From positions 341,567-405,566 of the forward strand of contig NZ_KN050766.1 in assembly GCF_000745855.1 (NCBI RefSeq): a DNA stretch of 64,000 nucleotides, read 5' to 3'. Numbering within the stretch: the stretch's first letter is position 1; every line of letters begins with the position of its first letter. A model generated the notes under the pieces. The model made no database searches. It was given only the letters and a program-made list of their open reading frames with translations, and was not told the origin of the DNA. Positions 1-64,000 of this stretch are shown here, in pieces. The DNA is from Xenophilus azovorans DSM 13620. GTDB taxonomy: Bacteria; Pseudomonadota; Gammaproteobacteria; Burkholderiales; Burkholderiaceae_C. A program made the position numbers and the translations under genes.

Positions 1-277
1 CCGCGCGCAGCGTCAGCTTGGTGGAAATGATCGCGCGATGGCGCCGGCCGGCCAGCGCGGCGCCGAGGATCTCCTCCGATGCGCCGTCGGAGTACACGTC
101 CGCGGTGTCGAAGAGGCTCACGCCGTGCTCCAGGCACAGGTCGATCATCCGCCGCGCTTCCTCCAGGCCGGCGTTTCCCCAGGCGCTGAAGAGCGGCCCG
201 CGCCCGCCGAAGGTGCCGGCGCCGAAGCCCAGCACCGGCACGCGGAAGCCGGAGCGGCCGAGCAGTCGATATTCCAT
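1..277 (-). CDS. Aldo/keto reductase, N-terminal part (3' end outside window)
   Basis: The start is the ATG at 277 reading leftward; the gene runs off the window edge, so only about 92 residues are seen. The opening has the family's strand (RSGFRVPVLGFG) and the catalytic-site region with Asp and Tyr (FDTADVYS), which in aldo/keto reductases bind substrate and donate a proton during NADPH-dependent carbonyl reduction. It lies 29 bases downstream of an MFS exporter gene on the same strand, so the two are probably co-transcribed. Substrate cannot be told. The missing C-terminus holds the NADPH-binding part. Confidence 0.85.
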   Translation of the reverse strand, partial: MEYRLLGRSGFRVPVLGFGAGTFGGRGPLFSAWGNAGLEEARRMIDLCLEHGVSLFDTADVYSDGASEEILGAALAGRRHRAIISTKLTLRA

Positions 278-306
278 GTGTCGATTCCTAGAAAAAAGTG
301 GAGGTT

Positions 307-1497
307 TCAGGTGCCCAGCGCTTCGCAGCGCACCGGCCGCTGGCGCCGCTCCAGCACCTGGCTGCCGAGCGCCAGCACCAGCCCGGCCAGCGTCAGCGCC
401 GCGGCGGCCAGGCCCAGGTTCATCAGGCCCGGCCGGCCCGGCTGGTGCGCGATGACCGCGCCGCCCACCCACGCGCCCAGCGCGTTGCCGAGGTTGAAGG
501 CGGCGATGTTCAGGCTGGAGGCCAGGTTCTGCCCGGCGCCGGCGGCCTGCTCCAGCACGCGCATCTGCAACGGCGCCACGGTGGCGAAGGCCGCCACCCC
601 GAGCACGGCGATGAAGGCCACGGCCAGGGCGGCATGCGGCATCGCCCAGCGCGCCGCGGCCAGCACCAGCGCCAGGGCGAGCAGGGTGCCGACGGCGGCG
701 CGCATCGCGCCGCGGTCCGCAAGCCGGCCGCCGAGCAGGTTGCCCACCGCCAGCCCGCCGCCGAAGAGCAGCAGCACCGGCGAGACCGCCGATTCGGGCA
801 GGCCGCTCACCCGCGTCAGCAGCGGCTGCACGTAGGTGTAGAAGGCGAACACGCCGGCAAAGCCCAATACCGTCATCGCCAGCCCCAGCCAGACCTGCGG
901 GCGGCGCAGCACGGCCAGTTCCTCGCGCAGCGGCGCGGGCTCGGCGTGGCCGCCGTCGCGCGGCACGAAGCGCCACAGCACCGCCAGCGCCACGATGCCG
1001 ATGGCCGTGACCGCCCAGAACGCCGAACGCCAGCCGAAGTGCAGGCCGATCCACGCGCCCGCCGGCACGCCCAGCAGCGTGGCCGCCGTCAGGCCGGTGA
1101 ACATCAGCGCGATGGCCGAGGCGCGCCGCTCCGGCGGCACCAGTCCGGTCGCCACCACGGAGCCGACGCCGAAGAAGGTGCCGTGCGCCAGCGAGGTGAG
1201 CACGCGGGCGGCCATCAGCGTGCCGTAGTCCGGCGCCAGCGCGCAGGCCAGGTTGCCGAGCGTGAAGATGGCCATCAGTGCCAGCAGCACCGTCCTGCGC
1301 GGCAGGCGCCGGGTGGCCAGGGTCAGCAACGGGGCGCCGACAGCCACGCCGATGGCGTAGCCCGAGATCAGCAGGCCGGCCGAGGGGATGGAGACATGGA
1401 GGTCCGCCGAGACCTGCAGCAGCAGGCCCATGATGACGAACTCGGTGGTGCCGATGCCGAAGGCGCCGGCAGTGAGGGCGAGAAGTGCGAGAGGCAT
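307..1497 (-). CDS. MFS transporter, DHA1 family (AraJ/YdhP-like efflux permease)
   Basis: This 396-residue inner-membrane protein has twelve hydrophobic segments. The first helix carries the GTTEFVIMGLL pattern typical of the arabinose-efflux/YdhP branch of the DHA1 drug:proton antiporters, and a loop has RRLPRRT between helices 2 and 3. It probably exports sugars or small toxic compounds by proton antiport, but the substrate is unknown. It is divergent from a LysR regulator 92 bases away, the usual arrangement for a regulator and its target. The downstream aldo/keto reductase is probably in the same transcript. Confidence 0.88.
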   Translation of the reverse strand: MPLALLALTAGAFGIGTTEFVIMGLLLQVSADLHVSIPSAGLLISGYAIGVAVGAPLLTLATRRLPRRTVLLALMAIFTLGNLACALAPDYGTLMAARVLTSLAHGTFFGVGSVVATGLVPPERRASAIALMFTGLTAATLLGVPAGAWIGLHFGWRSAFWAVTAIGIVALAVLWRFVPRDGGHAEPAPLREELAVLRRPQVWLGLAMTVLGFAGVFAFYTYVQPLLTRVSGLPESAVSPVLLLFGGGLAVGNLLGGRLADRGAMRAAVGTLLALALVLAAARWAMPHAALAVAFIAVLGVAAFATVAPLQMRVLEQAAGAGQNLASSLNIAAFNLGNALGAWVGGAVIAHQPGRPGLMNLGLAAAALTLAGLVLALGSQVLERRQRPVRCEALGT

Positions 1498-1557
1498 GAT
1501 GCTTCGTACTGTGCGGGCCGGCGCCTTCGATGAATAGAATGCCGCATCGACAAGAAG

Positions 1558-1576
1558 CTGTGAGTTGAATTCACAG
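1558..1576. promoter_or_regulatory. Inverted repeat, possible LysR-type operator
   Basis: CTGTGA and TCACAG form a perfect six-base inverted repeat with a seven-base centre, in the 92-base gap between the divergent MFS and LysR genes. Its edge meets the LysR ribosome-binding site (AGGAAG at 1581). LysR-type regulators often bind imperfect T-N11-A dyads in such gaps. The role is inferred from position and symmetry only. Confidence 0.4.
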
Positions 1577-1589
1577 AAAAAGGAAGCTC

Positions 1590-2546
1590 GTGCCGCGCAT
1601 CGAGGTCAACCGTTCCGGCGAGATGGAAGCCTTCGTCCAGGTGGTCGACCGGGGCGGCTTTTCGGCCGCCGCGCGCGTGCTGGGGATGACGCCCTCGGCC
1701 GTCAGCAAGCTCGTCGCCCGGCTCGAAGCGCGCCTGGCCGTGCAACTGGTGCACCGCTCCACCCGCAAGCTGCAGCTCACCGCCGAAGGGCGCCACTTCT
1801 ACGAGCGCAGCGTGCGCGTGCTGGCCGACATGGACGAGGCCGAACGTTGCGCCGCCGGCGCCGCGCCGCGCGGGCGGGTCAGCCTCAGCGTCAGCGTGCC
1901 CTTCGGCCAGCACGTGCTGCTGCCGCTGGTGCCGCGGCTGCTGGCCGCCCACCCCGAACTCACGCTGGACCTGAGCCTGACCGACCGCGTCGTGGACCTG
2001 ATGGACGAGCGCGCCGACATCGCCATCCGCTGGGGCCGGCTGGCCGACTCGGAGCTGGTGGCGCGCCTGCTGGGCCAGACCGAGCAGGTGATCGTCGGCA
2101 CGCCCGACTACCTGGCGCGCCACGGCACGCCGCGCACCCCCGACGAGCTGCTGCGCCACAACCGCCTGGGCAACACCTACCGCCGCAACGTGCCGGACTG
2201 GCCGCTCAAGGTGGACGGACGCATCGTCGAGGTGCCCATCGCCGGCAGCGTGCGCGCCTCCGACGGTTCGGCCCTGCGCACGCTGGTGCTGCACGACGCG
2301 GGGCTGGCGCGGCTGTCGGTCTACCACGTGCAGGCGGACATCGCGGCCGGCCGGCTGGTGCCGGTGATGGAGGACTTCAACCCGCGCGAGCTGGAGCCGA
2401 TCCACGCGGTCTATCTGGGCCGGGCAGGGCGGCTGCCGGCGCGCGTGCGTGCGGTGCTGGACTTCCTCGCGGCCGAGGTGCGGCTGCCCGCGCTTTCGGC
2501 GCAGAATCGGCGCGCGCCGCCCGCCGCCGCGGGCCGCCCCGCATGA
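1590..2546 (+). CDS. LysR-family transcriptional regulator
   Basis: The product has 318 residues. The N-terminal winged helix-turn-helix (about residues 10-67) has the LysR signature (GGFSAAARVLGMTPSAVSK), followed by a periplasmic-binding-like effector domain to about residue 300. The GTG start at 1590 was chosen because AGGAAG lies four bases upstream and the HTH begins soon after. It is divergent from the MFS exporter, so it probably controls that gene and itself. The Ogt gene overlaps its stop codon by four bases (ATGA) and is likely co-translated. The C-terminus is Ala/Arg rich. Confidence 0.92.
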   Translation: MPRIEVNRSGEMEAFVQVVDRGGFSAAARVLGMTPSAVSKLVARLEARLAVQLVHRSTRKLQLTAEGRHFYERSVRVLADMDEAERCAAGAAPRGRVSLSVSVPFGQHVLLPLVPRLLAAHPELTLDLSLTDRVVDLMDERADIAIRWGRLADSELVARLLGQTEQVIVGTPDYLARHGTPRTPDELLRHNRLGNTYRRNVPDWPLKVDGRIVEVPIAGSVRASDGSALRTLVLHDAGLARLSVYHVQADIAAGRLVPVMEDFNPRELEPIHAVYLGRAGRLPARVRAVLDFLAAEVRLPALSAQNRRAPPAAAGRPA

Positions 2547-3118
2547 TGCAGCCATCGACACAACCCTCCGACGCGGCCTGGACGGTCTTCCCGACCGCCA
2601 TCGGCCACGTCGGCCTGGCCTGGAGCGAGGCCGGGCTGCTCGGCGCCCAGTTGCCCGAGGCCGACGAGGCCGCCACCCGGGCGCGCATGGCGCGGCGCTA
2701 TCCGGCGCTGCCGCAGGTCGATGCGGCGCGCCTGGGCAGCGCGGCGGCGCAGGCGATGGAGGGCATCGCCGCGCTGATGGCCGGCGAACCGCGCGACCTG
2801 CTGGAGATCCCGCTGGACCTGCGCGGCGTGCCCGAATTCAACCAGCGCGTCTATGCGCTGGCCCGCCGCATCCTGCCCGGCCAGACCCGCACCTACGGCG
2901 ACCTGGCGCTGGAGCTGGGCGACAAGGCCCTGTCGCGCGCCGTGGGCCAGGCGCTGGGCCACAACCCCTTCGCGCCGGTGGTGCCCTGCCACCGCATCCT
3001 GGGGGCGGGCGGCTGGAGCGGCGGCTTCTCGGCGCACGGCGGCGCGCTGACCAAGATGCGCATGCTGACCATCGAAGGCGCCTGCCCCGGCGGCACGCCC
3101 TCGCTCTTTCCATATTGA
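2543..3118 (+). CDS. ogt: Methylated-DNA--[protein]-cysteine S-methyltransferase (Ogt type)
   Basis: This suicide repair enzyme moves the methyl group from O6-methylguanine onto its own cysteine. The active-site PCHRI motif is present with Cys149 of 191 residues, preceded by the DNA-binding region (GQTRTYGDLA, then SRAVGQALGHNP). Length fits the Ogt/Ada-C family. Two ATGs lie in tandem; the first (2543) overlaps the LysR stop codon as ATGA, so translation is coupled. An N-terminal mixed domain of about 85 residues matches the Ogt layout. No Ada regulatory domain is present. Confidence 0.93.
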   Translation: MMQPSTQPSDAAWTVFPTAIGHVGLAWSEAGLLGAQLPEADEAATRARMARRYPALPQVDAARLGSAAAQAMEGIAALMAGEPRDLLEIPLDLRGVPEFNQRVYALARRILPGQTRTYGDLALELGDKALSRAVGQALGHNPFAPVVPCHRILGAGGWSGGFSAHGGALTKMRMLTIEGACPGGTPSLFPY

Positions 3119-3260
3119 CCCGTCACCGCAACACACTGCCGCGGCCGAGTGTGTATTGGAAACTTTCGTGTTCAAAAAGTGGCGAATGGATCAATAATGC
3201 CGTTACAAGTGGCACGCATTGTCACGAGACAGACTTTTGCCGCATTCTTGCGCCCTCCCC

Positions 3261-3668
3261 ATGGACAGTTCTCCGCCGGCCCCCCAGGACCACGCCGCTG
3301 CCGCGGTCGAAACCGCATGGCAGCTGGCATCGTCCGCGCTGCAGCTGCTGTCGATGCTCGACGTCGTGCAGCAGTGGTCGCTGGAGGACGCGGACCATCT
3401 GGCGGACCTGGCGGAGCAGGCGGACCGGCTCTCGGTGCTGGCCGCGGCACGCACGCCCCCGACCACGCCTGAGCAGGCCAAGCGCATCGCCAAGGTGCTC
3501 GACGCGGGAAGCTGGCGCGCCCACCGGCTGCTGCCGGCGGTGCAGGCGCAGGCCCGCGACAAGGCCAGCGCCGCCGCCGTCGAATCGGCCCTGCGGCGCA
3601 TGGGCGACGCGCTGGAGCGGCTGCGCCGCGCCCTGGGCCTGGCGCCCGCCGACGACGACGGCGCCTGA
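3261..3668 (+). CDS. Conserved hypothetical protein, helical
   Basis: This product of 135 residues is not recognised. It is almost all predicted helix, rich in Ala, Leu and Glu/Asp, without signal peptide or membrane segment. The ATG at 3261 is preferred; an upstream GTG at 3219 would add 14 unlikely residues. The 142-base gap upstream is AT-richer than its surroundings and probably holds the promoter. A gap of 80 bases separates it from the next MFS gene, which may be transcribed separately. Coding is supported by a long frame with typical third-position GC bias. Confidence 0.6.
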   Translation: MDSSPPAPQDHAAAAVETAWQLASSALQLLSMLDVVQQWSLEDADHLADLAEQADRLSVLAAARTPPTTPEQAKRIAKVLDAGSWRAHRLLPAVQAQARDKASAAAVESALRRMGDALERLRRALGLAPADDDGA

Positions 3669-3748
3669 AACCCGGCGGGCGGGCCGCCGGCGCAAGGGCA
3701 TCGGCGCCGCCGCCGGTGCCGCAGGGCCGCCGCGCCGACAATGCCCCG

Positions 3749-5209
3749 ATGCCTTTTTCCTCATCGCCGCGCCTCGCGGAGGATTCGCTGGCGCCTGCCC
3801 GCCCGCCGGCCGGCAGCACCTGCATGGACGGCCTGCCGTTGGCCGAACGCCGGCGCGCCATGGTCGTGCTGGTCCTCGGCATCGCCCTGGCGGTGCTCGA
3901 CGGCACCCTGCTGAACCTGGCCCTGCCGGGCATCGCCACCGAACTGCAGGCCACGCCCACGCAGGTGGTGTGGGTGGTCAACGCCTACCAGATCGCCACG
4001 CTGGTGCTGCTGCTGCCGCTGGCCACGCTGGGCGACCTGGTGGGCTACCGGCGCGTGTACCTGTGGGGCATGGCGCTGTTCGCGCTGGCCTCGGTGGGCG
4101 CCATGCTGGCGCCGTCGCTGCCGCTGCTGATCGCGGCGCGCGCGGCGCAGGGCATGGCAGCGGCCGGCATCATGAGCGTGAACGCGGCGCTGGTGCGGCT
4201 GATCTACCCGCGCAGCCAGATCGGGCGCGGCGTGGCCATCAACTCCATGACGGTCGCCGCCTCCTCGGTGGCAGGGCCGTCGGTGGCGGCGGCGGTGCTC
4301 TCGGTGGCCTCGTGGCCCTGGCTGTTCGCGCTGAACCTGCCGCTGGCCGCCCTGGTGCTGACGCTCGGCCGCTCCGCGCTGCCGGCCAACCGCGAGCCCC
4401 CGGCCGCCGGCGCGCGCATCGATCCGGTGGACGTGCTGCTCAACGCGCTGATGTTCGCGCTGGTGTTCATCGGCGCCGACCGGCTGGGCGCGCGCGAGGG
4501 CCGCGCCGCGGGCTTCCCCTTCGACGCCGTGCTGCTGCTGGCCGCGGGCATCGGCGTGGGCGTGCTCTACCTGCGCCGGCAGCGCGGCCGCGTGGCGCCG
4601 CTCTTCCCGGTGGACCTGCTGCGCATCCCGGTGTTCGCGCTGTCGATGGGCACCTCGGTGAGCGCCTTCTGCGCGCAGATGCTGGCCTACATCGCACTGC
4701 CCTTCCTGCTGCTCGACGCCTGGGGCCGCAGCCACCTGGAGGCGGGGCTGTTGATCACCGCCTGGCCGCTGGCCATCGTGGCCATGGCGCCGCTGGCCGG
4801 AAGGCTGATCGGCCGCGTGCCCGACGGGCTGCTGGGCGGCATCGGGCTGGGCCTGATGGCGCTCGGGCTGGCCCTGCTGGCGGCGCTGCCGCACAACGCG
4901 CCGGACGCCTCGGTCGTGTGGCGCATGGCGCTGTGCGGGCTGGGCTTCGGCCTATTCCAGTCGCCCAACAACCACACCATCGTCACCTCGCCGCCGCGGC
5001 ACCGCAGCGGCGCCGCCAGCGGCATGCTGGGCACCGCGCGCCTCACGGGGCAGACGCTGGGCGCCGTGCTGCTGGCGATCATCTTCAGCATCTGGAACCC
5101 GCACGACGGGCAGGGCCCGTCGGTGGCGCTGGCCGCGGCAGCGGCGTGCGCGGCGCTGGCGGGGGTGTGCAGCACGCTGCGGCTGCGCGCCGCGGCGGCC
5201 ACGCACTGA
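3749..5209 (+). CDS. MFS transporter, DHA2 family (EmrB/QacA-like)
   Basis: The product is about 486 residues from the ATG at 3749; a GTG at 3716 and an ATG at 3824 are alternatives. It has about fourteen hydrophobic segments. Helix 1 has LDGTLLNLALPGIA and the following region has WVVNAYQIA, both typical of the DHA2 multidrug branch, which expels drugs or metabolites by proton antiport. The later FGLFQSPNNHT segment is also characteristic of this branch. No membrane-fusion partner (EmrA) lies beside it. The gene converges on a small unknown gene whose stop codon is 15 bases away. Confidence 0.88.
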   Translation: MPFSSSPRLAEDSLAPARPPAGSTCMDGLPLAERRRAMVVLVLGIALAVLDGTLLNLALPGIATELQATPTQVVWVVNAYQIATLVLLLPLATLGDLVGYRRVYLWGMALFALASVGAMLAPSLPLLIAARAAQGMAAAGIMSVNAALVRLIYPRSQIGRGVAINSMTVAASSVAGPSVAAAVLSVASWPWLFALNLPLAALVLTLGRSALPANREPPAAGARIDPVDVLLNALMFALVFIGADRLGAREGRAAGFPFDAVLLLAAGIGVGVLYLRRQRGRVAPLFPVDLLRIPVFALSMGTSVSAFCAQMLAYIALPFLLLDAWGRSHLEAGLLITAWPLAIVAMAPLAGRLIGRVPDGLLGGIGLGLMALGLALLAALPHNAPDASVVWRMALCGLGFGLFQSPNNHTIVTSPPRHRSGAASGMLGTARLTGQTLGAVLLAIIFSIWNPHDGQGPSVALAAAAACAALAGVCSTLRLRAAAATH

Positions 5210-5224
5210 GCGCGGCCGGCCGGC

Positions 5225-5476
5225 TCAGGCGCTCATCGAACGGCTGCCGGCGACGATGCGGTCGAGCGCCTCCTCGGCCTCGGCCAGCCGGCGCACCACG
5301 GCGCGGCCGGCCGCCACCGCCTCGGCGTGACTGCGCAGCGGGCGGGCGGAGGATTCGATGCGGTGAAAGAGCGGCACGTCCTGCGCCGGGTTGTCATCGG
5401 CCTGCAGCACCACCCAGTGGAAGCAGGCCTCGCCGCGCTGTTCGACGGTGATGGCCATGGTCCTGAGAGTCGGCAT
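5225..5476 (-). CDS. Small conserved hypothetical protein
   Basis: An 83-residue soluble protein that is not recognised. The ATG at 5476 was chosen because AGGAGCAGGAC sits just upstream; the longer frame starting at 5560 lacks such a site. The N-terminal half looks like beta strands (TVEQRGEACFHWVVLQ) and the C-terminal half like a helix with many Ala, Arg and Glu. This resembles small stress-type or DUF proteins of Burkholderiales, but no family can be named. It is downstream of, and in line with, the broken antiporter gene. Confidence 0.55.
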   Translation of the reverse strand: MPTLRTMAITVEQRGEACFHWVVLQADDNPAQDVPLFHRIESSARPLRSHAEAVAAGRAVVRRLAEAEEALDRIVAGSRSMSA

Positions 5477-5497
5477 GTCCTGCTCCTGCGAGATGCA

Positions 5498-5516
5498 CCG
5501 ATCGCAAGACGATCGG
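5498..5516. repeat. Perfect inverted repeat CCGATCG-N5-CGATCGG
   Basis: Seven-base arms flank the loop CAAGA. It lies 22 bases upstream of the ATG at 5476 and downstream of the antiporter stop at 5583. It could be an operator for the small gene or a weak terminator for the transcript from the right. No U-run follows, so an intrinsic terminator is not well supported. Confidence 0.35.
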
Positions 5517-5582
5517 GCAGCGCCTGATCTGAACATGCCGGGTGGGCCCGGCGGCAACAAACTGTTGACGGCCTGGTGCCGC

Positions 5583-6848
5583 TCAGCCCGCGCCGCCGGC
5601 CGGCTGGGCGGGCAGCGCCGGCGCGCCGCGCATGGCGCGGTTGAACAGCGGCGTGGCCATCAGCGTGCTCGTCACCGCCATGACGACCAGGATGGCGAAC
5701 AGCCCCGGCTCGATCACGCCGGCCTGCAGGCCGATGTTGATGATGATCAGCTCCATCAGTCCGCGCGCGTTCATCAGCGCGCCGATGGCCATGGCGTCGC
5801 GCGGCCCCTCGCCCGACAGGCGGGCCGCGCCCCAGCAGGCCAGCCCCTTGCCCGCGAAGGAGGCCAGCAGGATCGCCAGCGCCGCCAGCAGCAGGCCCGG
5901 CTGCATCACCATGTCCAGCCGCGTGTTCAGGCCGGAGTAGGTGAAGAACATCGGCAGCAGGAACACCACCACGAACGGTTGCAATTGCGCACGCACTTTT
6001 GCGGCGAAGTCGCGCTCGCGCGGCAGGCACACGCCCAGCACGAAGCCGCCGAAGACGGCGTGGATGCCGATCGCGTCCATGGCCCAGGCGCTCAGGCAGA
6101 ACAGCGCCAGCACGATCGCGAGGGTGCCGGCCGCCAGCGGCTCGCCCGGCCGGGTTTGCATGGCCAGCCCGGCCAGCAGCCGGCGGCCGAGCAGCAGCAT
6201 CAGCAGCGCGAAGGCCGCGCCGCCGCCGATGGCCAGCCAGGCGCCGCCCCAGGTGCCGCCGAAGCTGGCCAGCACCACGGCCAGGATGCACCAGGCGGCG
6301 GCATCGTCCGCCGCGCCGGCCGTCAGCGCGAGCGTGCCGAGCGAGGTGCCGGCGATGCCGCGCTCGTGGATGATGCGCGCCAGCATCGGGAAGGCGGTGA
6401 TGGCGATGGCCGCGCCCAGGAACAGCGAGGCCTCCAGCGGCCGCGCCTTGGCGGCGAACAGCCCCGGCGTCCCGAGCAGCCACGGCGCCATGGCGAAGGC
6501 CAGCGCGAAGGGCACCGCGATGCCGGCCGCCGACACCGCCAGGGCGCTGCGCGCGCGCTGGCGGAAATGCGCCGCGTTGAACTCCGTGCCCACGAGGAAC
6601 ATGTACAGGCCCACGCCGAGCTGCCCGCAGACGTACAGCATGCCCAGTGTCGGCTTGGGGAAGAGGGCCTACTGCGCAGCGGGCAGCAGCAGCCCGAAGA
6701 GCGACGGGCCGAGCATGACGCCGGCGATCATCTCGCCCACCACCTGCGGCTGCCCCAGGCGCTGGGCGAGCCGCCCGACCGCCCGGCATGCCAGCAGGAT
6801 CACCGCCGCCTGGAGGAAGAAGTGCACCGAGAGCTGGGCGATGGGCAT
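5583..6848 (-). pseudogene. CPA2-family (Kef-type) cation:proton antiporter, interrupted by in-frame TAG
   Basis: From an ATG at 6848 the frame encodes a typical CPA2 N-terminus, with the GQPQVVGEMIAGVMLGPSLFG signature region, for 59 residues. It then meets TAG at 6671-6669, and the same frame continues for about 360 residues to 5583. The second part has the usual core (GLYMFLVGTEF, AADDAAAWCIL, IHAVFGGFVLG) and ten or more membrane segments. A CAG-to-TAG change would explain the break. The internal ATG at 6641 could start a shortened protein lacking the first two helices, which would probably be inactive. It follows the MATE gene by 13 bases and was probably co-transcribed. Confidence 0.8.
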
Positions 6849-6861
6849 GGCGGGAAGTGTC

Positions 6862-8286
6862 TCAGACCAGCCGCTGGATGCGCTTGTGGCGCCACACCAG
6901 CCGGTAGTAGGCCGCCTGCAGCGCGAAGATGGCGAGGAAGGCCGCCGGGTAGGCGTACCAGACGCCCTCCAGCCCGATGCGCCGGCTCATCACCCAGGCC
7001 ACCGGCACCTCGACCAGCGCCAGGCACAAGATCGAGATCAGCGTGGGCACCAGCACGGAGCCGCTGGCGCGCATGATGCCGGCCAGCGCCGAGCCCATGC
7101 CGAAGATCACCGTGCTCCACAGCATCACGTGCAGCAGCGTCTGCGCCACCTCGATCACCTCCGGACGGGTGATGAACAGGCCCATCAGCGGCCGCGAGAA
7201 CAGGTAGCCCAGCAGCACCAGCGCGCCGGTGAGCAGCAGGTTCATCAGCAGCGCCGTGCGCGTGATGGCGCCCAGGCGGTCGGCATGCCCCGCGCCGATG
7301 GCCTGCGCGCCGAGGATCGAGGCGGTGATGGCGATGGAGATGGCCGGGAACTGCACGTAGGCCACCACCTGGTTCACCGCGCCGTAGGCGGCCGTGGCGT
7401 CGGAGCCGAAGCCGTTGACCAGCGACAGCAGCGCCAGCTCGGCCAGCGACACCACGATCATCTGCACGCCGGTGGGCACGCCCAGGCGCAGCACCGCCAC
7501 CAGCAGCGCCGGGCGGATGCGGATCTCCTTCAGGAACGCCGCGTCCGGCGCGAGCGGGCTCTTCTTGCGCCGCAGGTGCCAGCCCAGCCACAGCGTGGCG
7601 ACCACGAAGGCCACCACCGAGGCCCAGGCGCCGCTGGCCACGCCGAGCTGCGGCAGCCCGGCCCAGCCGCGGATCAGCGCCGGCGTGAGCACCAGGCCGA
7701 CCGTGGTCGAGATCATCAGCGTGAGCATCGGCGCGATGGTGTCGCCTACGCCGCGCAGCATCGCGGTGGACAGCAGGAACACGAACAGGCCCGGCATCGC
7801 CACCAGCATGATGCGCGCGTAGCCGGTGGCGTCCGGCAGGATGTCCGGCGGCGTGCCCAGCGCCTTGAGCAGCGGCGTGGTGAAGGCGCCGCCGAAGACC
7901 GCCACCAGCAGCCCGAACACCAGCACCACCGCCAGCGCCGTGCCGGCGATGGCGCGCGCCTTGGCCACGTCGCGCGCGCCCCAGGCCTGGCCGATCAGCA
8001 CCGAGGCGCCGGCGCCCAGGCCGATGATGAAGGCGATGAAGAAGAACAGCAGCGGGAAGAAGCCCGAGACCGCCGCCAGCGCCTTCACGCCGATCATCTG
8101 GCCCAGGTAGATGTTGTTCAGCGTGCCCGAGAGCGACTGCAGGATGTTGGAGGCGAGCATCGGCACCAGGAAGACCAGGAAGGTCTTCCACAGGGGCCGG
8201 CTGCCGGTGATGGCCGGCGCGCGGGCGCCGGAGGGCGGGGCGGCGGGGCTGCTGGCCCCTGCGCCCGGAGAGGAGGGCTGGGTCAC
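6862..8286 (-). CDS. MATE family efflux transporter
   Basis: This 474-residue inner-membrane protein has twelve hydrophobic segments arranged as two similar halves. Each half begins with the MATE pattern; the first half has PMLASNILQSLSGTLNNIYLG and the second PTGVQMIVVSLAE. MATE proteins expel cationic drugs and metabolites using proton or sodium gradients. The first 30 residues are Pro/Ala/Ser rich and cytoplasmic. It probably heads an operon with the broken CPA2 antiporter. Specific substrates cannot be inferred. Confidence 0.9.
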   Translation of the reverse strand: MTQPSSPGAGASSPAAPPSGARAPAITGSRPLWKTFLVFLVPMLASNILQSLSGTLNNIYLGQMIGVKALAAVSGFFPLLFFFIAFIIGLGAGASVLIGQAWGARDVAKARAIAGTALAVVLVFGLLVAVFGGAFTTPLLKALGTPPDILPDATGYARIMLVAMPGLFVFLLSTAMLRGVGDTIAPMLTLMISTTVGLVLTPALIRGWAGLPQLGVASGAWASVVAFVVATLWLGWHLRRKKSPLAPDAAFLKEIRIRPALLVAVLRLGVPTGVQMIVVSLAELALLSLVNGFGSDATAAYGAVNQVVAYVQFPAISIAITASILGAQAIGAGHADRLGAITRTALLMNLLLTGALVLLGYLFSRPLMGLFITRPEVIEVAQTLLHVMLWSTVIFGMGSALAGIMRASGSVLVPTLISILCLALVEVPVAWVMSRRIGLEGVWYAYPAAFLAIFALQAAYYRLVWRHKRIQRLV

Positions 8287-8364
8287 GGATGCGATGCGCG
8301 GCCGGCGGCGGTGCGCCGGCTGCGCCCTGTGGGTGTGGTTGTTGTTGTGGAGATGTGCGGGCGG

Positions 8365-8916
8365 TCAGGCCGCGGCCCAGCTCGGCGCCGCCAGTTTCTG
8401 CGCGTAGGCGGCCACGTCTTCGGGCCAGCCCTCGATCTGCGCCTGGAAGCGCTCTCGCTCGCCGGCGAAGAGGGCGCGCGCGGCTTCCTCGAAGCCGGGC
8501 AGGTCGCCCGCCATCACGGTCATGAAGCGGTAGGCGGCCTCGCGGGCGGCGCGCACGCTGTCGCGCTCGGCATAGTTGCGGCGGGCCTCGTCGATCAGCC
8601 TGCGCAGCGCGACCGAGGCGCCGCCCGGCTGGCGGCTGAGCCAGTCCCAGTGGCGCGGCAGCAGCGTCACCTCGCGCGCGACCACGCCCAGGCGCGGCCG
8701 GCCGACGCCGCGCGGCGCCTCCTCGGCCGGCGCTGCGGCATCGGACGAGTCGGGGCGCAGGTCCAGGTCGAGGCGCTCGCCGGTGCGGTCGTCGAACACG
8801 AACACCGAGGCGGCGTCGGGGCGCTGGCGCACGCTGGCCATCACCTGCGCGGCGTCGCCGGAGGCGATGCGGTCGAAATCGAGGAACGCGGTCAGAAAAG
8901 AAGGTGCGTCGGACAT
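8365..8916 (-). CDS. DUF2239 family protein
   Basis: This 183-residue soluble protein has the layout known for DUF2239. An N-terminal segment ends in VFVFDDRTGERLDLDLR, the middle has GRPRLGVVAREVTLLPRHWDWL, and a helical C-terminus has YRFMTVMAGDLPGFEEA. The biochemical role of the family is unknown. The gene stands alone, 77 bases from the MATE start and divergent from the pqi operon with a 66-base AT-richer gap holding the likely promoters. Confidence 0.8.
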   Translation of the reverse strand: MSDAPSFLTAFLDFDRIASGDAAQVMASVRQRPDAASVFVFDDRTGERLDLDLRPDSSDAAAPAEEAPRGVGRPRLGVVAREVTLLPRHWDWLSRQPGGASVALRRLIDEARRNYAERDSVRAAREAAYRFMTVMAGDLPGFEEAARALFAGERERFQAQIEGWPEDVAAYAQKLAAPSWAAA

Positions 8917-8982
8917 GAATTCATTGTACCCGGATTAAATTGCCGTGCAATCCAGCCGGACGGGTGGTTCAGAATCGCCGCC

Positions 8983-9606
8983 ATGAAACGAGTCCGCGGC
9001 CTGATGGTGTGCGAAGGCTGCGATGCGGTCTTCCGGCGGCCTGCGCTGGGCCGCAGGGAAGTCGCCCGCTGCCCGCGCTGCGGCACCGAACTGGCCCGCC
9101 ACCACGGCCTGCAGCAGCAGCGCATTCTGCCCCTGGCTGTCGCCAGCCTCATTCTCTTCGCGATCGCCAACCTGTTCCCGATCGTGGAGATCGAACTGCG
9201 CGGGCTGCACAGCCAGACGACGCTGGTGGGCGCGGTGGTGGTGCTGTCGGGCGAGGGCATGTCGCTGGTGGCGATGCTGGTGCTGGCGACGACGCTGCTG
9301 TTCCCGCTGGTCCAACTGCTGATCCTGTGCTGGGTGCTGGTGCCGCTGGCCCGCGGCCGGCGCGCGCGCGGCTTCGGCTGGATGCTGGCGCTGCTGCAGT
9401 CGCTGCGCCCCTGGGGCATGGTGGAGGTCTTCCTGCTCGGCGTGCTGGTGGCGACGATCAAGCTCTCGGGCATGGCGACGGTGATCGCCGGCCCGGCGCT
9501 GTGGGCCTTCGTCGCGCTCACCGTGCTGCTGACGGTGGTGGTGTCCTTCGACCCGCGCGGGCTGTGGGACCTGGCTTTCCCCGCGGACGCGGAGGCGGCC
9601 GCTTGA
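8983..9606 (+). CDS. pqiA: PqiA-like membrane protein, first half
   Basis: A 207-residue inner-membrane protein with an N-terminal zinc-ribbon-like region (CEGC and CPRC pairs within the first 45 residues) followed by four hydrophobic segments. It matches one half of E. coli PqiA, which is a fused protein of about 417 residues. PqiA works with the MCE protein PqiB and lipoprotein PqiC to move lipids between inner and outer membranes. The ATG at 8983 was chosen because the zinc ribbon starts directly after it. The next gene overlaps by four bases. Confidence 0.88.
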   Translation: MKRVRGLMVCEGCDAVFRRPALGRREVARCPRCGTELARHHGLQQQRILPLAVASLILFAIANLFPIVEIELRGLHSQTTLVGAVVVLSGEGMSLVAMLVLATTLLFPLVQLLILCWVLVPLARGRRARGFGWMLALLQSLRPWGMVEVFLLGVLVATIKLSGMATVIAGPALWAFVALTVLLTVVVSFDPRGLWDLAFPADAEAAA

Positions 9607-10319
9607 GCACTACGGCGCGCGCCCGCCGCATGGCCGCGCTGGCGGCGCACGCCGCCACGCCGCACCTGCCGGTGCGTGCGGGCGAGGGTGAACCCGCCAC
9701 CGCCGCGCAGCAGGGCCTGATCGAGTGCCACCGCTGCAGCGCCGTGTGGCAGGACGCGCCCGAGGGCGCCGCCTGCGGGCGCTGCGGCGCGCGGCTGCAC
9801 CGGCGCAAGCGCCAGAGCATCGCGCTGACCTGGGCGCTGCTGGTGGCGGCGGCCATCATGTACCTGCCCGCCAACCTGCTGCCGGTGATGATCACGCGCA
9901 GCCTGTTCGGCACCCAGCAGGACACCATCCTCTCGGGCGTCATCTTCTTCTGGGTCTCCGGCTCCTACGGCCTGGCGGCGCTGATCTTCACGGCCAGCTT
10001 CCTGGTGCCGCTGTTCAAGCTGTCGGCACTGTTCGTGCTGGTGGTCATGGCGCAGCGGCGCAGCCCGTGGCGCCGGCGCGAGCGGGCGCGCCTGTACCAG
10101 TTGCTGGAGATCATCGGCCGCTGGTCCATGCTCGACGTGTTCGTGGTGGCGCTGCTGTCGGGCCTGGTACGCATGCAGGGGCTGGCGGAGATCACCGCCG
10201 GCGTGGGCATCGCCGCCTTCGGCGCGGTGGTGGTGCTGACCATGCTGGCCTCGCTCAGCTTCGACCCGCGCCTGACCTGGGACACCGGCCCAACGCAAGA
10301 CGACAAGACGACGACATGA
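9603..10319 (+). CDS. PqiA-like membrane protein, second half
   Basis: This product has 238 residues if the TTG at 9603 (TTGA overlap with the previous stop) is used, or 229 from the ATG at 9630. A zinc-ribbon-like segment (CHRC and CGRC) is followed by four hydrophobic segments with YLPANLLPVM, typical of PqiA repeats. Together with the previous gene it rebuilds the two-half PqiA of enterobacteria as two separate chains that probably pair in the inner membrane. The end overlaps pqiB as ATGA, so all four genes appear translationally coupled. Confidence 0.86.
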   Translation: MSTTARARRMAALAAHAATPHLPVRAGEGEPATAAQQGLIECHRCSAVWQDAPEGAACGRCGARLHRRKRQSIALTWALLVAAAIMYLPANLLPVMITRSLFGTQQDTILSGVIFFWVSGSYGLAALIFTASFLVPLFKLSALFVLVVMAQRRSPWRRRERARLYQLLEIIGRWSMLDVFVVALLSGLVRMQGLAEITAGVGIAAFGAVVVLTMLASLSFDPRLTWDTGPTQDDKTTT

Positions 10320-11959
10320 ACGACGACGACAAGCACGAAGCCGCGGCCGCCACGCCGGAAGTGGTGCGGCGGCGCGACTGGCTGCCCTCGCTGATCTGGC
10401 TGATCCCCATCGTGGCGGCGCTGGTGGGCATCTCCCTGGTGGCGAAGATCCTCTGGAACCGCGGCCCCGAGATCGTCTTGAGCTTCAACACGGCCGAGGG
10501 CCTGGAAGCGGGCAAGACCGCCGTGAAATACAAGGACGTGCAGATCGGCACCGTGCACGAGATCCGCCTGGCGCGCGACCGCTCGCACGTGCGGGTGTCG
10601 GTGCAGCTCGACAAGGACGCGGCCGAGGGCTTCACCGCGCGGGACGCGCGCTACTGGGTGGTGCGCCCGCGCCTGGACACCTCCGGCATTTCGGGCCTGG
10701 GCACGCTGCTGTCGGGCGCCTACATCGGCGCCGACGCCGGCACCGCGGAAGAGAAGGCTCATGAATTCACCGGCCTGGAGGCGCCGCCCATCGTCACGCG
10801 CGACCTGAGCGGGCGCCAGTACACGCTGCGCGCCAGGGACGTCGGTTCGCTGGACATCGGCTCGCCGGTGTACTTCCGGCGCATCAAGGTGGGGCAGATC
10901 GCCTCCTACGAACTGGACGGCGACGGCCGGGGCGTGACGCTGCGCGTCTTCGTCAACGCGCCCTACGACAAGTTCGTCGGCGTCAACACGCGCTTCTGGC
11001 ACGCCAGCGGGCTGGACGTGCAGCTCGGCGCCTCGGGCGTGACGCTGCGCACCCAGTCGCTGGCCACCATCCTGCTCGGCGGGGTGGCCTTCGCCGCGCC
11101 CGACGACGCGAACGGCCCGGTCGCGCCCGAGAACGCGACCTTCGCCCTGGCCGACGACGAGACGGCGGCGATGAAGGAGCCCGACGGCCCCTCGCAGACG
11201 CTGCTGATGTACTTCAACCAGTCGGTGCGCGGCCTGTCGCCGGGCGCGCCGGTGGACTTCCGCGGCGTGGTGATCGGCGAGGTCAAGTCGATCGGCGTGC
11301 AGTTCGACCGCGACGAGCGCCAGTTCCTGATGCCGGTGCTGGCCACCGTCTACCCGGACCGGCTGCGCCGCGCCAGCGTGGTGCAGGGTGTGGCGCCGAC
11401 GGAGTCGAAGTACACGCAGGAGGAGCGCCTGCGCTTCCTCATCGGCCGCGGCCTGCGCGCGCAGCTTCGCACCGGGAACCTGCTCACCGGCCAGGCCTAC
11501 GTGGCGCTGGACTTCTTCCCCAAGGAGAAGCCGGTGAAGGTGGACACCGCGCAGAACCCGATCGAACTGCCCACCGTGCAGAACAGCCTGGACGAGATCC
11601 AGTCGCAGGTGCAGGAGATCGCATCCAAGATCAACAAGATCCCGTTCGAGGAGATCTCGGCCGACCTGCGGCGCACGATGAAGTCGCTCGACCGGACGCT
11701 CGGCACGGCCGAGGCGACGGTGGCGCGCATCAACAATGACGTGACGCCGGAGCTGGCCGCCGCGATGAAGGACGCGCGCCGCACCATCGACAGCGCCGGC
11801 CGCACGCTGGCGGAGGACTCGCCGCTGCAGCAGGACCTGCGGCAGACGCTGCAGGAACTCACGCGCGCCGCGGGCTCGATCCGCGTGCTGACCGATTACC
11901 TCGAACGCCATCCCGAGTCGCTGCTGCGCGGCAAGCCCCAGGACGACAAGAAGCCATGA
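10316..11959 (+). CDS. pqiB: PqiB, MCE-domain intermembrane lipid transport protein
   Basis: The 547-residue length is almost the same as E. coli PqiB. A single N-terminal membrane anchor (about residues 25-47) is followed by three MCE domains, each with a GLEAGKTAVKYKDVQIG-type strand, and a C-terminal helical region (from about residue 420) that in PqiB forms a long needle crossing the periplasm. It likely carries phospholipids between membranes. It overlaps pqiC by ATGA. The operon is often part of envelope stress responses, though no regulator site is visible here. Confidence 0.95.
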   Translation: MNDDDKHEAAAATPEVVRRRDWLPSLIWLIPIVAALVGISLVAKILWNRGPEIVLSFNTAEGLEAGKTAVKYKDVQIGTVHEIRLARDRSHVRVSVQLDKDAAEGFTARDARYWVVRPRLDTSGISGLGTLLSGAYIGADAGTAEEKAHEFTGLEAPPIVTRDLSGRQYTLRARDVGSLDIGSPVYFRRIKVGQIASYELDGDGRGVTLRVFVNAPYDKFVGVNTRFWHASGLDVQLGASGVTLRTQSLATILLGGVAFAAPDDANGPVAPENATFALADDETAAMKEPDGPSQTLLMYFNQSVRGLSPGAPVDFRGVVIGEVKSIGVQFDRDERQFLMPVLATVYPDRLRRASVVQGVAPTESKYTQEERLRFLIGRGLRAQLRTGNLLTGQAYVALDFFPKEKPVKVDTAQNPIELPTVQNSLDEIQSQVQEIASKINKIPFEEISADLRRTMKSLDRTLGTAEATVARINNDVTPELAAAMKDARRTIDSAGRTLAEDSPLQQDLRQTLQELTRAAGSIRVLTDYLERHPESLLRGKPQDDKKP

Positions 11960-12570
11960 AACGCCTGTTCCTCCTCCCGATCCTCGCCCTGGCCGCGGGC
12001 CTGCTCGCGGCCTGCGGCACGCCGGTGACGCGCTACTACTCGCTGGCCGAGCCGCTGGCCGCCGCGCCGGCGCCGCAGGCCGCGCCGCCGGTCTTCATCG
12101 AGCTGGCGCCCCTGGCGCTGCCCGAGCGCCTGGCGCGCCCGCAGATGGTGGTGCGCAGCGGCGCCGACGCCAGCGCGCAGGTGGAGGTGCTGGAGCAGCA
12201 CCGCTGGGCCTCCTCCTTCGAGAGCGAGCTGCGCGACGCGCTGGCCGCCGGCGTCGCCGCGCGCCTGGGCGCGGTCGACGTGACGAAGGGCGGCCGCGCG
12301 AACGGCGCGCCGGCCTGGCGCGTCGCGGTGCAGCTGCGCCAGTTCGACGCGGTGGAGGACAGCCGCGTCGATGCCGCGATGAGCTGGACGATCCGCCGCA
12401 GCGACGACACGCGCAGCGCCGCCTGCCGCTGGTCGGCCAGCGAGCCGGCGGGCGCCGGCATCGACGCGCTGGCGCAGAGCGCGCGGCGGCTCGTCGCCGG
12501 CGCGGCGCAGGCCATCGCGCAGCACCTGCGTGCGATGCAGGCCGGCACGGCCGCCGACTGCGCGGGCTGA
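11956..12570 (+). CDS. pqiC: PqiC-type outer-membrane lipoprotein (ABC-type transport auxiliary)
   Basis: A 204-residue protein with a lipoprotein signal ending in LLAAC; Cys20 would be lipidated. The mature part begins with TRYYSLA, typical of the PqiC/DUF330 family, and has one further Cys pair near the C-terminus (Cys and DCAG end). PqiC anchors the PqiB needle at the outer membrane. The gene closes the pqiAABC operon and converges on a Sel1-like gene 15 bases away. Confidence 0.88.
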   Translation: MKRLFLLPILALAAGLLAACGTPVTRYYSLAEPLAAAPAPQAAPPVFIELAPLALPERLARPQMVVRSGADASAQVEVLEQHRWASSFESELRDALAAGVAARLGAVDVTKGGRANGAPAWRVAVQLRQFDAVEDSRVDAAMSWTIRRSDDTRSAACRWSASEPAGAGIDALAQSARRLVAGAAQAIAQHLRAMQAGTAADCAG

Positions 12571-12585
12571 GGCACCGCGCGCTCC

Positions 12586-13683
12586 TCAGCGCAGCAGCGG
12601 GGGCTCCTGGCGCCAGCGCGGCGGCAGCAGGTCGAACAGCGGCGTGCGGTCGCGCTGCAGGGGCAGGGCGGCCGGGGCGGCGACGTCCGGCCGCGGCCAG
12701 GCGGATGCGATGTCCAGCGCCGCCAGCTCGCGCATCCAGGCCACGTCGATCTGTCCGCCCGGCGCCGGCCGCGAGGTGATGAGCGCCAGCATGCGCTGCG
12801 CCTGCACGTTGCCCGCCTGCGCCGCCAGCTGGTAGAGCCGGATCGCCTCCGCGAAGTTGGCGGGCACGCCCTCGCCGCGATGGAAGCGCTGCGCCATCGC
12901 CAGCCACTGCTCGCCGGCCGAGGCGGCGCGCGAGCGCGGCGCGGGCAGGGGTGCGAGGCGCTGGCGAAGCAGTTGCACGTTGGCCGCCGCGGCAGGCGAG
13001 CGCGCTGCCGCCGACTCGAAGCTGCGCGCCGCGTCTTCCGGCCGGTCTTCGGCGAGCTGGGCGAAGCCCTGCTCGATCCGGGCCGCCGCATTGCCGCCGC
13101 GCGCGGCACGGGCCAGCAGCGCCTGCTGGCGGGCCTCCTGGCGGTGCGCCGCCGCGTCGCTGCCGGCGTGCGGCGCGGCCGAGGGCGGCGCCAGCCGTTC
13201 GCCCAGCAGCCACTCCAGGTACTGCGCGCGCGGCGCATCGACGGCGCGCAGCGCGGCGATCCAGCGCCGCGCCGCGGCCGGGTCGGCGGCGCCGCCGTCG
13301 CATGCCTCGATGGCGCACCAGGCCAGCCCGGCGGCGGCCATCGTCTCGCCCTGCGTGTAGGCCTGCGTCATCCAGCGGCGCGCCTCGCCCGGGCGGGTGC
13401 CGGGCACGATGCCGTTGAGGTGGAGCAGGGCCAGCCGCCAGGCGGCCTGGCGGCTGGCCGTGCCGCCGCCGGCCGCCAGCGCGCGCAGGTGCTGCAGCTC
13501 GGCCGCCAGGGCCGGGTCGTCCGGCCCGGCCAGCCGCGGCGCCGTGCGCTCGATCTGGGCGGGGTCGACCCCCGGCGCGGGCGGCGGCAGCGGCTGGACG
13601 CGCGCGGAGGCGCCGAGCGCGGCGGCGGCCAGCAGCACCGCCAGCGCCGGGCCGCGCCGGTGCGTGGGGCATCGCGCAGCCAT
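12586..13683 (-). CDS. Sel1-like repeat protein, secreted
   Basis: A 365-residue protein from the ATG at 13683, chosen because a signal peptide (PALAVLLAAAALGASARVQ) starts right after it. The mature part is helical with Sel1/TPR-like units, clearest near residues 95-135 (ARRWMTQAYTQGETMAAAGLA) and 285-320 (EAIRLYQLAAQAGNVQAQRM). Such repeats usually bind partner proteins. It sits seven bases after the CsgG-like gene and is the last gene of a four-gene operon, so it may be an assembly or scaffold factor for that system. No catalytic motif is seen. Confidence 0.75.
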   Translation of the reverse strand: MAARCPTHRRGPALAVLLAAAALGASARVQPLPPPAPGVDPAQIERTAPRLAGPDDPALAAELQHLRALAAGGGTASRQAAWRLALLHLNGIVPGTRPGEARRWMTQAYTQGETMAAAGLAWCAIEACDGGAADPAAARRWIAALRAVDAPRAQYLEWLLGERLAPPSAAPHAGSDAAAHRQEARQQALLARAARGGNAAARIEQGFAQLAEDRPEDAARSFESAAARSPAAAANVQLLRQRLAPLPAPRSRAASAGEQWLAMAQRFHRGEGVPANFAEAIRLYQLAAQAGNVQAQRMLALITSRPAPGGQIDVAWMRELAALDIASAWPRPDVAAPAALPLQRDRTPLFDLLPPRWRQEPPLLR

Positions 13684-13690
13684 CGCCGCC

Positions 13691-15382
13691 TCACCGGCGA
13701 GGGGCCGCGGCGGCGGCCGGGCGGGGCGGCGCCACCGTCCACTGCAGCGCGGCGCGGCCGAAGCCCTCGGCGCCCAGCGCCTGGGTGAAGGCATCGTCGA
13801 CCGCGGCGGCGCTCCGCACGCTGGCGATCGGCTCCAGCGCCGGGCCGCGCAGGGCCTCGGGCAACTGGTCCGTCACCTCGTCCTCGGTGGCGTAGCAGAC
13901 CACGCCCTGGCGGCCTGGGCCGCCGCCGTCGAGCACGAAGGCCGGCGAGGGACTCATCCAGTCCGGCAGCCGGGCCGCGATGCCGGCCGGCACGGCGCTG
14001 GCCGAGTTCACGTCGTTCGGCGTCAGGCGCATGACCACGCCGCGCTCCTCCCACATGTAGCAGTACAGGAAGGAGGCGCGCGAGACGGTGGCCGACAGGA
14101 AGATCTGCTCGCCGGCCTCGAAGGCGTCGCGGCCCGTCATGACGTTCTCGATCTGCATGTCGATGCGGCGCGGCTCGGGCGGGCTGCCCAGCGGCTGCAC
14201 CGGGTGCGCGGACGCGACCTCCGAGGCCGGCGGCACCGGCAGCGGCGTGCTGCTGGTGGGCGCCCAGCCGATGCGCGCCAGGTGGCCCTGCGCGTCCAGG
14301 CCGACGAAGCCGCCCAGCGCCTTCTCGTAGGTGGGGAAGTTCAGCTCGCCGCTGGCCGGCATGCCGCGGTCGGTCTGGAAGCGCGCCAGCGCCTCGCGCA
14401 GTTGCGGCGACTGCAGCGGCAGCGGCTGCGCCTGCGCGGGCAGGTAGCCCTGCATCACCAGCGACTGCTGCACCAGGGCCGAGCGCGTCTGCGCCGCGCC
14501 TTCCTCGTACCAGTCGCGCATGGTGCGCTGGAACTCGGGGTGCGCCTGGTCCAGCGTGAGGCACTGCCAGTAGGGCACGCGCGCCCACTTGCCCACCAGC
14601 TCGATGGTGGCCAGCTCGACCAGCGTGCGCATGGCGGCGCCGGCGCCCTGGGTGTAGTCGCGCCCGATGGTGAACTGCACCCCGTACGAGCCGATGCGCC
14701 CGGCCAGGTCCAGCCCTTCGCCGCCAGTGCCGATGATGACCTCGTTGGCCGAGTCCAGGCCGGGGATCAGCGTGCGCGTGCGGAAGTCGCCCAGGTGCAG
14801 CTCCAGCGCCACCAGCGCCGCGTTGCGGCTGCGGCTGTAGCCGGTCTCCAGCCGCGAGGCCGAGGTGCCGAAGTCGGCATGGCCGCTGAGCACGTTCTGG
14901 TCGAGGTAGGAGATCGCGCCCGAGAAGTACAGGCCCGGGCGCTGGAGCTGGAGCTGGTTGTTGTTCAGCAGGATGGTGGTCAGCGTCTGCACCGTGTCCT
15001 GGCGCGCCAGCTCGACCTCGTAGTCGACGTAGCGGAAGGCATTGCTGGTGCGCGACATCTGCGACAGGGCCGTGATGATCATGTCCTTGGTCGCCACCGG
15101 CATCTTGCCGGAGTAGTCGGGGATCTGCTTGCTGGTGACCAGCGTGGTCGGCAGCTCGGCGGCGCGCAGCATGCGGTCCATGCAGGCCAGCGACTCGGAG
15201 AAGCTGGACACCGAGCGCACCGGCCGGTTGTTGGGCCGGTCGGCGACGTGCGCGTGCGACTGGAAGGCCTTGTCGCGCCGCGCATCCATCGGCATGGCGC
15301 AGCCCGCCAGCAGGACGACGGCGGCCAGGCCCAGTACGCCCAGGTGCGCGAGGCCCGCCGGACGCGGTGGTCGGTGGTTCAT
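13691..15382 (-). CDS. CsgG/HfaB-like outer-membrane lipoprotein with C-terminal DUF4384-like domain
   Basis: A 563-residue lipoprotein with Cys28 in LLAGC. Residues about 55-270 follow the CsgG pattern: MIITALSQMSRTSNAFRYVDYE, a GLYFSGAISYLDQNVLSG strand pair, a serine/arginine-rich stretch, an ALVALELHLGDFRT strand, and an end ATIELVGKWARVPYW. CsgG forms a nine-subunit export channel for curli subunits. A putative peptidoglycan-binding-like stretch follows (REALARFQTDRGMPASGELNFPTYEKAL, about 330-365), then a DUF4384-like domain (GEQIFLSATVSRASFLYCYM, about 415-500). E. coli CsgG is half this length, so the additions are notable. It lies in an operon with two small secreted proteins. Confidence 0.75.
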   Translation of the reverse strand: MNHRPPRPAGLAHLGVLGLAAVVLLAGCAMPMDARRDKAFQSHAHVADRPNNRPVRSVSSFSESLACMDRMLRAAELPTTLVTSKQIPDYSGKMPVATKDMIITALSQMSRTSNAFRYVDYEVELARQDTVQTLTTILLNNNQLQLQRPGLYFSGAISYLDQNVLSGHADFGTSASRLETGYSRSRNAALVALELHLGDFRTRTLIPGLDSANEVIIGTGGEGLDLAGRIGSYGVQFTIGRDYTQGAGAAMRTLVELATIELVGKWARVPYWQCLTLDQAHPEFQRTMRDWYEEGAAQTRSALVQQSLVMQGYLPAQAQPLPLQSPQLREALARFQTDRGMPASGELNFPTYEKALGGFVGLDAQGHLARIGWAPTSSTPLPVPPASEVASAHPVQPLGSPPEPRRIDMQIENVMTGRDAFEAGEQIFLSATVSRASFLYCYMWEERGVVMRLTPNDVNSASAVPAGIAARLPDWMSPSPAFVLDGGGPGRQGVVCYATEDEVTDQLPEALRGPALEPIASVRSAAAVDDAFTQALGAEGFGRAALQWTVAPPRPAAAAAPRR

Positions 15383-15420
15383 GGCATGTCTCCCTGCGGC
15401 AGGAAAAAGGTGGCTGCCTG

Positions 15421-15825
15421 CTAGCGGCAGACGTTGACCACGTCGCCGCGCAGCACGACGACCTGGTCCTGGCCCTTGGGGCCGTACTGGCTGAAGCCGT
15501 TGCCGGCCGGCGCGGCGGCGCCCAGGTCCTGGATGCAGGTCTTGTTCATGCCTTCGCTGGCGGCCTGCGTCGTCAGGTCCTTGTCGGTGCGCATGCCGGC
15601 CGGGTTGCCCATGGCCTTGGACTCGAAGCGCACCACGCGGGCGCGCAGCCAGCTCGGCATGCCGTCGGTGAGCACGGCGTCGGACGAGCGCGGCGCCGGC
15701 GCGGTCGGCAGCATGTTCACGTTCTGCTTCTGCGTCAGGACGACGGGGTCCTCGCCGGGAGCGGCCCAGGCGAGGGCGGGTGCGGCCAGGGCCAGCCAGG
15801 CGGCGGGAAGGCGGGAGGCTCTCAT
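15421..15825 (-). CDS. Small secreted protein of the CsgG-like operon
   Basis: A 134-residue protein starting at the ATG at 15825 with a clear signal peptide (LPAAWLALAAPALAWAAPG). The mature part of about 110 residues is not recognised; it holds two cysteines (KTCIQDLG and the final VCR) that could form a disulfide. It lies between the repeat protein and the CsgG-like lipoprotein, the position of CsgE/CsgF-type accessory factors in curli operons, but no sequence resemblance to those can be claimed by eye. A periplasmic or surface chaperone or nucleator role is only a guess. Confidence 0.7.
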   Translation of the reverse strand: MRASRLPAAWLALAAPALAWAAPGEDPVVLTQKQNVNMLPTAPAPRSSDAVLTDGMPSWLRARVVRFESKAMGNPAGMRTDKDLTTQAASEGMNKTCIQDLGAAAPAGNGFSQYGPKGQDQVVVLRGDVVNVCR

Positions 15826-15902
15826 GACGGACTCCTCGGGGGCGCGGGAGGAAGGGGCCCCGGCCGCGCGCACGCCGGGGCGCGCGGGCCGGAGCGGGCT
15901 CG

Positions 15903-16379
15903 TCAGCGGCCGTGCTTGTCGGCGCGGCGCTCGTACACGCCCGTGCAGGTCACGCAGGCGTTGTTGGAGGCGATGTTCTGGATCGCCAGCGACTTGGCGC
16001 CGTCGGCCAGGTTGCTCACATGCGCGCCGTCGCCCAGCGTGATCTGCGTGGACTTGCCGGCGATCGTCACGTCGCCCAGGTTGGACGAGACGTTCTGGCT
16101 GGCGATGGCGTCGTGGCCCTTGGCTTCGTTCGTGAACGAGCTGTTCTTGGTCGCCACGACCTGCAGCGACTGGGCGCGGCTCTCGACCTGCACGTTGCCC
16201 GCGTTGCTGGCCAGGTTCTGGTTGGCGAAGGTGTCGGCGTTCGACTTGTTCGACACCGACGTGTTCTTCAGCACCGCGATCTGGGTCGACGTGCCGTCGA
16301 TGTTGATGCCGGTGGACGGGCCGGTGGCGAGTGCCGTCCCGGAGGCCAGCACGGCGGCAATGACAAGAAGCTTCTTCAT
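15903..16379 (-). CDS. Secreted Ser/Gln/Asn repeat protein, candidate amyloid-like subunit
   Basis: A 158-residue protein with a signal peptide (KKLLVIAAVLASGTALA). The mature part has three repeats of about 39 residues: each begins S-x-Q-[IV], contains [ST]-x-[VF]-[ST]-N, and ends with A-x-Q-N-[LVI]-[AS]-SN followed by G-[ND]-V (third repeat ends NACV). Regular Ser, Gln and Asn spacing is reminiscent of curlin repeats (S-x5-Q-x4-N-x5-Q), though longer. After the repeats comes CVTC and a basic end. It is first in the operon, right where a major fibre subunit would be expected. Confidence 0.75.
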   Translation of the reverse strand: MKKLLVIAAVLASGTALATGPSTGINIDGTSTQIAVLKNTSVSNKSNADTFANQNLASNAGNVQVESRAQSLQVVATKNSSFTNEAKGHDAIASQNVSSNLGDVTIAGKSTQITLGDGAHVSNLADGAKSLAIQNIASNNACVTCTGVYERRADKHGR

Positions 16380-16745
16380 GATCGTTCCCTCGAAGGAAAG
16401 AGTTGGATGAAGACGCCCGGCAGGCGTGGCTGCCACCCCGGTCGCCAGCGCCGCAAGGCCCATGTCCTTGCAGCACCGGGACCGAGTCTGGGCAGCCGCC
16501 GCGGGGGCGCAAATGCCCTGGCCGGGGCAGTCCGTGGGTATGGCCGACGGACTACCCCCCGCAGGTCAGCATCTTCGATGAACGAACGATTTACAGAGTG
16601 AAGTGCCAGGCGTAGAAAAAAGGTGTCGTCAAGGAAATACTTGGCGAAACGGGGGAGTTACGAAGTGCAAGTGCCGCGAGCAATCGAAAAGCGGCCGGCA
16701 CGGCCTGGAGACGGCCGCCCGACGGCGGTCGAGAAGGAGACCGGA
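16380..16745. other. Intergenic region between CsgG-like operon and response regulator
   Basis: This 366-base stretch separates the divergent repeat-protein operon and the two-component genes. It must hold both promoters. The part 16570-16700 is richer in A (for example the run at 16614-16622), unlike its GC-rich flanks. GTG codons at 16623 in frame with the regulator would lengthen it by 41 residues, but that segment has no convincing ribosome site. AAGGAGA at 16733 supports the GTG at 16746. No clear palindrome was identified by eye. Confidence 0.5.
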
Positions 16746-17519
16746 GTGGATGCATGGGCTCAGCAGGATGCCGCCGCCGTCCTTTGCCGCGGCATCGTGA
16801 TCGATGAGGACCCGCGCAGGGCGGGCCCGGCCTGGCCGGCGCACCTGACGGGCCAGGCGGCCCGGCCGGTGCGCGTGGTGGTGGTCGACGACGACGCCGG
16901 CGCGCGCCGGCTCATCGCCCAGTCGCTGGTGCGCGACGAACGCGTGTCGCTGGAAGGCGAGGCCGCCAGCCTGGCGGAGGGGCGGCGCCTGCTGGCGCGC
17001 TGCGCCTTCGACGTCGCGCTGATCGACCTGCGCCTGGGCGACGGCTGCGGGCTGGAGCTGGTCGAGGCGGTGCAGCGCGGCCGCAGCGAGGCCGAGTGCA
17101 TCGTCGTCTCGGCGCTGGAGGACGAGCGCCGGGTGCTGCGCGCCTTCGAGCTGGGCGCCACCGGCTACCTGCTCAAGCACTGCTGGTTCCAGGACTACGC
17201 GCGGGCCGTGCTGGAGGTGGCCAACGGCGGCGCGGCGATCACGCCCAGCCTGGCGCGGCGCCTGCTGTCGCGGCTGCCGCGAGCCGAGCCGCGCACCGGC
17301 GCCCTGGCGCCGCCGCCGGCGCCGTCGGGCACGCTGTCGTCGCGCGAGTGCGAGATCCTGCGGCTGGTGGCGGCCGGCCACGTCAACGACGAGGTGGCGA
17401 GGGAACTGGACATCAGCGCGCAGACGGTGCACTCGCACCTCAAGAGCATCTACCGCAAGCTGCGCGTGCACACGCGCGCCCAGGCCGTCGGCCTGGCAGG
17501 CCAGCGCGGGCTGCTCTGA
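16746..17519 (+). CDS. NarL/FixJ-type response regulator (LuxR output domain)
   Basis: A 257-residue regulator from the GTG at 16746. The receiver domain (about residues 40-155) has VVVVDDD, the phosphate-accepting Asp in LIDLRLGDG, and the conserved Lys in YLLKH. The C-terminal LuxR helix-turn-helix has LSSRECEILRLVAAG and VNDEVARELDISAQTVHSHL. It is followed 20 bases later by its likely partner histidine kinase and is divergent from the CsgG-like operon, which it may control, as the LuxR-type CsgD controls curli. That link rests on position only. Confidence 0.9.
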   Translation: MDAWAQQDAAAVLCRGIVIDEDPRRAGPAWPAHLTGQAARPVRVVVVDDDAGARRLIAQSLVRDERVSLEGEAASLAEGRRLLARCAFDVALIDLRLGDGCGLELVEAVQRGRSEAECIVVSALEDERRVLRAFELGATGYLLKHCWFQDYARAVLEVANGGAAITPSLARRLLSRLPRAEPRTGALAPPPAPSGTLSSRECEILRLVAAGHVNDEVARELDISAQTVHSHLKSIYRKLRVHTRAQAVGLAGQRGLL

Positions 17520-17539
17520 GCCCGGACCGGACGCGCGCC

Positions 17540-18229
17540 ATGCCTTGCTCGGCGGGACGGCGGCGTTGGCTTGCCGCGGGTGCGCTGCTCGCCGCCGCAC
17601 TGATCGGCGCGCGGGCGCTGCGGGCGCCCCGCCCGGAGGTCGACGACGACGAGGCGGCCCTGCAGCGCCTGGCGGCCGACCTGCACGACGGCGTGGGCGC
17701 CCGGCTCGGCGCGCTGCTGGCCGCGCTCGATCCGCACGACGCCGCGCAGCGGCCGCTGTGCCTGGCGCTGCACGACTGCCTGCTGGAGCTGCAGATGGCG
17801 GTGGACGACATCGACGTCTTCGACGGCGAGGCCGTGCCCGAGCGCCTGGGCCGGCTGCGCCACCGCATGCAGCCGGCGCTGGACCGCCTGGGCATCCGGC
17901 TGGAGTGGCAGGTCTCGCCCGACGGCCTGGGCGTGGGCGGCGTGCGGGCGCGCGAGGTGGGACGCATCGCGCAGGAGGCGCTGTCGAACGTGCTGCGCCA
18001 CGCGCAGGCCACCAAGGTGGCGTTCCGCTGGGGCGCGGACGCGCGCGGCCGTCCCACGCTGCAGGTGGTGGACGACGGCGTCGGCCTGGCGCCGCCCGCC
18101 CGGGCGCCCGGCCGCGGGCTGGCCGGCATGGGCCGCCGCGCACAGCGCATCGGCGGCGAACTGCAGGCGATGCCGCTGGCGCCGCACGGCACCGCGGTGC
18201 TGCTGCGGCTGCCCGCCGGCCCCGGCTGA
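17540..18229 (+). CDS. Histidine kinase, NarX-like (HisKA_3)
   Basis: A short kinase of 229 residues. One N-terminal hydrophobic segment (WLAAGALLAAALIGARAL) may anchor it. The HisKA_3 box LAADLHDGVGARLGALL holds the phosphorylated His; the ATPase domain has the N-box EALSNVLRHAQATKV, DDGVGL and GRGLAGMGRRAQRIGG. There is no periplasmic sensor domain, so it either senses within the membrane or works with other proteins. It is paired with the upstream LuxR-type regulator. The short length compared with NarX is notable but common among such kinases. Confidence 0.9.
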   Translation: MPCSAGRRRWLAAGALLAAALIGARALRAPRPEVDDDEAALQRLAADLHDGVGARLGALLAALDPHDAAQRPLCLALHDCLLELQMAVDDIDVFDGEAVPERLGRLRHRMQPALDRLGIRLEWQVSPDGLGVGGVRAREVGRIAQEALSNVLRHAQATKVAFRWGADARGRPTLQVVDDGVGLAPPARAPGRGLAGMGRRAQRIGGELQAMPLAPHGTAVLLRLPAGPG

Positions 18230-18287
18230 GCGGCGCGGGCCCTATGGCAAACTCCCGCGCTTTTCCCCCAGGGCAGACCCGCAAAAG

Positions 18288-20660
<2,373 letters not shown>

Positions 20661-20763
20661 TCCTTCAAACTATCTGATCGATAGAGTGCCGGATAAAATA
20701 TTCAACTCATTGATTTCATTGAATTTTATTCGGAAAAATCACTCTGAGAATCTTCTCTGAAAC

Positions 20764-22152
20764 ATGCCTCCTCCGGCTCTCGCAAGCGTTGAGCAGTTGC
20801 GCCGCCTGTTGGCCATACGGCCGGTGGCAGCAGCGGCCGAGCTGGCCCGCACGCTGGGGGTAAGCGTTCCCACGGTGCACCGGTTGCTGGCTCGCCTGCC
20901 TGCGGGCGAGTTGGTCACTGCCGGCAAGGCTCGCCGTGCACGCTATGCGCTGAGCCGGACCCTGCGCGGCGGAAGTGCGGTGTTCCCGGCCTTTCGTGTG
21001 GACAGGAATGGAAGGCTTGAGAACGCAGGGTCTCTGGCACTGCTGCATCTGACGGGAAGCTGGATGCCGCTGGCGCCGCTCGGATGGCCCGTTCCGGAGG
21101 ACGCCCGGGATGGCTGGTGGCCTGGGCTTCCCTATCCGCTCTATCAGATGCGTCCCCAGGGCTACATGGGCCGGCAGTTTGCGCGCGCCGAGCATCTGCG
21201 GCTCGCCTTGCCCCAGGACGTATCGGCCTGGAGCGATGACGATGTCCTGTTTGCCATGTGCCAGGCCGGCAGCGACCTCAGCGGCGACCTCATCGTGGGA
21301 GAGCCGGCGTGCGAGTTGTGGCTGCGGGAGCGGGCGCAGGAGGCCGGCCCCGTCAGCGCGAATGAGACGGTGCTGCACTACGAGCAGTTGGCGCAGCGCG
21401 CGGTGGCCGCAGGCGTTCCCGGCTCCAGTGCGGCAGGCGAGTTTCCGAAGTTCACGGCGCGTCGCGCCCTGGACGGCGCCTCGACGCCCCACGTCATCGT
21501 CAAATTCTCGGGGGCTGATGAATCCGCCAGCGTGCAGCGCTGGTCGGACCTGCTGGTGTGCGAGCATCTGGCGCTTCAGCACATCACCGCCTTGCCGGGC
21601 ATCAAGGCGGCACGCAGCCGGATCCTGCATGGCGGTGGGCGCGTCTTTCTGGAAGTGGAACGCTTCGACCGGCATGGAGATGCCGGACGCAGCCCGCTGT
21701 GCGCCTTGGATGTGGTGGACGCCGCATTTGTCGGAAGCGGCTCGACCGACTGGACCAAGGTCGTTGCGGGCCTGCTGGAGCTCGATGTCGTGGACGGCGC
21801 CTTGCTGTCCGCAGCCACCCGGCTCTGGTGGTACGGCCGGCTGATCGCCAACACCGACATGCATCTGGGCAATCTCGCGCTCGAACCCGATGGAGGCGGG
21901 CGGTTCTCCCTGGCACCTGCCTATGACATGCTGCCCATGCGCTATGCACCGCTGGCAGGAGGAGAAGTGCCGACACCGGAACCCGAGTTCGCGCTTCCTC
22001 TGCCCGATCAGCGGACCGCCTGGTTCGAGGCCTGTGCCGTCGCGCTGGCGTTCTGGGACAGTGCGGCAACCGACGCGCGCATCAGCAGCGGCTTCCGCGC
22101 CGTGTGCCTGGCGCAACGGGACGCACTCGAGCGGTTGCGCGAACGGGCCTGA
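20764..22152 (+). CDS. yjjJ: YjjJ/HipA-type serine/threonine kinase with N-terminal winged HTH
   Basis: A 462-residue protein. Residues about 8-60 form a winged helix-turn-helix (AAELARTLGVSVPTVHRLLARL). The rest is a HipA-like kinase: a catalytic loop with NTDMHLGN (Asp365, Asn370) and a metal-binding Asp388 in AYDMLP. E. coli YjjJ (HipH) has the same layout and is toxic when overproduced. No hipB antitoxin gene is adjacent; the attached HTH may replace it. Base composition is less GC-rich than neighbours and the 103-base upstream region is AT-rich, hinting at transfer. The downstream lipase starts 14 bases later. Confidence 0.85.
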   Translation: MPPPALASVEQLRRLLAIRPVAAAAELARTLGVSVPTVHRLLARLPAGELVTAGKARRARYALSRTLRGGSAVFPAFRVDRNGRLENAGSLALLHLTGSWMPLAPLGWPVPEDARDGWWPGLPYPLYQMRPQGYMGRQFARAEHLRLALPQDVSAWSDDDVLFAMCQAGSDLSGDLIVGEPACELWLRERAQEAGPVSANETVLHYEQLAQRAVAAGVPGSSAAGEFPKFTARRALDGASTPHVIVKFSGADESASVQRWSDLLVCEHLALQHITALPGIKAARSRILHGGGRVFLEVERFDRHGDAGRSPLCALDVVDAAFVGSGSTDWTKVVAGLLELDVVDGALLSAATRLWWYGRLIANTDMHLGNLALEPDGGGRFSLAPAYDMLPMRYAPLAGGEVPTPEPEFALPLPDQRTAWFEACAVALAFWDSAATDARISSGFRAVCLAQRDALERLRERA

Positions 22153-22166
22153 CCTGCCGACGCAAC

Positions 22167-23237
22167 ATGAAAGCGCTCCGCATCCACGCCGGCCCGGCGG
22201 CCCGGGCCCACATCGCCGGGCACGGGCTCGCGCCCGCCCACGTGAAGGTCATCCCGGGCGCCGCCGGCGGGCCCAAGGGGCTGATCCTCGGGCCGCTGGA
22301 CCGCTTCCTGTTCGGCGAATGGCTGCCGCAGTCGTCGCAGCCCATCGACCTGGTGGGCGCCTCGATCGGCGCCTGGCGGCTCGCCACGGCCTGCCTGCGC
22401 GACCCGGCCGGGGCCTTCGCCCGCTTCGAGCACGACTACGTGCACCAGCGCTTCGACATCCCGGCCGGCCAGAAGCGCCTGACGGCCGCGCAGGTGAGCG
22501 CCGATTTCAGCCGCAACCTGCAGGGCTTCTTCGGCGGCCGCGCCGGTGAGGTGCTTTCGCATCCGCGCTATCGGCTGCACGTCGTCACGGCACGCGGGCG
22601 GCACATCCTCGGGCGCGAGGGCAGGGCGCGCACCGTCGCCGGCTACCTGGGCGCCTTCGCCAGCAACAGCCTGAGTCGGCGCAGCCTGGGCGCCTGGCTG
22701 GAGCGCTGCGTGTTCTCCGTGCCCGGCGCGGCGCTGCCCTTCGACACGCTGGACTTCCGCACGCGCCGCGTGGCGCTGGATGAGGCCAACTTCCAGCCGG
22801 CGCTGCAGGCCTCGTGCTCCATCCCCTTCGTGCTGCAGGCGGTGCACGACATCCCGGGCGCGCCGCCCGGCGCCTACTGGGACGGCGGCATCACCGACTA
22901 CCACCTGCACCTGCAGTACCGCGCCGCCGAGGGCATCGTGCTCTACCCACACTTCCAGCAAAGCGTGGTGCCCGGCTGGCTCGACAAGGGCCTGAAGTGG
23001 CGGCACCGGGCCACGCCCTTCCTCGACCGCATGGTGGTCCTGGCGCCGGATCCGGAATGGGTGCGCACGCTGCCCGGCGGCAAGCTGCCGGACCGCACCG
23101 ACTTCACCGGCTACGGCGGCGACACCGAGGCACGCATCGCCGCCTGGGCAAGGGCCACGCGCGAGGCGCAGCGCCTGGCGGACGAATGGGCCGAGTGGCT
23201 GCGCCGGCCCGATCCGGCGGCCGTGCGGCCGCTGTGA
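22167..23237 (+). CDS. Patatin-like phospholipase
   Basis: A 356-residue soluble protein. The patatin features are present: a Gly-rich oxyanion loop (GAAGGPKG), the nucleophile elbow GASIGA with Ser66, and the catalytic Asp239 in WDGG. Patatin-like enzymes hydrolyse phospholipids or other acyl lipids with a Ser-Asp dyad. No signal peptide is seen, so it acts in the cytoplasm unless exported some other way. It follows yjjJ by 14 bases but composition differs, so co-transcription is uncertain. Confidence 0.85.
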   Translation: MKALRIHAGPAARAHIAGHGLAPAHVKVIPGAAGGPKGLILGPLDRFLFGEWLPQSSQPIDLVGASIGAWRLATACLRDPAGAFARFEHDYVHQRFDIPAGQKRLTAAQVSADFSRNLQGFFGGRAGEVLSHPRYRLHVVTARGRHILGREGRARTVAGYLGAFASNSLSRRSLGAWLERCVFSVPGAALPFDTLDFRTRRVALDEANFQPALQASCSIPFVLQAVHDIPGAPPGAYWDGGITDYHLHLQYRAAEGIVLYPHFQQSVVPGWLDKGLKWRHRATPFLDRMVVLAPDPEWVRTLPGGKLPDRTDFTGYGGDTEARIAAWARATREAQRLADEWAEWLRRPDPAAVRPL

Positions 23238-23302
23238 TGCACGGCACGGCCGGCGTGGATACTCGGGCCCTCGACCACTTCACGGACGGACGGAATCCCA
23301 CC

Positions 23303-23524
23303 ATGAACGCCACCCGCATCATCGGCATCGTGCTCATCGTCGCCGGCATCGTCGCGCTGTCCCTCGGCGGCTTCAGCTTCACCAAGGAGACGCACCAGGC
23401 CAAGATCGGCCCGCTCGAGCTGTCGGTGAAGGAGAAGGAGACGGTCAACGTGCCGACCTGGGCCGGCGTGGCGGCCATCGTGGTCGGCGGCGCGCTGGTG
23501 CTGCTGGGCGGCAAGCGGGGTTAG
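23303..23524 (+). CDS. Small two-helix membrane protein
   Basis: A 73-residue protein with a hydrophobic N-terminal segment (IIGIVLIVAGIVALSLGGFSF) and a C-terminal one (WAGVAAIVVGGALVLLGG), separated by a charged loop of about 30 residues. Similar small proteins are widespread in Proteobacteria without assigned role. It starts 65 bases after the patatin gene. Its TAG stop overlaps by three bases the TAA stop of the convergent FAH-family gene. Confidence 0.7.
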   Translation: MNATRIIGIVLIVAGIVALSLGGFSFTKETHQAKIGPLELSVKEKETVNVPTWAGVAAIVVGGALVLLGGKRG

Positions 23525-24378
23525 CCCGGCAGGCGGCCGATGCGGTTCGACAGGCAGCCGATCCGCTCGATCTCGACGTCCACCTGATCCCCCTCCCTGA
23601 GCCACACGGGAGGCTGCCGCGCGAAGCCCACGCCGGCCGGCGTGCCCATGACGATGACGTCGCCGGGCTCCAGGGTCATGCACTGCGTGAGGATCTCGAT
23701 GGTCTCGGCCACGCCGAAGATCATCGAGGAGGTGTTGGCGTCCTGCATGACCCGGCCGTTGACGCGGCACTGGATGCGCAGATCGCGTCCGCCGGGCGGC
23801 AGTTCGCTCGCCAGCACCAGCGCCGGGCCGAAGGGTCCGCTGGCGTCGAAGTTCTTGCCGATGGTCCACTGCGGCGTCTTCTTCTGGTAGTCGCGCACCG
23901 ACAGGTCGTTGAAGCAGGTGTAGCCCAGCACCAGGTCCAGCGCCCGCTCGCGCGGCACCTGCTTGCCGCGCCGGCCGATGACCACCGCCAGCTCGGCCTC
24001 GTAGTCGTACTGCGACGACACCGCGGGCAGCGGCGCCGGTTCGCCGTGCGCCAGCAGCGAGCTCGGCGCGCGCAGGAAGAACCAGGGGTATGTGGGCCTC
24101 TCGCGGCCCCCTTCCTTGGCGTGATCGAAATAGTTCAGGCCCAGGCAGATGATCTTGCCCGGCCGCGTCAGCAGCGGCGCGAAGCGCGCGGTCTCGGCGG
24201 GGATGCGTTCGCCGGGCGAGCGGGCGCGCTGCGCCAGGTCCTCGCCGCGCATGATGCGCTCGCCAAGTTCGGCCGACGGATCGTCGGCGGCCGGCAGCAG
24301 GCGGTAGTGGTCGCCGTCGGTGACGGCCGCGCGCGCGGCGCCTTCGTGGATGAGGTTGACGAATGCCACGGCGCTCAC
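23521..24378 (-). CDS. Fumarylacetoacetate hydrolase family protein
   Basis: A 285-residue enzyme. The FAH core has KIICLGLNYFDHAKE, a metal-ligand region DYEAELAVVIG, GYTCFNDLSVRDYQ, and the end VMGTPAGVGF. The family cleaves C-C bonds in, or hydrates or decarboxylates, 2-oxo-acid intermediates of aromatic ring breakdown with a divalent metal. The GTG at 24378 overlaps the previous stop as GTGA and was chosen for that reason; a GTG three codons on is possible. It is the last gene of a five-gene operon running leftward from the SDR gene. Confidence 0.9.
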   Translation of the reverse strand: MSAVAFVNLIHEGAARAAVTDGDHYRLLPAADDPSAELGERIMRGEDLAQRARSPGERIPAETARFAPLLTRPGKIICLGLNYFDHAKEGGRERPTYPWFFLRAPSSLLAHGEPAPLPAVSSQYDYEAELAVVIGRRGKQVPRERALDLVLGYTCFNDLSVRDYQKKTPQWTIGKNFDASGPFGPALVLASELPPGGRDLRIQCRVNGRVMQDANTSSMIFGVAETIEILTQCMTLEPGDVIVMGTPAGVGFARQPPVWLREGDQVDVEIERIGCLSNRIGRLPG

Positions 24379-25214
24379 TTCAGCAGCAGGGCCGCCGCCT
24401 CGCGCGCCGTCTGGCCGACGCGCACGCCCTTGGCCTGCGCCACGCTGTTGGCGGCGCTGATCACGCCGTCGAAGTAGGTGCTCTGGCCGTCGCCCATGCG
24501 CGCGGTCAGCGCGTCGACCGAGGCACCGGCGATGCCGTCGGCCTCCACGTCCTGCAGCGCGGAGATGCCCGACTGGTTCTTGCCGATGCCGCCGTCGGAG
24601 CAGATGAAGGCCCAGGGGCGGAACTGGCGGAAGTACTCGACCACGCTGCGGCCGGTGTGCCCGGCGGTGCACAGCACGTTGCGCTCGCGGTCCTCGGGCA
24701 GCGCGAAGGCGATGGAGTCCGTGCAGACGATGCTGCGGCCGTGCTCGCCGGTGTGGACCACGAGGCGGCGCGCGGGATCGAAGGAGGCGGGCTTGAGCGC
24801 ACCGGTCTTGAAGGCCTCGGCCACCTCGCGCACCTGCATGCCCGGCGCGATGCCCAGGCGCTGCGCGCTGTCGTTCACGCGGCTGATGACGCCGTTCTCG
24901 TACAGGTCCCGGCCGTTGCCCATCTCGGCGGTCATGGTGTCGGTCGCGGCGGCGGGCACGCCCAGGGCCTCGTAGTACCACAGGCCGGCGATGCCCGCGC
25001 CGTCCTTGCCGATGGCGCAGTCCAGGCCGACCACGGCGCGCGGCCGCGCCGACATCACCATGCGCGCGCAGAGCACGCCGGAGTAGGACGCGTTGACCAC
25101 CACGTCGCCCTGGCAGGGGTGCGCGGCCACGTAGGCCTCGACGTGCGTGGCCGAGTCGAACACCAGCGTGCGGCCGGCGGCGGTTTCGTGCAGGGTGGGA
25201 AGGTGCAGTGCCAT
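24375..25214 (-). CDS. Unrecognised protein with two internal ~98-residue repeats
   Basis: A 279-residue soluble protein. Residues 38-135 and 180-277 align with each other at a constant offset of 142: both have IGK followed by GI, an A-x-x-D-x-[LM]-TA-x-MG-[ND]-G stretch, Y-x-x-GVIS and a final [RQ]-x-[RV]-RE-A-like end. Shared Asp, Gly and Thr residues suggest two similar sites or a pseudo-dimer. No known family was recognised. It lies within an operon with FAH, NIPSNAP, cupin and SDR genes, so an enzyme role in the same pathway is likely but unproven. Confidence 0.75.
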   Translation of the reverse strand: MALHLPTLHETAAGRTLVFDSATHVEAYVAAHPCQGDVVVNASYSGVLCARMVMSARPRAVVGLDCAIGKDGAGIAGLWYYEALGVPAAATDTMTAEMGNGRDLYENGVISRVNDSAQRLGIAPGMQVREVAEAFKTGALKPASFDPARRLVVHTGEHGRSIVCTDSIAFALPEDRERNVLCTAGHTGRSVVEYFRQFRPWAFICSDGGIGKNQSGISALQDVEADGIAGASVDALTARMGDGQSTYFDGVISAANSVAQAKGVRVGQTAREAAALLLK

Positions 25215-25239
25215 GGGTGTGCGGTCGTTGAAGAGGAGG

Positions 25240-25560
25240 TCAGCGGATGGGGGAGAAGTCGGCCGGCACGAGCAGCCGGTTGTTCATCGACTTGAGCATG
25301 GGGCGGATCTTCACCAGGTAGTCCTGCCACAGGGGCTCGCCAGCGAGCGCGGCGCGGCGGCGCACGCGCTCCTCGAAGCTGTCGTAGCCCCACAGGTGCA
25401 CGACGGCGTTGAGCTCACCGATCTCCGTGACGAAGTAGCCCAGGAGCCTGCCCAGGGTCTTCACCTGCAGGTCCAGGGCGCCGCTGCGGCGATAGAGATC
25501 CAGGTACATGGCGGGAGTGTGCTCTGCGTGCAGCACGTAGCAGCGTTCTTCGATCAGCAT
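25240..25560 (-). CDS. NIPSNAP family protein
   Basis: A 106-residue protein from the ATG at 25560; a GTG two codons earlier is possible. It shows the NIPSNAP dimeric alpha/beta-barrel pattern: an opening ERCYVLHAEHTPAMYL, GRLLGYFVTEIGELNAVVHLW in the middle, and a final helix with LKSMNNRLL. In bacterial catabolic clusters such small proteins are common, and their role is poorly known. It sits between the duplicated protein and the cupin gene in the leftward operon. Confidence 0.85.
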   Translation of the reverse strand: MLIEERCYVLHAEHTPAMYLDLYRRSGALDLQVKTLGRLLGYFVTEIGELNAVVHLWGYDSFEERVRRRAALAGEPLWQDYLVKIRPMLKSMNNRLLVPADFSPIR

Positions 25561-25570
25561 GGTCACGTGG

Positions 25571-25969
25571 TCACTTCAATTCCTGACCCGCCAATTCGCC
25601 CACGAGAAACCTGTTGGGCTTGAGAAAGAAGGAGAGCACCAATGCACCTCCGGGCGAACGCGCGACGTGGCGGTTGCCCTTGGGCCGCCAGACGTAGTCG
25701 CCCTCGCGCACCTCGCCCTCGTCGTCGACGATGCTGCCGGAGATCACGTAGGTCTGCTCGATCTCCACGTGCTCGTGCAGCGGCAGCGCCGTGCCCGGCT
25801 GCCAGCGGAACAGCGCGGTGAGCAGGCCGCTCTGCACGTCCTCCATCAGCACCTTCATGTCGATGCCGGGCGTGGGCGTGGGCTTCCAGGGCAGCGCGTC
25901 CACATTGACGTAGCGCGAATCGAGGGGGGCGAGCGCCTGCTCGCCGGCGAGGCCGGGGGTGGTGGCCAT
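25571..25969 (-). CDS. Cupin-domain protein (ChrR-like)
   Basis: A 132-residue protein with one cupin barrel. The metal-binding pattern is partly seen: LPLHEHVEIEQTYVISG gives His, His and Glu, and GNRHVARSP gives the last His. The ATG at 25969 is preferred over a GTG at 25978 because AAAGG lies eight bases upstream. Cupins of this kind act as small dioxygenases, isomerases or sensors. It is the second gene of the leftward operon, after the SDR gene by 31 bases. Confidence 0.85.
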   Translation of the reverse strand: MATTPGLAGEQALAPLDSRYVNVDALPWKPTPTPGIDMKVLMEDVQSGLLTALFRWQPGTALPLHEHVEIEQTYVISGSIVDDEGEVREGDYVWRPKGNRHVARSPGGALVLSFFLKPNRFLVGELAGQELK

Positions 25970-26000
25970 GGTGTGCACCTTTCTTTGTGTGAGAGGGGAG

Positions 26001-26831
26001 TCAGTGCCCGTGGCCGCCGTACTGGTCGGCCTTCGGCTGGGCGTGCATGAGCGGGGTCTCGAGGAAGCCGCCGTCGACGACCAGGTCCTGGCCGTTGACG
26101 AAGCCGGCGGCGTCGCTCGCCAGGTAGGCCACCGCGTCGGCGATGTCGCCGGTCGTGCCGAGCCGACGCACCGGGACCAGGCCGGTGCGCCATTGCAGCA
26201 TCTCGTCGCTGGCGTAGTGCACGGCCGACAGCGGCGTGCGGATGAAGCCGGGGCTGACCGCGTTGGCGCGTATGCCGCGCGGGCCCCATTCCACGGCGGT
26301 GTGCCGCGTGAGCGCCAGCACGCCGGCCTTGCTCACGCTGTAGGCGGGCGAGGCGTTGGGCTTGCCGGCGGCGATGGAGCCGATGTTGACGATGCTGCCG
26401 CGCCCGCGCGCCAGCATCAGCGCGCCGAACGCGCGTGTGCAGAGGAAGGGGCCGCGCAGGTTGACGGCCATCAGGCGGTCCCAGTCCGCCAGGTCCATGC
26501 CGTCGAGCGCGGCATGCCGGCCCAGCACGCCCGCGTTGTTCACCAGGATGTCGCAGCCGCCGAGCTGCGCGTGCACCCGTTCCGCCGCGGCCGCCACCGA
26601 GTCCGGGTCGGCGATGTCGCAGACGCCGGCCAGGCCGCGCGTCGGCAGGCTCCGGCGCAGGTACTCCAGCTCGGCCGCCGCGCGCGGCAGATCGAGCAGC
26701 GCGACGGCGGCGCCCAGCGCGGCGAGCCGCTGCGCGATGGCGGTGCCGATGCCGCCGGCGGCGCCGGTCACGACCGCGACGCGGCCGTCGAGACGGTGGC
26801 GCTCCGCGGGCGCGTCCGTGTGGTCGTTCAT
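26001..26831 (-). CDS. Short-chain dehydrogenase/reductase
   Basis: A 276-residue oxidoreductase with the classical SDR features: nucleotide-binding VVTGAAGGIG, LVNNAGVLG, catalytic Ser in NIGSIAAGK, and YSVSK with Tyr and Lys. The end has GGFLETP. The ATG at 26831 was chosen for its ribosome site (GGGAAGGGAG) and position just before the fold. It probably oxidises or reduces an alcohol or ketone in the same pathway as its neighbours. It heads the leftward operon and is divergent from the TRAP transporter genes. Confidence 0.92.
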   Translation of the reverse strand: MNDHTDAPAERHRLDGRVAVVTGAAGGIGTAIAQRLAALGAAVALLDLPRAAAELEYLRRSLPTRGLAGVCDIADPDSVAAAAERVHAQLGGCDILVNNAGVLGRHAALDGMDLADWDRLMAVNLRGPFLCTRAFGALMLARGRGSIVNIGSIAAGKPNASPAYSVSKAGVLALTRHTAVEWGPRGIRANAVSPGFIRTPLSAVHYASDEMLQWRTGLVPVRRLGTTGDIADAVAYLASDAAGFVNGQDLVVDGGFLETPLMHAQPKADQYGGHGH

Positions 26832-27040
26832 GGCTGTCTCCCTTCCCGGAAACGGCCGGGCGTGGATGGAATCAAGTCTCACTAAAAGATAAATACCATC
26901 ATATGCGACTTTTGATTTTTATACTAATACGGGAAATTCACTAGACTTCGACATGCTCGTCGCGACTATCCTCCGGCCCCGTTCAGGCCCGCATGGCGAG
27001 CCCGCGCCCATCCACTCACCCCGACACAGGAGACTCCCCC
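26832..27040. promoter_or_regulatory. Divergent promoter region of the catabolic island
   Basis: This 209-base gap separates the SDR-led operon from the TRAP operon. The part from 26875 to 26950 is strikingly AT-rich for this genome and contains TATACT at 26920 as a possible -10 element. It is the natural target for the IclR-type regulator encoded downstream of the TRAP genes, but no clear palindrome was identified by eye. CAGGAGA at 27027 is the ribosome site of dctP. Confidence 0.55.
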
Positions 27041-28051
27041 ATGAAGCTTCGTCATCTCGCACTCGTCGCCACCCTGGTCGCGGCATCCGCCGGCGCACTG
27101 GCGCAGGACGTGCGCGACCGCGTGATCAAGTTCGGCCACCTCGTGCAGCCGGGCCACCCCATCGCCCTGGGCACCGAGAAGTTCGCCGAGCTGGTGGCCA
27201 GCAAGAGCGGCGGCAAGATGAAGGTGCGCGAGTACGGCGCCTCCGTGCTGGGCAGCGAGACCCAGCAGGTCGGTGCGCTCCAGGGCGGGGTGCAGGAGAT
27301 GTTCGCCCCGGCCACCACCTCCGTGGCCTCGCTGGTCAAGGAGATGAGCCTCATCGACACGCCGTTCTCCTTCAGCAATGCAAAGCAGGTGGACGCCCTG
27401 CTGCAGGGTCCCTTCGGCCAGGCCATGCTGAAGAAGCTGGAAGACAAGGGCCTGGTCGGCCTGGACTACTGGGAGACGGGCTTTCGCAACGTCACCAACA
27501 GCCGCAAGCCGGTGACGACCCCCGAGGACGTCAAGGGCCTGAAGATCCGCGTGATGGGCAACCCGCTGTTCCTGGAGTCCTTCTCGGCACTGGGCACCAA
27601 CCCCGTCCCCATGGCCTTCGGCGAGCTCTACGGCGCGCTGGAGTCGCATGCGCTCGACGCACAGGAGAACCCCTACAGCATCGTGCTGACCAGCAAGTTC
27701 TACGAGGTGCAGAAGTACATGAGCGTGACCAACCACGTGTACACCGCCAACCCCGTGCTGGTGAGCAAGAAGTTCTGGGACCGGCTGTCGCCCGCCGAGC
27801 AGAAGATCCTGCGCGATGCCGCCCGCGAGGCCGGGGCCTACCACCGCGCGCTCAGCCGCGAGGCCGCCGAGAAGGACCGCAAGGCCCTGCTGGCCAAGGG
27901 CATGCAGATCAACGACGTGCCCAAGGAAACCATCGCCAGGATGCGCGAGGTCACCAAGCCGGTGGCCGACAAGTTCGCCGCCACCTACGACCCGGCGCTG
28001 GTGGAGCTGTATCGCGCCGAGATGAAGAAGATCCACGAGACGGTGCACTGA
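27041..28051 (+). CDS. TRAP transporter solute-binding protein (DctP family)
   Basis: A 336-residue periplasmic protein with signal peptide ending ASAGALAQ. The DctP fold is shown by VIKFGHLVQPGHPI at the start, the organic-acid-binding Arg region GLKIRVMGNPL, and FGELYGALESHALDAQENP. TRAP binding proteins capture carboxylates for sodium-driven uptake. It is followed by both membrane subunits, then an IclR regulator and catabolic enzymes, so it presumably imports the substrate of the island. ATG at 27041 with a good ribosome site. Confidence 0.95.
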   Translation: MKLRHLALVATLVAASAGALAQDVRDRVIKFGHLVQPGHPIALGTEKFAELVASKSGGKMKVREYGASVLGSETQQVGALQGGVQEMFAPATTSVASLVKEMSLIDTPFSFSNAKQVDALLQGPFGQAMLKKLEDKGLVGLDYWETGFRNVTNSRKPVTTPEDVKGLKIRVMGNPLFLESFSALGTNPVPMAFGELYGALESHALDAQENPYSIVLTSKFYEVQKYMSVTNHVYTANPVLVSKKFWDRLSPAEQKILRDAAREAGAYHRALSREAAEKDRKALLAKGMQINDVPKETIARMREVTKPVADKFAATYDPALVELYRAEMKKIHETVH

Positions 28052-28067
28052 TCGCCGGGACGACCGG

Positions 28068-28616
28068 ATGAAGCGCCTGATCGACCTGTACTGCCGGCTG
28101 CTCGACGTGCTCAACGCCGCGCTGCTGGCCGCCATCCTCGTGCTCGTGTTCGGCAACGTGGTGCTGCGCTACGGCTTCAACGCCGGCATCCTGATCTCCG
28201 AGGAACTGTCGCGCTGGCTTTTCGTCTGGCTCACCTTCCTCGGCGCCATCGTGGCGTTGCACGAGCGTGCGCACCTGGGCACCGACATGGTGGTCAGCCG
28301 GCTGGCCCGGCCGGCGCGGCTGGCCTGCTTCGGCGTCGCGCACGTGATCATGCTGTACGTGTCCTGGCTGCTGCTGTCCGGCAGCTACACCCAGGCCGAA
28401 CTCAACCTGGACGTGAGCGCGCCCGTGAGCGGCATCCCGGTGGCGGTGTTCTACGCCTCGGGCATCGTCTTCGGCATGTCGGCCATCGCCTTGCTGGCCT
28501 ACGCGCTGTTGCGCCTGCTCGGCGGCCGGCTCAGCGACGCCGAGACCGTCATGGTGCGCGAGTCCGAAGACGAGCCCCACACCTACCAAAGCGCCCCTGC
28601 GGAGTCTTCCCGATGA
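28068..28616 (+). CDS. TRAP transporter small membrane subunit (DctQ)
   Basis: A 182-residue protein with four hydrophobic segments and the DctQ signature around VVLRYGFNAGILISEELSRWLFVWLTF (split here as RYGFNAGILISEELSRW, then FVWLTFLGA). It joins the large subunit to form the membrane carrier. The C-terminal tail is acidic. It starts 17 bases after dctP and overlaps dctM by ATGA. Confidence 0.93.
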   Translation: MKRLIDLYCRLLDVLNAALLAAILVLVFGNVVLRYGFNAGILISEELSRWLFVWLTFLGAIVALHERAHLGTDMVVSRLARPARLACFGVAHVIMLYVSWLLLSGSYTQAELNLDVSAPVSGIPVAVFYASGIVFGMSAIALLAYALLRLLGGRLSDAETVMVRESEDEPHTYQSAPAESSR

Positions 28617-29893
28617 CCGTCGTCATCTTCCTCGGCGCGCTGCTGGCCGCCATGGCCATCGGCATCCCGATCGCCTATTCGCTGCTGGCTTCCGGTGTCG
28701 CACTCATGTGGCACCTGGACATGTTCGACGCCCAGATCCTGGCGCAGAACGTGATCAACGGTGCCGACAGCTTCCCGCTGCTGGCGGTGCCGCTGTTCAT
28801 GCTGGCCGGCGAGATCATGAACGTGGGCGGCCTGTCGCAGCGCATCGTCAACCTGGCCATGACCCTGGTGGGGCACAAGCGCGGCGGCCTGGGCTATGTC
28901 ACCGTCATCGCCGCGTGCCTGATGGCGGCGCTCTCGGGCTCCGCCGTCGCCGACGCGGCGGCGCTGTCGGCGCTGCTGCTGCCCATGATGGTGCGCGCGG
29001 GGCACGACCCGGCGCGCGCCGGCGGGCTCATCTCGGCCTCCAGCGTCATCGCGCCCGTCATCCCGCCGTCGATCGCCTTCATCATCTTCGGCGTCGCCGG
29101 CAACGTGTCCATCGGCAAGCTGTTCATGGCCGGCATCGTGCCCGGCCTGCTGATGGGGGTGGCGGTGGCCGGCACCTGGGCGTGGGTCAGCCGCCGCGAG
29201 CAGGTCACCTTGCCGCCGCGCGCCTCGCGCGCCGACCAGCTTCGCGCGCTGCGCGGTTCGCTGTGGGCGCTGGCGCTGCCGCTCATCGTGCTCGTGGGCC
29301 TGAAGATGGGCGTCTTCACGCCGACCGAGGCCGCGGCCGTGGCGGCGGTGTACTCGCTGTTCGTGGCGACCGTGGTCTACCGCGAGCTCGACCTGCGCGC
29401 GCTGTACCGGGTGTTCGTGTCGGCGGCCAAGACGACCGCCGTGGTGATGTTCCTCATCGCCGCCGCCATGGTCTCGGCCTGGCTGATTACCGTCGCCGAC
29501 ATCCCGGGCGAGGTCACGCGCATGCTGGAGCCGCTGCTGCAGCATCCGACGCTGCTGATGCTGGCCATGATGCTGCTGGTGATGGCGGTGGGCACCGCCA
29601 TGGACATGACGCCGACGGTGCTGATCCTCACGCCCGTGCTCATGCCCGTGGTCAACGCCGCCGGCATCGACCCGGTGTACTTCGGCGTGCTGTTCATCAT
29701 GAACAACGCCATCGGCCTGGTCACGCCGCCTGTTGGTACAGTGCTCAACGTCGTGGCCGGGGTGGGGCGCATGTCCATGGACAGGATCACCATGGGGGTG
29801 ATGCCCTTCATGATCGCCCAGTTCGGACTGCTGCTGCTGCTCGTGTTCTGCCCGTGGCTGGTGACGGTGCCGGCGCGCTGGTTCGGCGGATGA
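28613..29893 (+). CDS. TRAP transporter large membrane subunit (DctM)
   Basis: A 426-residue protein with about twelve hydrophobic segments. Typical DctM stretches are PLFMLAGEIMN, AALSGSAVADAAAL, and SVIAPVIPPSIAFIIFG. It forms the sodium-coupled transport channel with DctQ. It ends 60 bases before the IclR regulator gene, all in one direction, so the regulator may share the transcript. Confidence 0.95.
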   Translation: MTVVIFLGALLAAMAIGIPIAYSLLASGVALMWHLDMFDAQILAQNVINGADSFPLLAVPLFMLAGEIMNVGGLSQRIVNLAMTLVGHKRGGLGYVTVIAACLMAALSGSAVADAAALSALLLPMMVRAGHDPARAGGLISASSVIAPVIPPSIAFIIFGVAGNVSIGKLFMAGIVPGLLMGVAVAGTWAWVSRREQVTLPPRASRADQLRALRGSLWALALPLIVLVGLKMGVFTPTEAAAVAAVYSLFVATVVYRELDLRALYRVFVSAAKTTAVVMFLIAAAMVSAWLITVADIPGEVTRMLEPLLQHPTLLMLAMMLLVMAVGTAMDMTPTVLILTPVLMPVVNAAGIDPVYFGVLFIMNNAIGLVTPPVGTVLNVVAGVGRMSMDRITMGVMPFMIAQFGLLLLLVFCPWLVTVPARWFGG

Positions 29894-29953
29894 GGCGCCG
29901 GAGCCCCATGCCCGGCCTCTTCGCCCTCCCCATGAACCGGACGTGAGCAGACC

Positions 29954-30817
29954 GTGAACAGCAGCTTCGCCAAAGGCCTGAGTATCCTGGACTACTTCCG
30001 GGAAGGACGCATCAGCGCGCACCTCGACGACCTCGTCGAGGCGCTCGGCACATCGCGCGCGACCACCTACCGCTACCTCGGCACGCTGTGCGATGCCGGG
30101 CTACTGGCATCCATGGCGGGCGGGGTGTACGTGCTGGGGCCGCGCATCGTCGAGCTGGACCGCCTGATGCGCATCAGCGACCCGCTGCTCACCGCCAGCA
30201 GCAAGCTCATGCACGAGGTGGCCGCGCGGCGCAAGCTCAACATGATGCTGGCGAGCTTCTACCGCGACAGCATCATGTGCGTGGACATCGCCTGGCCCGA
30301 TGCCTCCATCGCCAGGCACTTCGAGCGCGGGCGGCCCATGTCGCTGTTCCGCGGCGCCATGGCCAAGATCATCCTGGCGCACCTCTCGCCCTACCAGTTG
30401 CGCAACATGGCGCTGCACCACGCGGACGAGATCCGCGCCGCCGGGCTGGGCAACAACTGGGCCGAGTTCCGCACCCAGATGGCGCAGCTGGCGCGCCAGG
30501 GCTACGCCATCACCCGCGCCGAGATGGTGGCTGGCACCGGCGGCATCTCGGCGCCGATCTTCGACCCCGAGGGCAAGGTGCTGGGCAGCATCACCTTCGT
30601 GGTGGCGGAAAGCCGCTGGGAGGCCACCGACTTCGACCGCCTGCGCCGCTCGATCGTGGAGACCGCGCAGCAGATCACCGAGACCATCGCCCGGCAGAAG
30701 TCGGGCGGCGAGGGCGGGGAGATGCCGGCAAAGGCCGATCCCCCGCCGGCCGACAAGCCGGCACCCGCGGCCCGCCGCCGGGCCGCGTCAAGAAAGAAGA
30801 AGGACACGCAGACGTGA
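29954..30817 (+). CDS. IclR-family transcriptional regulator
   Basis: A 287-residue regulator from a GTG start. The N-terminal winged helix-turn-helix (residues about 3-65) has DLVEALGTSRATTYRYLGTL; the effector domain follows (about 75-250) with RPMSLFRGAMAKIILAHL and GGISAPIFDPEGKVLGSI. The last 40 residues are Pro/Ala/Lys rich and basic (RRRAASRKKK), unusual for the family. It probably senses the imported substrate or an intermediate. The SnoaL-like gene overlaps its stop (TGATG). Confidence 0.93.
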   Translation: MNSSFAKGLSILDYFREGRISAHLDDLVEALGTSRATTYRYLGTLCDAGLLASMAGGVYVLGPRIVELDRLMRISDPLLTASSKLMHEVAARRKLNMMLASFYRDSIMCVDIAWPDASIARHFERGRPMSLFRGAMAKIILAHLSPYQLRNMALHHADEIRAAGLGNNWAEFRTQMAQLARQGYAITRAEMVAGTGGISAPIFDPEGKVLGSITFVVAESRWEATDFDRLRRSIVETAQQITETIARQKSGGEGGEMPAKADPPPADKPAPAARRRAASRKKKDTQT

Positions 30818-31329
30818 TGGACATGCGAGAGAAGTTCGAGGCGCTGGAGGACATCCGGTCGCTGAAGGCGCGGTACTGCCGCTACATCGACACCAAGCAG
30901 TGGGAGCGCCTGCGCGGGCTGTTCAGCGCCGGTGCGCGCTTCGAAGGCTTCGGCTCGGCGCCCGAGGGCGCGGACGCCGACGCCTTCGTGGCCGGCGTGT
31001 CCGCGCGCCTGGCCGATGCCGTTTCCGTCCACCACTGCCACACGCCGGAGATCGTGTTCCTGTCGCCGGAGCGCGCCCGCGCTGTCTGGGCCATGCAGGA
31101 CCACCTCGAATGGCCGCAGCCGATCCGCCTGAAGGAGGCGCCCGAGGCCCGGGGCTTCACCGGCTGGGGCCACTACGAGGAAGCGTATGTCCGCGAGGAC
31201 GGCGCCTGGAAGATGGACTTCCTGCGGCTCACACGCCTGCGCATCGACCCGCTGCCCGTCGGCGGCGCCTTCCCGGACACCGCCGGGCTGCGTCGCGCCG
31301 CGCCCGACTGGCTGGACGCCCGGGCATGA
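30817..31329 (+). CDS. SnoaL-like (NTF2-fold) protein
   Basis: A 170-residue protein of the NTF2/SnoaL type. It begins with a helix EALEDIRSLKARYCRYIDTKQWERL and continues with strands bearing HHCHTPEI and GWGHYEEAYVREDGAWKM, which match SnoaL-like domains often found as small isomerases, dehydratases or hydroxylase subunits in polycyclic pathways. The ATG at 30817 overlaps the IclR stop. The following reductase overlaps its end by ATGA. Confidence 0.85.
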   Translation: MDMREKFEALEDIRSLKARYCRYIDTKQWERLRGLFSAGARFEGFGSAPEGADADAFVAGVSARLADAVSVHHCHTPEIVFLSPERARAVWAMQDHLEWPQPIRLKEAPEARGFTGWGHYEEAYVREDGAWKMDFLRLTRLRIDPLPVGGAFPDTAGLRRAAPDWLDARA

Positions 31330-32384
31330 AGCACGCCCTCGTCGTCGGCTCGACCGGCGTGATCGGCGGCGCCATCGCCCGCCACCTTGCGCGCGCCGGC
31401 GACTGGCGCGTCACCTGCGCCACCCGGGGCGGTTCGGCGCCCGCCGGCGCCCAGGGCCTCGCGGTCGATCTGCTCGACCCTGCCTCGGTGCGCTCGGCGG
31501 CCGCGGCGCTGGCGCCGGTCACGCACGTGTTCTACGCGGCCTACCAGCACCGGCCCACGCGCACCGAGGAGGTGGCGCCCAACCTGGCCATGCTGCGCCA
31601 CGCCATCGACCTCGGCGAAGCGCAGCCCGGCGCCCTGCAGCGCTTCGTGCTCGTCACAGGCGGCAAGTACTACGGCCTGCAGTGGGGCGCCATCAAGACG
31701 CCGGCCCGCGAGACGGACCCGCGCCACCTGGGGCCCAACTTCTACTACGCGCAGCAGGACCACCTGGCCGAGCGCGCGGCGGCCGCGGGCTGGACCTGGT
31801 CGCACCTGATTCCACCCTACGTCACGGGCTTCTCCGAACGCGCGCCCATGAACCTGGTGATGGCGATCGGGGTGCTGGCGACGCTGTCGCGCGAGCAGGG
31901 CCTGCCGCTGCGCTTTCCCGGCCCCGCGGCTTCGTGGAACGCACTGCACCACCTGGCCGACGCGGACCAGATCGCCGCTGCCGCCGCGTGGTGCGCCACC
32001 GGTGCGACGGCGGCCAACGAAATCTTCAACATCGCCAACGGCGACCCCGGCCGCTGGCGCAACAGCTGGCCTGTGGTCGCGGGCCACTTCGACCTGGCGG
32101 CGGGCGAGCCGATGCCCGTGCCGCTGACGCAGGTGGCGGCGGAACTCGCGCCGCTGTGGCGGCGCATCGCCGAACGCGAGGACCTGCGCCAGCCCGACCT
32201 GCATGCCTTGGTCGACTGGCAATGGGCCGACTACATGTTCAAGACCGCCTTCTCCAATGACGTGCTGTTCGAGCTCGGCAAGATCCGCCGCGCCGGCTTC
32301 GGCGGCTGCCTCGACTCCGAGGCGGCACTGCTGGGCCGCTTCGAGGAATTGCGGCAGCAGCGCCTCATCCCCCGGTCCCGATGA
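31326..32384 (+). CDS. SDR family oxidoreductase, PRISE-like (progesterone 5-beta-reductase type)
   Basis: A 352-residue reductase. It has the NAD(P)-binding GSTGVIG at the N-terminus, LVTGGKYYG, and the NFYYAQQD segment, in which PRISE-type enzymes replace the usual YxxxK by a Tyr within this motif. PRISE enzymes reduce the C=C of enones in steroids and iridoids. A bacterial member in a TRAP-linked cluster suggests an enone or cyclic ketone intermediate. ATGA overlaps on both sides show tight coupling. Confidence 0.8.
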   Translation: MKHALVVGSTGVIGGAIARHLARAGDWRVTCATRGGSAPAGAQGLAVDLLDPASVRSAAAALAPVTHVFYAAYQHRPTRTEEVAPNLAMLRHAIDLGEAQPGALQRFVLVTGGKYYGLQWGAIKTPARETDPRHLGPNFYYAQQDHLAERAAAAGWTWSHLIPPYVTGFSERAPMNLVMAIGVLATLSREQGLPLRFPGPAASWNALHHLADADQIAAAAAWCATGATAANEIFNIANGDPGRWRNSWPVVAGHFDLAAGEPMPVPLTQVAAELAPLWRRIAEREDLRQPDLHALVDWQWADYMFKTAFSNDVLFELGKIRRAGFGGCLDSEAALLGRFEELRQQRLIPRSR

Positions 32385-33073
32385 CGATCTACCGCAGCGC
32401 CCTGATCAGCCGCCGCGAGGGCCTGAGCGAAGCTCGGTTCCGCGACCACTGGATCCGCATCCACGGCGAACTCGCCTCGCATCTGCCCGGCGTCGGCACC
32501 TACCGCCAGAACCACATCGCCGAGCGCTTCCACGAGGCCGGCGACGTGCCGGTGCAAGCCATCGACGGCATTTCGCAGCTCGCCTTCGGCAGCATCGCGG
32601 CGATGGAGGTCTCCGACGCCTCGCCAGAGTACGCCAGGGTGAAGGCCGACATTCCGCTGTTCCAGGGCGGCATCACCATCCTCGTGCTGCAGGCCGAGCG
32701 GCTGTTCGGCAGCGAGCGCCTCGAGCGCGGCCAGCACCCGGCCAAGCTGCTGTGGCTGTCCACCCGCCGAGCGGGCGTGCCGGCCGACGGCCTGCAGGCG
32801 CGCTGGCTGCGCGAGTCGGCGGCGGCCGGCGTGGCCGTGCCCGGCGCGCGCCGCCAGGTGCAGAACTTCGTGGTAGACCGCAGCCACCCGGTGCACGCGG
32901 GCGTGCCCGCCGGCAGCGCCGACGCGGTGGAAGCGCTCTCGGAGCTGTGGTTCGACGACGTCGAAGCGCTGCGCGCCGGGCTGGCCTCGCCGGCCGGTCA
33001 GCGCCTGGTCCACGCCGACCCGCTGCTGGCACCGATCGCGGTCTACCGCATCGAGGAAATCCACATCATTTGA
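32381..33073 (+). CDS. EthD-domain protein
   Basis: A 230-residue protein built of two dimeric alpha/beta-barrel-like units. The first has the EthD pattern ISRREGLSEARFRDHWIRIHGELA and continues YRQNHIAERF; the second begins near residue 118 (AKLLWLSTRRAGVPADGLQARW). EthD-like proteins help cytochrome P450 or other oxidations in some pathways, with unclear chemistry. The start ATG overlaps the reductase stop. It is followed 33 bases later by a related unknown gene. Confidence 0.85.
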   Translation: MTIYRSALISRREGLSEARFRDHWIRIHGELASHLPGVGTYRQNHIAERFHEAGDVPVQAIDGISQLAFGSIAAMEVSDASPEYARVKADIPLFQGGITILVLQAERLFGSERLERGQHPAKLLWLSTRRAGVPADGLQARWLRESAAAGVAVPGARRQVQNFVVDRSHPVHAGVPAGSADAVEALSELWFDDVEALRAGLASPAGQRLVHADPLLAPIAVYRIEEIHII

Positions 33074-33106
33074 AGCCCGGCGCAGCCGGGGCAAGGAGAC
33101 ACATCC

Positions 33107-33787
33107 ATGTCGGTTCTGGGTCGAGCGGCGCTGGCCATGTGGTGGAGCATGGCGCCGGAGATGCGTGCGGAGTTCGAGCACTGGCACGCGCACGAGCATT
33201 TCCCGGAGCGGCTGGGCATCCCCGGCTTCCTGCGCGCCGCGCGCTGGACCGCGGCCGACGGCGGCGAAGGCATCTTCGTGATGTACGAACTGCGCGACCA
33301 TGACGTGCTGTCGTCGGCGCCGTACCTCGAGCGGCTCAACGCACCCACGCCCTGGTCCACGCGGCTGATGCCGCACCACCGTGACATGGTGCGCAGCCAG
33401 TGCCACGTGCTGGAAAGCCGCGGCGGCGCCGTGGCGCGGCACGCGCTCACGATCCGCCTGTCGCCCGCCGCCGGGCAGGCCGACCGCCTGCGCCCGGCCC
33501 TCGCGCTGCTGGCGGGCGAGGCCATGCTGGCGCCAGGCATCGTCGGCATGCACCTGCTGCGGCACGAGGCGCCGGCCATCGCGGCGACGCAGGAGCAGAA
33601 GATCCGCGGTGGCGACGCCGTGGCCGACTGGGTGCTGGTGACGTGCGGCTACGACGCGCAGGCCCTCGAGGCGCTGTCCGCGTCGAGGCTGTCGGAGCAG
33701 GCGCTTGCGGAGATCGGCGCGGCCGCCGGCGCGGTGCGGGCGCTGTACACGCTGGCACAGGCCGCCACGCCGCCGGAGATGACGTAG
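33107..33787 (+). CDS. Dimeric alpha/beta-barrel-like hypothetical protein
   Basis: A 226-residue protein, probably two ferredoxin-like units as in its neighbour. The first half has a helix EFEHWHAHEHFPERLGIPGFL reminiscent of EthD/NIPSNAP-type HWxxxH patterns, followed by a FVMYELRDHDVL strand. The ribosome site AAGGAG precedes the ATG at 33107. It is the last gene of the rightward operon. No defined function; a role with the EthD-like protein is plausible from similarity of form and position. Confidence 0.7.
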   Translation: MSVLGRAALAMWWSMAPEMRAEFEHWHAHEHFPERLGIPGFLRAARWTAADGGEGIFVMYELRDHDVLSSAPYLERLNAPTPWSTRLMPHHRDMVRSQCHVLESRGGAVARHALTIRLSPAAGQADRLRPALALLAGEAMLAPGIVGMHLLRHEAPAIAATQEQKIRGGDAVADWVLVTCGYDAQALEALSASRLSEQALAEIGAAAGAVRALYTLAQAATPPEMT

Positions 33788-33896
33788 CCGGGAAGCGGGC
33801 AGGCCTGCGCACGGAGGTCATGCAGAATCGATGCAAGCCTTTTCCGCAACATCGCACTGACCGGCCACGCCTGCCGGCATGGGCACCGGAAGATCC

Positions 33897-35303
33897 ATGC
33901 ACATCGTCCTGTCCTTCTTCTCGACGCGGCCCGTCGAGGGCCTGGAGCGCAACCATGCCGGCTATGCGCAGGCCCACGGCTACGAGCACGTGGTCGTCGA
34001 CGGCACGGGCGTCTTCGGCGAGCGGCAGGGCGTGCTGCACCGCTATCACGCCATCTACCAGCAACTCCTGCGCCTGCCCGACGGCGGCCTGCTGCTGGTG
34101 CTCGACGCGTTCTCGGTCGTGTACGCCCCGCACGACCTGGCGGCCGTGGCGCAGGGCCACGACGCAGTCGTCAGCAGCCAGGGCCAGGAAGTCGCGCTGC
34201 CGACGCCCAGCGGGATGATCCTGCGCGCCACGCCGGAGATCCGCGAACGGGTGCGCGCACTGGTGCTGCGCCTGTCGCGCTGGGCGATGTACCTGCCCGA
34301 TTGCACCGCCATGGCCGAGGTCGAACTGCTCGGCCAGGCGTTCCCGGTCCACCCATTCCACGAGCGGCTGCGCAGCGGGCACTTCGCCTCGGTGCAGACC
34401 GTCTGGCAGAACGGCAGCGCCCTGGACAGCCTGCACGACGCCGCGCCCCTGGTCGCGCACAACGCACCCGAGTGGGAACGGCGCGACGGGCTGTGGCGCC
34501 CCTCGCCGAGCTACGACTTCCGCTACGTGCAGGCGCTGCTGGAAGAGGCTTCGGCGCGTGCCAGCGGCACCCCGCTGCGTCCGGCCCAGGCGTCGGAGGC
34601 GGCTGCCCGTGCCGAACGCGCGCCCGCGCTGCACCTCAACGAGGGTGCGCAAATCGCCTTCGTGACCCTGCACACGCACCACATCGCGGGCTACGCCGAC
34701 CTGCACGAGCGCAGCCTGTCGGCCTACTGCCGCCGGCACGGGTACGCGTACCACGCCTATCGGGAAGCGCCCGGCTTCCTGCCCGGCGACCTGCGCGCCA
34801 GCGCCGGCAACTGGGCCAAGGCGCACCTCGTGCGGCACCACCTGCCGCAGCACGAGTTCGTGTTCTGGATCGACGCCGACATCCTGGCCGTCGACCAGGC
34901 CCAGCCGGTCGAGCCGCTCGTCGCGGACCGCGAGTTCATCATCGGCACGGACCACTGCGCCTGGCCCGTCAACAGCTGCATGTTCGGCCTGCGCCGCACG
35001 CCGGCGATGCAGCATCTGGCCGACAGGATGTGCGAGCGCATCGAATCGACGCCGGACCGTTCCTCGGTCTATGCCAGCGGCGGCGACCAGCAGTTGATCA
35101 TGGAGACCCTGATGGAGTTCAGCATGATCGACGCGCGCCATGTCGTCGACGCGATGACGCTGGGCGTGTCGCCGATCTACGCGACGCGCTCGCACCGCTT
35201 CGTGCACTTCCCGGCGCAGCTCAACCACTACCGCGCCGTCACCATGGCCGTGTGGGACCGCTGGAGCACGCGCGCCTGCGGCGACGGCCCCGCCGCCGCC
35301 TGA
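33897..35303 (+). CDS. Two-domain glycosyltransferase-like protein (GT34/DUF273-like)
   Basis: A 468-residue protein from the ATG at 33897, with GGAAGA just upstream; an ATG at 33879 is also in frame. It seems to be two GT-A-like halves. The C-terminal half has HEFVFWIDADILAVD with an intact DxD metal site and a later GGDQQLIMETL. The N-terminal half opens with IVLSFFSTRP and has LLLVLDAFSVVY where the second Asp of DxD is missing. It probably transfers a sugar; the first domain may be inactive. It stands alone between the catabolic operon and a convergent alcohol dehydrogenase gene. Confidence 0.65.
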   Translation: MHIVLSFFSTRPVEGLERNHAGYAQAHGYEHVVVDGTGVFGERQGVLHRYHAIYQQLLRLPDGGLLLVLDAFSVVYAPHDLAAVAQGHDAVVSSQGQEVALPTPSGMILRATPEIRERVRALVLRLSRWAMYLPDCTAMAEVELLGQAFPVHPFHERLRSGHFASVQTVWQNGSALDSLHDAAPLVAHNAPEWERRDGLWRPSPSYDFRYVQALLEEASARASGTPLRPAQASEAAARAERAPALHLNEGAQIAFVTLHTHHIAGYADLHERSLSAYCRRHGYAYHAYREAPGFLPGDLRASAGNWAKAHLVRHHLPQHEFVFWIDADILAVDQAQPVEPLVADREFIIGTDHCAWPVNSCMFGLRRTPAMQHLADRMCERIESTPDRSSVYASGGDQQLIMETLMEFSMIDARHVVDAMTLGVSPIYATRSHRFVHFPAQLNHYRAVTMAVWDRWSTRACGDGPAAA

Positions 35304-36440
35304 TCACATCGAGCTGGCCAGCATCTCCCGGTAGTCCTCGCGCGAGGCCAGCCGCGGGTTGGTCGTGTGGCAGTGGTCGGCCATCGCGCCGTCGATGATC
35401 TTCTCGAACATGGCGTCGGTCACGCCCACTTCCGCCAGGCCGCGGGGCAGGCCCAGGCGGGCGTTCATGTCGCGGATCGCCTCGGCGATGTCGCCCGGCT
35501 GGTCCAGGTGCATGGCGCGCGCCATGCGCTGCAGGCGCTGCTCCTTCTGCACCGACTCGGCGCCCGCGTTGAAGCGCACCACCGCCGGCAGGAACAGGGC
35601 GTTGAGCGTGCCGTGGTGCAGCCGCGGATCGATGCCGCCCAGGCTGTGGCTCAGGCTGTGCACGCAGCCCAGCCCCTTCTGGAAAGCCATCGCGCCCTGC
35701 ATGCTGGCGCTCATCAGGTTCAGGCGCGCCTCGCGGTCGCTGCCGTCCTGGGTCGCCCGCTCGATGTGGCCCCAGGCGCGCTCCAGGCCGTCGAGCGCGA
35801 TGCCGTCGGCCGGTGGGTTGAAGGCGGCCGACATGAAGGTCTCCATGCAGTGCGCGATGGCGTCCATGCCGGTGGCGGCCGTCAGCCGCGGCGGCAGGCC
35901 CAGCGTGAGCTCCGGGTCGCAGATGGCGGCCTTGGGCATCAGGAACCAGCTATGGAAGCCCAGCTTGCGGTGGTCGTCCACGATGACGATGGCGCCGCGC
36001 GCCACCTCGCTGCCGGTGCCGGCGGTGGTGGGCACGGCGATCAGCGGCGCGACGCGGTCGGTGATCTTCGGCGAGCCGCCCTCGATGGTGGCGTAGGTCT
36101 TGAGCGGCCCCTCGTGCGTGGCGGCGATGGCCACGCCCTTGGCGCAGTCGATGGCCGAGCCGCCGCCCACGGCGATCAGGCCGTCGCAGCGGCCGCCGCG
36201 GTAGACCTCCACTGCGGCGCGCACGGCCGCCTCGGTGGGGTTGGAGGGCGTCTGGTCGAACACGGCCGCTTCGAGCCCGCCGAGGGCCGCGAGCGTCCTG
36301 TCGAGCAGCCCGGCGGCGCGCACGCCGGCGTCGGTGACCACCAGCGGGCGCGCGATGCCCACGCGCCGGCATTCGTCGGCCAGCAGGCGCAGCGCGCCGA
36401 ACTCGAACTGGATCTGGGTGAGGTAGTTGATGAGGGCCAT
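35304..36440 (-). CDS. Iron-containing alcohol dehydrogenase
   Basis: A 378-residue enzyme of the group III (iron-dependent) type. Seen are the nucleotide-binding GGGSAIDCAKG, VPTTAGTGSE, and the metal-binding histidines in GMDAIAHCMETF and LGCVHSLSHSLGG. Such enzymes interconvert alcohols and aldehydes with NAD(P)H. The ATG at 36440 is clear. It is divergent from the exported MhpD-like gene with a 69-base gap and abuts the stop of the glycosyltransferase-like gene. Confidence 0.93.
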   Translation of the reverse strand: MALINYLTQIQFEFGALRLLADECRRVGIARPLVVTDAGVRAAGLLDRTLAALGGLEAAVFDQTPSNPTEAAVRAAVEVYRGGRCDGLIAVGGGSAIDCAKGVAIAATHEGPLKTYATIEGGSPKITDRVAPLIAVPTTAGTGSEVARGAIVIVDDHRKLGFHSWFLMPKAAICDPELTLGLPPRLTAATGMDAIAHCMETFMSAAFNPPADGIALDGLERAWGHIERATQDGSDREARLNLMSASMQGAMAFQKGLGCVHSLSHSLGGIDPRLHHGTLNALFLPAVVRFNAGAESVQKEQRLQRMARAMHLDQPGDIAEAIRDMNARLGLPRGLAEVGVTDAMFEKIIDGAMADHCHTTNPRLASREDYREMLASSM

Positions 36441-36509
36441 GGGGCAGGGCGGTCGAAAAGATGAGGCGATACGATGCGAGCCGCCCAATCTAACAAAGAG
36501 GAGCTTTCC

Positions 36510-37397
36510 ATGCGCCCCGCCCAAACCCTCGCCGTTGTCGCGCTGGCTACAGCCTTCGCCGCACTGCCGGCCGCCGCGGCCTGCCTGAGCGACGCGGAAG
36601 TCGACGCGCTGGCCGGGGCCATCGCCGCGAAGACGCCCGCCGACACGCCCGAGGGCCTCTCGGAGGCCGACGCCGCCTGCACCCGTGCCGCGCTGAACCG
36701 GCGCCTGGCCGCGCGCCACGGCGCCGTCGCCGGCTACAAGGCGGGCCTGACCAATGCCGCCGTGCAGAAGCGCTTCAACTACGACAAGCCGGTGTGGGGC
36801 GTGCTCTACCAGGACATGCTGCTGGACACGGGCGCGGTGGTCGATCCGGCCTTCGGCGCCCGCCCGCTGTACGAGGCCGACATGCTGGTGCGCGTGAAGA
36901 GCGAGGCCGTCAACCAGGCCAGGACGCCGGCCGAGGTGCTGTCGGCCATCGACCAGGTCATCCCCTTCATCGAGCTGCCGGACCTCGCGGTGCAGGCGCC
37001 GCCCAAGCTCAACGGGCCCGGCGTGGCGGCCATCAACGTCGGCGCGCGGCTGGGCGTCAAGGGCGTGCCGGTGGCGGTGCCGCAGGACGAGGCCGGCCGC
37101 GCCGCCATGCTCGATGCGCTGCAGGGCATGACCGTGCGCCTGAACGACGGCCGGGACGGCAAGGAACTGGCCCGCGGCAAGGGCAGCGACATCCTCGACC
37201 ACCCGCTCAACGCCGTGGCCTGGCTGGCCGAGGCGCTGGGCAGGGAAGGCCTCTCGATGAAGCCGGGCGACCTGATCAGCCTGGGCTCCTTCTCGCCGCT
37301 GCTGCCGCCCCAGCCGGGCCTGAGCGTGCTGGCCACCTACGACGGGCTGCCCGGCGCGCAGCCGGTGGTCGTGAACTTCGCGCCTGCCCGGCCGTGA
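36510..37397 (+). CDS. Secreted MhpD-like (2-oxopent-4-enoate hydratase family) protein
   Basis: A 295-residue protein with a signal peptide (TLAVVALATAFAALPAAAAC), unusual since MhpD hydratases are cytoplasmic. The fold is shown by GYKAGLTN, VWGVLYQDMLL, YEADMLVRVKSEA and VIPFIELPDL, the last giving the metal-binding Glu residues of the FAH-like superfamily. AAAGAGGAG supports the start. Because it is exported it may bind or convert its ligand in the periplasm. The next hydrolase gene overlaps it as GTGA. Confidence 0.8.
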   Translation: MRPAQTLAVVALATAFAALPAAAACLSDAEVDALAGAIAAKTPADTPEGLSEADAACTRAALNRRLAARHGAVAGYKAGLTNAAVQKRFNYDKPVWGVLYQDMLLDTGAVVDPAFGARPLYEADMLVRVKSEAVNQARTPAEVLSAIDQVIPFIELPDLAVQAPPKLNGPGVAAINVGARLGVKGVPVAVPQDEAGRAAMLDALQGMTVRLNDGRDGKELARGKGSDILDHPLNAVAWLAEALGREGLSMKPGDLISLGSFSPLLPPQPGLSVLATYDGLPGAQPVVVNFAPARP

Positions 37398-38341
37398 GCG
37401 CGGGCGCCGGGCTCACGGCCCGCATGGCCGGCGTGGTCGAGCGCATGGCGCGCGCCGGCCACCCGCCGCTGGATGCGCTGTCGCCCGACGAGGCCAAGCG
37501 GGCCTACGAGAAAGGCGCCGGCGTGCTCGAAGTGCCGAAGCCGCCGCTGGCGCGCGTCGAGGACTTCGCCATCCCCGCCCGCGACGGCGCCGCGCTGCCG
37601 GCGCGCCTGTATGCACCGTCGGCCGGGCGCCTGCCGCTGCTGCTGTACTTCCACGGCGGCGGCTTCACCGTCGGCAGCATCGCCACGCACGACACGCTGT
37701 GCCGCGTGCTGGCCGCGCAGTCCGGCTGCGCGGTGGCGTCGGTGGACTACCGACTGGCGCCGGCGCACCGCTTCCCGACCGCCGTGCACGACGCCTGGGA
37801 CGCCGTGCAGTTCATCGCGGGGCAGGGCGGCAGCACGCTGGGCCTGGACACCGCACGGCTGGCCTTCGGCGGCGACAGCGCCGGCGGCACGCTGGCGGCG
37901 GTGTGCGCCATCCTGGCCCGCGACGCCGGCCTGCCCGTCGCGCTGCAGCTGCTGTTCTATCCCGGCACCGGCGCCTGGGCCGACACCGACTCGTACCGCC
38001 GCTTCGCCGACGGGCCGGTGCTCACCCGCCGCCTGGTCGACTGGTTCTTCGCGCAGTACATCGACGACGCCCAGCGCGAGGACTGGCGCTTCGCGCCGCT
38101 GCTGGCCGACGACGTGGAAGGCGTAGCGCCGGCCTGGATCGGCCTGGCCGAGTGCGACCCGGTGGTCGACGAGGGCATCGCCTACGCCGACAAGCTGCGC
38201 CTGGCCGGCGTGCCGGTCGACCTGGAGATCTACCGCGGCGTGATCCACGAGTTCCTCAAGATGGGCCGCGCCGTTCCCGAGGCCCTGAGCGCGCAGGCCG
38301 ACGCCGCGCGCGCACTGCAATCCGCTCTTCTTCACCCATGA
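37394..38341 (+). CDS. Alpha/beta hydrolase, HSL-type esterase/lipase
   Basis: A 315-residue enzyme of the hormone-sensitive-lipase family. It has the oxyanion-hole motif YFHGGGF, the nucleophile elbow GGDSAGG with Ser162, the Asp in LAECDPVVDEG and the His in GVIHEF. It hydrolyses short-chain esters. The GTG start overlaps the previous stop (GTGA), and the end overlaps the thioesterase fusion gene (ATGA), so the three genes form a coupled operon. Confidence 0.93.
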   Translation: MSAGAGLTARMAGVVERMARAGHPPLDALSPDEAKRAYEKGAGVLEVPKPPLARVEDFAIPARDGAALPARLYAPSAGRLPLLLYFHGGGFTVGSIATHDTLCRVLAAQSGCAVASVDYRLAPAHRFPTAVHDAWDAVQFIAGQGGSTLGLDTARLAFGGDSAGGTLAAVCAILARDAGLPVALQLLFYPGTGAWADTDSYRRFADGPVLTRRLVDWFFAQYIDDAQREDWRFAPLLADDVEGVAPAWIGLAECDPVVDEGIAYADKLRLAGVPVDLEIYRGVIHEFLKMGRAVPEALSAQADAARALQSALLHP

Positions 38342-39216
38342 CCGACCCACGACCCGACCCCACCCGCGCCGACTTCCGCTTCTTCCACCGCCTGCGCGTG
38401 CGCTGGGCCGAGGTGGACATGCAGAAGATCGTCTTCAACGCCCACTACCTGATGTACTTCGACACCGCGGTGGCCGACTACTGGCGCGCGCTGGCAATGC
38501 CCTACGAGGAGGCCATGCACCAGCTCGGCGGCGATATCTTCGTGCGCAAGGCGACCGTGGACTTCCGCGCCTCGGCCCGGCTGGACGAGGTGCTGGACGT
38601 GGGGATGAAGTGCGCGCGCATCGGCAACTCGTCGATGCTGTTCGAGGGCGTGCTGTTCCGGCGCAACCAGTACCTGGTGGGCTGCGAGCTGCTGTACGTC
38701 TTCGCCGACCCGGCGACGCAGACCTCCCGGCCCGTGCCGGATGCGCTGCGCGCTGTGCTGCAGGGCTACGAGGCCGGCGAGCCGATGACCGAGGTGCTGA
38801 CCGGCGACTGGGCCGCGCTGGGCGAGGGCGCCTCGGCGCTGCGCCGGCAGGTCTTCATCGAGGAGCAGGGCATCCCGGCGGCCGAGGAGTGGGACGCCGC
38901 GGACGCCACGGCCGTGCACGCCGTGGCGCGCAACCGGCTCGGCCAGGCGATCGCCACCGGGCGCCTGCTGCCGGCCGAGGACGGCGTGGGCCGCGTCGGC
39001 CGCATGGCCGTGCACCGCGTGCTGCGCAACGGCGGCCACGGCGAGGCGGTGCTGCACGCGCTGGAGAACGCCGCCCGCGCCCGCGGCGACCGCGCCGTCA
39101 CCCTGAGCGCCCAGCGCGACGCCGAGCGCTTCTATGCGCGCTCGGGCTACGCGCCGGCGGGCGAGCCCTTCGAGGAAGTGGGCATCCCGCACATCGAGAT
39201 GCGCAAGGCGCTGTGA
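38338..39216 (+). CDS. YbgC/FadM-type acyl-CoA thioesterase fused to GNAT acetyltransferase
   Basis: A 292-residue fusion. Residues about 10-140 form a hot-dog thioesterase with the catalytic Asp region RVRWAEVDMQKIVFNAHYL. Residues about 150-290 form a GNAT acetyltransferase, with LRRQVFIEEQGIP at its start, VGRMAVHRVLRNGGHGEAVL as the acetyl-CoA loop and FYARSGYAP near the end. One chain thus joins CoA-thioester hydrolysis with acetyl transfer; such fusions occur in Burkholderiales. Substrates are unknown. Confidence 0.88.
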   Translation: MTDPRPDPTRADFRFFHRLRVRWAEVDMQKIVFNAHYLMYFDTAVADYWRALAMPYEEAMHQLGGDIFVRKATVDFRASARLDEVLDVGMKCARIGNSSMLFEGVLFRRNQYLVGCELLYVFADPATQTSRPVPDALRAVLQGYEAGEPMTEVLTGDWAALGEGASALRRQVFIEEQGIPAAEEWDAADATAVHAVARNRLGQAIATGRLLPAEDGVGRVGRMAVHRVLRNGGHGEAVLHALENAARARGDRAVTLSAQRDAERFYARSGYAPAGEPFEEVGIPHIEMRKAL

Positions 39217-39232
39217 GCGCCGCCGGCCGTCA

Positions 39233-40060
39233 TCAGTATCGCGGCGGGTCCGGCACGTAGCCGGCCGGGGATGCAGGAAAAGGCAAGGGCGTCGGCGAAG
39301 GGCGCGGCACCGGCGCCGGGATGATGCCCGCCGCCACCAGGTTCCCCCGGCTGTCGTAGCGGATGCGCAGCAGCTCGTCGGGCCGGTCGCTGCGGCGCTC
39401 GAATTCCGTGTGCGTCACCCACGACGTCTCGCGCCGGCCGTGGCCGGTGCCCAGGCCGGGCGCCGCCTTGCGCGAGGCCATCGCATCGGCCGCCGCGCCG
39501 GCTTCCGGCGCAGGCGGCGCCTCGGCTTCGGCACGCTGCTCGCGCTGCAGCGCGGGCGGCGGGGCCGGCACGGCCACCGGCTGCGGCCGTTCGCGGAACA
39601 CGGCGACGCCGATCACCCCCACGTGGTCCGGCCGGCCGGTGCGACTGGCATAGGAGCGCGCGACGGCGGTGAACTCGAAGGCGGCGATCTCCGAGTCGCT
39701 CTTGCGCCAGCCGACGATGTCGGCGCGCTGCCCGGCGTCGAGGACGTAGCCCGTCTGCTGCACGCCGGCCGTCTCGCCGCTGAGGATGTTCACGCCGTCG
39801 ACCGATATCACGGCCATCAGGCGCTCGCCCTGGCGGTTGTGCACGCGGATCGCATAGCGGACGCCGGGCCGGCCGGCCACCCATAGCTCGCCGCCGTGGC
39901 GGTAAAGGGGAAGTTCGCGCCCGGTGGCGCGGTCGACCACGCTCATCTGCAGCCACCGGCCGGCGCGGGTGTCCGGCGCCGGCATGCGCAGGGCGTGGGC
40001 GGGCAGGGCGGCGGCGCCGGCGGCCAGCGCCAGGGTGCCGAGAAGAAGGCGGCGATGCAT
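39233..40060 (-). CDS. Secreted conserved hypothetical protein
   Basis: A 275-residue protein with signal peptide ([19 protein letters not shown]). The part to about residue 165 has several strands (VRYAIRVHNRQGERLMAVIS and GYVLDAGQRADIVGWRKSD) and looks like a beta-sandwich; the rest is Pro/Ala rich and probably disordered. Similar proteins occur across Burkholderiales without assigned role. It converges on the thioesterase fusion gene with a 16-base gap. The 101 bases upstream hold nothing recognisable. Confidence 0.7.
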   Translation of the reverse strand: MHRRLLLGTLALAAGAAALPAHALRMPAPDTRAGRWLQMSVVDRATGRELPLYRHGGELWVAGRPGVRYAIRVHNRQGERLMAVISVDGVNILSGETAGVQQTGYVLDAGQRADIVGWRKSDSEIAAFEFTAVARSYASRTGRPDHVGVIGVAVFRERPQPVAVPAPPPALQREQRAEAEAPPAPEAGAAADAMASRKAAPGLGTGHGRRETSWVTHTEFERRSDRPDELLRIRYDSRGNLVAAGIIPAPVPRPSPTPLPFPASPAGYVPDPPRY

Positions 40061-40161
40061 GGAACGGTCCTTTCGCGTTGAGGGAGGGATGTGCCTTGCA
40101 CGGCGCAGCCCTGCGAAAGGGGTTCGGGATCGTCGAAAAAAGTGCGCCGCCGCCTGCCGGG

Positions 40162-41103
40162 TCAGATGTCCTGCAGCAACGGATAGGGCAGCGGCTCCAG
40201 CCGGAGCACCGGGCCCTGCGGCGACGCGGCATGCAGCGCGCCGGCCTCCAGCGCCGAGGTCTGCATCGACACCAGCGCCGACCAGCCGCCGCCCGGGCCG
40301 GCCGCGGCCTGGACCACGGTGCCCACGGGCTGCTGCGGGTCCGCCTCGGCGAACACCTCCTGCCCGGCGGCCAGCGGCGCATCGGCCTCGACCAGGTAGG
40401 CGCGGCGCTTGAGCGTGCCGCGGAACTGGCTGCGCGCCACCACCTCCTGGCCGGGGTAGCAGCCCTTCTTGAAGTTCACGCCGCCGACCGATTCGTAGTT
40501 GAGCATCTGCGGCACGAAGGCCTCGACCACCGGCGCGCTCAGCGTGGCCACGCCGCTGCGCACCTCGCTCCAGGCCCACAGGCCTGCGTCGAGCGCCGGC
40601 GCCTGCGGGGCGGGCGTGCCCTCGGGCGCGAGCCACAGCGCGCGCGGCACGCCGTCGGCCGGGTACAGGGCGATGACGTGGGCCGGGCCGGCGGCTGTGC
40701 AGGTGCCCGGCGCGGCCAGCGGATCGGCGCCGGCCGAAGAGATGGCGGCGCCGGCCAGCCCGCGCACGGCGAATTCGGCGCTGGCGTCGCTGAGCCTGGC
40801 CTTGGCGCGCAGCACGTACATCGACAGGCGCTTGAGCGTCGGCGCGAGCAGGTCGCGGCTGCACACCAGCAGCACCTGCTCCGGCACCGGCCTGATGCCG
40901 ATGAAGCTGGCCAGCATGCGGCCCTTGGGGCTGCACAAGGCGGCCAGGCGGGCCTCGCCGGGCTTGAGCAGCACGAAGTCCTGGGTCAGCTGGCCATGCA
41001 GGAAGCCGGCGGCATCGGGGCCCTCGGCGCGGATCACGCCCAGGGTGTCGAGGGGAGGCGTCACACCCTGCAGCATCACGGGGTTCGGGGAGGCGGCGGT
41101 CAT
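40162..41103 (-). CDS. ygfZ: Folate-binding protein YgfZ (iron-sulfur cluster repair)
   Basis: A 313-residue protein of the aminomethyltransferase-like fold. The hallmark NFKKGCYPGQEVVAR motif with its functional Cys is present near residue 225. The N-terminal segment has GVIRAEGPDAAGFLHGQLTQD as in YgfZ. It uses tetrahydrofolate to keep certain iron-sulfur enzymes active. It is divergent from mltG with an 82-base gap, an arrangement widely kept in betaproteobacteria. Confidence 0.94.
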   Translation of the reverse strand: MTAASPNPVMLQGVTPPLDTLGVIRAEGPDAAGFLHGQLTQDFVLLKPGEARLAALCSPKGRMLASFIGIRPVPEQVLLVCSRDLLAPTLKRLSMYVLRAKARLSDASAEFAVRGLAGAAISSAGADPLAAPGTCTAAGPAHVIALYPADGVPRALWLAPEGTPAPQAPALDAGLWAWSEVRSGVATLSAPVVEAFVPQMLNYESVGGVNFKKGCYPGQEVVARSQFRGTLKRRAYLVEADAPLAAGQEVFAEADPQQPVGTVVQAAAGPGGGWSALVSMQTSALEAGALHAASPQGPVLRLEPLPYPLLQDI

Positions 41104-41185
41104 CGCTGAATTATCATGACCGGCTCCTTCCAGCAGGCGCCGCAGGGCCTTCCCGGGCTGCCTGCCGATCGCCGACCCGCCTGCC

Positions 41186-42181
41186 GTGCGCCGCTTCTTC
41201 CTCACCCTGTTCCTGCTCGCCTCGCTGGCCGTGCTCGCCGCCGGCGCGGCGGCGCTGTGGTGGGTGCACCGGCCGATCGCGCTGCCGGCGCCGCAGGTCG
41301 ATCTCTCGATCGAGCCCGGCACCACGCCGCGCGGCGTGGCGCAGGCCGTGGCCGCGACGGGCGCCGGCGTGCATCCGCAACTGCTGTACTGGTGGTTCCG
41401 CTTCTCGGGCCAGGACCGGCAGATCCGCGCCGGCAGCTACGAACTCGAAGCCGGCCTGACCCCGCGCACCCTGCTGGCCGTGCTGGTGCGCGGCGAGGAG
41501 GCCACGCGCAGCATCGTGCTGGTGGAGGGCTGGAACTTCCGCCAGGTGCGCGCCGCGCTCGCCAAGGCCGAGATGCTGCGACCCGACAGCGCCGGCCTCC
41601 CGGACGAGCAGCTCATGCAGCAGCTCGGCCGGCCCGGCGTCGCGCCCGAGGGCCGCTTCTTCCCCGACACCTACACCTACTCCAAGAACTCCAGCGACGT
41701 CGCCCTGCTGCAGCGCGCCATGCGCGCCATGGACCGCAAGCTGGAGGCGGCCTGGGCCGCCCGGGCCGACGACCTGCCGCTGAAGTCCGCCGACGAGGCG
41801 CTGATCCTGGCCAGCATCGTCGAGAAGGAGACCGGCCGCGCCGCCGACCGCGCCGAGATCGCCGGCGTCTTCGCCAACCGCCTGCGCATCGGCATGCCGC
41901 TGCAGACTGACCCCAGCGTCATCTACGGCCTGGGCGAGAAGTTCGACGGCAACCTGCGCCGGCGCGACCTGCAGGCCGACACGCCCTGGAACACCTACAC
42001 CCGGCCCGGCCTGCCGCCCACGCCGATCGCCATGCCGGGCAAGGCGGCGCTGCTGGCCGCTGTGCAGCCGGCGCGCCACCGCTCGCTGTACTTCGTGGCG
42101 CGCGGCGACGGCACCAGCCACTTCAGCGAGTCGCTGGACCAGCACAACCGGGCCGTCAACAAGTACCAGCGGGGGCAATGA
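41186..42181 (+). CDS. mltG: Endolytic murein transglycosylase MltG
   Basis: A 331-residue inner-membrane-anchored enzyme from a GTG start. One N-terminal membrane segment is followed by a LysM-like region and the YceG/MltG catalytic domain, with [22 protein letters not shown] (catalytic Glu) and [12 protein letters not shown]. It cleaves new glycan strands to end peptidoglycan polymerisation. Its stop overlaps tmk (ATGA), matching the usual mltG-tmk-holB order. Confidence 0.96.
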
Positions 42182-42825
42182 GGATGACGCGCGGCCTGTT
42201 CATATCGCTCGAAGGCATCGACGGCGCCGGCAAGTCCAGCCACATCGACGCGCTGGCCGGCCTGTTCGAGGCCGCCGGCCGCACCGTGCGCCGCACGCGC
42301 GAACCCGGCGGCACGCCGCTGGCCGAGACGCTGCGCACGCTGGTGCTGTCGGAACCGATGGACCCGCTGACCGAGTCGCTGCTCGTCTTCGCGGCGCGGC
42401 GCGAGCATGTGGTGCAGGTGATCGCACCGGCCCTGGCGCGCGGCGAGGTGGTGCTGTGCGACCGCTTCACCGACGCCACCTTCGCCTACCAGGGCGCGGG
42501 GCGCGGCTTCGACACCGGCGTACTGGCGACGCTGGAGGGCTGGGTGCAGGGCGGGCAAGGGCAGGGCGGCGCCCTGCTGCAGCCCGACCTGACGCTGTGG
42601 TTCGACCTGGCGCCGGAGATCGCCGCCGAGCGGCTGGCCGGCGCGCGGCTGCCGGACAAGTTCGAGGCGCAGCCGGTCGAGTTCTTCCGCCGCGTGGCCC
42701 GGGGCTATGCCGACCGCGCCGCGGCCGATGCGGCGCGCTTCGAGCGCATCGGCGCCGACGCGCCGCGCGAGGCGGTCCGCACGCAGGTAGCAGCGGCCGT
42801 GCGCCGCCGCGGGTGGCTGGCGTGA
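42178..42825 (+). CDS. tmk: Thymidylate kinase
   Basis: A 215-residue kinase. The P-loop [14 protein letters not shown], the DRF-type motif [17 protein letters not shown] and the lid region are present; it phosphorylates dTMP to dTDP. An insertion of Gly/Gln-rich residues (GGQGQGG) lies near residue 125 and is unusual. A second ATG two codons later could also start it. It overlaps both neighbours by four bases. Confidence 0.96.
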
Positions 42826-43841
42826 GCGTTGCGCCCCTGGCCCCCTGGCTGGCCCGCGCCTGCGACGAACTGCTGCGCCAGCGCGGCCATGCCTGGCTGC
42901 TGCACGGTCCTTCCGGCCTCGGCCAGTACGAACTGGGACTGGCCCTGGCGGCCGCCTGGCTGTGCGAGCAGCCCGCGCCGCACGGCGCCTGCGGCCACTG
43001 CCCGAGCTGCCACGCCATCGCCGTGCGCACCCATGCCGACCTGGCGGTGCTGATGCCCGAGGTCGACATGCTCGAGCTGGGCTGGCCGCTGGGCGAGAAG
43101 GCCCAGGCCGACATCGACGACAAGAAGCGCAAGCCCAGCCGCGAGATCCGCGTCGAGGCGATGCGCGATGCGGTCGGCTTCGCCCAGCGCACCAGTGCGC
43201 GCGGGCGCGGCAAGGCGGTGCTGGTCTATCCGGCCGAGCGGATGAACGCCGTCACCGCCAACGCCCTGCTCAAGACGCTGGAGGAGCCGGCCGGCGACGT
43301 GCGCTTCGTGCTGGCCAGCGAGGCCGCCTGGCAGTTGCTGCCGACGATCCGCAGCCGCTGCCTGGGCTACGCGCTGGCCTGGCCCGCGCCCGACGAGGCG
43401 CGCACCTGGCTGGAGGGGCAGGGCATCGCGGCCGGCGAGGCCGAGGCCCTGCTGCGCGCCGCCGGCGGCCGCCCCGATGCCGCCCTGCGCCTGGCCCGCA
43501 ACGGCCCGGCGCCCCAGGCGTGGCGGCTGCTGCCCAAGGCCCTGCTGCGCGGCGAGGCCGCGGCGCTGGCCGGCCAGGCACCGTCCGCCGCCATCGAGGT
43601 GCTGCAGAAGCTTTGCCACGACCTGATGGCCGTGCGCGCCGGCGCGGTGCCGCGCTTCTTCGACCTTCAGGACCTGCCGCCCGCTCCGCCGGCGGCGCCG
43701 TTGGCGCGCTGGTGGCAGTCGCTGGCGCGCGCGGCGCGCACGGCAGAGCATCCATTCAACGCCGGTCTCATGACGGAGTTCCTTGTGAGCGAGGCCCAGG
43801 CCGCCCTAAACTCGGCGCGCGCCGCACGCCCCAGACCATGA
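42822..43841 (+). CDS. holB: DNA polymerase III subunit delta'
   Basis: A 339-residue clamp-loader subunit. The AAA+ fold has a P-loop remnant [14 protein letters not shown] (Gln for the usual Lys), four zinc-binding Cys in CGHCPSCH and nearby, and sensor region [10 protein letters not shown]. An insert of charged residues ([16 protein letters not shown]) precedes the region. The GTG start overlaps tmk as GTGA; the end overlaps pilZ as ATGA. Confidence 0.95.
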
Positions 43842-44209
43842 ACACGCCCGCCGCCCCCGCAGCCCATCCCCCCCGTCCCAGCGTCATCCAGTTGGCGATC
43901 AAGGAGAAGGGCGCGCTCTACGCGGCCTACATCCCGCTGTTCGCCGAGGGCGGCGTGTTCATCCCGACCTCGCGCGAGTACCGGCTGGGCGACGACGTCT
44001 ACGTGCTGATCACGCTGCCGGACGATCCGCAGCGTTATCCGGTGGCCGGCAAGGTCGCCTGGATCACGCCGCAGCGCGCCGCGGGCAACCGGTCGCCGGG
44101 CGTCGGCATCCGCTTCCCCTCCGACGAGAAGTCGCGTCAGCTCAAGGCGCGCATCGAGGAGGCGCTGGGCGGCAGCATGGCCTCCGACCGGCCGACACAG
44201 ACCATCTGA
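43838..44209 (+). CDS. pilZ: Type IV pilus protein PilZ
   Basis: A 123-residue single PilZ domain closely matching the Pseudomonas PilZ pattern: LAIKEKGALYAAYIPLFAEGG, FIPT, and VAGKVAWITP with GNRSPGVGIRF. It lacks the RxxxR and (D/N)xSxxG residues that bind cyclic-di-GMP, as in true PilZ, which works by protein contacts in pilus assembly. The holB-pilZ-tatD order is conserved in pilus-bearing Proteobacteria. Confidence 0.92.
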   Translation: MNTPAAPAAHPPRPSVIQLAIKEKGALYAAYIPLFAEGGVFIPTSREYRLGDDVYVLITLPDDPQRYPVAGKVAWITPQRAAGNRSPGVGIRFPSDEKSRQLKARIEEALGGSMASDRPTQTI

Positions 44210-44305
44210 GCCCGCCGGCACGCGGCCCGGCCGCGGCGCCTCGACAATGACGCTCATGCCGCCGGCGCCGGCCTGGTGCGCCGGCCGCCTGCCATTCCTC
44301 CTCCG

Positions 44306-45112
44306 ATGTTCACCGACTCCCACTGCCACCTGAGCTTTCCCGAGTTGCTGCAGGACCTGCCACGCATCCGCGCCGACATGGCCGCCGCCGGCGTCGACCG
44401 GGCCCTGTGCATCTGCACCACGCTCGAGGAATTCGACGACGTCCATCGGTTGGCGTCCGATTACGACAACTTCTGGGCCTCCATTGGCGTCCATCCGGAC
44501 AACGAGGGCGTTCAGGAGCCGACCATCGACGACCTGGTCGAGCGCGCTGCCCGGCCCAAGGTGATCGCCATCGGCGAGACCGGTTTGGACTACTACCAGA
44601 TGGACGAGCGCAAGGGCGGCCGCAGCGTCGCCGACCTCGAGTGGCAGCGCGAGCGCTTCCGCACCCACATCCGCGCCGCGCAGCAGGTGCGCAAGCCGCT
44701 GGTGATCCATACGCGCGAAGCCTCCGCCGACACGCTGCGCATCCTGCGCGAGGAGGGCGAGGACGGCGGGAGCAGGGCGGCCGGCGGGGTGTTCCACTGC
44801 TTCACCGAGACGGCCGAGGTGGCGCGGGCGGCGCTGGACCTGGGCTTCTACATCTCCTTTTCCGGCATCCTGACCTTCAAGAAGGCCGAGGAACTGCGTC
44901 AGGTGGCGGCCTTCGTGCCCATGGACCGCATCCTGATCGAGACCGACAGCCCCTACCTGGCTCCCGTGCCGTACCGCGGCAAGACCAACACGCCGGCCTA
45001 CGTGCCCTACGTCGCCGCGCAGATCGCCACGCTGCGCGGCATGCCGGTGGAGGCCGTGGCCGAGGCCACCAGCCTCAACTTCGAGACGCTCTTCAGGGAC
45101 ATCCATTCATGA
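44306..45112 (+). CDS. TatD family metal-dependent DNase
   Basis: A 268-residue TIM-barrel hydrolase. Metal ligands are seen in DSHCHL, in AIGETGLDYY (Glu), in PLVIHTREA, in VFHCFTE and in IETDSPYL (Asp). TatD proteins are 3'-exonucleases or similar phosphohydrolases. The ATG at 44306 was chosen because the DSHCHL strand follows at once. Its end overlaps the ankyrin gene by ATGA. Confidence 0.95.
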   Translation: MFTDSHCHLSFPELLQDLPRIRADMAAAGVDRALCICTTLEEFDDVHRLASDYDNFWASIGVHPDNEGVQEPTIDDLVERAARPKVIAIGETGLDYYQMDERKGGRSVADLEWQRERFRTHIRAAQQVRKPLVIHTREASADTLRILREEGEDGGSRAAGGVFHCFTETAEVARAALDLGFYISFSGILTFKKAEELRQVAAFVPMDRILIETDSPYLAPVPYRGKTNTPAYVPYVAAQIATLRGMPVEAVAEATSLNFETLFRDIHS

Positions 45113-45789
45113 GAATTCACTTCAAGAAATTCGCATATCTCATTCTGGCATCAGGAATTTATCTCTCGGCTCATGCCACACCGGCGGACGACTTCTTCCG
45201 TGCCGTGATCAGCGACAACCCGGGCGCCGTCGAGCGCCTGATCGAGCGCGGATTCGACCCCAACACGCCGGACGCCAAGCAGCAGCGCGGCCTGGTCATT
45301 GCCCTGCGGGAGCCGTCGCCGCGCGTGGCCAAGGTGCTGATCGCCTCGCCGAAGACCGACGTCGATGCCGCCAACGGCAGCGACGAGACGCCGCTGATGA
45401 TGGCTGCGCTGAAAGGCCGCAAGGAGTTCGTCGACCAGCTGCTGGCGCGCGATGCGGCCGTCAACAAGACCGGCTGGGCGCCGCTGCACTACGCGGCGAC
45501 CTCCGGCCAGGTCGAGATCATGAAACTGCTGCTGGAGCGCTACGCCTTCATCGACGCCCAGTCGCCCAACGGCACCACGCCGCTGATGATGGCCGCCATG
45601 TACGGCTCGGCCGAGGCCGTGAAGCTGCTGCTGGACGAAGGCGCGGACATCACGATGAAGAACCAGCAAGGCATGACGGCGCTGGACTTCGCCCGGCGCG
45701 GCAACCGGCCCGACGCGATCGAGCTGCTGAGTGCCGCGGCGGCCAGGGCGCCGAGGGCGGCGAAGCCGGCAGGCGGTGGCCGCTGGTAG
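45109..45789 (+). CDS. Secreted ankyrin-repeat protein
   Basis: A 226-residue protein with a signal peptide (KKFAYLILASGIYLSAHA). Four to five ankyrin repeats follow, for example DETPLMMAALKGRKEFVDQLL, GWAPLHYAATSGQVEIMKLLL and TTPLMMAAMYGSAEAVKLLL. Such a protein would bind partners in the periplasm. It closes the mltG-tmk-holB-pilZ-tatD operon and ends 31 bases before the dif-like site at which the prophage begins. Confidence 0.88.
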   Translation: MRIHFKKFAYLILASGIYLSAHATPADDFFRAVISDNPGAVERLIERGFDPNTPDAKQQRGLVIALREPSPRVAKVLIASPKTDVDAANGSDETPLMMAALKGRKEFVDQLLARDAAVNKTGWAPLHYAATSGQVEIMKLLLERYAFIDAQSPNGTTPLMMAAMYGSAEAVKLLLDEGADITMKNQQGMTALDFARRGNRPDAIELLSAAAARAPRAAKPAGGGRW

Positions 45790-45819
45790 CGGCTGCCGGG
45801 CTGACGAATACACATCGAT

Positions 45820-45847
45820 GAGAAATACAATGTGTATTATGTCAAAT
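45820..45847 (+). other. dif-like Xer recombination site / left prophage junction (attL)
   Basis: The 28 bases follow the dif plan of 11-base arm, 6-base centre and 11-base arm. The right arm TTATGTCAAAT differs from the E. coli XerD arm TTATGTTAAAT at one base, and the centre is TGTGTA (E. coli TGTATA). The left arm GAGAAATACAA is a weak match to a XerC arm. Bases 45831-45847 recur exactly at 52690-52706. A nine-base inverted repeat (AATACACAT at 45807 with ATGTGTATT at 45830) overlaps it. If the host site is rebuilt from both junctions it would be the chromosome dimer-resolution site. Confidence 0.65.
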
Positions 45848-45889
45848 GGCTGAGACGCCTGCGCCGCGCGATCATGGCGGCTTTGTGCC

Positions 45890-46339
45890 ATGTTCCGCGC
45901 CCCCTCGCCGGCACACCTGCCGCCCTTTGACCTGATGTGCCAGGACCTGGGCCTGCCGCCCGCCAAGATCGCCCGCTACCTCGGCGTCACCGAGCGCACG
46001 CTACGGCGCTGGCGGCATCGAGGCGCGCCCCGGGCGGCACATCTGGCCCTGTACTGGGAATCACGGTTCGGCATGTCGGCGCTCGAGGCCGAGCGCGGCA
46101 ACCTCATCGCGCACTATCACGCGCTCGCTGCGATGCGGCAGCGCGAGCTGCATCAAGCTTGGCGCATGATCGCTTTGATGGAGGCAGAACGATCGGACCC
46201 TGCGGCCAACTCTCCGTTCCTGGGGGACGAACCTCGCTGGGATGATTCGGACTCGGCCGATATCCAGGCTCCCCAGGGCACGGGCCGAAGCGCCTGCCCG
46301 TACACGTATTCACTGCCTTTTCCGCGCAAAGCTGGTTGA
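45890..46339 (+). CDS. Phage helix-turn-helix protein
   Basis: A 149-residue protein. A helix-turn-helix is seen near residues 22-47 (PPAKIARYLGVTERTLRRWRHRG), followed by a helical region with LALYWESRFGMSALEAERGNL. This resembles small phage regulators of the DUF3653 kind. The last 40 residues overlap a minus-strand ORF and may not be conserved. In the circular phage it lies just downstream of the other plus-strand regulator, so the two probably form one operon across the joined att site. Confidence 0.6.
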   Translation: MFRAPSPAHLPPFDLMCQDLGLPPAKIARYLGVTERTLRRWRHRGAPRAAHLALYWESRFGMSALEAERGNLIAHYHALAAMRQRELHQAWRMIALMEAERSDPAANSPFLGDEPRWDDSDSADIQAPQGTGRSACPYTYSLPFPRKAG

Positions 46340-46415
46340 TCCGGTCCTGCCCCATGTAGGACTGCGCGGACGCCAGGACCGGGGCCAGGGAGAGAACGAG
46401 CGGGAGCCATCGCAT
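46104..46415 (-). CDS. Possible small secreted phage protein
   Basis: An ORF of 103 residues beginning with a believable signal peptide (LPLVLSLAPVLASAQS), followed by a Cys- and Pro-containing region (CAEKAVNTCTGRRFGPC) and a basic end. It is in line with the Zot gene and 245 bases downstream of it. It overlaps the helix-turn-helix gene on the other strand for 236 bases, so at least one of the two is probably shorter than drawn. No ribosome site is visible. Treated as tentative. Confidence 0.35.
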   Translation of the reverse strand: MRWLPLVLSLAPVLASAQSYMGQDRINQLCAEKAVNTCTGRRFGPCPGEPGYRPSPNHPSEVRPPGTESWPQGPIVLPPSKRSCAKLDAARAAASQRARDSAR

Positions 46416-46628
46416 GCGGCGATGGTATGCGAGGCCCCCGCGCCTTCGGCGGTCTGTTCTGCAAGCACGAATCGCCTTCCGTGGCTTGCCGCTGTCCTGC
46501 CTCGCGGTGATTCATCCTGGCTTGCATCGGCCTCGATGCGCCCGGCCTGCATGTCCAGCTTTCGCCTTGCCTACCGGTCGAAGCTTCCAGCCACTAACCG
46601 GGAGACTCGCCATCTTGGACCGGCCAGC

Positions 46629-46645
46629 ATGGGGCGCTGCCCCAT
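46629..46645. repeat. Hairpin ATGGGGC-GCT-GCCCCAT in the phage intergenic region
   Basis: Perfect seven-base arms lie 16 bases downstream of the Zot stop, within the 245-base noncoding stretch 46416-46660. Filamentous phages keep origins and the packaging hairpin in the noncoding region after their last morphogenesis gene, so this is a candidate for packaging signal, nick site or terminator. The bases that follow (TACCCCGAACCCC on the plus strand) are C-rich. Nothing else was recognised in this stretch. Confidence 0.4.
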
Positions 46646-46660
46646 ACCCCGAACCCCGGC

Positions 46661-47512
46661 CTACAGGAAGCCCCGCGCGATGCAGTACCGCGTCCAGCGC
46701 ACCGATTCATGGGCCGGCAGACGCGCCAGAATCACCGCCAGCGGCTTCTTGGGCAGCGGCTGGGGCCTGGGCCTGGGTTCGGGCTTCTTGACACCCAGGA
46801 TGCGCCGGAGGCCCGCCATCCAGCCGGCTTCGATGGGCTTCCAGTCCCACGGCGGCAGGACGCAGTGCGCGCCGTGCGGGTAGCTGGGTGAGAACACCTG
46901 CCGCGTGTCATAGGCCGCGTGCAGGCCCTTGCCCACATACTGCCACCGCTCCGCGACGATGGCCCCGGCCCCGTAGCCGACACGCGCCGTCGCCATGTGG
47001 AACTTGGGCAGGTAGGCCCATCGCTTGTTGAACACGCCCAGGACGTGGCCGAGGATCGGGATTTTGATGCGGTCGCCACGCATGCACCGGACCTGATACT
47101 CGATCAGGGCTTCGCGCACCTGCTTGTCGATCATGCCGGCGTCCTGCACGATCAGGTAGACGTCCCACCCCAGCTTACGCGCATGGATAAGCCAGTCCAG
47201 CACGTGCGCGCGGTCCTTGTCCTGAAAGCTGCGCGCGTTGAGCCAAGTGCCCAACTCATCGAGGATGAGCACCCCGTTACGGTCTTCATCGTAGCTGTCC
47301 GGGTTGCCGTGGCCGATGGCTTCGAGGTCCAGCGATGACGGCTTGTCCGGGATGCGAACGTAGTTGCTGCGACCGAACGGGTTCAGCACCTCGCATTTCA
47401 GATCGACGTTGCTGGCGACCCTGCGGCCCTCGAATAGGGCTTGCTGCGCGCGCCACACGGCGAATTTGGTCTTCCCGGTGCCCAACTTGCCCTCGACGCT
47501 GTAGACGGGCAT
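46661..47512 (-). CDS. zot: Zot-like phage assembly ATPase (pI)
   Basis: A 283-residue protein of the zonular occludens toxin family, which in filamentous phages is the inner-membrane assembly motor pI. The Walker A motif GKLGTGKT is at residues 8-15 and Walker B VLILDELG near residue 85. The C-terminal part has a Pro/Lys-rich stretch (KKPEPRPRPQPLPKKP), and no clear single membrane helix was noted by eye, which is unusual for Zot. The ATG at 47512 overlaps the upstream stop (ATGA). Confidence 0.93.
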   Translation of the reverse strand: MPVYSVEGKLGTGKTKFAVWRAQQALFEGRRVASNVDLKCEVLNPFGRSNYVRIPDKPSSLDLEAIGHGNPDSYDEDRNGVLILDELGTWLNARSFQDKDRAHVLDWLIHARKLGWDVYLIVQDAGMIDKQVREALIEYQVRCMRGDRIKIPILGHVLGVFNKRWAYLPKFHMATARVGYGAGAIVAERWQYVGKGLHAAYDTRQVFSPSYPHGAHCVLPPWDWKPIEAGWMAGLRRILGVKKPEPRPRPQPLPKKPLAVILARLPAHESVRWTRYCIARGFL

Positions 47513-47832
47513 CAGGCGCTCGCGGTGGCTTCGGTGATGCGCAGGTGCGCGCGATACGCGGCACACGCCAGCCAGCATAGGACGTAGCTCGCAAGGCAAT
47601 CGCCCGCGACAGGCGGGAATGCCAGCCCGAGCGCCTGACCGTAGCCGGTGGAGAACATCGCCGAGAGCATGGGCGACACGATGCTCTGAAACGCCAGCAT
47701 CAGCGTAGCAGCCGCAACCCCGAATGATGTGATCGTCGCGGCCAACGTGACGGCTTTGCGCGTGGCGTCCTTCGCCAGCCCGCCGAGCAGCGAGCCGAAC
47801 AGGCCCATGAACAGTTGCGCGAGTAACGGCAT
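47512..47832 (-). CDS. DUF2523-like phage minor coat/assembly membrane protein
   Basis: A 106-residue very hydrophobic protein with three likely membrane segments (AATITSFGVAAATLMLAF in the middle). It is the usual gene between the adsorption protein and Zot in inoviruses of Proteobacteria, the place of pVI in coliphage f1, which caps the end of the particle. It starts exactly at the upstream gene's final base and overlaps zot by four bases. Confidence 0.8.
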   Translation of the reverse strand: MPLLAQLFMGLFGSLLGGLAKDATRKAVTLAATITSFGVAAATLMLAFQSIVSPMLSAMFSTGYGQALGLAFPPVAGDCLASYVLCWLACAAYRAHLRITEATASA

Positions 47833-49205
47833 CAGCTACCTCCTCTCACCGTGCGCCCGACCATGCCGATACAGGCCCAGGCAGTGACCATGAGCCACAC
47901 AATGCTCATGATGTCGTGGATGACACTCTGCCACCGGCAGAAGTTGACCGAGAACTCGTAGCCGTCCATATCGAGCGGCGTGCAGCCTGACGGCAGCGAG
48001 AAGCCGAAGCCCCAGCCGCTGAACCAGCCCTTGGCCGTGTTCTCGGCATTGTTGAGTGCATCCTGCTGCGCTTGCTTTAACTCGTTCACGCCGTCTTCGA
48101 GTTGCTTGTTCTTCGGATCGCCGGGCGTGCCTTTCTCGTTGATCTTCACCGTGCACTCGGGCTGACCCGGCGCTCCGCATGCTTCCTGTTCTTCGCCCTC
48201 GCCGGGCTTGTTCGTGTTGCCGGTGCCGCTCGACGCGCCGCCAGCGCCGCCGCCGCGACCGCCCTGGGCGGCACCCGATGGTCCGCCCGCGTTACCGCCG
48301 TTGCCTGTTGACGGCGTACGCTCCCCAGGCGACTTGCCCACATCCTGATCCGGCACTTTGCCAGAAGGCGGATTGCCCGCCCTCGGCGTGCCATCGCTCC
48401 TCGGCACACTCACCGTATCAACCGGCTTCTGAGCAGTCCCGTAGCATCCAGCAACGCCGCCCACCTCACCTACATAGCCCGGACAATCAGGCTCGGGTGC
48501 CGCTGGGTTATTCGCATCTTCCGGCCCCAGCGTACAAGCCGCACCGTTACCCGTAGCTTTGTACGTGGTCGAATTCCTATACAGGCCCTGCGCATTCGGT
48601 GTCTGCGAAATGGACGCGTCCACAACGTCATAGCCGACCTCATAGCCGCACCCAGCCTCACACAACGTCTTGCCGAATGAATATTCAGGACCCCCGCCAA
48701 TCCAATTGAAATCGTTATCGTTGGGCGTCCGCGTCCACCCCGTGGTTGACGTTATCTCAATGGTCTTCCCAATGGTCGAATTGCATTGACTCGCCACGCA
48801 CTGCCCGCCCTGCTCTGCATAGCCGGCGTTGCACTGACAGCCGCCCGATACCGCCGTGCTGTTCGCCGGGCATACCGACGACGCGCGGCTGATGACCTTA
48901 TAGACGCTCGATCCACCAACCGTAGATATCCGACACGTCCCATAGTTGCCGCCACCAACAACACCGTCCCGCGTCGGATAGCCGCTCCACGTGCCTTGAG
49001 CGATATCCATCCACTCACTACAGGCGTCAACGTTCGTGGAGTGGTAGCCCGTGCGGGGCGACGTGAGCCCCAAAAACGTGTGCTGATCTACATAGTAGGC
49101 ATTCGTCAACGGAGGGATCAACGCATGCGCCGGCATCGCCCACACGAACAGCACCGCCGCGACGATGCGCAGCAGGGCGCGGATGTGCTGTTCGGTGGCC
49201 CGCAT
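47832..49205 (-). CDS. pIII-like adsorption protein (TspB-type)
   Basis: A 457-residue protein with signal peptide (LFVWAMPAHA). The N-terminal 230 residues are Cys-rich (CPANSTAVSGGCQCNAGYAE) and probably form the receptor-binding domains; then comes a long Gly/Ser/Pro-rich linker (about 270-345), a charged helix, and a C-terminal membrane anchor (IMSIVWLMVTAWACIGMVG). This is the pIII plan: binding domains, flexible linker, anchor. The family is also called TspB in Neisseria. It probably binds a pilus of the host. Confidence 0.85.
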   Translation of the reverse strand: MRATEQHIRALLRIVAAVLFVWAMPAHALIPPLTNAYYVDQHTFLGLTSPRTGYHSTNVDACSEWMDIAQGTWSGYPTRDGVVGGGNYGTCRISTVGGSSVYKVISRASSVCPANSTAVSGGCQCNAGYAEQGGQCVASQCNSTIGKTIEITSTTGWTRTPNDNDFNWIGGGPEYSFGKTLCEAGCGYEVGYDVVDASISQTPNAQGLYRNSTTYKATGNGAACTLGPEDANNPAAPEPDCPGYVGEVGGVAGCYGTAQKPVDTVSVPRSDGTPRAGNPPSGKVPDQDVGKSPGERTPSTGNGGNAGGPSGAAQGGRGGGAGGASSGTGNTNKPGEGEEQEACGAPGQPECTVKINEKGTPGDPKNKQLEDGVNELKQAQQDALNNAENTAKGWFSGWGFGFSLPSGCTPLDMDGYEFSVNFCRWQSVIHDIMSIVWLMVTAWACIGMVGRTVRGGS

Positions 49206-49207
49206 GC

Positions 49208-49447
49208 TTAGCTCGCGCGCGGAATCTTCTTGACGTACTTCACGCCCACCAAGAACACCACGGCGACGGCGGCGAGGCCGACCAGGGCGCCGCCGTAGGC
49301 TTCCACCTTCGTCGTGATGGTGTCCACCGCCGCATCGAAAGGATCGGTGGCCTGGGCGCGCGCCGCCAGGGCCAACGGCAGGGTCATCACAGCCGTGGTC
49401 ACCTGCGGGCCATACTTGCGCACAACGGCGCGGGTCTTCTCGATCAT
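49208..49447 (-). CDS. Major coat protein (pVIII-like)
   Basis: A 79-residue protein with signal peptide ending ALAARAQA, leaving a mature chain of about 46 residues. That chain has an acidic start (TDPFDAAVDTITTKVEAYGG), a hydrophobic middle (ALVGLAAVAVVFLVGV) and a basic end (KYVKKIPRAS), the classic pVIII plan: acidic outside, membrane helix, basic residues facing the DNA. AGGAGAAG gives a strong ribosome site before the ATG at 49447. Confidence 0.9.
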   Translation of the reverse strand: MIEKTRAVVRKYGPQVTTAVMTLPLALAARAQATDPFDAAVDTITTKVEAYGGALVGLAAVAVVFLVGVKYVKKIPRAS

Positions 49448-49461
49448 CTTCACTTCTCCTA

Positions 49462-49479
49462 CCGGGTGAACCGACCCGG
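49462..49479. repeat. Hairpin CCGGGT-N6-ACCCGG upstream of the major coat gene
   Basis: Six-base perfect arms lie 15 bases upstream of the major coat ATG, in the 55-base gap before it. In inoviruses a terminator or processing site near the major coat gene sets its high expression. Here it could mark an mRNA 5' end or a partial terminator. Function is inferred from position. Confidence 0.4.
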
Positions 49480-49502
49480 CCACGGTGCGGCGATATGCCG
49501 AC

Positions 49503-49619
49503 TCAGAGGACGTTGCCGATGGCACGCACCCACGCTGCAGCCTTGCCAGCCGCAAAGCCCGTGACATACATGCCGGCAGCAGCGCCGATTAACTTGAGAA
49601 TCACAGCAACGTCGAACAT
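49503..49619 (-). CDS. Small phage coat protein (pVII/pIX-like), 38 residues
   Basis: A short hydrophobic protein with one membrane helix (VAVILKLIGAAAGMYVTGFA) and a basic end. Its size and place, upstream of the major coat gene, match the small cap proteins pVII or pIX of filamentous phages. The ATG overlaps the preceding stop as TGATG. An unusual point is the lack of signal peptide, which is normal for pVII/pIX. Confidence 0.65.
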   Translation of the reverse strand: MFDVAVILKLIGAAAGMYVTGFAAGKAAAWVRAIGNVL

Positions 49620-49726
49620 CACACCATCCTGTTGCCTTGGCCGTAACCGACGCAGAAGACGATGAAAAGCACCGTCCAGTAGATGGCTTGCACCACGTCT
49701 GCCGCGTTGCTCCAATCCATGCTCAT
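49619..49726 (-). CDS. Small phage membrane protein, 35 residues
   Basis: A 35-residue ORF from the ATG at 49726. It has one hydrophobic segment (VVQAIYWTVLFIVFCVGYG) and begins MSMDWS. The start overlaps the stop of the upstream 49-residue gene (ATGA) and its stop overlaps the next start (TGATG). This coupled pair of tiny membrane proteins is what is expected for pVII and pIX of the phage tip. Confidence 0.6.
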   Translation of the reverse strand: MSMDWSNAADVVQAIYWTVLFIVFCVGYGQGNRMV

Positions 49727-49872
49727 CGCGGCCTCCATTCGTGCGGAGGCCACTTCGCAGCCTCCAAGTTCCGGTCATGCCACCACTGCGCTGACGCAAC
49801 GGGGGGCGTTTGCGAGCAACCCCACAGCGCCGCGATGAAGAACGCGAATGCCCACCAGCCCTGACCGCTCAT
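49723..49872 (-). CDS. Small phage membrane protein, 49 residues
   Basis: A 49-residue ORF starting at the ATG at 49872 with a very strong ribosome site (GGAAGGAGGG) upstream. It opens with a hydrophobic helix (WWAFAFFIAALWGC), which could be a lipoprotein-like or membrane anchor, and ends with Trp-rich polar residues. It overlaps the next small gene by ATGA. Function unknown; it begins the morphogenesis block after Rep. Confidence 0.55.
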   Translation of the reverse strand: MSGQGWWAFAFFIAALWGCSQTPPVASAQWWHDRNLEAAKWPPHEWRPR

Positions 49873-49939
49873 GCCCTGCCCTCCTTCCACGCGCAGCACC
49901 CGCTACGCGTGCGCAGCGCGCGCGCGTCGGGCCAGTCGA

Positions 49940-50839
49940 TCAGTGAAGGACGCGTGCGCATGCATCGCCCTCCCCTACACCCGGGAGCCACGAAAAAGGC
50001 CCCGATGCGTCAACACGTCGCGGGCATTCACGGACTCGAATAAAGCAGCTGTAACCGCCACCCGTTGGCGCCCACTCAGACCGGAGAAGCTCCCCGGTGT
50101 CAGCATTGAGATAGCCGCCTCCCTGCGCAGGCTTGAAGGCGTCTCCCACCGCAGCATTGCCCTGCACATACGCAGGCCACAGACACCAGCGCCGAATAGC
50201 AGCGCCCACAGCATCAAGCCCGCCGCAACCGTGTATGCGTGCTCCACGGGGGAACCCTCCTACGTTCTTCGTCTGGACCTTCGAGGCGTACTTCATGAGA
50301 TAGGCGACGGGCGCCGTCGCCTTGAGCGTGTTCGTGCTGCCGTGGGGCCACCAGCCTTTGCGGTCGGCATGGGGCATGCGCACGCCAGCGGGGAGGAAGA
50401 ACACGGCGTGGTAGTGGATGACGCCGCGCTGCTGCAACTCGGCCACCCACACGTAGCGCAGCTTCTGGCCGGGGCACCGATCCTTGAACCACAGCCGCAC
50501 CTTGCGGATGTAGTCGCTGACGTGGCGCGGTTGCCAGTCGTCGTTATTGCCCCGGTAGGTGAGGGTCACCATGACGTTGTTTTCGCCGGTGCCCTCGCTG
50601 AGATTCAGGTGGCACTTGCTCGCAACGCCGACCGCCTTGCGCAGACGGGTAACGCGCGCTGCCGCGCGGTCGATAGTGATGCACCCTTCCGCCCACTGCA
50701 TCGCGGTCGGAAGGGCCGCAAGACCACTTGTTGATACTGAGACAAGCCCGCGCGCTGCGCGCGCCTCGTGCGACTCCCAGGCCGCGAGGAAACGGGCCTG
50801 CGATGAGGCCCGAAGGGTGGCGACGGCGGCGACGTTCAT
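49940..50839 (-). CDS. Rolling-circle replication initiation protein (Rep/pII-like)
   Basis: A 299-residue protein with the two motifs of HUH-type initiators: a metal-binding histidine pair in GVIHYHAVFFLP (near residue 150) and a Tyr motif YLMKYASK (near 190), where YxxKY supplies the nicking Tyr. It would cut one strand of the phage replicative form to start rolling-circle synthesis. The ATG overlaps the stop of the 58-residue gene (ATGA), so its production is coupled to the chain of small genes upstream. Confidence 0.85.
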   Translation of the reverse strand: MNVAAVATLRASSQARFLAAWESHEARAARGLVSVSTSGLAALPTAMQWAEGCITIDRAAARVTRLRKAVGVASKCHLNLSEGTGENNVMVTLTYRGNNDDWQPRHVSDYIRKVRLWFKDRCPGQKLRYVWVAELQQRGVIHYHAVFFLPAGVRMPHADRKGWWPHGSTNTLKATAPVAYLMKYASKVQTKNVGGFPRGARIHGCGGLDAVGAAIRRWCLWPAYVQGNAAVGDAFKPAQGGGYLNADTGELLRSEWAPTGGGYSCFIRVRECPRRVDASGPFSWLPGVGEGDACARVLH

Positions 50840-51012
50840 GCCTTGCGCTCCGCTTCAACAGCCGCCGCCGTCACCGACACCAGCAGCAGCACAACCGCCG
50901 CGAGGACGGGGCCGACGAACATCCACCAACGCCACTCACTGAGCGCGCCCAGCGCCAGGAAGGACGCGAACCACGCGAACAGCAGCGCGATCCACTTTGT
51001 CAGGCGGATCAC
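50836..51012 (-). CDS. Small phage membrane protein, 58 residues
   Basis: A GTG-started ORF whose start overlaps the upstream stop (GTGA). It encodes two hydrophobic stretches (WIALLFAWFASFLALGAL and FVGPVLAAVVLLLVSV) divided by a Trp/Arg loop and ends with a charged tail (AVEAERKA). It directly precedes Rep with an ATGA overlap. No family was recognised. Confidence 0.55.
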   Translation of the reverse strand: MIRLTKWIALLFAWFASFLALGALSEWRWWMFVGPVLAAVVLLLVSVTAAAVEAERKA

Positions 51013-51080
51013 AGCGGCCACCCCAACCACGACGCAAACGCAATCGCCGTGCAGAACAGCCACAGCAGCACGCCAATCAC
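51009..51080 (-). CDS. Possible 23-residue hydrophobic phage peptide
   Basis: GTG start overlapping the upstream stop and a TGA overlapping the next start, both as GTGA. The peptide is nearly all hydrophobic (GVLLWLFCTAIAFASWLGW) and would be one membrane helix. It shares the ending W-x-L with the previous ORF, and the surrounding DNA looks like a repeat of that unit. Too short to be sure it is translated. Confidence 0.3.
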   Translation of the reverse strand: MIGVLLWLFCTAIAFASWLGWPL

Positions 51081-51166
51081 AGCGACCACTCCAACCACAG
51101 CACAGCCGCAGTCACGCCGACGATGAACAGCAGCAGCAAGACGCCGAACACAGCATCGCCCTTCAC
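51077..51166 (-). CDS. Possible 29-residue hydrophobic phage peptide
   Basis: GTG start overlapping the 50-residue gene's stop (GTGA). It has one membrane helix (VFGVLLLLFIVGVTAAVLWL) and ends LEWSL. Its end resembles those of its two neighbours (LELPL upstream, LGWPL downstream), suggesting tandem duplication of a short module. Translation is inferred only from the ordered overlaps. Confidence 0.35.
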   Translation of the reverse strand: MKGDAVFGVLLLLFIVGVTAAVLWLEWSL

Positions 51167-51315
51167 AGCGGCAACTCCAACTGGCGTTCCAGCCAGAACG
51201 AGCGGCGGAAGATGATGGCGCGGTAGGGCACCACGCGCGGGCCGGTGCGCTTGTCGGCGCCCTGCCCTGCTCGATCCGGCCACACACGGAACACGGGCGC
51301 GACAGTCACAGTCAC
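51163..51315 (-). CDS. Small phage protein, 50 residues
   Basis: The GTG at 51315 overlaps the upstream stop (GTGA), and a GTG two codons later has GGAGG at better spacing. The product is polar and basic (VWPDRAGQGADKRTGPRVVP, then RRSFWLERQLELPL), without a membrane segment. Not recognised. Part of the chain of coupled small genes between the ssDNA-binding protein and Rep. Confidence 0.45.
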   Translation of the reverse strand: MTVTVAPVFRVWPDRAGQGADKRTGPRVVPYRAIIFRRSFWLERQLELPL

Positions 51316-51569
51316 GCCTCCGGCAAAACTCGCGTGCAACGAGAGCACCTGGAATCGTCGAACAGATACGGCACAGAGCGGAAGCACTGATAGCAGCAAT
51401 AGAGCGAGACATTCATGGCGGCGCGAATCCGCTCGGCTTCACGATTAGCTGCGGCGGCAAGGGCCTCCGCCGCCAAAAGCCGATCCTTGGATGTGAGGGC
51501 ACAAGTCAATGCGGTCATGGCGTCGTCAATGCTCATGACGCGGCCTGGCGTGTGCTGCGCGGCGGTCAC
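51312..51569 (-). CDS. Small phage protein with two CxxC pairs, 85 residues
   Basis: From the GTG at 51569 (GTGA overlap) the product has 85 residues; an ATG at 51536 gives 74. A long Ala-rich helix (ALTSKDRLLAAEALAAAANREAERI) is followed by a likely zinc ribbon with Cys pairs in CCYQC and RCSRC, spaced about 15 residues apart. It could bind DNA or protein. Not assigned to a family. Confidence 0.5.
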   Translation of the reverse strand: MTAAQHTPGRVMSIDDAMTALTCALTSKDRLLAAEALAAAANREAERIRAAMNVSLYCCYQCFRSVPYLFDDSRCSRCTRVLPEA

Positions 51570-51715
51570 AGCCAGGCCTCCGGCTGGTTCGCGCGTGCGC
51601 TCGCACCTTCGAGCGTCCGGCAGACATGCAGCGGCTGCGCGCGGCACAGACGGAACCACGCGGGCGGATGACCCGCCACACGCGGCAGCAGGCAAAGGAA
51701 CGTGCCGCGCCTCAC
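51566..51715 (-). CDS. Small phage protein, 49 residues
   Basis: GTG start overlapping the previous stop (GTGA) and a TGA overlapping the next GTG. The sequence is basic and Cys-containing (GTFLCLLPRVAGHPPAWFRL, then HVCRTLEG). Not recognised. It is supported mainly by the unbroken pattern of four-base overlaps on both sides. Confidence 0.4.
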   Translation of the reverse strand: MRRGTFLCLLPRVAGHPPAWFRLCRAQPLHVCRTLEGASARANQPEAWL

Positions 51716-51903
51716 AGCGACTCTCCCGACACCGGCATACCCTTCGACGTGTAGGTCAGATCGATGACGATCTGCCCCGCGTCGGCCTCGGCGTTGATGG
51801 TCAGGCCATCGACGCCGATCTCATCGGCATCGCGCAACAGCCCGGCGATGGCGCCCTCCAAGAGCGCCAGCTTCGCCGCCCGCCTCGCTTCAAGCGACAG
51901 CAT
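51712..51903 (-). CDS. Small phage protein, 63 residues
   Basis: An ATG-started ORF 11 bases after the ssDNA-binding gene, with AAGGGG upstream. It has an N-terminal helix (ARRAAKLALLEGAIAGLLRD) followed by strands (GLTINAEADAGQIVIDLTYT), a compact soluble fold. Not recognised. It begins the chain of overlapping small genes that leads to Rep. Confidence 0.55.
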   Translation of the reverse strand: MLSLEARRAAKLALLEGAIAGLLRDADEIGVDGLTINAEADAGQIVIDLTYTSKGMPVSGESL

Positions 51904-51914
51904 GGGATGGCCCC

Positions 51915-52226
51915 TTACGCAGCAGACTTCGCAGGCGCTCGGAGCGGCACCAGACGCGGAGCCACCGCAACGTTTCCGCGCGAGTCCACGTAGATGCTGG
52001 AAGGGGCCAACTGGTATTCGCCCTCGGGGTAGAACACGGCCGCGCCGTCGCTCTTATCCTTGGGCAGGATGATTTCGACCTTCGTCGGGTGCGGGTCGGG
52101 CTTGCCGTCACGGTCGGTCAGCCAGAACCACGCGGTCTGGAACGCCATGTGGTAGGGCTTGCCGTTGACTTTGGACGTGCCGCTTTGCTCGCGGACGGCG
52201 GTGCTGGTGATGCTGACTCGGATCAT
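51915..52226 (-). CDS. Phage single-stranded DNA-binding protein (pV-like)
   Basis: A 103-residue protein of the right size for the filamentous-phage helix-destabilising protein. Mostly beta strands with aromatic residues (YHMAFQTAWFWLTDRDGKP), which in pV stack on DNA bases. It coats phage single strands before packaging and limits Rep. The ATG at 52226 has AGGAGCC upstream. It is the first gene of the leftward phage operon, facing the divergent regulator. Confidence 0.8.
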   Translation of the reverse strand: MIRVSITSTAVREQSGTSKVNGKPYHMAFQTAWFWLTDRDGKPDPHPTKVEIILPKDKSDGAAVFYPEGEYQLAPSSIYVDSRGNVAVAPRLVPLRAPAKSAA

Positions 52227-52242
52227 GGTGGCTCCTATGAAT

Positions 52243-52259
52243 GCAAACACCTTGTTTGC
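52243..52259. promoter_or_regulatory. Phage operator O1, perfect palindrome GCAAACA-N3-TGTTTGC
   Basis: Seven-base perfect arms lie 17 bases upstream of the ssDNA-binding gene, in the divergent promoter region. The half-site TGTTTGC recurs in the second palindrome 27 bases away, so both are probably bound by one phage repressor, likely the divergent gene at 52334. Confidence 0.6.
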
Positions 52260-52285
52260 GGAGCGCACCATATGATGCATTCAGT

Positions 52286-52307
52286 GTGTTTGCAATTGTG
52301 CAAACAC
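52286..52307. promoter_or_regulatory. Phage operator O2, perfect palindrome GTGTTTGCA-N4-TGCAAACAC
   Basis: Nine-base perfect arms flank ATTG, 27 bases before the regulator start at 52334. It shares the half-site of O1, in inverted order. The spacing of the two centres is about 45 bases. Two such sites between divergent promoters fit a lysogeny-type switch. Confidence 0.65.
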
Positions 52308-52333
52308 TATGTGTGCAAGGAGTCTAATCGAAC

Positions 52334-52837
52334 ATGGCTATCAAAAGCACGATGGACCTGCTAGACCGCGCGCTGTCAAAGCAGCCTGCGCCCTACTGGC
52401 ACGAGCGGTTGAACCTGAGCCGGAATGCCCTCCACACCGCTCGCATGCGCGGCCACATCAGCCCGGCCATCGCGGGCGCCCTGGCCGAGGAAATGGGCGA
52501 AGACCCACAGCCGTGGATCGTCCTGGCGGCGCTCGAATCGGAGCGGGAGAGCGCGTGCAAGACGCGCATGGTGCGGCGCTTCATCGGGCGCGCGGCAGCG
52601 GCCTGTGTGGTCGGCGCCGTGGGGGCGGTGAGCCTGATTGCCCCCTCCCCTGCTGCTGCCGGGTTTGCCCCTATTGACCCCGGACAGCCTGTGTATTATG
52701 TCAAATCAAAGATTGGTCAAAACCTGACGCGATCCTCGGCCCGGCTCCCGGGGCCGCTCCCTCGCCCTGCCGCTCAGCTCACACCGAGTGCCGCGCCAAC
52801 GACAGACGGATCTTCTCGATGGCCCGCGACGGGCTGA
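52334..52837 (+). CDS. Phage regulator whose 3' end crosses the right junction
   Basis: In the integrated state the ORF has 167 residues. The N-terminal 60 residues look like a helix-turn-helix domain (PYWHERLNLSRNALHTARMRG, split at 20: HERLNLSRNALHTARMRG), followed by a helix and a hydrophobic segment (AAACVVGAVGAVSLIAPS). Codon 120 begins at 52691 inside the 17-base repeat, so the last 43 residues are host-derived and overlap the end of sdhB on the other strand. In the circular phage the same frame would instead run into 45841-45930 and end after 152 residues. Confidence 0.65.
   Translation: MAIKSTMDLLDRALSKQPAPYWHERLNLSRNALHTARMRGHISPAIAGALAEEMGEDPQPWIVLAALESERESACKTRMVRRFIGRAAAACVVGAVGAVSLIAPSPAAAGFAPIDPGQPVYYVKSKIGQNLTRSSARLPGPLPRPAAQLTPSAAPTTDGSSRWPATG
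52690..52706 (+). other. Right prophage junction (attR), 17-base direct repeat
   Basis: The sequence TGTGTATTATGTCAAAT is identical to 45831-45847. It holds the central region and the XerD-like arm; the left neighbour CGGACAGCC is phage DNA and is unlike a XerC arm. Recombination of host and phage sites in the centre would leave the phage arm here and the host arm at the left junction. Confidence 0.75.
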
Positions 52838-53474
52838 GCCCCTTCGGGCACACCTCGGTGCAGTTCATGATCGTGCGGCAGCGATAGAGCCGGTAGACGT
52901 CGTCCAGGTAGTCCAGCCGCTCTGCCGTGGCGGTGTCCCTGCTGTCGGCGATGAAGCGGTAGGCCTGCAGCAGCCCCGCGGGACCGATGAACTTGTCGGG
53001 GTTCCACCAGTAGGACGGACAGAAGCCGCTGCAGCAGGCGCACAGGATGCATTCGTACAGCCCGTTCAACGTGTCCCGCTCCTGCGGCGACTGCAGCCGC
53101 TCGCGCTCGGGCGGCGGCGCGTCGTTGATCAGGTACGGCCGCACCTCCCGGTAGTGGGCGAAGAACTGCGTCATATCGACGATCAGGTCGCGGATCACGG
53201 GAAAGCCCGGCAGCGGCCGCAGCACGACCGGCTCCTTCAGGTCGCGCAGCGGCTGGATGCAGGCCAGCCCGTTGCGCCCGTTGATGTTCATGGCGTCGGA
53301 ACCGCACACCCCTTCGCGGCACGAGCGCCGGAAGGACAGCGTCGGGTCCTGCTGCTTGAGCCGCATGAGTGCATCCAGCAGCATGCGGTCCGCGGGGCTG
53401 GCCTCCAGCTCGTAATCCTGCATCCTGGGGCGAAGGCCCGCGTCCGGATCGAAACGGTAGATCTGGAACTTCAC
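52779..53474 (-). CDS. sdhB: Succinate dehydrogenase iron-sulfur subunit
   Basis: A 231-residue protein from a GTG start. The 2Fe-2S ligands are in SCREGVCGSDAMNING and nearby CI; the 4Fe-4S and 3Fe-4S ligands are in CILCACCSGFCPSYWW and CRTIMNCTEVCPKGL. It passes electrons from the flavin subunit to quinone. It starts 19 bases after sdhD. The flavoprotein gene sdhA, normally between sdhD and sdhB, is absent here. The stop lies 72 bases from the prophage junction. Confidence 0.95.
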   Translation of the reverse strand: MKFQIYRFDPDAGLRPRMQDYELEASPADRMLLDALMRLKQQDPTLSFRRSCREGVCGSDAMNINGRNGLACIQPLRDLKEPVVLRPLPGFPVIRDLIVDMTQFFAHYREVRPYLINDAPPPERERLQSPQERDTLNGLYECILCACCSGFCPSYWWNPDKFIGPAGLLQAYRFIADSRDTATAERLDYLDDVYRLYRCRTIMNCTEVCPKGLSPSRAIEKIRLSLARHSV

Positions 53475-53493
53475 GATGCGCCCTCCTCCTCGG

Positions 53494-53835
53494 TCATCTC
53501 CACATCGGCACGGCGAGGACGAGCAGCGTGCGCACCCACACGAACGCCAGCCCCACGCCGAGCAGCGCGAGCAGCGACAGGCGCAACCCTGGCCGGTGCA
53601 CGTAGTCGAGCAGCACGTCGCGCACGCCGACCCAGGCGTGGACCACGAGCGCACCCGCCACCAGAAGCAGCACGGACGCGCCCGCAGGATGGGCCGCGAA
53701 CGCACGCCACGACGGCCAGCCGGGCCGGGCGCCGCCGAGCAGCAGCCAGCAGCCGCCCGCAAGCACGGCCGCCAGCAGCACGAGCGCGCTGATGCGCTGC
53801 AGCAGCCACGCCCGCTGGCCGCTCCACTGCCTCAT
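53494..53835 (-). CDS. sdhD: Succinate dehydrogenase membrane anchor subunit
   Basis: A 113-residue protein with three membrane segments. The heme- and quinone-region motif HAWVGVRDVLLDYVH is present. It starts at the ATG at 53835, overlapping the sdhC stop by four bases. With SdhC it anchors the enzyme in the inner membrane and binds quinone. Confidence 0.92.
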   Translation of the reverse strand: MRQWSGQRAWLLQRISALVLLAAVLAGGCWLLLGGARPGWPSWRAFAAHPAGASVLLLVAGALVVHAWVGVRDVLLDYVHRPGLRLSLLALLGVGLAFVWVRTLLVLAVPMWR

Positions 53836-54272
53836 CCGAGCCTCCGCAGCGCGACCAGGGCCAGTGCCAGAAGGAAGGCGGTGGACAGGACGCCGAAGGC
53901 ACTGGCGCGCGCCTGCGGCAGTCGCGCGCCGATGCCGATGTCCATCAGCAGATGGCGCATGCCGGCCAGCACGTGGTGCAGGAATGCCCACACGACGATG
54001 AACTCGGCCGGCAGCGCCCACGGCGAGTTCCAGGCGGACCACAGGGCCTCGTAGCCCTGCTCGCTGCGCAGCGAAGTGGCCAGCGCGGCCGGCACGAAGG
54101 GCAGCAGCGCCGCCAGCGCCAGGCCGGACAGCCGGTGCCCGATGGACACGATCGCCCCGATCGGAAAGCGGATCGCCGCCAGGTTCAGGAACCGCGGTCG
54201 CCCGGCCGTGCCGGCGCGATGCGAGGCGGCAGCCCGGTCATCCTTGCTGCGCCAGCGTGTTTGTGCGTCCAA
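53832..54272 (-). CDS. sdhC: Succinate dehydrogenase cytochrome b556 subunit
   Basis: A 146-residue protein with three membrane segments. It has the quinone-site SIGHRLSG and the heme-ligand region HHVLAGMRHLLMD. The start is a TTG at 54272, supported by GGGAGAAGG upstream, inside the last codons of the nsrR-like gene, so translation of the two is linked. The N-terminal 25 residues before RPRFLNL are unusual and a later start is possible. Confidence 0.9.
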   Translation of the reverse strand: MDAQTRWRSKDDRAAASHRAGTAGRPRFLNLAAIRFPIGAIVSIGHRLSGLALAALLPFVPAALATSLRSEQGYEALWSAWNSPWALPAEFIVVWAFLHHVLAGMRHLLMDIGIGARLPQARASAFGVLSTAFLLALALVALRRLG

Positions 54273-54729
54273 TGCCTTCTCCCAGGACCAGCCAGGCGAG
54301 CGGCTTCCAGTCGCGGTCCGCGCGCGCGCTCATGCCTGCCAGCGCATCTTCCAGCGTGAACCGGTCGAGGTGCTCGAGAAAACTGCGCAGCGCCCCTTCG
54401 AGGATGCCCGCCAGGCCGCAGCGCCCGCTCAGCGTGCAGTCGCTGCCGCCCGCGAAGCACTCCACGAGGTTGAAGTCGGGTTCGATCGAGCGCACCACGG
54501 CGCCCAGGTTGATCTCGCGCGGCGCATGTGCAAGGCGCATGCCGCCGCCCTTGCCGCGCGTGGTCTCGATCCATCCGTGCCGGCCGAGCTGGTGCGTGAC
54601 TTTCATCAGGTGCGCCCCGGAGACGCCATAGGCGTCCGCGACCTCCTTGATCGTGCACAGGCGCCGCGGATGCCTCGCCACATAGACCAGCAGCCGCATC
54701 GCCAGATCCGTCATACGCGTCAATTGCAT
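54238..54729 (-). CDS. nsrR: Rrf2-family NO-sensing repressor, NsrR-like
   Basis: A 163-residue regulator. The winged helix-turn-helix has CTIKEVADAYGVSGAHLMKV. Iron-sulfur ligands fit NsrR well: Cys91, Cys98 and Cys104 (VEC, SDC and GRC), plus Asp8 in TRMTDLAMRL, the extra ligand known from Streptomyces NsrR. NsrR loses repression when nitric oxide attacks its cluster. The ATG at 54729 was chosen so that the protein starts MQLTRMTD. It overlaps sdhC and is divergent from NO-reductase remnants with a matching operator between them. Confidence 0.88.
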   Translation of the reverse strand: MQLTRMTDLAMRLLVYVARHPRRLCTIKEVADAYGVSGAHLMKVTHQLGRHGWIETTRGKGGGMRLAHAPREINLGAVVRSIEPDFNLVECFAGGSDCTLSGRCGLAGILEGALRSFLEHLDRFTLEDALAGMSARADRDWKPLAWLVLGEGIGRTNTLAQQG

Positions 54730-54804
54730 CGCACTCTTCCCGGCTGCCTCGCGTCGGCGCAAGCCGGCGGCTCCATGGGACCTGCGCCGGCTTCCATTGT
54801 TTAT

Positions 54805-54827
54805 AAGATGTATTTAGGATCCATTTT
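54805..54827. promoter_or_regulatory. NsrR-like operator
   Basis: The left half AAGATGTATTT matches the NsrR consensus half AAGATGCATTT at ten of eleven bases; after a one-base centre, the right half GGATCCATTTT matches AAATGCATCTT at seven of eleven. It lies 76 bases upstream of the nsrR-like gene and just before the cupin and NO-reductase remnants, so it probably controls both directions. Confidence 0.7.
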
Positions 54828-55001
54828 ATTCCGCGCGCCCACGATGACCAAGGCGCTGTCCTGGCGCCCGGCCAGCTCGTCGCACTGCCGGCTGCCGAAC
54901 CCCATGCCGTGCGCGCACATGAAGCCTGCACCCTTCTGGTGACCGTGGTGCGCATCCAGGCGGACAGCCTGCCATCGACATCCCAAGGAGACTTGCCGTG
55001 A
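54807..55001 (+). pseudogene. Cupin gene fragment (C-terminal part only)
   Basis: An open frame without a usable start encodes a cupin C-terminus: AVLAPGQLVALPAAEPHAVRA followed by LLVTVVR. The usual N-terminal half with the first metal-binding histidines is missing, and the frame runs straight into the NsrR operator, so a deletion probably removed the promoter-proximal part. It ends TGA overlapping the GTG of the NO-reductase remnant. Small cupins are often next to NO-detoxification genes. Confidence 0.6.
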
Positions 55002-55804
55002 ACAACACCCGCAGGTTGTGGGTGGCTCTCGGCGCGCTGCTCATCGTCTCGTTCTCCGTGCTGCTGTGGTCCGGCGCGCAGATCCAGCGCAACGCCGCAC
55101 TCATGACGGGCGGCGTGCTCGGCACCCTGCACCACCTGTACTTCGTCGGCAGCCCCACGGCCGTGGTGGCGCTGGGCGCGAGCTTCAGCGCCCTGGAGGT
55201 GGTGCCGCTGGCCTACCTCGGCTTCGAGGCCTACCACACCTACCGGCTCGGGCATTCGACGCCGTGGATGCAGCGCTACCGCTGGCCGATCTACTTCTTC
55301 CTGGCCGTGTCGTTCTGGAACCTGGTCGGCGCCGGGCTGTTCGGCTTCCTGATCAACCCGCCGCTGTCGCTGTACTACATGCAGGGCCTGAACCTGACGC
55401 CGCTGCACGGGCACACGGCGCTGTTCGGCGTCTACGGCATGCTGGGCATCGCGCTCGTGCTGTTCTGCGTGCGCGGCCTGCGGCCGCAGGAGGCCTGGAA
55501 CGAGAAGACCCTGCGCCTGAGCTTCTGGGCGCTGAACATCGGGCTGGCGCTGATGGCCGTGCTCACGCTGCTCCCGCTGGGCACGCTGCAGCTGCTGGCC
55601 GCCATCGAGCACGGCTACTGGTATGCGCGCTCGGCGGAGTTCATGCAGAAGCCCATCGTCGACCTGCTGGTCTGGATGCGCGTGCCGGGCGACGTCGTCT
55701 TCAGCATCGGCGCGCTGGCGCTTGCCTGGTTCGTGCTGAGGCTGTGGGTGCACCCACGCTCCCGCCAGCCCGTGGCATCCGGCGCGGGTGCGGCAAGCCG
55801 CTGA
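54998..55804 (+). pseudogene. norZ: Quinol-dependent nitric oxide reductase (qNor) with large internal in-frame deletion
   Basis: The frame of 268 residues starts at GTG 54998 with AAGGAG upstream. The first 27 residues match the first membrane helix of qNor (TRRLWVALGALLIVSFSVLL). From about residue 33 the sequence jumps to the qNor C-terminus: GGVLGTLHHLYF (FeB histidines), FSALEVVPL, LTPLHGHTALFGVYGMLG (heme His) and YARSAEFMQ near the end. Intact qNor has about 760 residues; around 490 are absent, including the heme b ligands and the first FeB His. It is therefore very likely inactive. Confidence 0.78.
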
Positions 55805-55826
55805 ACGGCGAGCGACCGGGCAGCGG

Positions 55827-56228
55827 ATGTTCGAGTTCTATCCCCAGATCAAGCTGATCCACATCGGGCTGGCCCTGGCCAGCGGCACCCTGTTCGCGGC
55901 GCGCGGCGCCGGCGTGCTGGCCGGCATGGGCTGGCCCCGCCACGCCGCCGTGCGCATCGCGAGCTACGGCATCGACACCGCCCTGCTCACCGCTGCGCTG
56001 ATGCTGGCCTCGATGCTCCCCGGCGCCATGTTCGCGAACGGCTGGCTCTACAGCAAGCTGGCGTTCCTCGCGCTGTACATCGTCCTGGGCGTACTGGCGC
56101 TGCGGCGCGCCCGCAGCCGGCGTGCACGGGCATGGTGCTACCTGGCGGCACTGCTGGCGTTCGGCATGGTCTACAGCATCGCGCGTGCGCACCATCCGCT
56201 CGGCCTGCTGGCCAGGTGGTGGGGCTGA
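55827..56228 (+). CDS. SirB2-like membrane protein
   Basis: A 133-residue protein with four membrane segments. It opens with YPQIKLIHIGLALASGTLFAARG as in SirB2 and ends with MVYSIARAHHPLG. SirB2 proteins are of unclear function, with possible heme or invasion-related roles. It follows the NO-reductase remnant by 22 bases. No clear terminator lies in the 200-base gap that follows. Confidence 0.82.
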   Translation: MFEFYPQIKLIHIGLALASGTLFAARGAGVLAGMGWPRHAAVRIASYGIDTALLTAALMLASMLPGAMFANGWLYSKLAFLALYIVLGVLALRRARSRRARAWCYLAALLAFGMVYSIARAHHPLGLLARWWG

Positions 56229-56431
56229 CGGGCACCGGCGGCACGCAGGCGCATTGGCCGCCACGGAGCGCTGCGCCGCTTCAGCTCTTTGCGCAGTAAG
56301 CAAATGCGAAAAGGGTCGTTGGAGCCGGCCCGGCCAGCGACTACGCTCGCCGCTCTTCATCGCATCCACGGCACACAAGCGCGCCGGGCGACCAGTTCAA
56401 CCCGGTTGCCCAGGCCGCCCCGCCGACATCC

Positions 56432-57433
56432 ATGACCGATCTTCTGTCGCTCTACCGGACCATGGTCCGGATCAGGGCCTTCGAGAACGCGGCCGAGACC
56501 GCGAGCCAGGGAGGCGTGCAGGCCTGGGGACTGTCTGCCTCCACCAAGCCGGCGCTGGTGCGCGGCCCGCTGCACCTGTCCACAGGCCAGGAGGCCATTC
56601 CGGCTGGCGTGTGCGCCCACCTGCGGCCGGCGGACCTGCTCACCTCCACCCATCGCGGCCACGGACACACGCTGGCCAAGGGTGCCGACAGCACGCGCAT
56701 GATGTGCGAGCTGTTCGGACGCGCGACGGGCTACAACAAGGGCAAGGGCGGTTCGATGCACATCGCCGACTTCTCCGTCGGCATGCTGGGCGCCAACGGC
56801 GTGGTCGCAGCTGGCCTGCCGATCGCGGTCGGCGCGGCCCATGCGCTGCGCCTGCGCGGCGAGGCAGCGATCGCCGTGGCCTTCTTCGGCGACGGCGCGA
56901 TCAATCGCGGCCCTTTCTTCGAGTCGCTGAACTGGGCCGTCGTGTACGGGCTGCCGGTCCTCTTCGTGTGCGAGGACAACCTGATCTCGGCCACCACCGC
57001 GTCGGGCCCGATGACGGCCGGCGCCGGCGCGAGCGTGCGCGCCGAGGCGCTGGACATCCCGGCCACGCAGGTGGATGGCAACGACGTCGAGGCGGTCGAC
57101 GCCGCCGCGGCCGCGCTGGTGGCGCAGGTGCGCGCCGGCCAGGGGCCGCGCCTGCTGCACGCGCTGACCTACCGCCACAAGGGGCACGTGTCCGTGGACC
57201 CGGCGGCCTATCGCGATCCCGAGGACGTGCGCCTGGCGTTGCTGCGCGATCCGATTCCGCGCGCCCGCGCGAGGCTGGACAACCAGGGCCGTGCGGCCGA
57301 AGCCGACGCCGTGGAGCGCGAGGCGGAGGCGGAGATCCAGGCGGCGCTGCACGCCGCCGAGCAGGCGCCTGCGCCCACCGCTGCCGACGCCTACGAGGAC
57401 GTGATCGACACCGGAGCGGGAGTGTGGGCATGA
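56432..57433 (+). CDS. 2-oxo-acid/acetoin dehydrogenase E1 alpha subunit
   Basis: A 333-residue thiamine-pyrophosphate enzyme subunit. The TPP motif runs GDGAINRGPFFESLNWA with VYGLPVLFVCEDN; HRGHGHTLAKG and YNKGKGGSMHIAD are also typical of the AcoA/PdhA group. With the beta subunit it decarboxylates a 2-oxo acid or cleaves acetoin. No E2 or E3 gene is beside it. The end overlaps the beta gene as ATGA. Confidence 0.9.
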   Translation: MTDLLSLYRTMVRIRAFENAAETASQGGVQAWGLSASTKPALVRGPLHLSTGQEAIPAGVCAHLRPADLLTSTHRGHGHTLAKGADSTRMMCELFGRATGYNKGKGGSMHIADFSVGMLGANGVVAAGLPIAVGAAHALRLRGEAAIAVAFFGDGAINRGPFFESLNWAVVYGLPVLFVCEDNLISATTASGPMTAGAGASVRAEALDIPATQVDGNDVEAVDAAAAALVAQVRAGQGPRLLHALTYRHKGHVSVDPAAYRDPEDVRLALLRDPIPRARARLDNQGRAAEADAVEREAEAEIQAALHAAEQAPAPTAADAYEDVIDTGAGVWA

Positions 57434-58422
57434 ACCGCGTGGTGGACACCCTGGACCTGAGCTACGCGCAGGCGGCTGCGCTGGCTCTGGCCGAGGCGAT
57501 GGAAGCCGATCCGAACGTCGTGGCCCTCGGCGAGGACCTGGGACGTGGTGGCGTGTTCGGGCAATACCGCGATCCCGACGGCGCGCCGCTGGCCCGGCGC
57601 TTCGGCGGGCACCGCATCGTCGACACGCCGATCTCCGAATCCACCATCGTCGGGGCTGCCGTGGGCATGGCCCTGGCGGGCGTGCGGCCGGTGGTGGAAC
57701 TGCGCGTGGTGGACTTCGCGCTGTGCGCCATCGACGAGCTGGTGAACCAGGCCGCCAAGAACCGCTTCATGTTCGGTGGCCAGGGACGGGTGCCGCTGGT
57801 GGCGCGCATGCCGATCGGGCTGTGGGGCAACTCCGCGGCGCAGCACTCTCAGTCCCTGGAAGCCTGGTTCGCGCACATCCCCGGCCTGGTGGTGGCCGCT
57901 CCCGCCACGCCGGCGGACAACTACGGGCTGCTGCATGCCGCGCTCGCCTGCGGCGATCCGGTGATCTACATGGAGCACAAGGAACTGTGGGGTGTGGCCG
58001 GCGCTGTGGCACCGGGTGCGCACGTCCCGCTGGGCAAGGCACGCCTGGCCCATCCGGGCAACGACCTGACCATCGTCTCCTGGTCCCGGCAGGTGCATGC
58101 CTGCGTGGCCGCCGCCGAAGCACTGGCGCGCGAAAGCATCGGCGCCGAGGTGATCGACCTGCGCACGCTGTGGCCCTGGGATCGGGAGGCGGTACTGGGC
58201 TCGGCCGAGCGCACCCGCCGAGTGCTGGTGGTGCACGAGGCTGTGCAGGTGGCTGGCTTCGGCGCCGAAGTCGCCGCCACGGTGGCCGAGCACAGCCCGG
58301 CCCGCGTGGCGCGGCTCGGCGCGCCGCGCATCCCGGTGGGCTACGCCGCCGTCCTCGAAGACGAAGCCCGCATCACCGCCGGCAAGGTGGTAGACGCCGC
58401 ACGCAGGCTCCTGCAACGCTGA
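57430..58422 (+). CDS. 2-oxo-acid/acetoin dehydrogenase E1 beta subunit
   Basis: A 330-residue protein of the transketolase-like beta family. It has VALGEDLGRGGVFG, the conserved DTPISESTIVGAAVGMALAG, and a C-terminal transketolase domain with VIDLRTLWPWDREAV. It completes the heterotetrameric E1. It ends 33 bases before the TRAP binding-protein gene, so the E1 and the transporter may be one operon that imports and uses the same compound. Confidence 0.92.
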   Translation: MNRVVDTLDLSYAQAAALALAEAMEADPNVVALGEDLGRGGVFGQYRDPDGAPLARRFGGHRIVDTPISESTIVGAAVGMALAGVRPVVELRVVDFALCAIDELVNQAAKNRFMFGGQGRVPLVARMPIGLWGNSAAQHSQSLEAWFAHIPGLVVAAPATPADNYGLLHAALACGDPVIYMEHKELWGVAGAVAPGAHVPLGKARLAHPGNDLTIVSWSRQVHACVAAAEALARESIGAEVIDLRTLWPWDREAVLGSAERTRRVLVVHEAVQVAGFGAEVAATVAEHSPARVARLGAPRIPVGYAAVLEDEARITAGKVVDAARRLLQR

Positions 58423-58455
58423 AATCCCGATCCGCACAACGCACGCACACGCATC

Positions 58456-59490
58456 ATGAAGAAGAACCTGCTCACCTCCCTCCTCCCCCTCGTCCTCGGC
58501 CTGGCCGCCGGCGGCGCTGCCTTCGCCCAGGCTGCGTACAAGCCGGAGTACCGCCTCTCGACCAACGTCAACAATGCCTTTCCCCTGGGCCGCGGCGCCG
58601 AGGCATGGGCCCGCCTGGTGAAGGAGCGCACGCAGGGCCGCATCAACGTGAAGTGGTATCCCGGCTCGTCGCTGGTCGGCGGCGAGACCACGCGCGAGTT
58701 CACCGCGCTGCGCCAGGGAACGATCGACTTCAACGTCTCCTCGGTCATCAACTGGTCGCCGCACGTGAAGGAGCTGAACCTGTTCCTGCTGCCCTTCCTG
58801 GTGCCCGACGAGGCCGCCTTCGACGCGCTGATCCGCGGCGAGGTCGGCAAGGAACTGTTCGCCATCGTCGAGAAGCGGGGCGTTGTCCCGCTCGCCTGGG
58901 GCGAAAACGGGGCGCGCGAGATCAGCAATTCCAAGCACGAGATCCGCAGGCCCGAGGACCTCAAGGGCCTGAAGTTCCGCGTGGTGGGCTCGCCCATCTT
59001 CAACGACATCTACTCCGCGCTGGGCGCCAACCCCACGCAGATGACCTTTGCCGACGCACAGCCTGCCCTGCAGAGCGGCGCGGTGGACGGGCAGGAGAAC
59101 CCGATCTCCCTGTTCGTGGGCGCCAAGATGTGGACGCTCAACCAGAAATACCTCACCAAGTGGAACTACGTGAACGACCCGCTGGTGTTCGCGGTCTCCG
59201 CCAAGGCCTGGGAAAGCTGGACGCCGGCGGACCGGGAGATCGTGCGCCAGGCTGCGATCGAGGCCGCCGGTGCCGAGATCGCCGACACGCGCAAGGGCGT
59301 TTCGCCCGGCGATGACGCCCTGATCAGACAGGCCGAGGCGGCGGGCACCAAGGTGACCGTGCTCACCCCCGCGGAGCAGCATGCGTTCGCCGTCGCCACG
59401 CGGCCGGTGGTGGACAAATGGGCCGCCTCCATCGGCTCCGCGCTGGTGAAGAAGGCCGAGGCCGAGGTGGCGGCCAGCCGCCGCAAATGA
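58456..59490 (+). CDS. TRAP transporter solute-binding protein (DctP family)
   Basis: A 344-residue periplasmic protein with signal peptide ending GGAAFAQ. DctP markers are EYRLSTNVNNAFPLGRGAEA at the start, GLKFRVVGSPIFNDIYSALG (the Arg that grips a carboxylate) and ADAQPALQSGAVDGQENP. It shares layout with the first TRAP binding protein but is clearly a different subtype. It overlaps dctQ by ATGA. Confidence 0.95.
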   Translation: MKKNLLTSLLPLVLGLAAGGAAFAQAAYKPEYRLSTNVNNAFPLGRGAEAWARLVKERTQGRINVKWYPGSSLVGGETTREFTALRQGTIDFNVSSVINWSPHVKELNLFLLPFLVPDEAAFDALIRGEVGKELFAIVEKRGVVPLAWGENGAREISNSKHEIRRPEDLKGLKFRVVGSPIFNDIYSALGANPTQMTFADAQPALQSGAVDGQENPISLFVGAKMWTLNQKYLTKWNYVNDPLVFAVSAKAWESWTPADREIVRQAAIEAAGAEIADTRKGVSPGDDALIRQAEAAGTKVTVLTPAEQHAFAVATRPVVDKWAASIGSALVKKAEAEVAASRRK

Positions 59491-59981
59491 GCGCGCCGGA
59501 GGGTGGCGCCGCGCCGCCGCCGCGGGTGGAGCGCCCCGCGCTGCGGCTGGAGGACGCACTGGCGGCGCTGATCATGGCCGTGCTGTGCGTGATCACGCTG
59601 GTCAACGTGCTCACGCGCTATTTCACCAACGCATCCTTCGCCTTCACCGAGGAAGTGTCGGTCTACCTCGTGGTGGTGATGACCTTCGTCGGTGCGGCCG
59701 GCGCCTTCGCGCGGGGCCATCACCTGGCCATCACCTTCCTGGTCGACCGGCTGCCGGCGCGCGGCCGCGCCGTCCAGCGGGTGTTCGCGCTCGGCTGCGG
59801 CGTCGTCATGTTCGGCGTGCTCGTCTGGTGGGGCGGGCTGATGTGGTGGGACGACTTCCAGAGCGGCCTGACCTCGCCGGGCCTCGGCGTGCCGCAGTGG
59901 TGGTACACCGCCGCGGTGCCCGTGCTCTCGGCGCTGATCGTCGTGCGGCTGCTGCAGCGCATCGCCCGCCCCGGCGGCTGA
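59487..59981 (+). CDS. TRAP transporter small membrane subunit (DctQ)
   Basis: A 164-residue protein with four membrane segments and the DctQ signature VLTRYFTNASFAFTEEVSVY. The first 25 residues are Pro/Arg rich and cytoplasmic. It starts at the ATG overlapping the binding-protein stop. It pairs with the DctM subunit that starts 13 bases later. Confidence 0.92.
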   Translation: MSAPEGGAAPPPRVERPALRLEDALAALIMAVLCVITLVNVLTRYFTNASFAFTEEVSVYLVVVMTFVGAAGAFARGHHLAITFLVDRLPARGRAVQRVFALGCGVVMFGVLVWWGGLMWWDDFQSGLTSPGLGVPQWWYTAAVPVLSALIVVRLLQRIARPGG

Positions 59982-59994
59982 CGGGGAGCGCCGC

Positions 59995-61287
59995 ATGAGC
60001 TATGACGCCCTCGGCGGCGTGCTGCTGTTCCTGTTCGTCGCCCTGCTCGCCGCCGGCGTCCCGCTGGCCGTGACCCTCGGGCTGGCCGGAACGGCCGTCG
60101 TGGTGTCGGCCGACCTCGGCATGCCGTCGGTGCCGATGAACGTGTACAACAGCATCACCAAGTACCCCCTGCTGGCCATCCCGATGTTCGTGCTGGCCGG
60201 CGTGGTGTTCGAGCGTGCCGGCATCGCCGGCTCGATGGTGCGCTTCGCCGCCTCGATCGTGGGGCCGCGCCGCGGCGGCCTGGCGGCCACTGCCATCGTG
60301 GTGGCCATGATTCTGGGCGGCATCTCCGGCTCGGGCCCGGCGGCCTCCTCGGCAGTGGGCGCGGTGATGATCCCGCAGATGCTCAAGGCAGGCTACCCGC
60401 GCGGCTTCGCCGCCAGCGTGGTGGCAGCGGGGGGCTCCACCGACATCCTGATCCCGCCGTCCATCGCCTTCGTGGTCTACAGCATGCTGGTGCCGGCCGC
60501 CAGCGTCCCTGCCCTGTTCGCCGCCGGCATGGTGCCGGGCGTCCTGGCCGGCTTGGCGCTGATCGGCGGCGCCGTCTGGCTTGCACGCCGCCACCGCGTG
60601 GGCAACGAGGCCGACGATCCGCGGCCGCCCTTCTGGTCCAGCCTGCGCGAGGCGGTATGGGCCTTGATGGCGCCGGTGGTGATCCTCGGCAGCCTGCGCA
60701 CCGGGGTGGTCACGCCGACGGAAGCCGCCGTGCTGGCCGTTGCCTACGGATTCGTGGTCGGCGTCCTGGTCTACCGGACGCTGACGCTGCGCGTCATGTA
60801 CGAGGTGCTGGTCGAGGCCTGCCAGATCTCCGCCGTGATCCTGACCATCCTGGCGCTGGCCTCGGTGTTCGCCGTCGCCAGCAATGCGCTGGGCACCTTC
60901 GAGCACATGGCGCAGTGGATGGTGTCGTCCGTGTCCTCCGAGGCGCTGATGCTGCTGGTGCTCAACCTCATCATGCTGGTGGCCGGCATGTTCGTGGACG
61001 GCATCTCCCTCATCTTCGTGTTCCTGCCGCTGTTCCTGCCCATCATGCAGCACTACCAGTGGGACCCGGTGTGGTTCGGCGTGCTGATGACGCTGAACAT
61101 CGCGGTGGGCCAGTTCCATCCGCCGGTGGGCCTGAACCTGGTGGTCACCTGCCGGCTCGCCGGCACCTCGATCGAGTCGACCACCTACTGGGCCTTCGCG
61201 CTGGTGCTGGCCATGCTCGCGGTGCTGCTGCTGTGCACTTTTGCGCCGCAGGTGGTGCTGTGGCTGCCGCGGGCACTGGGCTATTGA
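59995..61287 (+). CDS. TRAP transporter large membrane subunit (DctM)
   Basis: A 430-residue protein with about twelve membrane segments. Recognisable DctM stretches are PLLAIPMFVLAGVVFERAG, GGISGSGPAASSAVG and STDILIPPSIAFVVYS. It is the sodium-driven channel of the second TRAP system. After its stop the next 104 bases carry the Fur-box promoter for the receptor gene. Confidence 0.95.
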   Translation: MSYDALGGVLLFLFVALLAAGVPLAVTLGLAGTAVVVSADLGMPSVPMNVYNSITKYPLLAIPMFVLAGVVFERAGIAGSMVRFAASIVGPRRGGLAATAIVVAMILGGISGSGPAASSAVGAVMIPQMLKAGYPRGFAASVVAAGGSTDILIPPSIAFVVYSMLVPAASVPALFAAGMVPGVLAGLALIGGAVWLARRHRVGNEADDPRPPFWSSLREAVWALMAPVVILGSLRTGVVTPTEAAVLAVAYGFVVGVLVYRTLTLRVMYEVLVEACQISAVILTILALASVFAVASNALGTFEHMAQWMVSSVSSEALMLLVLNLIMLVAGMFVDGISLIFVFLPLFLPIMQHYQWDPVWFGVLMTLNIAVGQFHPPVGLNLVVTCRLAGTSIESTTYWAFALVLAMLAVLLLCTFAPQVVLWLPRALGY

Positions 61288-61346
61288 CGCCGTGCCCTTC
61301 CGGGCAGGGGCAGCCCGAGTTCATTTGGACACGATCTCTTCACGAA

Positions 61347-61365
61347 TTAAATGCAAATCATTATC
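61347..61365 (+). promoter_or_regulatory. Fur box upstream of the TonB-dependent receptor
   Basis: The 19 bases TTAAATGCAAATCATTATC match the Fur consensus GATAATGATAATCATTATC at 14 positions, all of the last ten. The site lies 26 bases upstream of the receptor ATG, in an AT-rich stretch. Fur with iron would repress the gene, so expression should rise when iron is scarce. Confidence 0.8.
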
Positions 61366-61391
61366 ATGTGCTGTTCATTGAAAGAGGGTTT

Positions 61392-63614
61392 ATGACGCGC
61401 AGGGCATTTGGCAACGGACACGGAAAGCGCGCGAGATCGCGCCTGGCGACCGCGATGGAACTGGCGTTCGCCGCCAGCGCGGCGATGTACGGCGGCGCGG
61501 CGCTGGCGCAGGCCGCGAACGGCGCGGCGACGGCGCCCGGCGAGCCCGCGGCTGCCGAGACGCTGCCCTCGGTCACCGTCACCGACCACCGCGGCGCCGT
61601 GGACGAGGCGCCGCCCCCTGCCCCGGGCGGCCAGGTGGGCAGCGGCGCGCGCATGGGCATCCTGGGCAACGCCCCGGTCATGGACACGCCCTTCAGCGTG
61701 ACCAGCTACACCGCCCAGGCCATCGAGAACGACCAGGCCCGCTCGGTGGCCGACGTGGTGGCTATGGACCCTTCCGTGCGCATGGCCAGCGCACGCTCCA
61801 ACATCAACGAGGACATCATCATCCGCGGCTTCCAGGTGCCCAGCGGCGACTTCGCGCTGAACGGCGTGTTCGGCCTGACGCCCTACTGGCGCGCGCCGCT
61901 GGAGGCGGTGGAGCGGGTGGAGATCATCAAGGGCCCTTCCGCGGCCCTGTTCGGCATGACGCCGTCCGGCAGCGTCGGCGGCGTGGTCAACCTCGTGCCC
62001 AAGCGCACGGGCAGCGAACCGGTCACGCGCATCACGGCCAGCATGTCGTCGAAGTCCGTCCTCGGCGGGCATGTCGACATCGGCCGGCGCTTCGGGCCGG
62101 ACGACGCCTTCGGCATACGGGTGAACGCGATGCACCGGGAGGGCGACACGCGGATCAGGGGCCAGTCGACGCGCGAGAGCCTGGGCTCCGTCGGGCTGGA
62201 CTACCGCGGGCGGGCGCTGCGCGCCTCGCTGGACCTGCTGTGGCAGAAGGAGCGCATCGACAACGTGGTGCGCCAGTTCCAGGCGGGCCCGACGCTCACC
62301 GCCATCCCCCGCGCGCCGGACAACACCCTGCCCTACCCCGGCTACGGCTGGTCCGACGGGCGCCACGGCTCGGCCCTGGCCAAGGTCGAATACGACATCA
62401 CCGACCACGTCACCGCCTACGCTGCCTACGGCCGGCGCAAGCTGAACTGGGGCGCGGTGGCGGCCAACCCGGTCATCCTGAACACGGCCGGGGACTATTC
62501 GTACTTCGGCGGCTGGCAGCGGATGACGGTGGAAAGCGAGTCGCTGGACGCGGGGCTGCGCGCCGCCTTCTCGACCGGCCCGGTGGGCCACAGCCTCGCG
62601 CTCGGCGTCACCCGGCTCGACCTGGAGCAGCAACTGGGCTTCTACACCGGCTTCCCGCCCGGCACGTCCAACCTGTACGCAGGCCTGCTGCCCGTCACCC
62701 CCTCGATCGCCGGCATCCACAACCCGCTGCGCCCGATGAACGACAGCAAGCTGAGCAGCGTGGCGCTGGCGGACACCCTGTCGTTCATGAACGACCGGTT
62801 GCTGGTGACCCTGGGCCTGCGCCGCCAGAAGGTGGAGGGGCAGAGCTACAACTTCACCACCGGCCTGCCCAGCGGGGCGCGTTACGACGAGAGCGAGACC
62901 ACGCCCTTCGCCGGCGTCGTGTTCAAGCTGCGACCCGACATCTCGCTCTACGCCAGCTATGTCGAGGGCCTGTCGCAAGGCGAGACCGCGCCCACCAGCG
63001 CGGCCATCACCAACCCGGGCGAGGTCCTGCCGCCGTACATCTCCAAGCAGAAGGAGATCGGCGCCAAGTTCGACCTGGACAACCGCATGATGGCGACGGT
63101 CAGCCTGTTCGAGCTGACCAAGCCCAGCGCCGGCATCTCCGGCTCGACCTTCGGCGTGTTCGGCGAGCAGCGCAACCGCGGCGTCGAGGCCACCCTGGCC
63201 GGCGAGGTCGCGCGCGGCGTGCGCCTGCTGGGCGGCGTCACCTACATGGACGGCAAGATCACCAAGGCCGCGACCGCGCAGCTCGAAGGCAAGAAGCCGA
63301 TCGGCGTGCCGGAGTGGCAACTGAACCTGGGCGCGGAATGGGACACGCCGTTCGTGCCCGGCCTGACGCTGACGGGGCGCGTGATCCACACCGCCAGCAC
63401 CGCCGTGAACGCGACCAACACGCTGTCGATCCCGGCCTGGAACCGGATCGACGCCGGGGTGCGCTATGCGATGAAGGTCGGCGGCAAGCCCGTCACCCTG
63501 CGCCTGAACGTGGAGAACCTGCTGGACAAGAACTACTGGGGCACCGCGACGGCAGGCTACCTGTTCGTGGGTTCGCCGCGCACCTTCAGCCTGTCGGCCA
63601 GCGTCGATCTCTGA
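61392..63614 (+). CDS. TonB-dependent siderophore receptor
   Basis: A 740-residue outer-membrane receptor with a long signal peptide ending GGAALAQA. A plug domain follows (about 55-175) with MDTPFSVTSYTAQAIENDQA, IIRGFQVPSGDFALNGVFG and VEIIKGPSALFGMTPSGSVGG-type strand ending (written here as IIKGPSAALFGMTPSGSVGG). The beta barrel ends with NLLDKNYWG and a terminal Leu. A TonB box (TVTVTDHR-like, near 60) is present. It imports ferric siderophores; which one is unknown. The Fur box and the PepSY gene downstream support iron uptake. Confidence 0.95.
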   Translation: MTRRAFGNGHGKRARSRLATAMELAFAASAAMYGGAALAQAANGAATAPGEPAAAETLPSVTVTDHRGAVDEAPPPAPGGQVGSGARMGILGNAPVMDTPFSVTSYTAQAIENDQARSVADVVAMDPSVRMASARSNINEDIIIRGFQVPSGDFALNGVFGLTPYWRAPLEAVERVEIIKGPSAALFGMTPSGSVGGVVNLVPKRTGSEPVTRITASMSSKSVLGGHVDIGRRFGPDDAFGIRVNAMHREGDTRIRGQSTRESLGSVGLDYRGRALRASLDLLWQKERIDNVVRQFQAGPTLTAIPRAPDNTLPYPGYGWSDGRHGSALAKVEYDITDHVTAYAAYGRRKLNWGAVAANPVILNTAGDYSYFGGWQRMTVESESLDAGLRAAFSTGPVGHSLALGVTRLDLEQQLGFYTGFPPGTSNLYAGLLPVTPSIAGIHNPLRPMNDSKLSSVALADTLSFMNDRLLVTLGLRRQKVEGQSYNFTTGLPSGARYDESETTPFAGVVFKLRPDISLYASYVEGLSQGETAPTSAAITNPGEVLPPYISKQKEIGAKFDLDNRMMATVSLFELTKPSAGISGSTFGVFGEQRNRGVEATLAGEVARGVRLLGGVTYMDGKITKAATAQLEGKKPIGVPEWQLNLGAEWDTPFVPGLTLTGRVIHTASTAVNATNTLSIPAWNRIDAGVRYAMKVGGKPVTLRLNVENLLDKNYWGTATAGYLFVGSPRTFSLSASVDL

Positions 63615-63624
63615 GGCGAAGGCG

Positions 63625-64000
63625 ATGTCCACCCGCGCCTGGACCTGGGTCCACAAGTGGAGCAGCCTGGTCTGCACGCTGTTCATGCTGCTGCTGTGCC
63701 TGACGGGGCTGCCGCTGATCTTCCACGAGGAGATCGAGCACCTGAGCGGCGTGGTCGAGGCGCCGCCCATGTCCGAGGGCACGCCAAACGCCAGCCTCGA
63801 CCGGATCGCGCAGGCGGCGCTGGAGCGGCGCCCCGGCGAGGTGATCCGCTACATGTTCTGGGAGCAGGACGAGCACCCCGACATCACCTACGTGTCGATG
63901 GCCCGCTCGGTCGACGCGCCGCCGGAGGAGAACAACGCCGTCATCGTCGACTCGCGCACCGCCAGGGTGCTGGACGAGCCGAAGACGAACGAGGGCTTCA
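63625..64000 (+). CDS. PepSY-associated membrane protein, 5' part (continues past window)
   Basis: The first 125 residues are seen. An N-terminal membrane helix (WSSLVCTLFMLLLCLTGLPL) is followed by IFHEEIEH, typical of PepSY-associated TM (PiuB-type) proteins, and a periplasmic region. Such inner-membrane proteins often follow siderophore receptors and act in ferric reduction or uptake. It starts ten bases after the receptor stop and is cut by the window end. Confidence 0.85.
   Translation, partial: MSTRAWTWVHKWSSLVCTLFMLLLCLTGLPLIFHEEIEHLSGVVEAPPMSEGTPNASLDRIAQAALERRPGEVIRYMFWEQDEHPDITYVSMARSVDAPPEENNAVIVDSRTARVLDEPKTNEGF

Follow-up and report, generated by a model that had tools for sequence, protein, structure and literature searches.

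The window analysed here is a stretch of 64,000 nt from Xenophilus azovorans DSM 13620 (Burkholderiales, Burkholderiaceae_C; assembly GCF_000745855.1, contig NZ_KN050766.1, positions 341,567-405,566 of the forward strand), and all coordinates are positions within this 64-kb window. Four open reading frames, P1 to P4, are present at 12586-16379, all on the minus strand and in an order that is kept in relatives (Table 1), which agrees with a preliminary description of four co-directional genes. An alternative upstream ATG for P4 at 13794 would overlap P3. A promoter scan returned no hits, with 0.1 expected. Upstream of P1, and divergent from it, lie a response regulator gene (P5) and a histidine-kinase-like gene.

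Table 1. Features of the P1-P4 locus and its divergent regulator genes, with positions in the window.
Feature	Position	Strand	Basis or remark
P1, secreted repeat protein, proposed exported subunit	15903-16379	-	158 aa
P1 repeat 1, residues 25-63	16191-16307	-	Self-alignment, Q/N columns
P1 repeat 2, residues 64-104	16068-16190	-	Self-alignment, Q/N columns
P1 repeat 3, residues 105-142	15954-16067	-	Self-alignment, Q/N columns
P1 C-terminal CxxC, residues 142-145	15945-15956	-	Orthologue counts
P2, small secreted protein, proposed pore partner or minor subunit	15421-15825	-	134 aa
P3, predicted lipoprotein resembling CsgG/HfaB pore proteins, with additional domains towards its C-terminus	13691-15382	-	563 aa
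P3 CsgG/HfaB-like core, residues about 56-290	14513-15217	-	HfaB profile, predicted fold, hhalign
P3 predicted barrel-building beta-hairpins, strands 151-174/178-199 and 204-230/233-244	14651-14932	-	DSSP on model
P3 PG_binding_1-like part, residues 304-353	14324-14473	-	19.5 bits, below the 23-bit cut-off
P3 DUF4384, residues 421-501	13880-14122	-	E 1.2e-9, above cut-off
P4, Sel1-repeat protein	12586-13683	-	365 aa; signal peptide by eye
P5, NarL/LuxR-type response regulator, divergent	16623-17519	+	Response_reg and GerE; start uncertain
Histidine-kinase-like gene behind P5	17540-18229	+	HATPase_c E 3.5e-7 on 17600-18226; start chosen by us

The four genes travel together. In the best 80 of 226 relatives, counting as eligible those loci with enough flanking sequence, P1 adjoins P3 on the same strand in 74/74 loci, P2 in 77/77 and P4 in 74/74, and the P5 regulator stands divergent and upstream in 54 of 64. 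These 80 loci do not equal 80 genomes, as at least three genomes appear twice (Ottowia beijingensis GCS-AN-3, Variovorax sp. PCZ-1 and the MAG FW021_bin.27). The four-gene order sought in relatives was therefore found, at a frequency far beyond chance, which rules out chance neighbours or ordinary hypothetical genes; that P1-P4 are real genes forming a conserved unit is well supported. Among 399 genomes sampled from the host's family, 40 carry the pore gene (P3). Outside the order, 14 genomes have a P3-family match, and among the ten loci examined there (L192-L201) a P2-like gene was found in six (E < 1e-3) and a P1-like repeat gene in five (E < 0.01). In the remaining four no P2-like gene reached E < 1e-3; one of these loci, L200, stops at the P3 gene.

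P3 had been described as a lipoprotein with a CsgG-like core. Its lipobox, with Cys28, is conserved at 90% or more in the P3 alignment, which took 75 of the 80 P3 proteins (the remainder failed the filter for length or closed end). The Pfam CsgG family (PF03783), proposed as a check, matches none of the 76 P3 members, even at E ≤ 10. In our view, however, this failure is outweighed by the predicted fold. When the AlphaFold model of the monomer (pLDDT 77.1, pTM 0.56) is compared with the PDB, all 25 chains at E ≤ 0.001 are CsgG, the best being 6l7a_A (E 7.6e-13, probability 1.00). Among NCBIfam families P3 matches HfaB (NF037935) alone, and weakly so (E 2.4e-5; 23.7 bits vs a cut-off of 300); the HfaB profile search of the host genome gave E 0.06. 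Alignment by hhalign of 76 P3 sequences with nine HfaB/CsgG sequences reached a probability of 94.0 (E 1.4e-7), and (F/Y)S..L.C and D(Y)(S/T)GK stretches can be seen in the alignment, while the match to four CsgG-family sequences was weak (probability 45) and P2, used as a control against the HfaB/CsgG set, gave 0.5. A CsgG fold for the P3 core is thus well supported as a prediction.

In the model, DSSP places two long beta-hairpins between helices. None of their four strands shows hydrophobic alternation above shuffles, and a PelBC chain (9h80_A) appears at rank 27 of the PDB comparison with E 2.9e-3. Together with the PG_binding_1-like part, these points would fit a protein that has the fold and no channel, forming like PelC or LpoB a ring or clamp on the periplasmic side of the outer membrane, with P1 and P2 acting in the periplasm. 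LpoB is a periplasmic protein at the outer membrane which has a CsgG-like fold and no channel. We consider this reading of P3 improbable, as the E-value of the top CsgG hit is lower than that for PelC by over nine orders of magnitude and the two predicted hairpins resemble those of the CsgG barrel.

Both extra parts of P3 noted earlier, peptidoglycan-binding-like and DUF4384-like, were recovered C-terminal of the pore core. DUF4384 is matched by all 76 P3 members, and PG_binding_1, which stays below its cut-off in P3 itself, by 75 of 76 at the loose threshold of E ≤ 10. The reading of the fourth gene as a Sel1-repeat protein likewise held, with Pfam Sel1 repeats in P4 at E 1.5e-9.

A signal peptide is recognisable by eye in P1, which, as had been suggested, is a repeat protein. 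Its three repeats of 39-41 residues score 102.7 in gapped profile self-alignment vs 17.2 ± 3.4 for 200 column shuffles (z = 25). On the single sequence, the gapped self-alignment gives z = 9.9; ungapped autocorrelation was not significant, presumably because both 39 and 41 occur as lags, and the gapped test was used instead. Fifteen Q/N columns are conserved (Q33, N44, Q54, N55, N59; Q73, N84, Q95, N96, N100; Q112, N123, Q134, N135, N139), with the spacing Q-X10-N-X10-(N/Q). Of 20,000 random placements, 58 attain the six conserved Q/N pairs seen at spacing 11, and 715 equal P1 if any spacing from 5 to 20 is allowed. Among ten P1-like proteins of distant loci, none shows Q/N-X10-Q/N above shuffles. 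Of the 82 extracted orthologues, whose starts were set by rule and are in some cases probably wrong, 59 have a CxxC close to the C-terminus, and both Cys columns of this motif are conserved at 90% or more in the 52-row P1 alignment (P1 with 51 of the 75 length-passing P1 proteins, longer variants and wrong-looking starts being left out). By motif count the repeat number varies from 1 to 5, low counts arising partly from cut frames, and 58/82 orthologues have three. The P1 model is all-beta (pLDDT 74.8, pTM 0.68). None of its 91 PDB matches reaches E ≤ 0.001; FapC ranks second (E 0.077) and CsgA ninth (E 0.43), both with TM < 0.2. The P1 alignment profile gave four matches to PDB sequences at E ≤ 10, FapC not among them.

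P2 was described as a small secreted protein with two Cys, and its mature part has exactly two in 78 of 83 extracted orthologues. C97 and C133 are invariant in the 37 aligned sequences (P2 with 36 of 77 P2 proteins), PG[EST]D stands near the mature N-terminus in 77/83, and a Cys lies beside the last residue in 82/83. The 37 sequences have no CsgF or CsgE match in Pfam.

The Cys residues of P1 and P2 bear on what the two proteins build. In our judgement conserved Cys are more usual in defined structures, and P1 is a short protein, in most orthologues of three repeats. P3 could then be a CsgG/HfaB-type pore serving a compact surface anchor that P1 and P2 build without amyloid, comparable to the holdfast anchor of Caulobacter and holding for example a polysaccharide to the cell. 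The standing of HfaB as the sole NCBIfam family for P3, and the rise in hhalign probability once more HfaB sequences entered the set, point the same way. The line between anchor and amyloid is thin, as HfaA is itself termed amyloid-like (PMC6707917). However, neither P1 nor P2 is a homologue of HfaA, no HfaA was found in the host genome, and the other neighbours identified by Pfam scan (PqiA, an ABC auxiliary lipoprotein, Tex and HipA) include no polysaccharide genes; we regard the anchor as unlikely, though deserving some weight.

A different cargo is also conceivable. For MafA of Neisseria, export of MafB has been reported, the MafA lipoprotein oligomer being likened to CsgG by the same authors (PMC7738311), and P3 could export something else, with P1 as a structural extra. 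We give this very little credence, since P1 and P2 stand beside P3 in every eligible locus, which makes them its natural cargo.

We favour, as the probable reading, an operon for exporting and assembling a surface fibre by way of a single pore, in which export would proceed through P3 and P1 would form the amyloid. The plan of subunit, accessory, pore and scaffold proposed in the preliminary description is upheld in part, by the predicted CsgG fold, the HfaB/CsgG profile homology, the gene order and the negative host searches for the curlin repeat, CsgE and CsgF, and failed at the Pfam CsgG profile. P1 and P2 would enter the periplasm by Sec signals, recognised by eye. P3 would be lipidated and sit in the outer membrane as a CsgG-like ring, the fold being that of the model, with its beta-hairpins building the barrel. 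Its PG_binding_1-like part may reach into the periplasm and there anchor the ring on peptidoglycan or retain substrates, and DUF4384 and P4, probably periplasmic too, may serve the same ends. Unfolded P1 would cross the pore, after which its three repeats, to judge by their observed spacing, could stack as a beta-solenoid and polymerise via Gln/Asn ladders into a functional amyloid or amyloid-like fibre. From its position and its Cys residues, P2 may be a pore partner or first subunit, comparable to CsgF or CsgB in curli. The linked divergent response regulator and kinase may switch the operon on, as CsgD does in curli.

P1-P4 look like an unrecognised version of amyloid fibre export machinery. 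More tentatively, and with slightly less than even confidence, we propose a third type of amyloid secretion in Gram-negative bacteria, in which a Fap-like subunit passes a CsgG/HfaB-type channel with its own peptidoglycan clamp, without CsgE, CsgF or FapF. Such a system would be patchy in the host's family, have relatives beyond the order, and probably escape surveys by csg and fap profiles, the kind of gene profile used in surveys of bacterial amyloids (PMC12822426; PMC3521004). If the operon does export an amyloid, operon-bearing genomes in which no curlin repeat, CsgE or CsgF is found, as in the tested host, would make amyloid-type fibres. The operon supplies an orphan pore with a likely substrate, partner and regulator, and work on CsgG or on its re-engineering could profit from a pore that carries its own wall anchor.

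A plain curli operon was rejected. Besides the failed PF03783 match, the curlin motif QxGxxN is almost absent from P1 (1 found vs 8.2 expected), and profile searches of the host genome at E ≤ 0.1 found no curlin repeat (PF07012), CsgE or CsgF, in line with the earlier statement that likeness to csgE/F/A/B is missing. P1 matches no Pfam family, and PF07012 is not among the 25 listed of the 51 families matched by the P1 alignment. The locus shares with curli a CsgG-like pore, by predicted fold, a Gln/Asn-laddered repeat subunit and a divergent LuxR-type regulator, P5 matching the CsgD model solely through its DNA-binding part; its repeats are of about 40 residues, whereas those of curlin are of about 22. 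CsgD is a LuxR-type regulator divergent from csgBAC. HfaABD, the Caulobacter holdfast anchor, likewise sets a CsgG-type lipoprotein beside small secreted proteins, but differs in that P3 carries PG_binding_1 and DUF4384 behind its pore core and the locus has an extra Sel1 gene and a divergent two-component system. An hfa operon was rejected as well: the pore is related, but P1 and P2 are not HfaA (hhalign 3.2 and 4.4). HfaD-like frames were seen in partial form only. The relation to HfaB, the Q/N-X10-Q/N and CxxC of P1 and the divergent two-component regulator go beyond the preliminary description.

With Fap of Pseudomonas, P1 shares repeats of about 40 residues, three in most orthologues, the Q/N-X10-Q/N pattern and a C-terminal CxxC; FapC is stated to have three 37-aa repeats and CxxC, and Q/N-X10-Q/N is common to CsgA, FapB and FapC (PMC6173800). 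In contrast, P1 does not match FapC in sequence, nor significantly in fold, the pore is CsgG-like rather than the trimeric FapF, and a Pfam scan of the P1-P4 products gave no FapF or FapD family. A further comparison lies in the same genome, where contig C8 (L048) holds a second CsgG-like system. There, a secreted protein of 1164 aa stands in the place of P1, DUF4384 and PG_binding_1 were not found at E ≤ 0.01, and the Sel1-like protein, whose Sel1 match is below cut-off (26.6 vs 30.7), has no similarity to P4. The two systems nonetheless share the order of large secreted protein, small secreted protein, CsgG-like lipoprotein and Sel1-like protein, and their pore families are homologous (hhalign 99.3).

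The genes P1 to P4 form a conserved unit. Genome contigs scanned with the family of P3, the predicted 563 aa lipoprotein, yielded 226 relatives. Among the best 80 of these 226 loci the genes for the secreted repeat protein P1 (77/80), the small two-Cys secreted protein P2 (78/80), the Sel1-repeat protein P4 (76/80) and the response regulator P5 (62/80) recur. In the loci that extend far enough in the relevant direction, P1 (74/74), P2 (77/77) and P4 (74/74) were always found, all on the same strand as P3, and P5 was present in 57 of 64, upstream and divergent in 54. Median gaps between adjacent genes are 96, 82.5 and 117 bases. P3 identity between 75 aligned relatives and the window copy is 43–62%, and hence the gene order has been maintained despite much change.

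Features of the window (G000:C1:341567-405566; genome size 6.5 Mb) and of three further loci
Feature	Coordinates	Strand	Remarks
P1	16379-15903	-	First in transcription order
P2	15825-15421	-	Second
P3	15382-13691	-	Third
P4	13683-12586	-	Fourth; Sel1 protein
P5	16623-17519	+	NarL/LuxR-type response regulator; begins divergently from P1
Histidine-kinase-like gene after P5	17540-18229		HATPase_c, E 3.5e-7; ATPase part 17600-18226
Terminator-like hairpin and T run, P2/P3 junction	15414-15430	operon strand	Weak, 5 pairs
Second CsgG-like set (own genome, contig C8)	L048 8475-16275		CsgG-like protein is a lipoprotein, 390 aa
Third HfaB/CsgG match (own genome, contig C12)	L047 3092-9496		HfaB 189 bits, better than that of P3
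Caspase-domain (Peptidase_C14) and PDZ protein	L201 7520-8776		About 0.8 kb behind the distant P3

P5 may control the operon. The kinase-like gene that follows P5 is short and Pfam gives its ATPase part only, so that sensing of the signal may take place elsewhere. The terminator-like hairpin at the P2/P3 junction might make subunits exceed pores in number.

Within the family, the distribution of the operon is patchy. P3 was found at E <= 1e-100 in 40 of 399 genomes and in 23 of the 141 genera sampled; in the own genus, the orthologue is present in 2 of 15 genomes. Named carriers among the best 80 of 226 loci are mostly Acidovorax, Polaromonas, Hydrogenophaga, Comamonas, Limnohabitans and similar. 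Two copies of the operon occur in Variovorax sp. PCZ-1 (best-segment identity to P3 49 and 43%) and in the MAG FW021_bin.27 (51 and 48%). The operon or part of it also stands in records labelled Pantoea, Cellvibrio and Lysobacter (L073, L116 and L128, the last two being contigs under 7 kb), by wrong label, contamination or transfer.

By its predicted fold, P3 is a CsgG/HfaB-type pore protein. None of 76 family members matches Pfam CsgG. The NCBIfam model HfaB hits P3 with E 2.4e-5, a score far under the family cut-off, and in the whole-genome search the E-value is no better than 0.06. With hhalign, a profile of the 76 sequences reached a probability of 45 against four CsgG-family sequences and 94.0 (E 1.4e-7) against nine HfaB/CsgG sequences, for which P2 gave 0.5. 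The AlphaFold model from the 76 sequences (pLDDT 77.1, pTM 0.56) has helices followed by strands 151-174/178-199 and 204-230/233-244; all 25 PDB chains that it matched at E <= 0.001 are CsgG (best 6l7a_A, 7.6e-13), and a PelBC chain follows at rank 27 (E 2.9e-3). Hydrophobic-residue alternation in the hairpins was not above that in shuffles. C-terminal to the core, PG_binding_1 is found in 75 of 76 members (E <= 10) and DUF4384 in all 76.

What the analysis shows directly are the genes, their linkage, the CsgG-like model of P3 and the repeats of P1 with their spacing. Most economically, these are read as an outer-membrane channel of the CsgG/HfaB type that a domain of P3 itself would tether to peptidoglycan and that would export P1, perhaps P2, for a surface fibre. 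P3 would then be lipidated and assemble as a ring with a barrel, and P1 would polymerise at the cell surface. In P2, C97 and C133 are invariant across 37 aligned sequences. Of 83 sequences, 77 have a PG[EST]D motif close to the start of the mature protein and 82 have Cys as the penultimate residue. The window's P2 matched no family, and its 37 relatives gave stray single matches only; an assignment as HfaA was rejected on comparison with HfaA. The N-terminal 27 residues of CsgF line the upper CsgG channel (PMC7304575), and by analogy we would guess that the conserved start of P2 does likewise.

Across the phylum, 20 of 398 genomes gave a P3-family match at E <= 1e-5; five of them belong to the family, one more to the order, and 14 lie outside the order. 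Ten of these 14 were examined (L192-L201), with a P2-like gene (E < 1e-3) in six and a P1-like repeat gene (E < 0.01) in five; the P1-like candidate of L195 is weaker, and the sequence of L200 ends at P3. At the same thresholds neither gene was found in L198, L199 and L201, nor in L031 and L032, which lie in the order and are not close orthologues, and by eye L031 suggests genes of both kinds. An OmpA-type gene is nearby in both loci tested (L193, L031). The distant P1-like proteins have repeats about as long as those of P1, and 0 of 10 showed a Q/N-X10-Q/N excess. L201 encodes a caspase-domain protein, and DUF4384 is named in papers on cyanobacterial caspase homologues.

The own genome holds at least two further CsgG-like genes; curlin repeat, CsgF and CsgE (E <= 0.1) and HfaA (E <= 10) were not found in it. 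The C8 set encodes secreted (1164 aa), 151 aa, CsgG-like and Sel1-like (295 aa) proteins, together with a 130 aa two-Cys protein and an OmpA-type protein, and its CsgG-like family is homologous to P3 (hhalign 99.3). Weak P3 matches, putatively of the C8 kind, occur in 14 of 15 genus genomes. The C12 match adjoins the gene for a secreted protein of 1619 aa, for which Pfam gave no family at E <= 0.01.

Among the full-text matches listed, with preprints and most subscription journals outside the search, we recognised no paper describing the P1–P4 operon, and CsgG together with DUF4384 returned none. A GTDB survey of curli and fap by csg and fap profiles mentions csgBAC operons in Burkholderiaceae, and its section 10 does not mention the P1–P4 arrangement (PMC12822426).

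P1 is a laddered repeat protein. Aligned with itself, its profile scores 102.7 (offsets 39, 40 and 41), compared with 17.2 +/- 3.4 in 200 column-shuffled controls, and the single sequence gives z = 9.9. In the alignment of 52 P1 proteins, Gln or Asn makes up >= 80% of each of 15 columns, five per repeat (Q33 N44 Q54 N55 N59 / Q73 N84 Q95 N96 N100 / Q112 N123 Q134 N135 N139). Six pairs of these lie at distance 11, matched by 58 of 20,000 random placements; with spacing free from 5 to 20, 715 of 20,000 do as well. A CxxC lies close to the C-terminus in 59 of 82 orthologues, and the curlin motif QxGxxN is nearly absent (1 vs 8.2 expected). The all-beta model (pLDDT 74.8, pTM 0.68) had no significant match in the PDB, the FapC fibril ranking second and the CsgA fibril ninth. 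CsgA, FapB and FapC are reported to have a conserved Q/N-X10-Q/N repeat, and FapC to carry CxxC and three repeats of 37 residues (PMC6173800).
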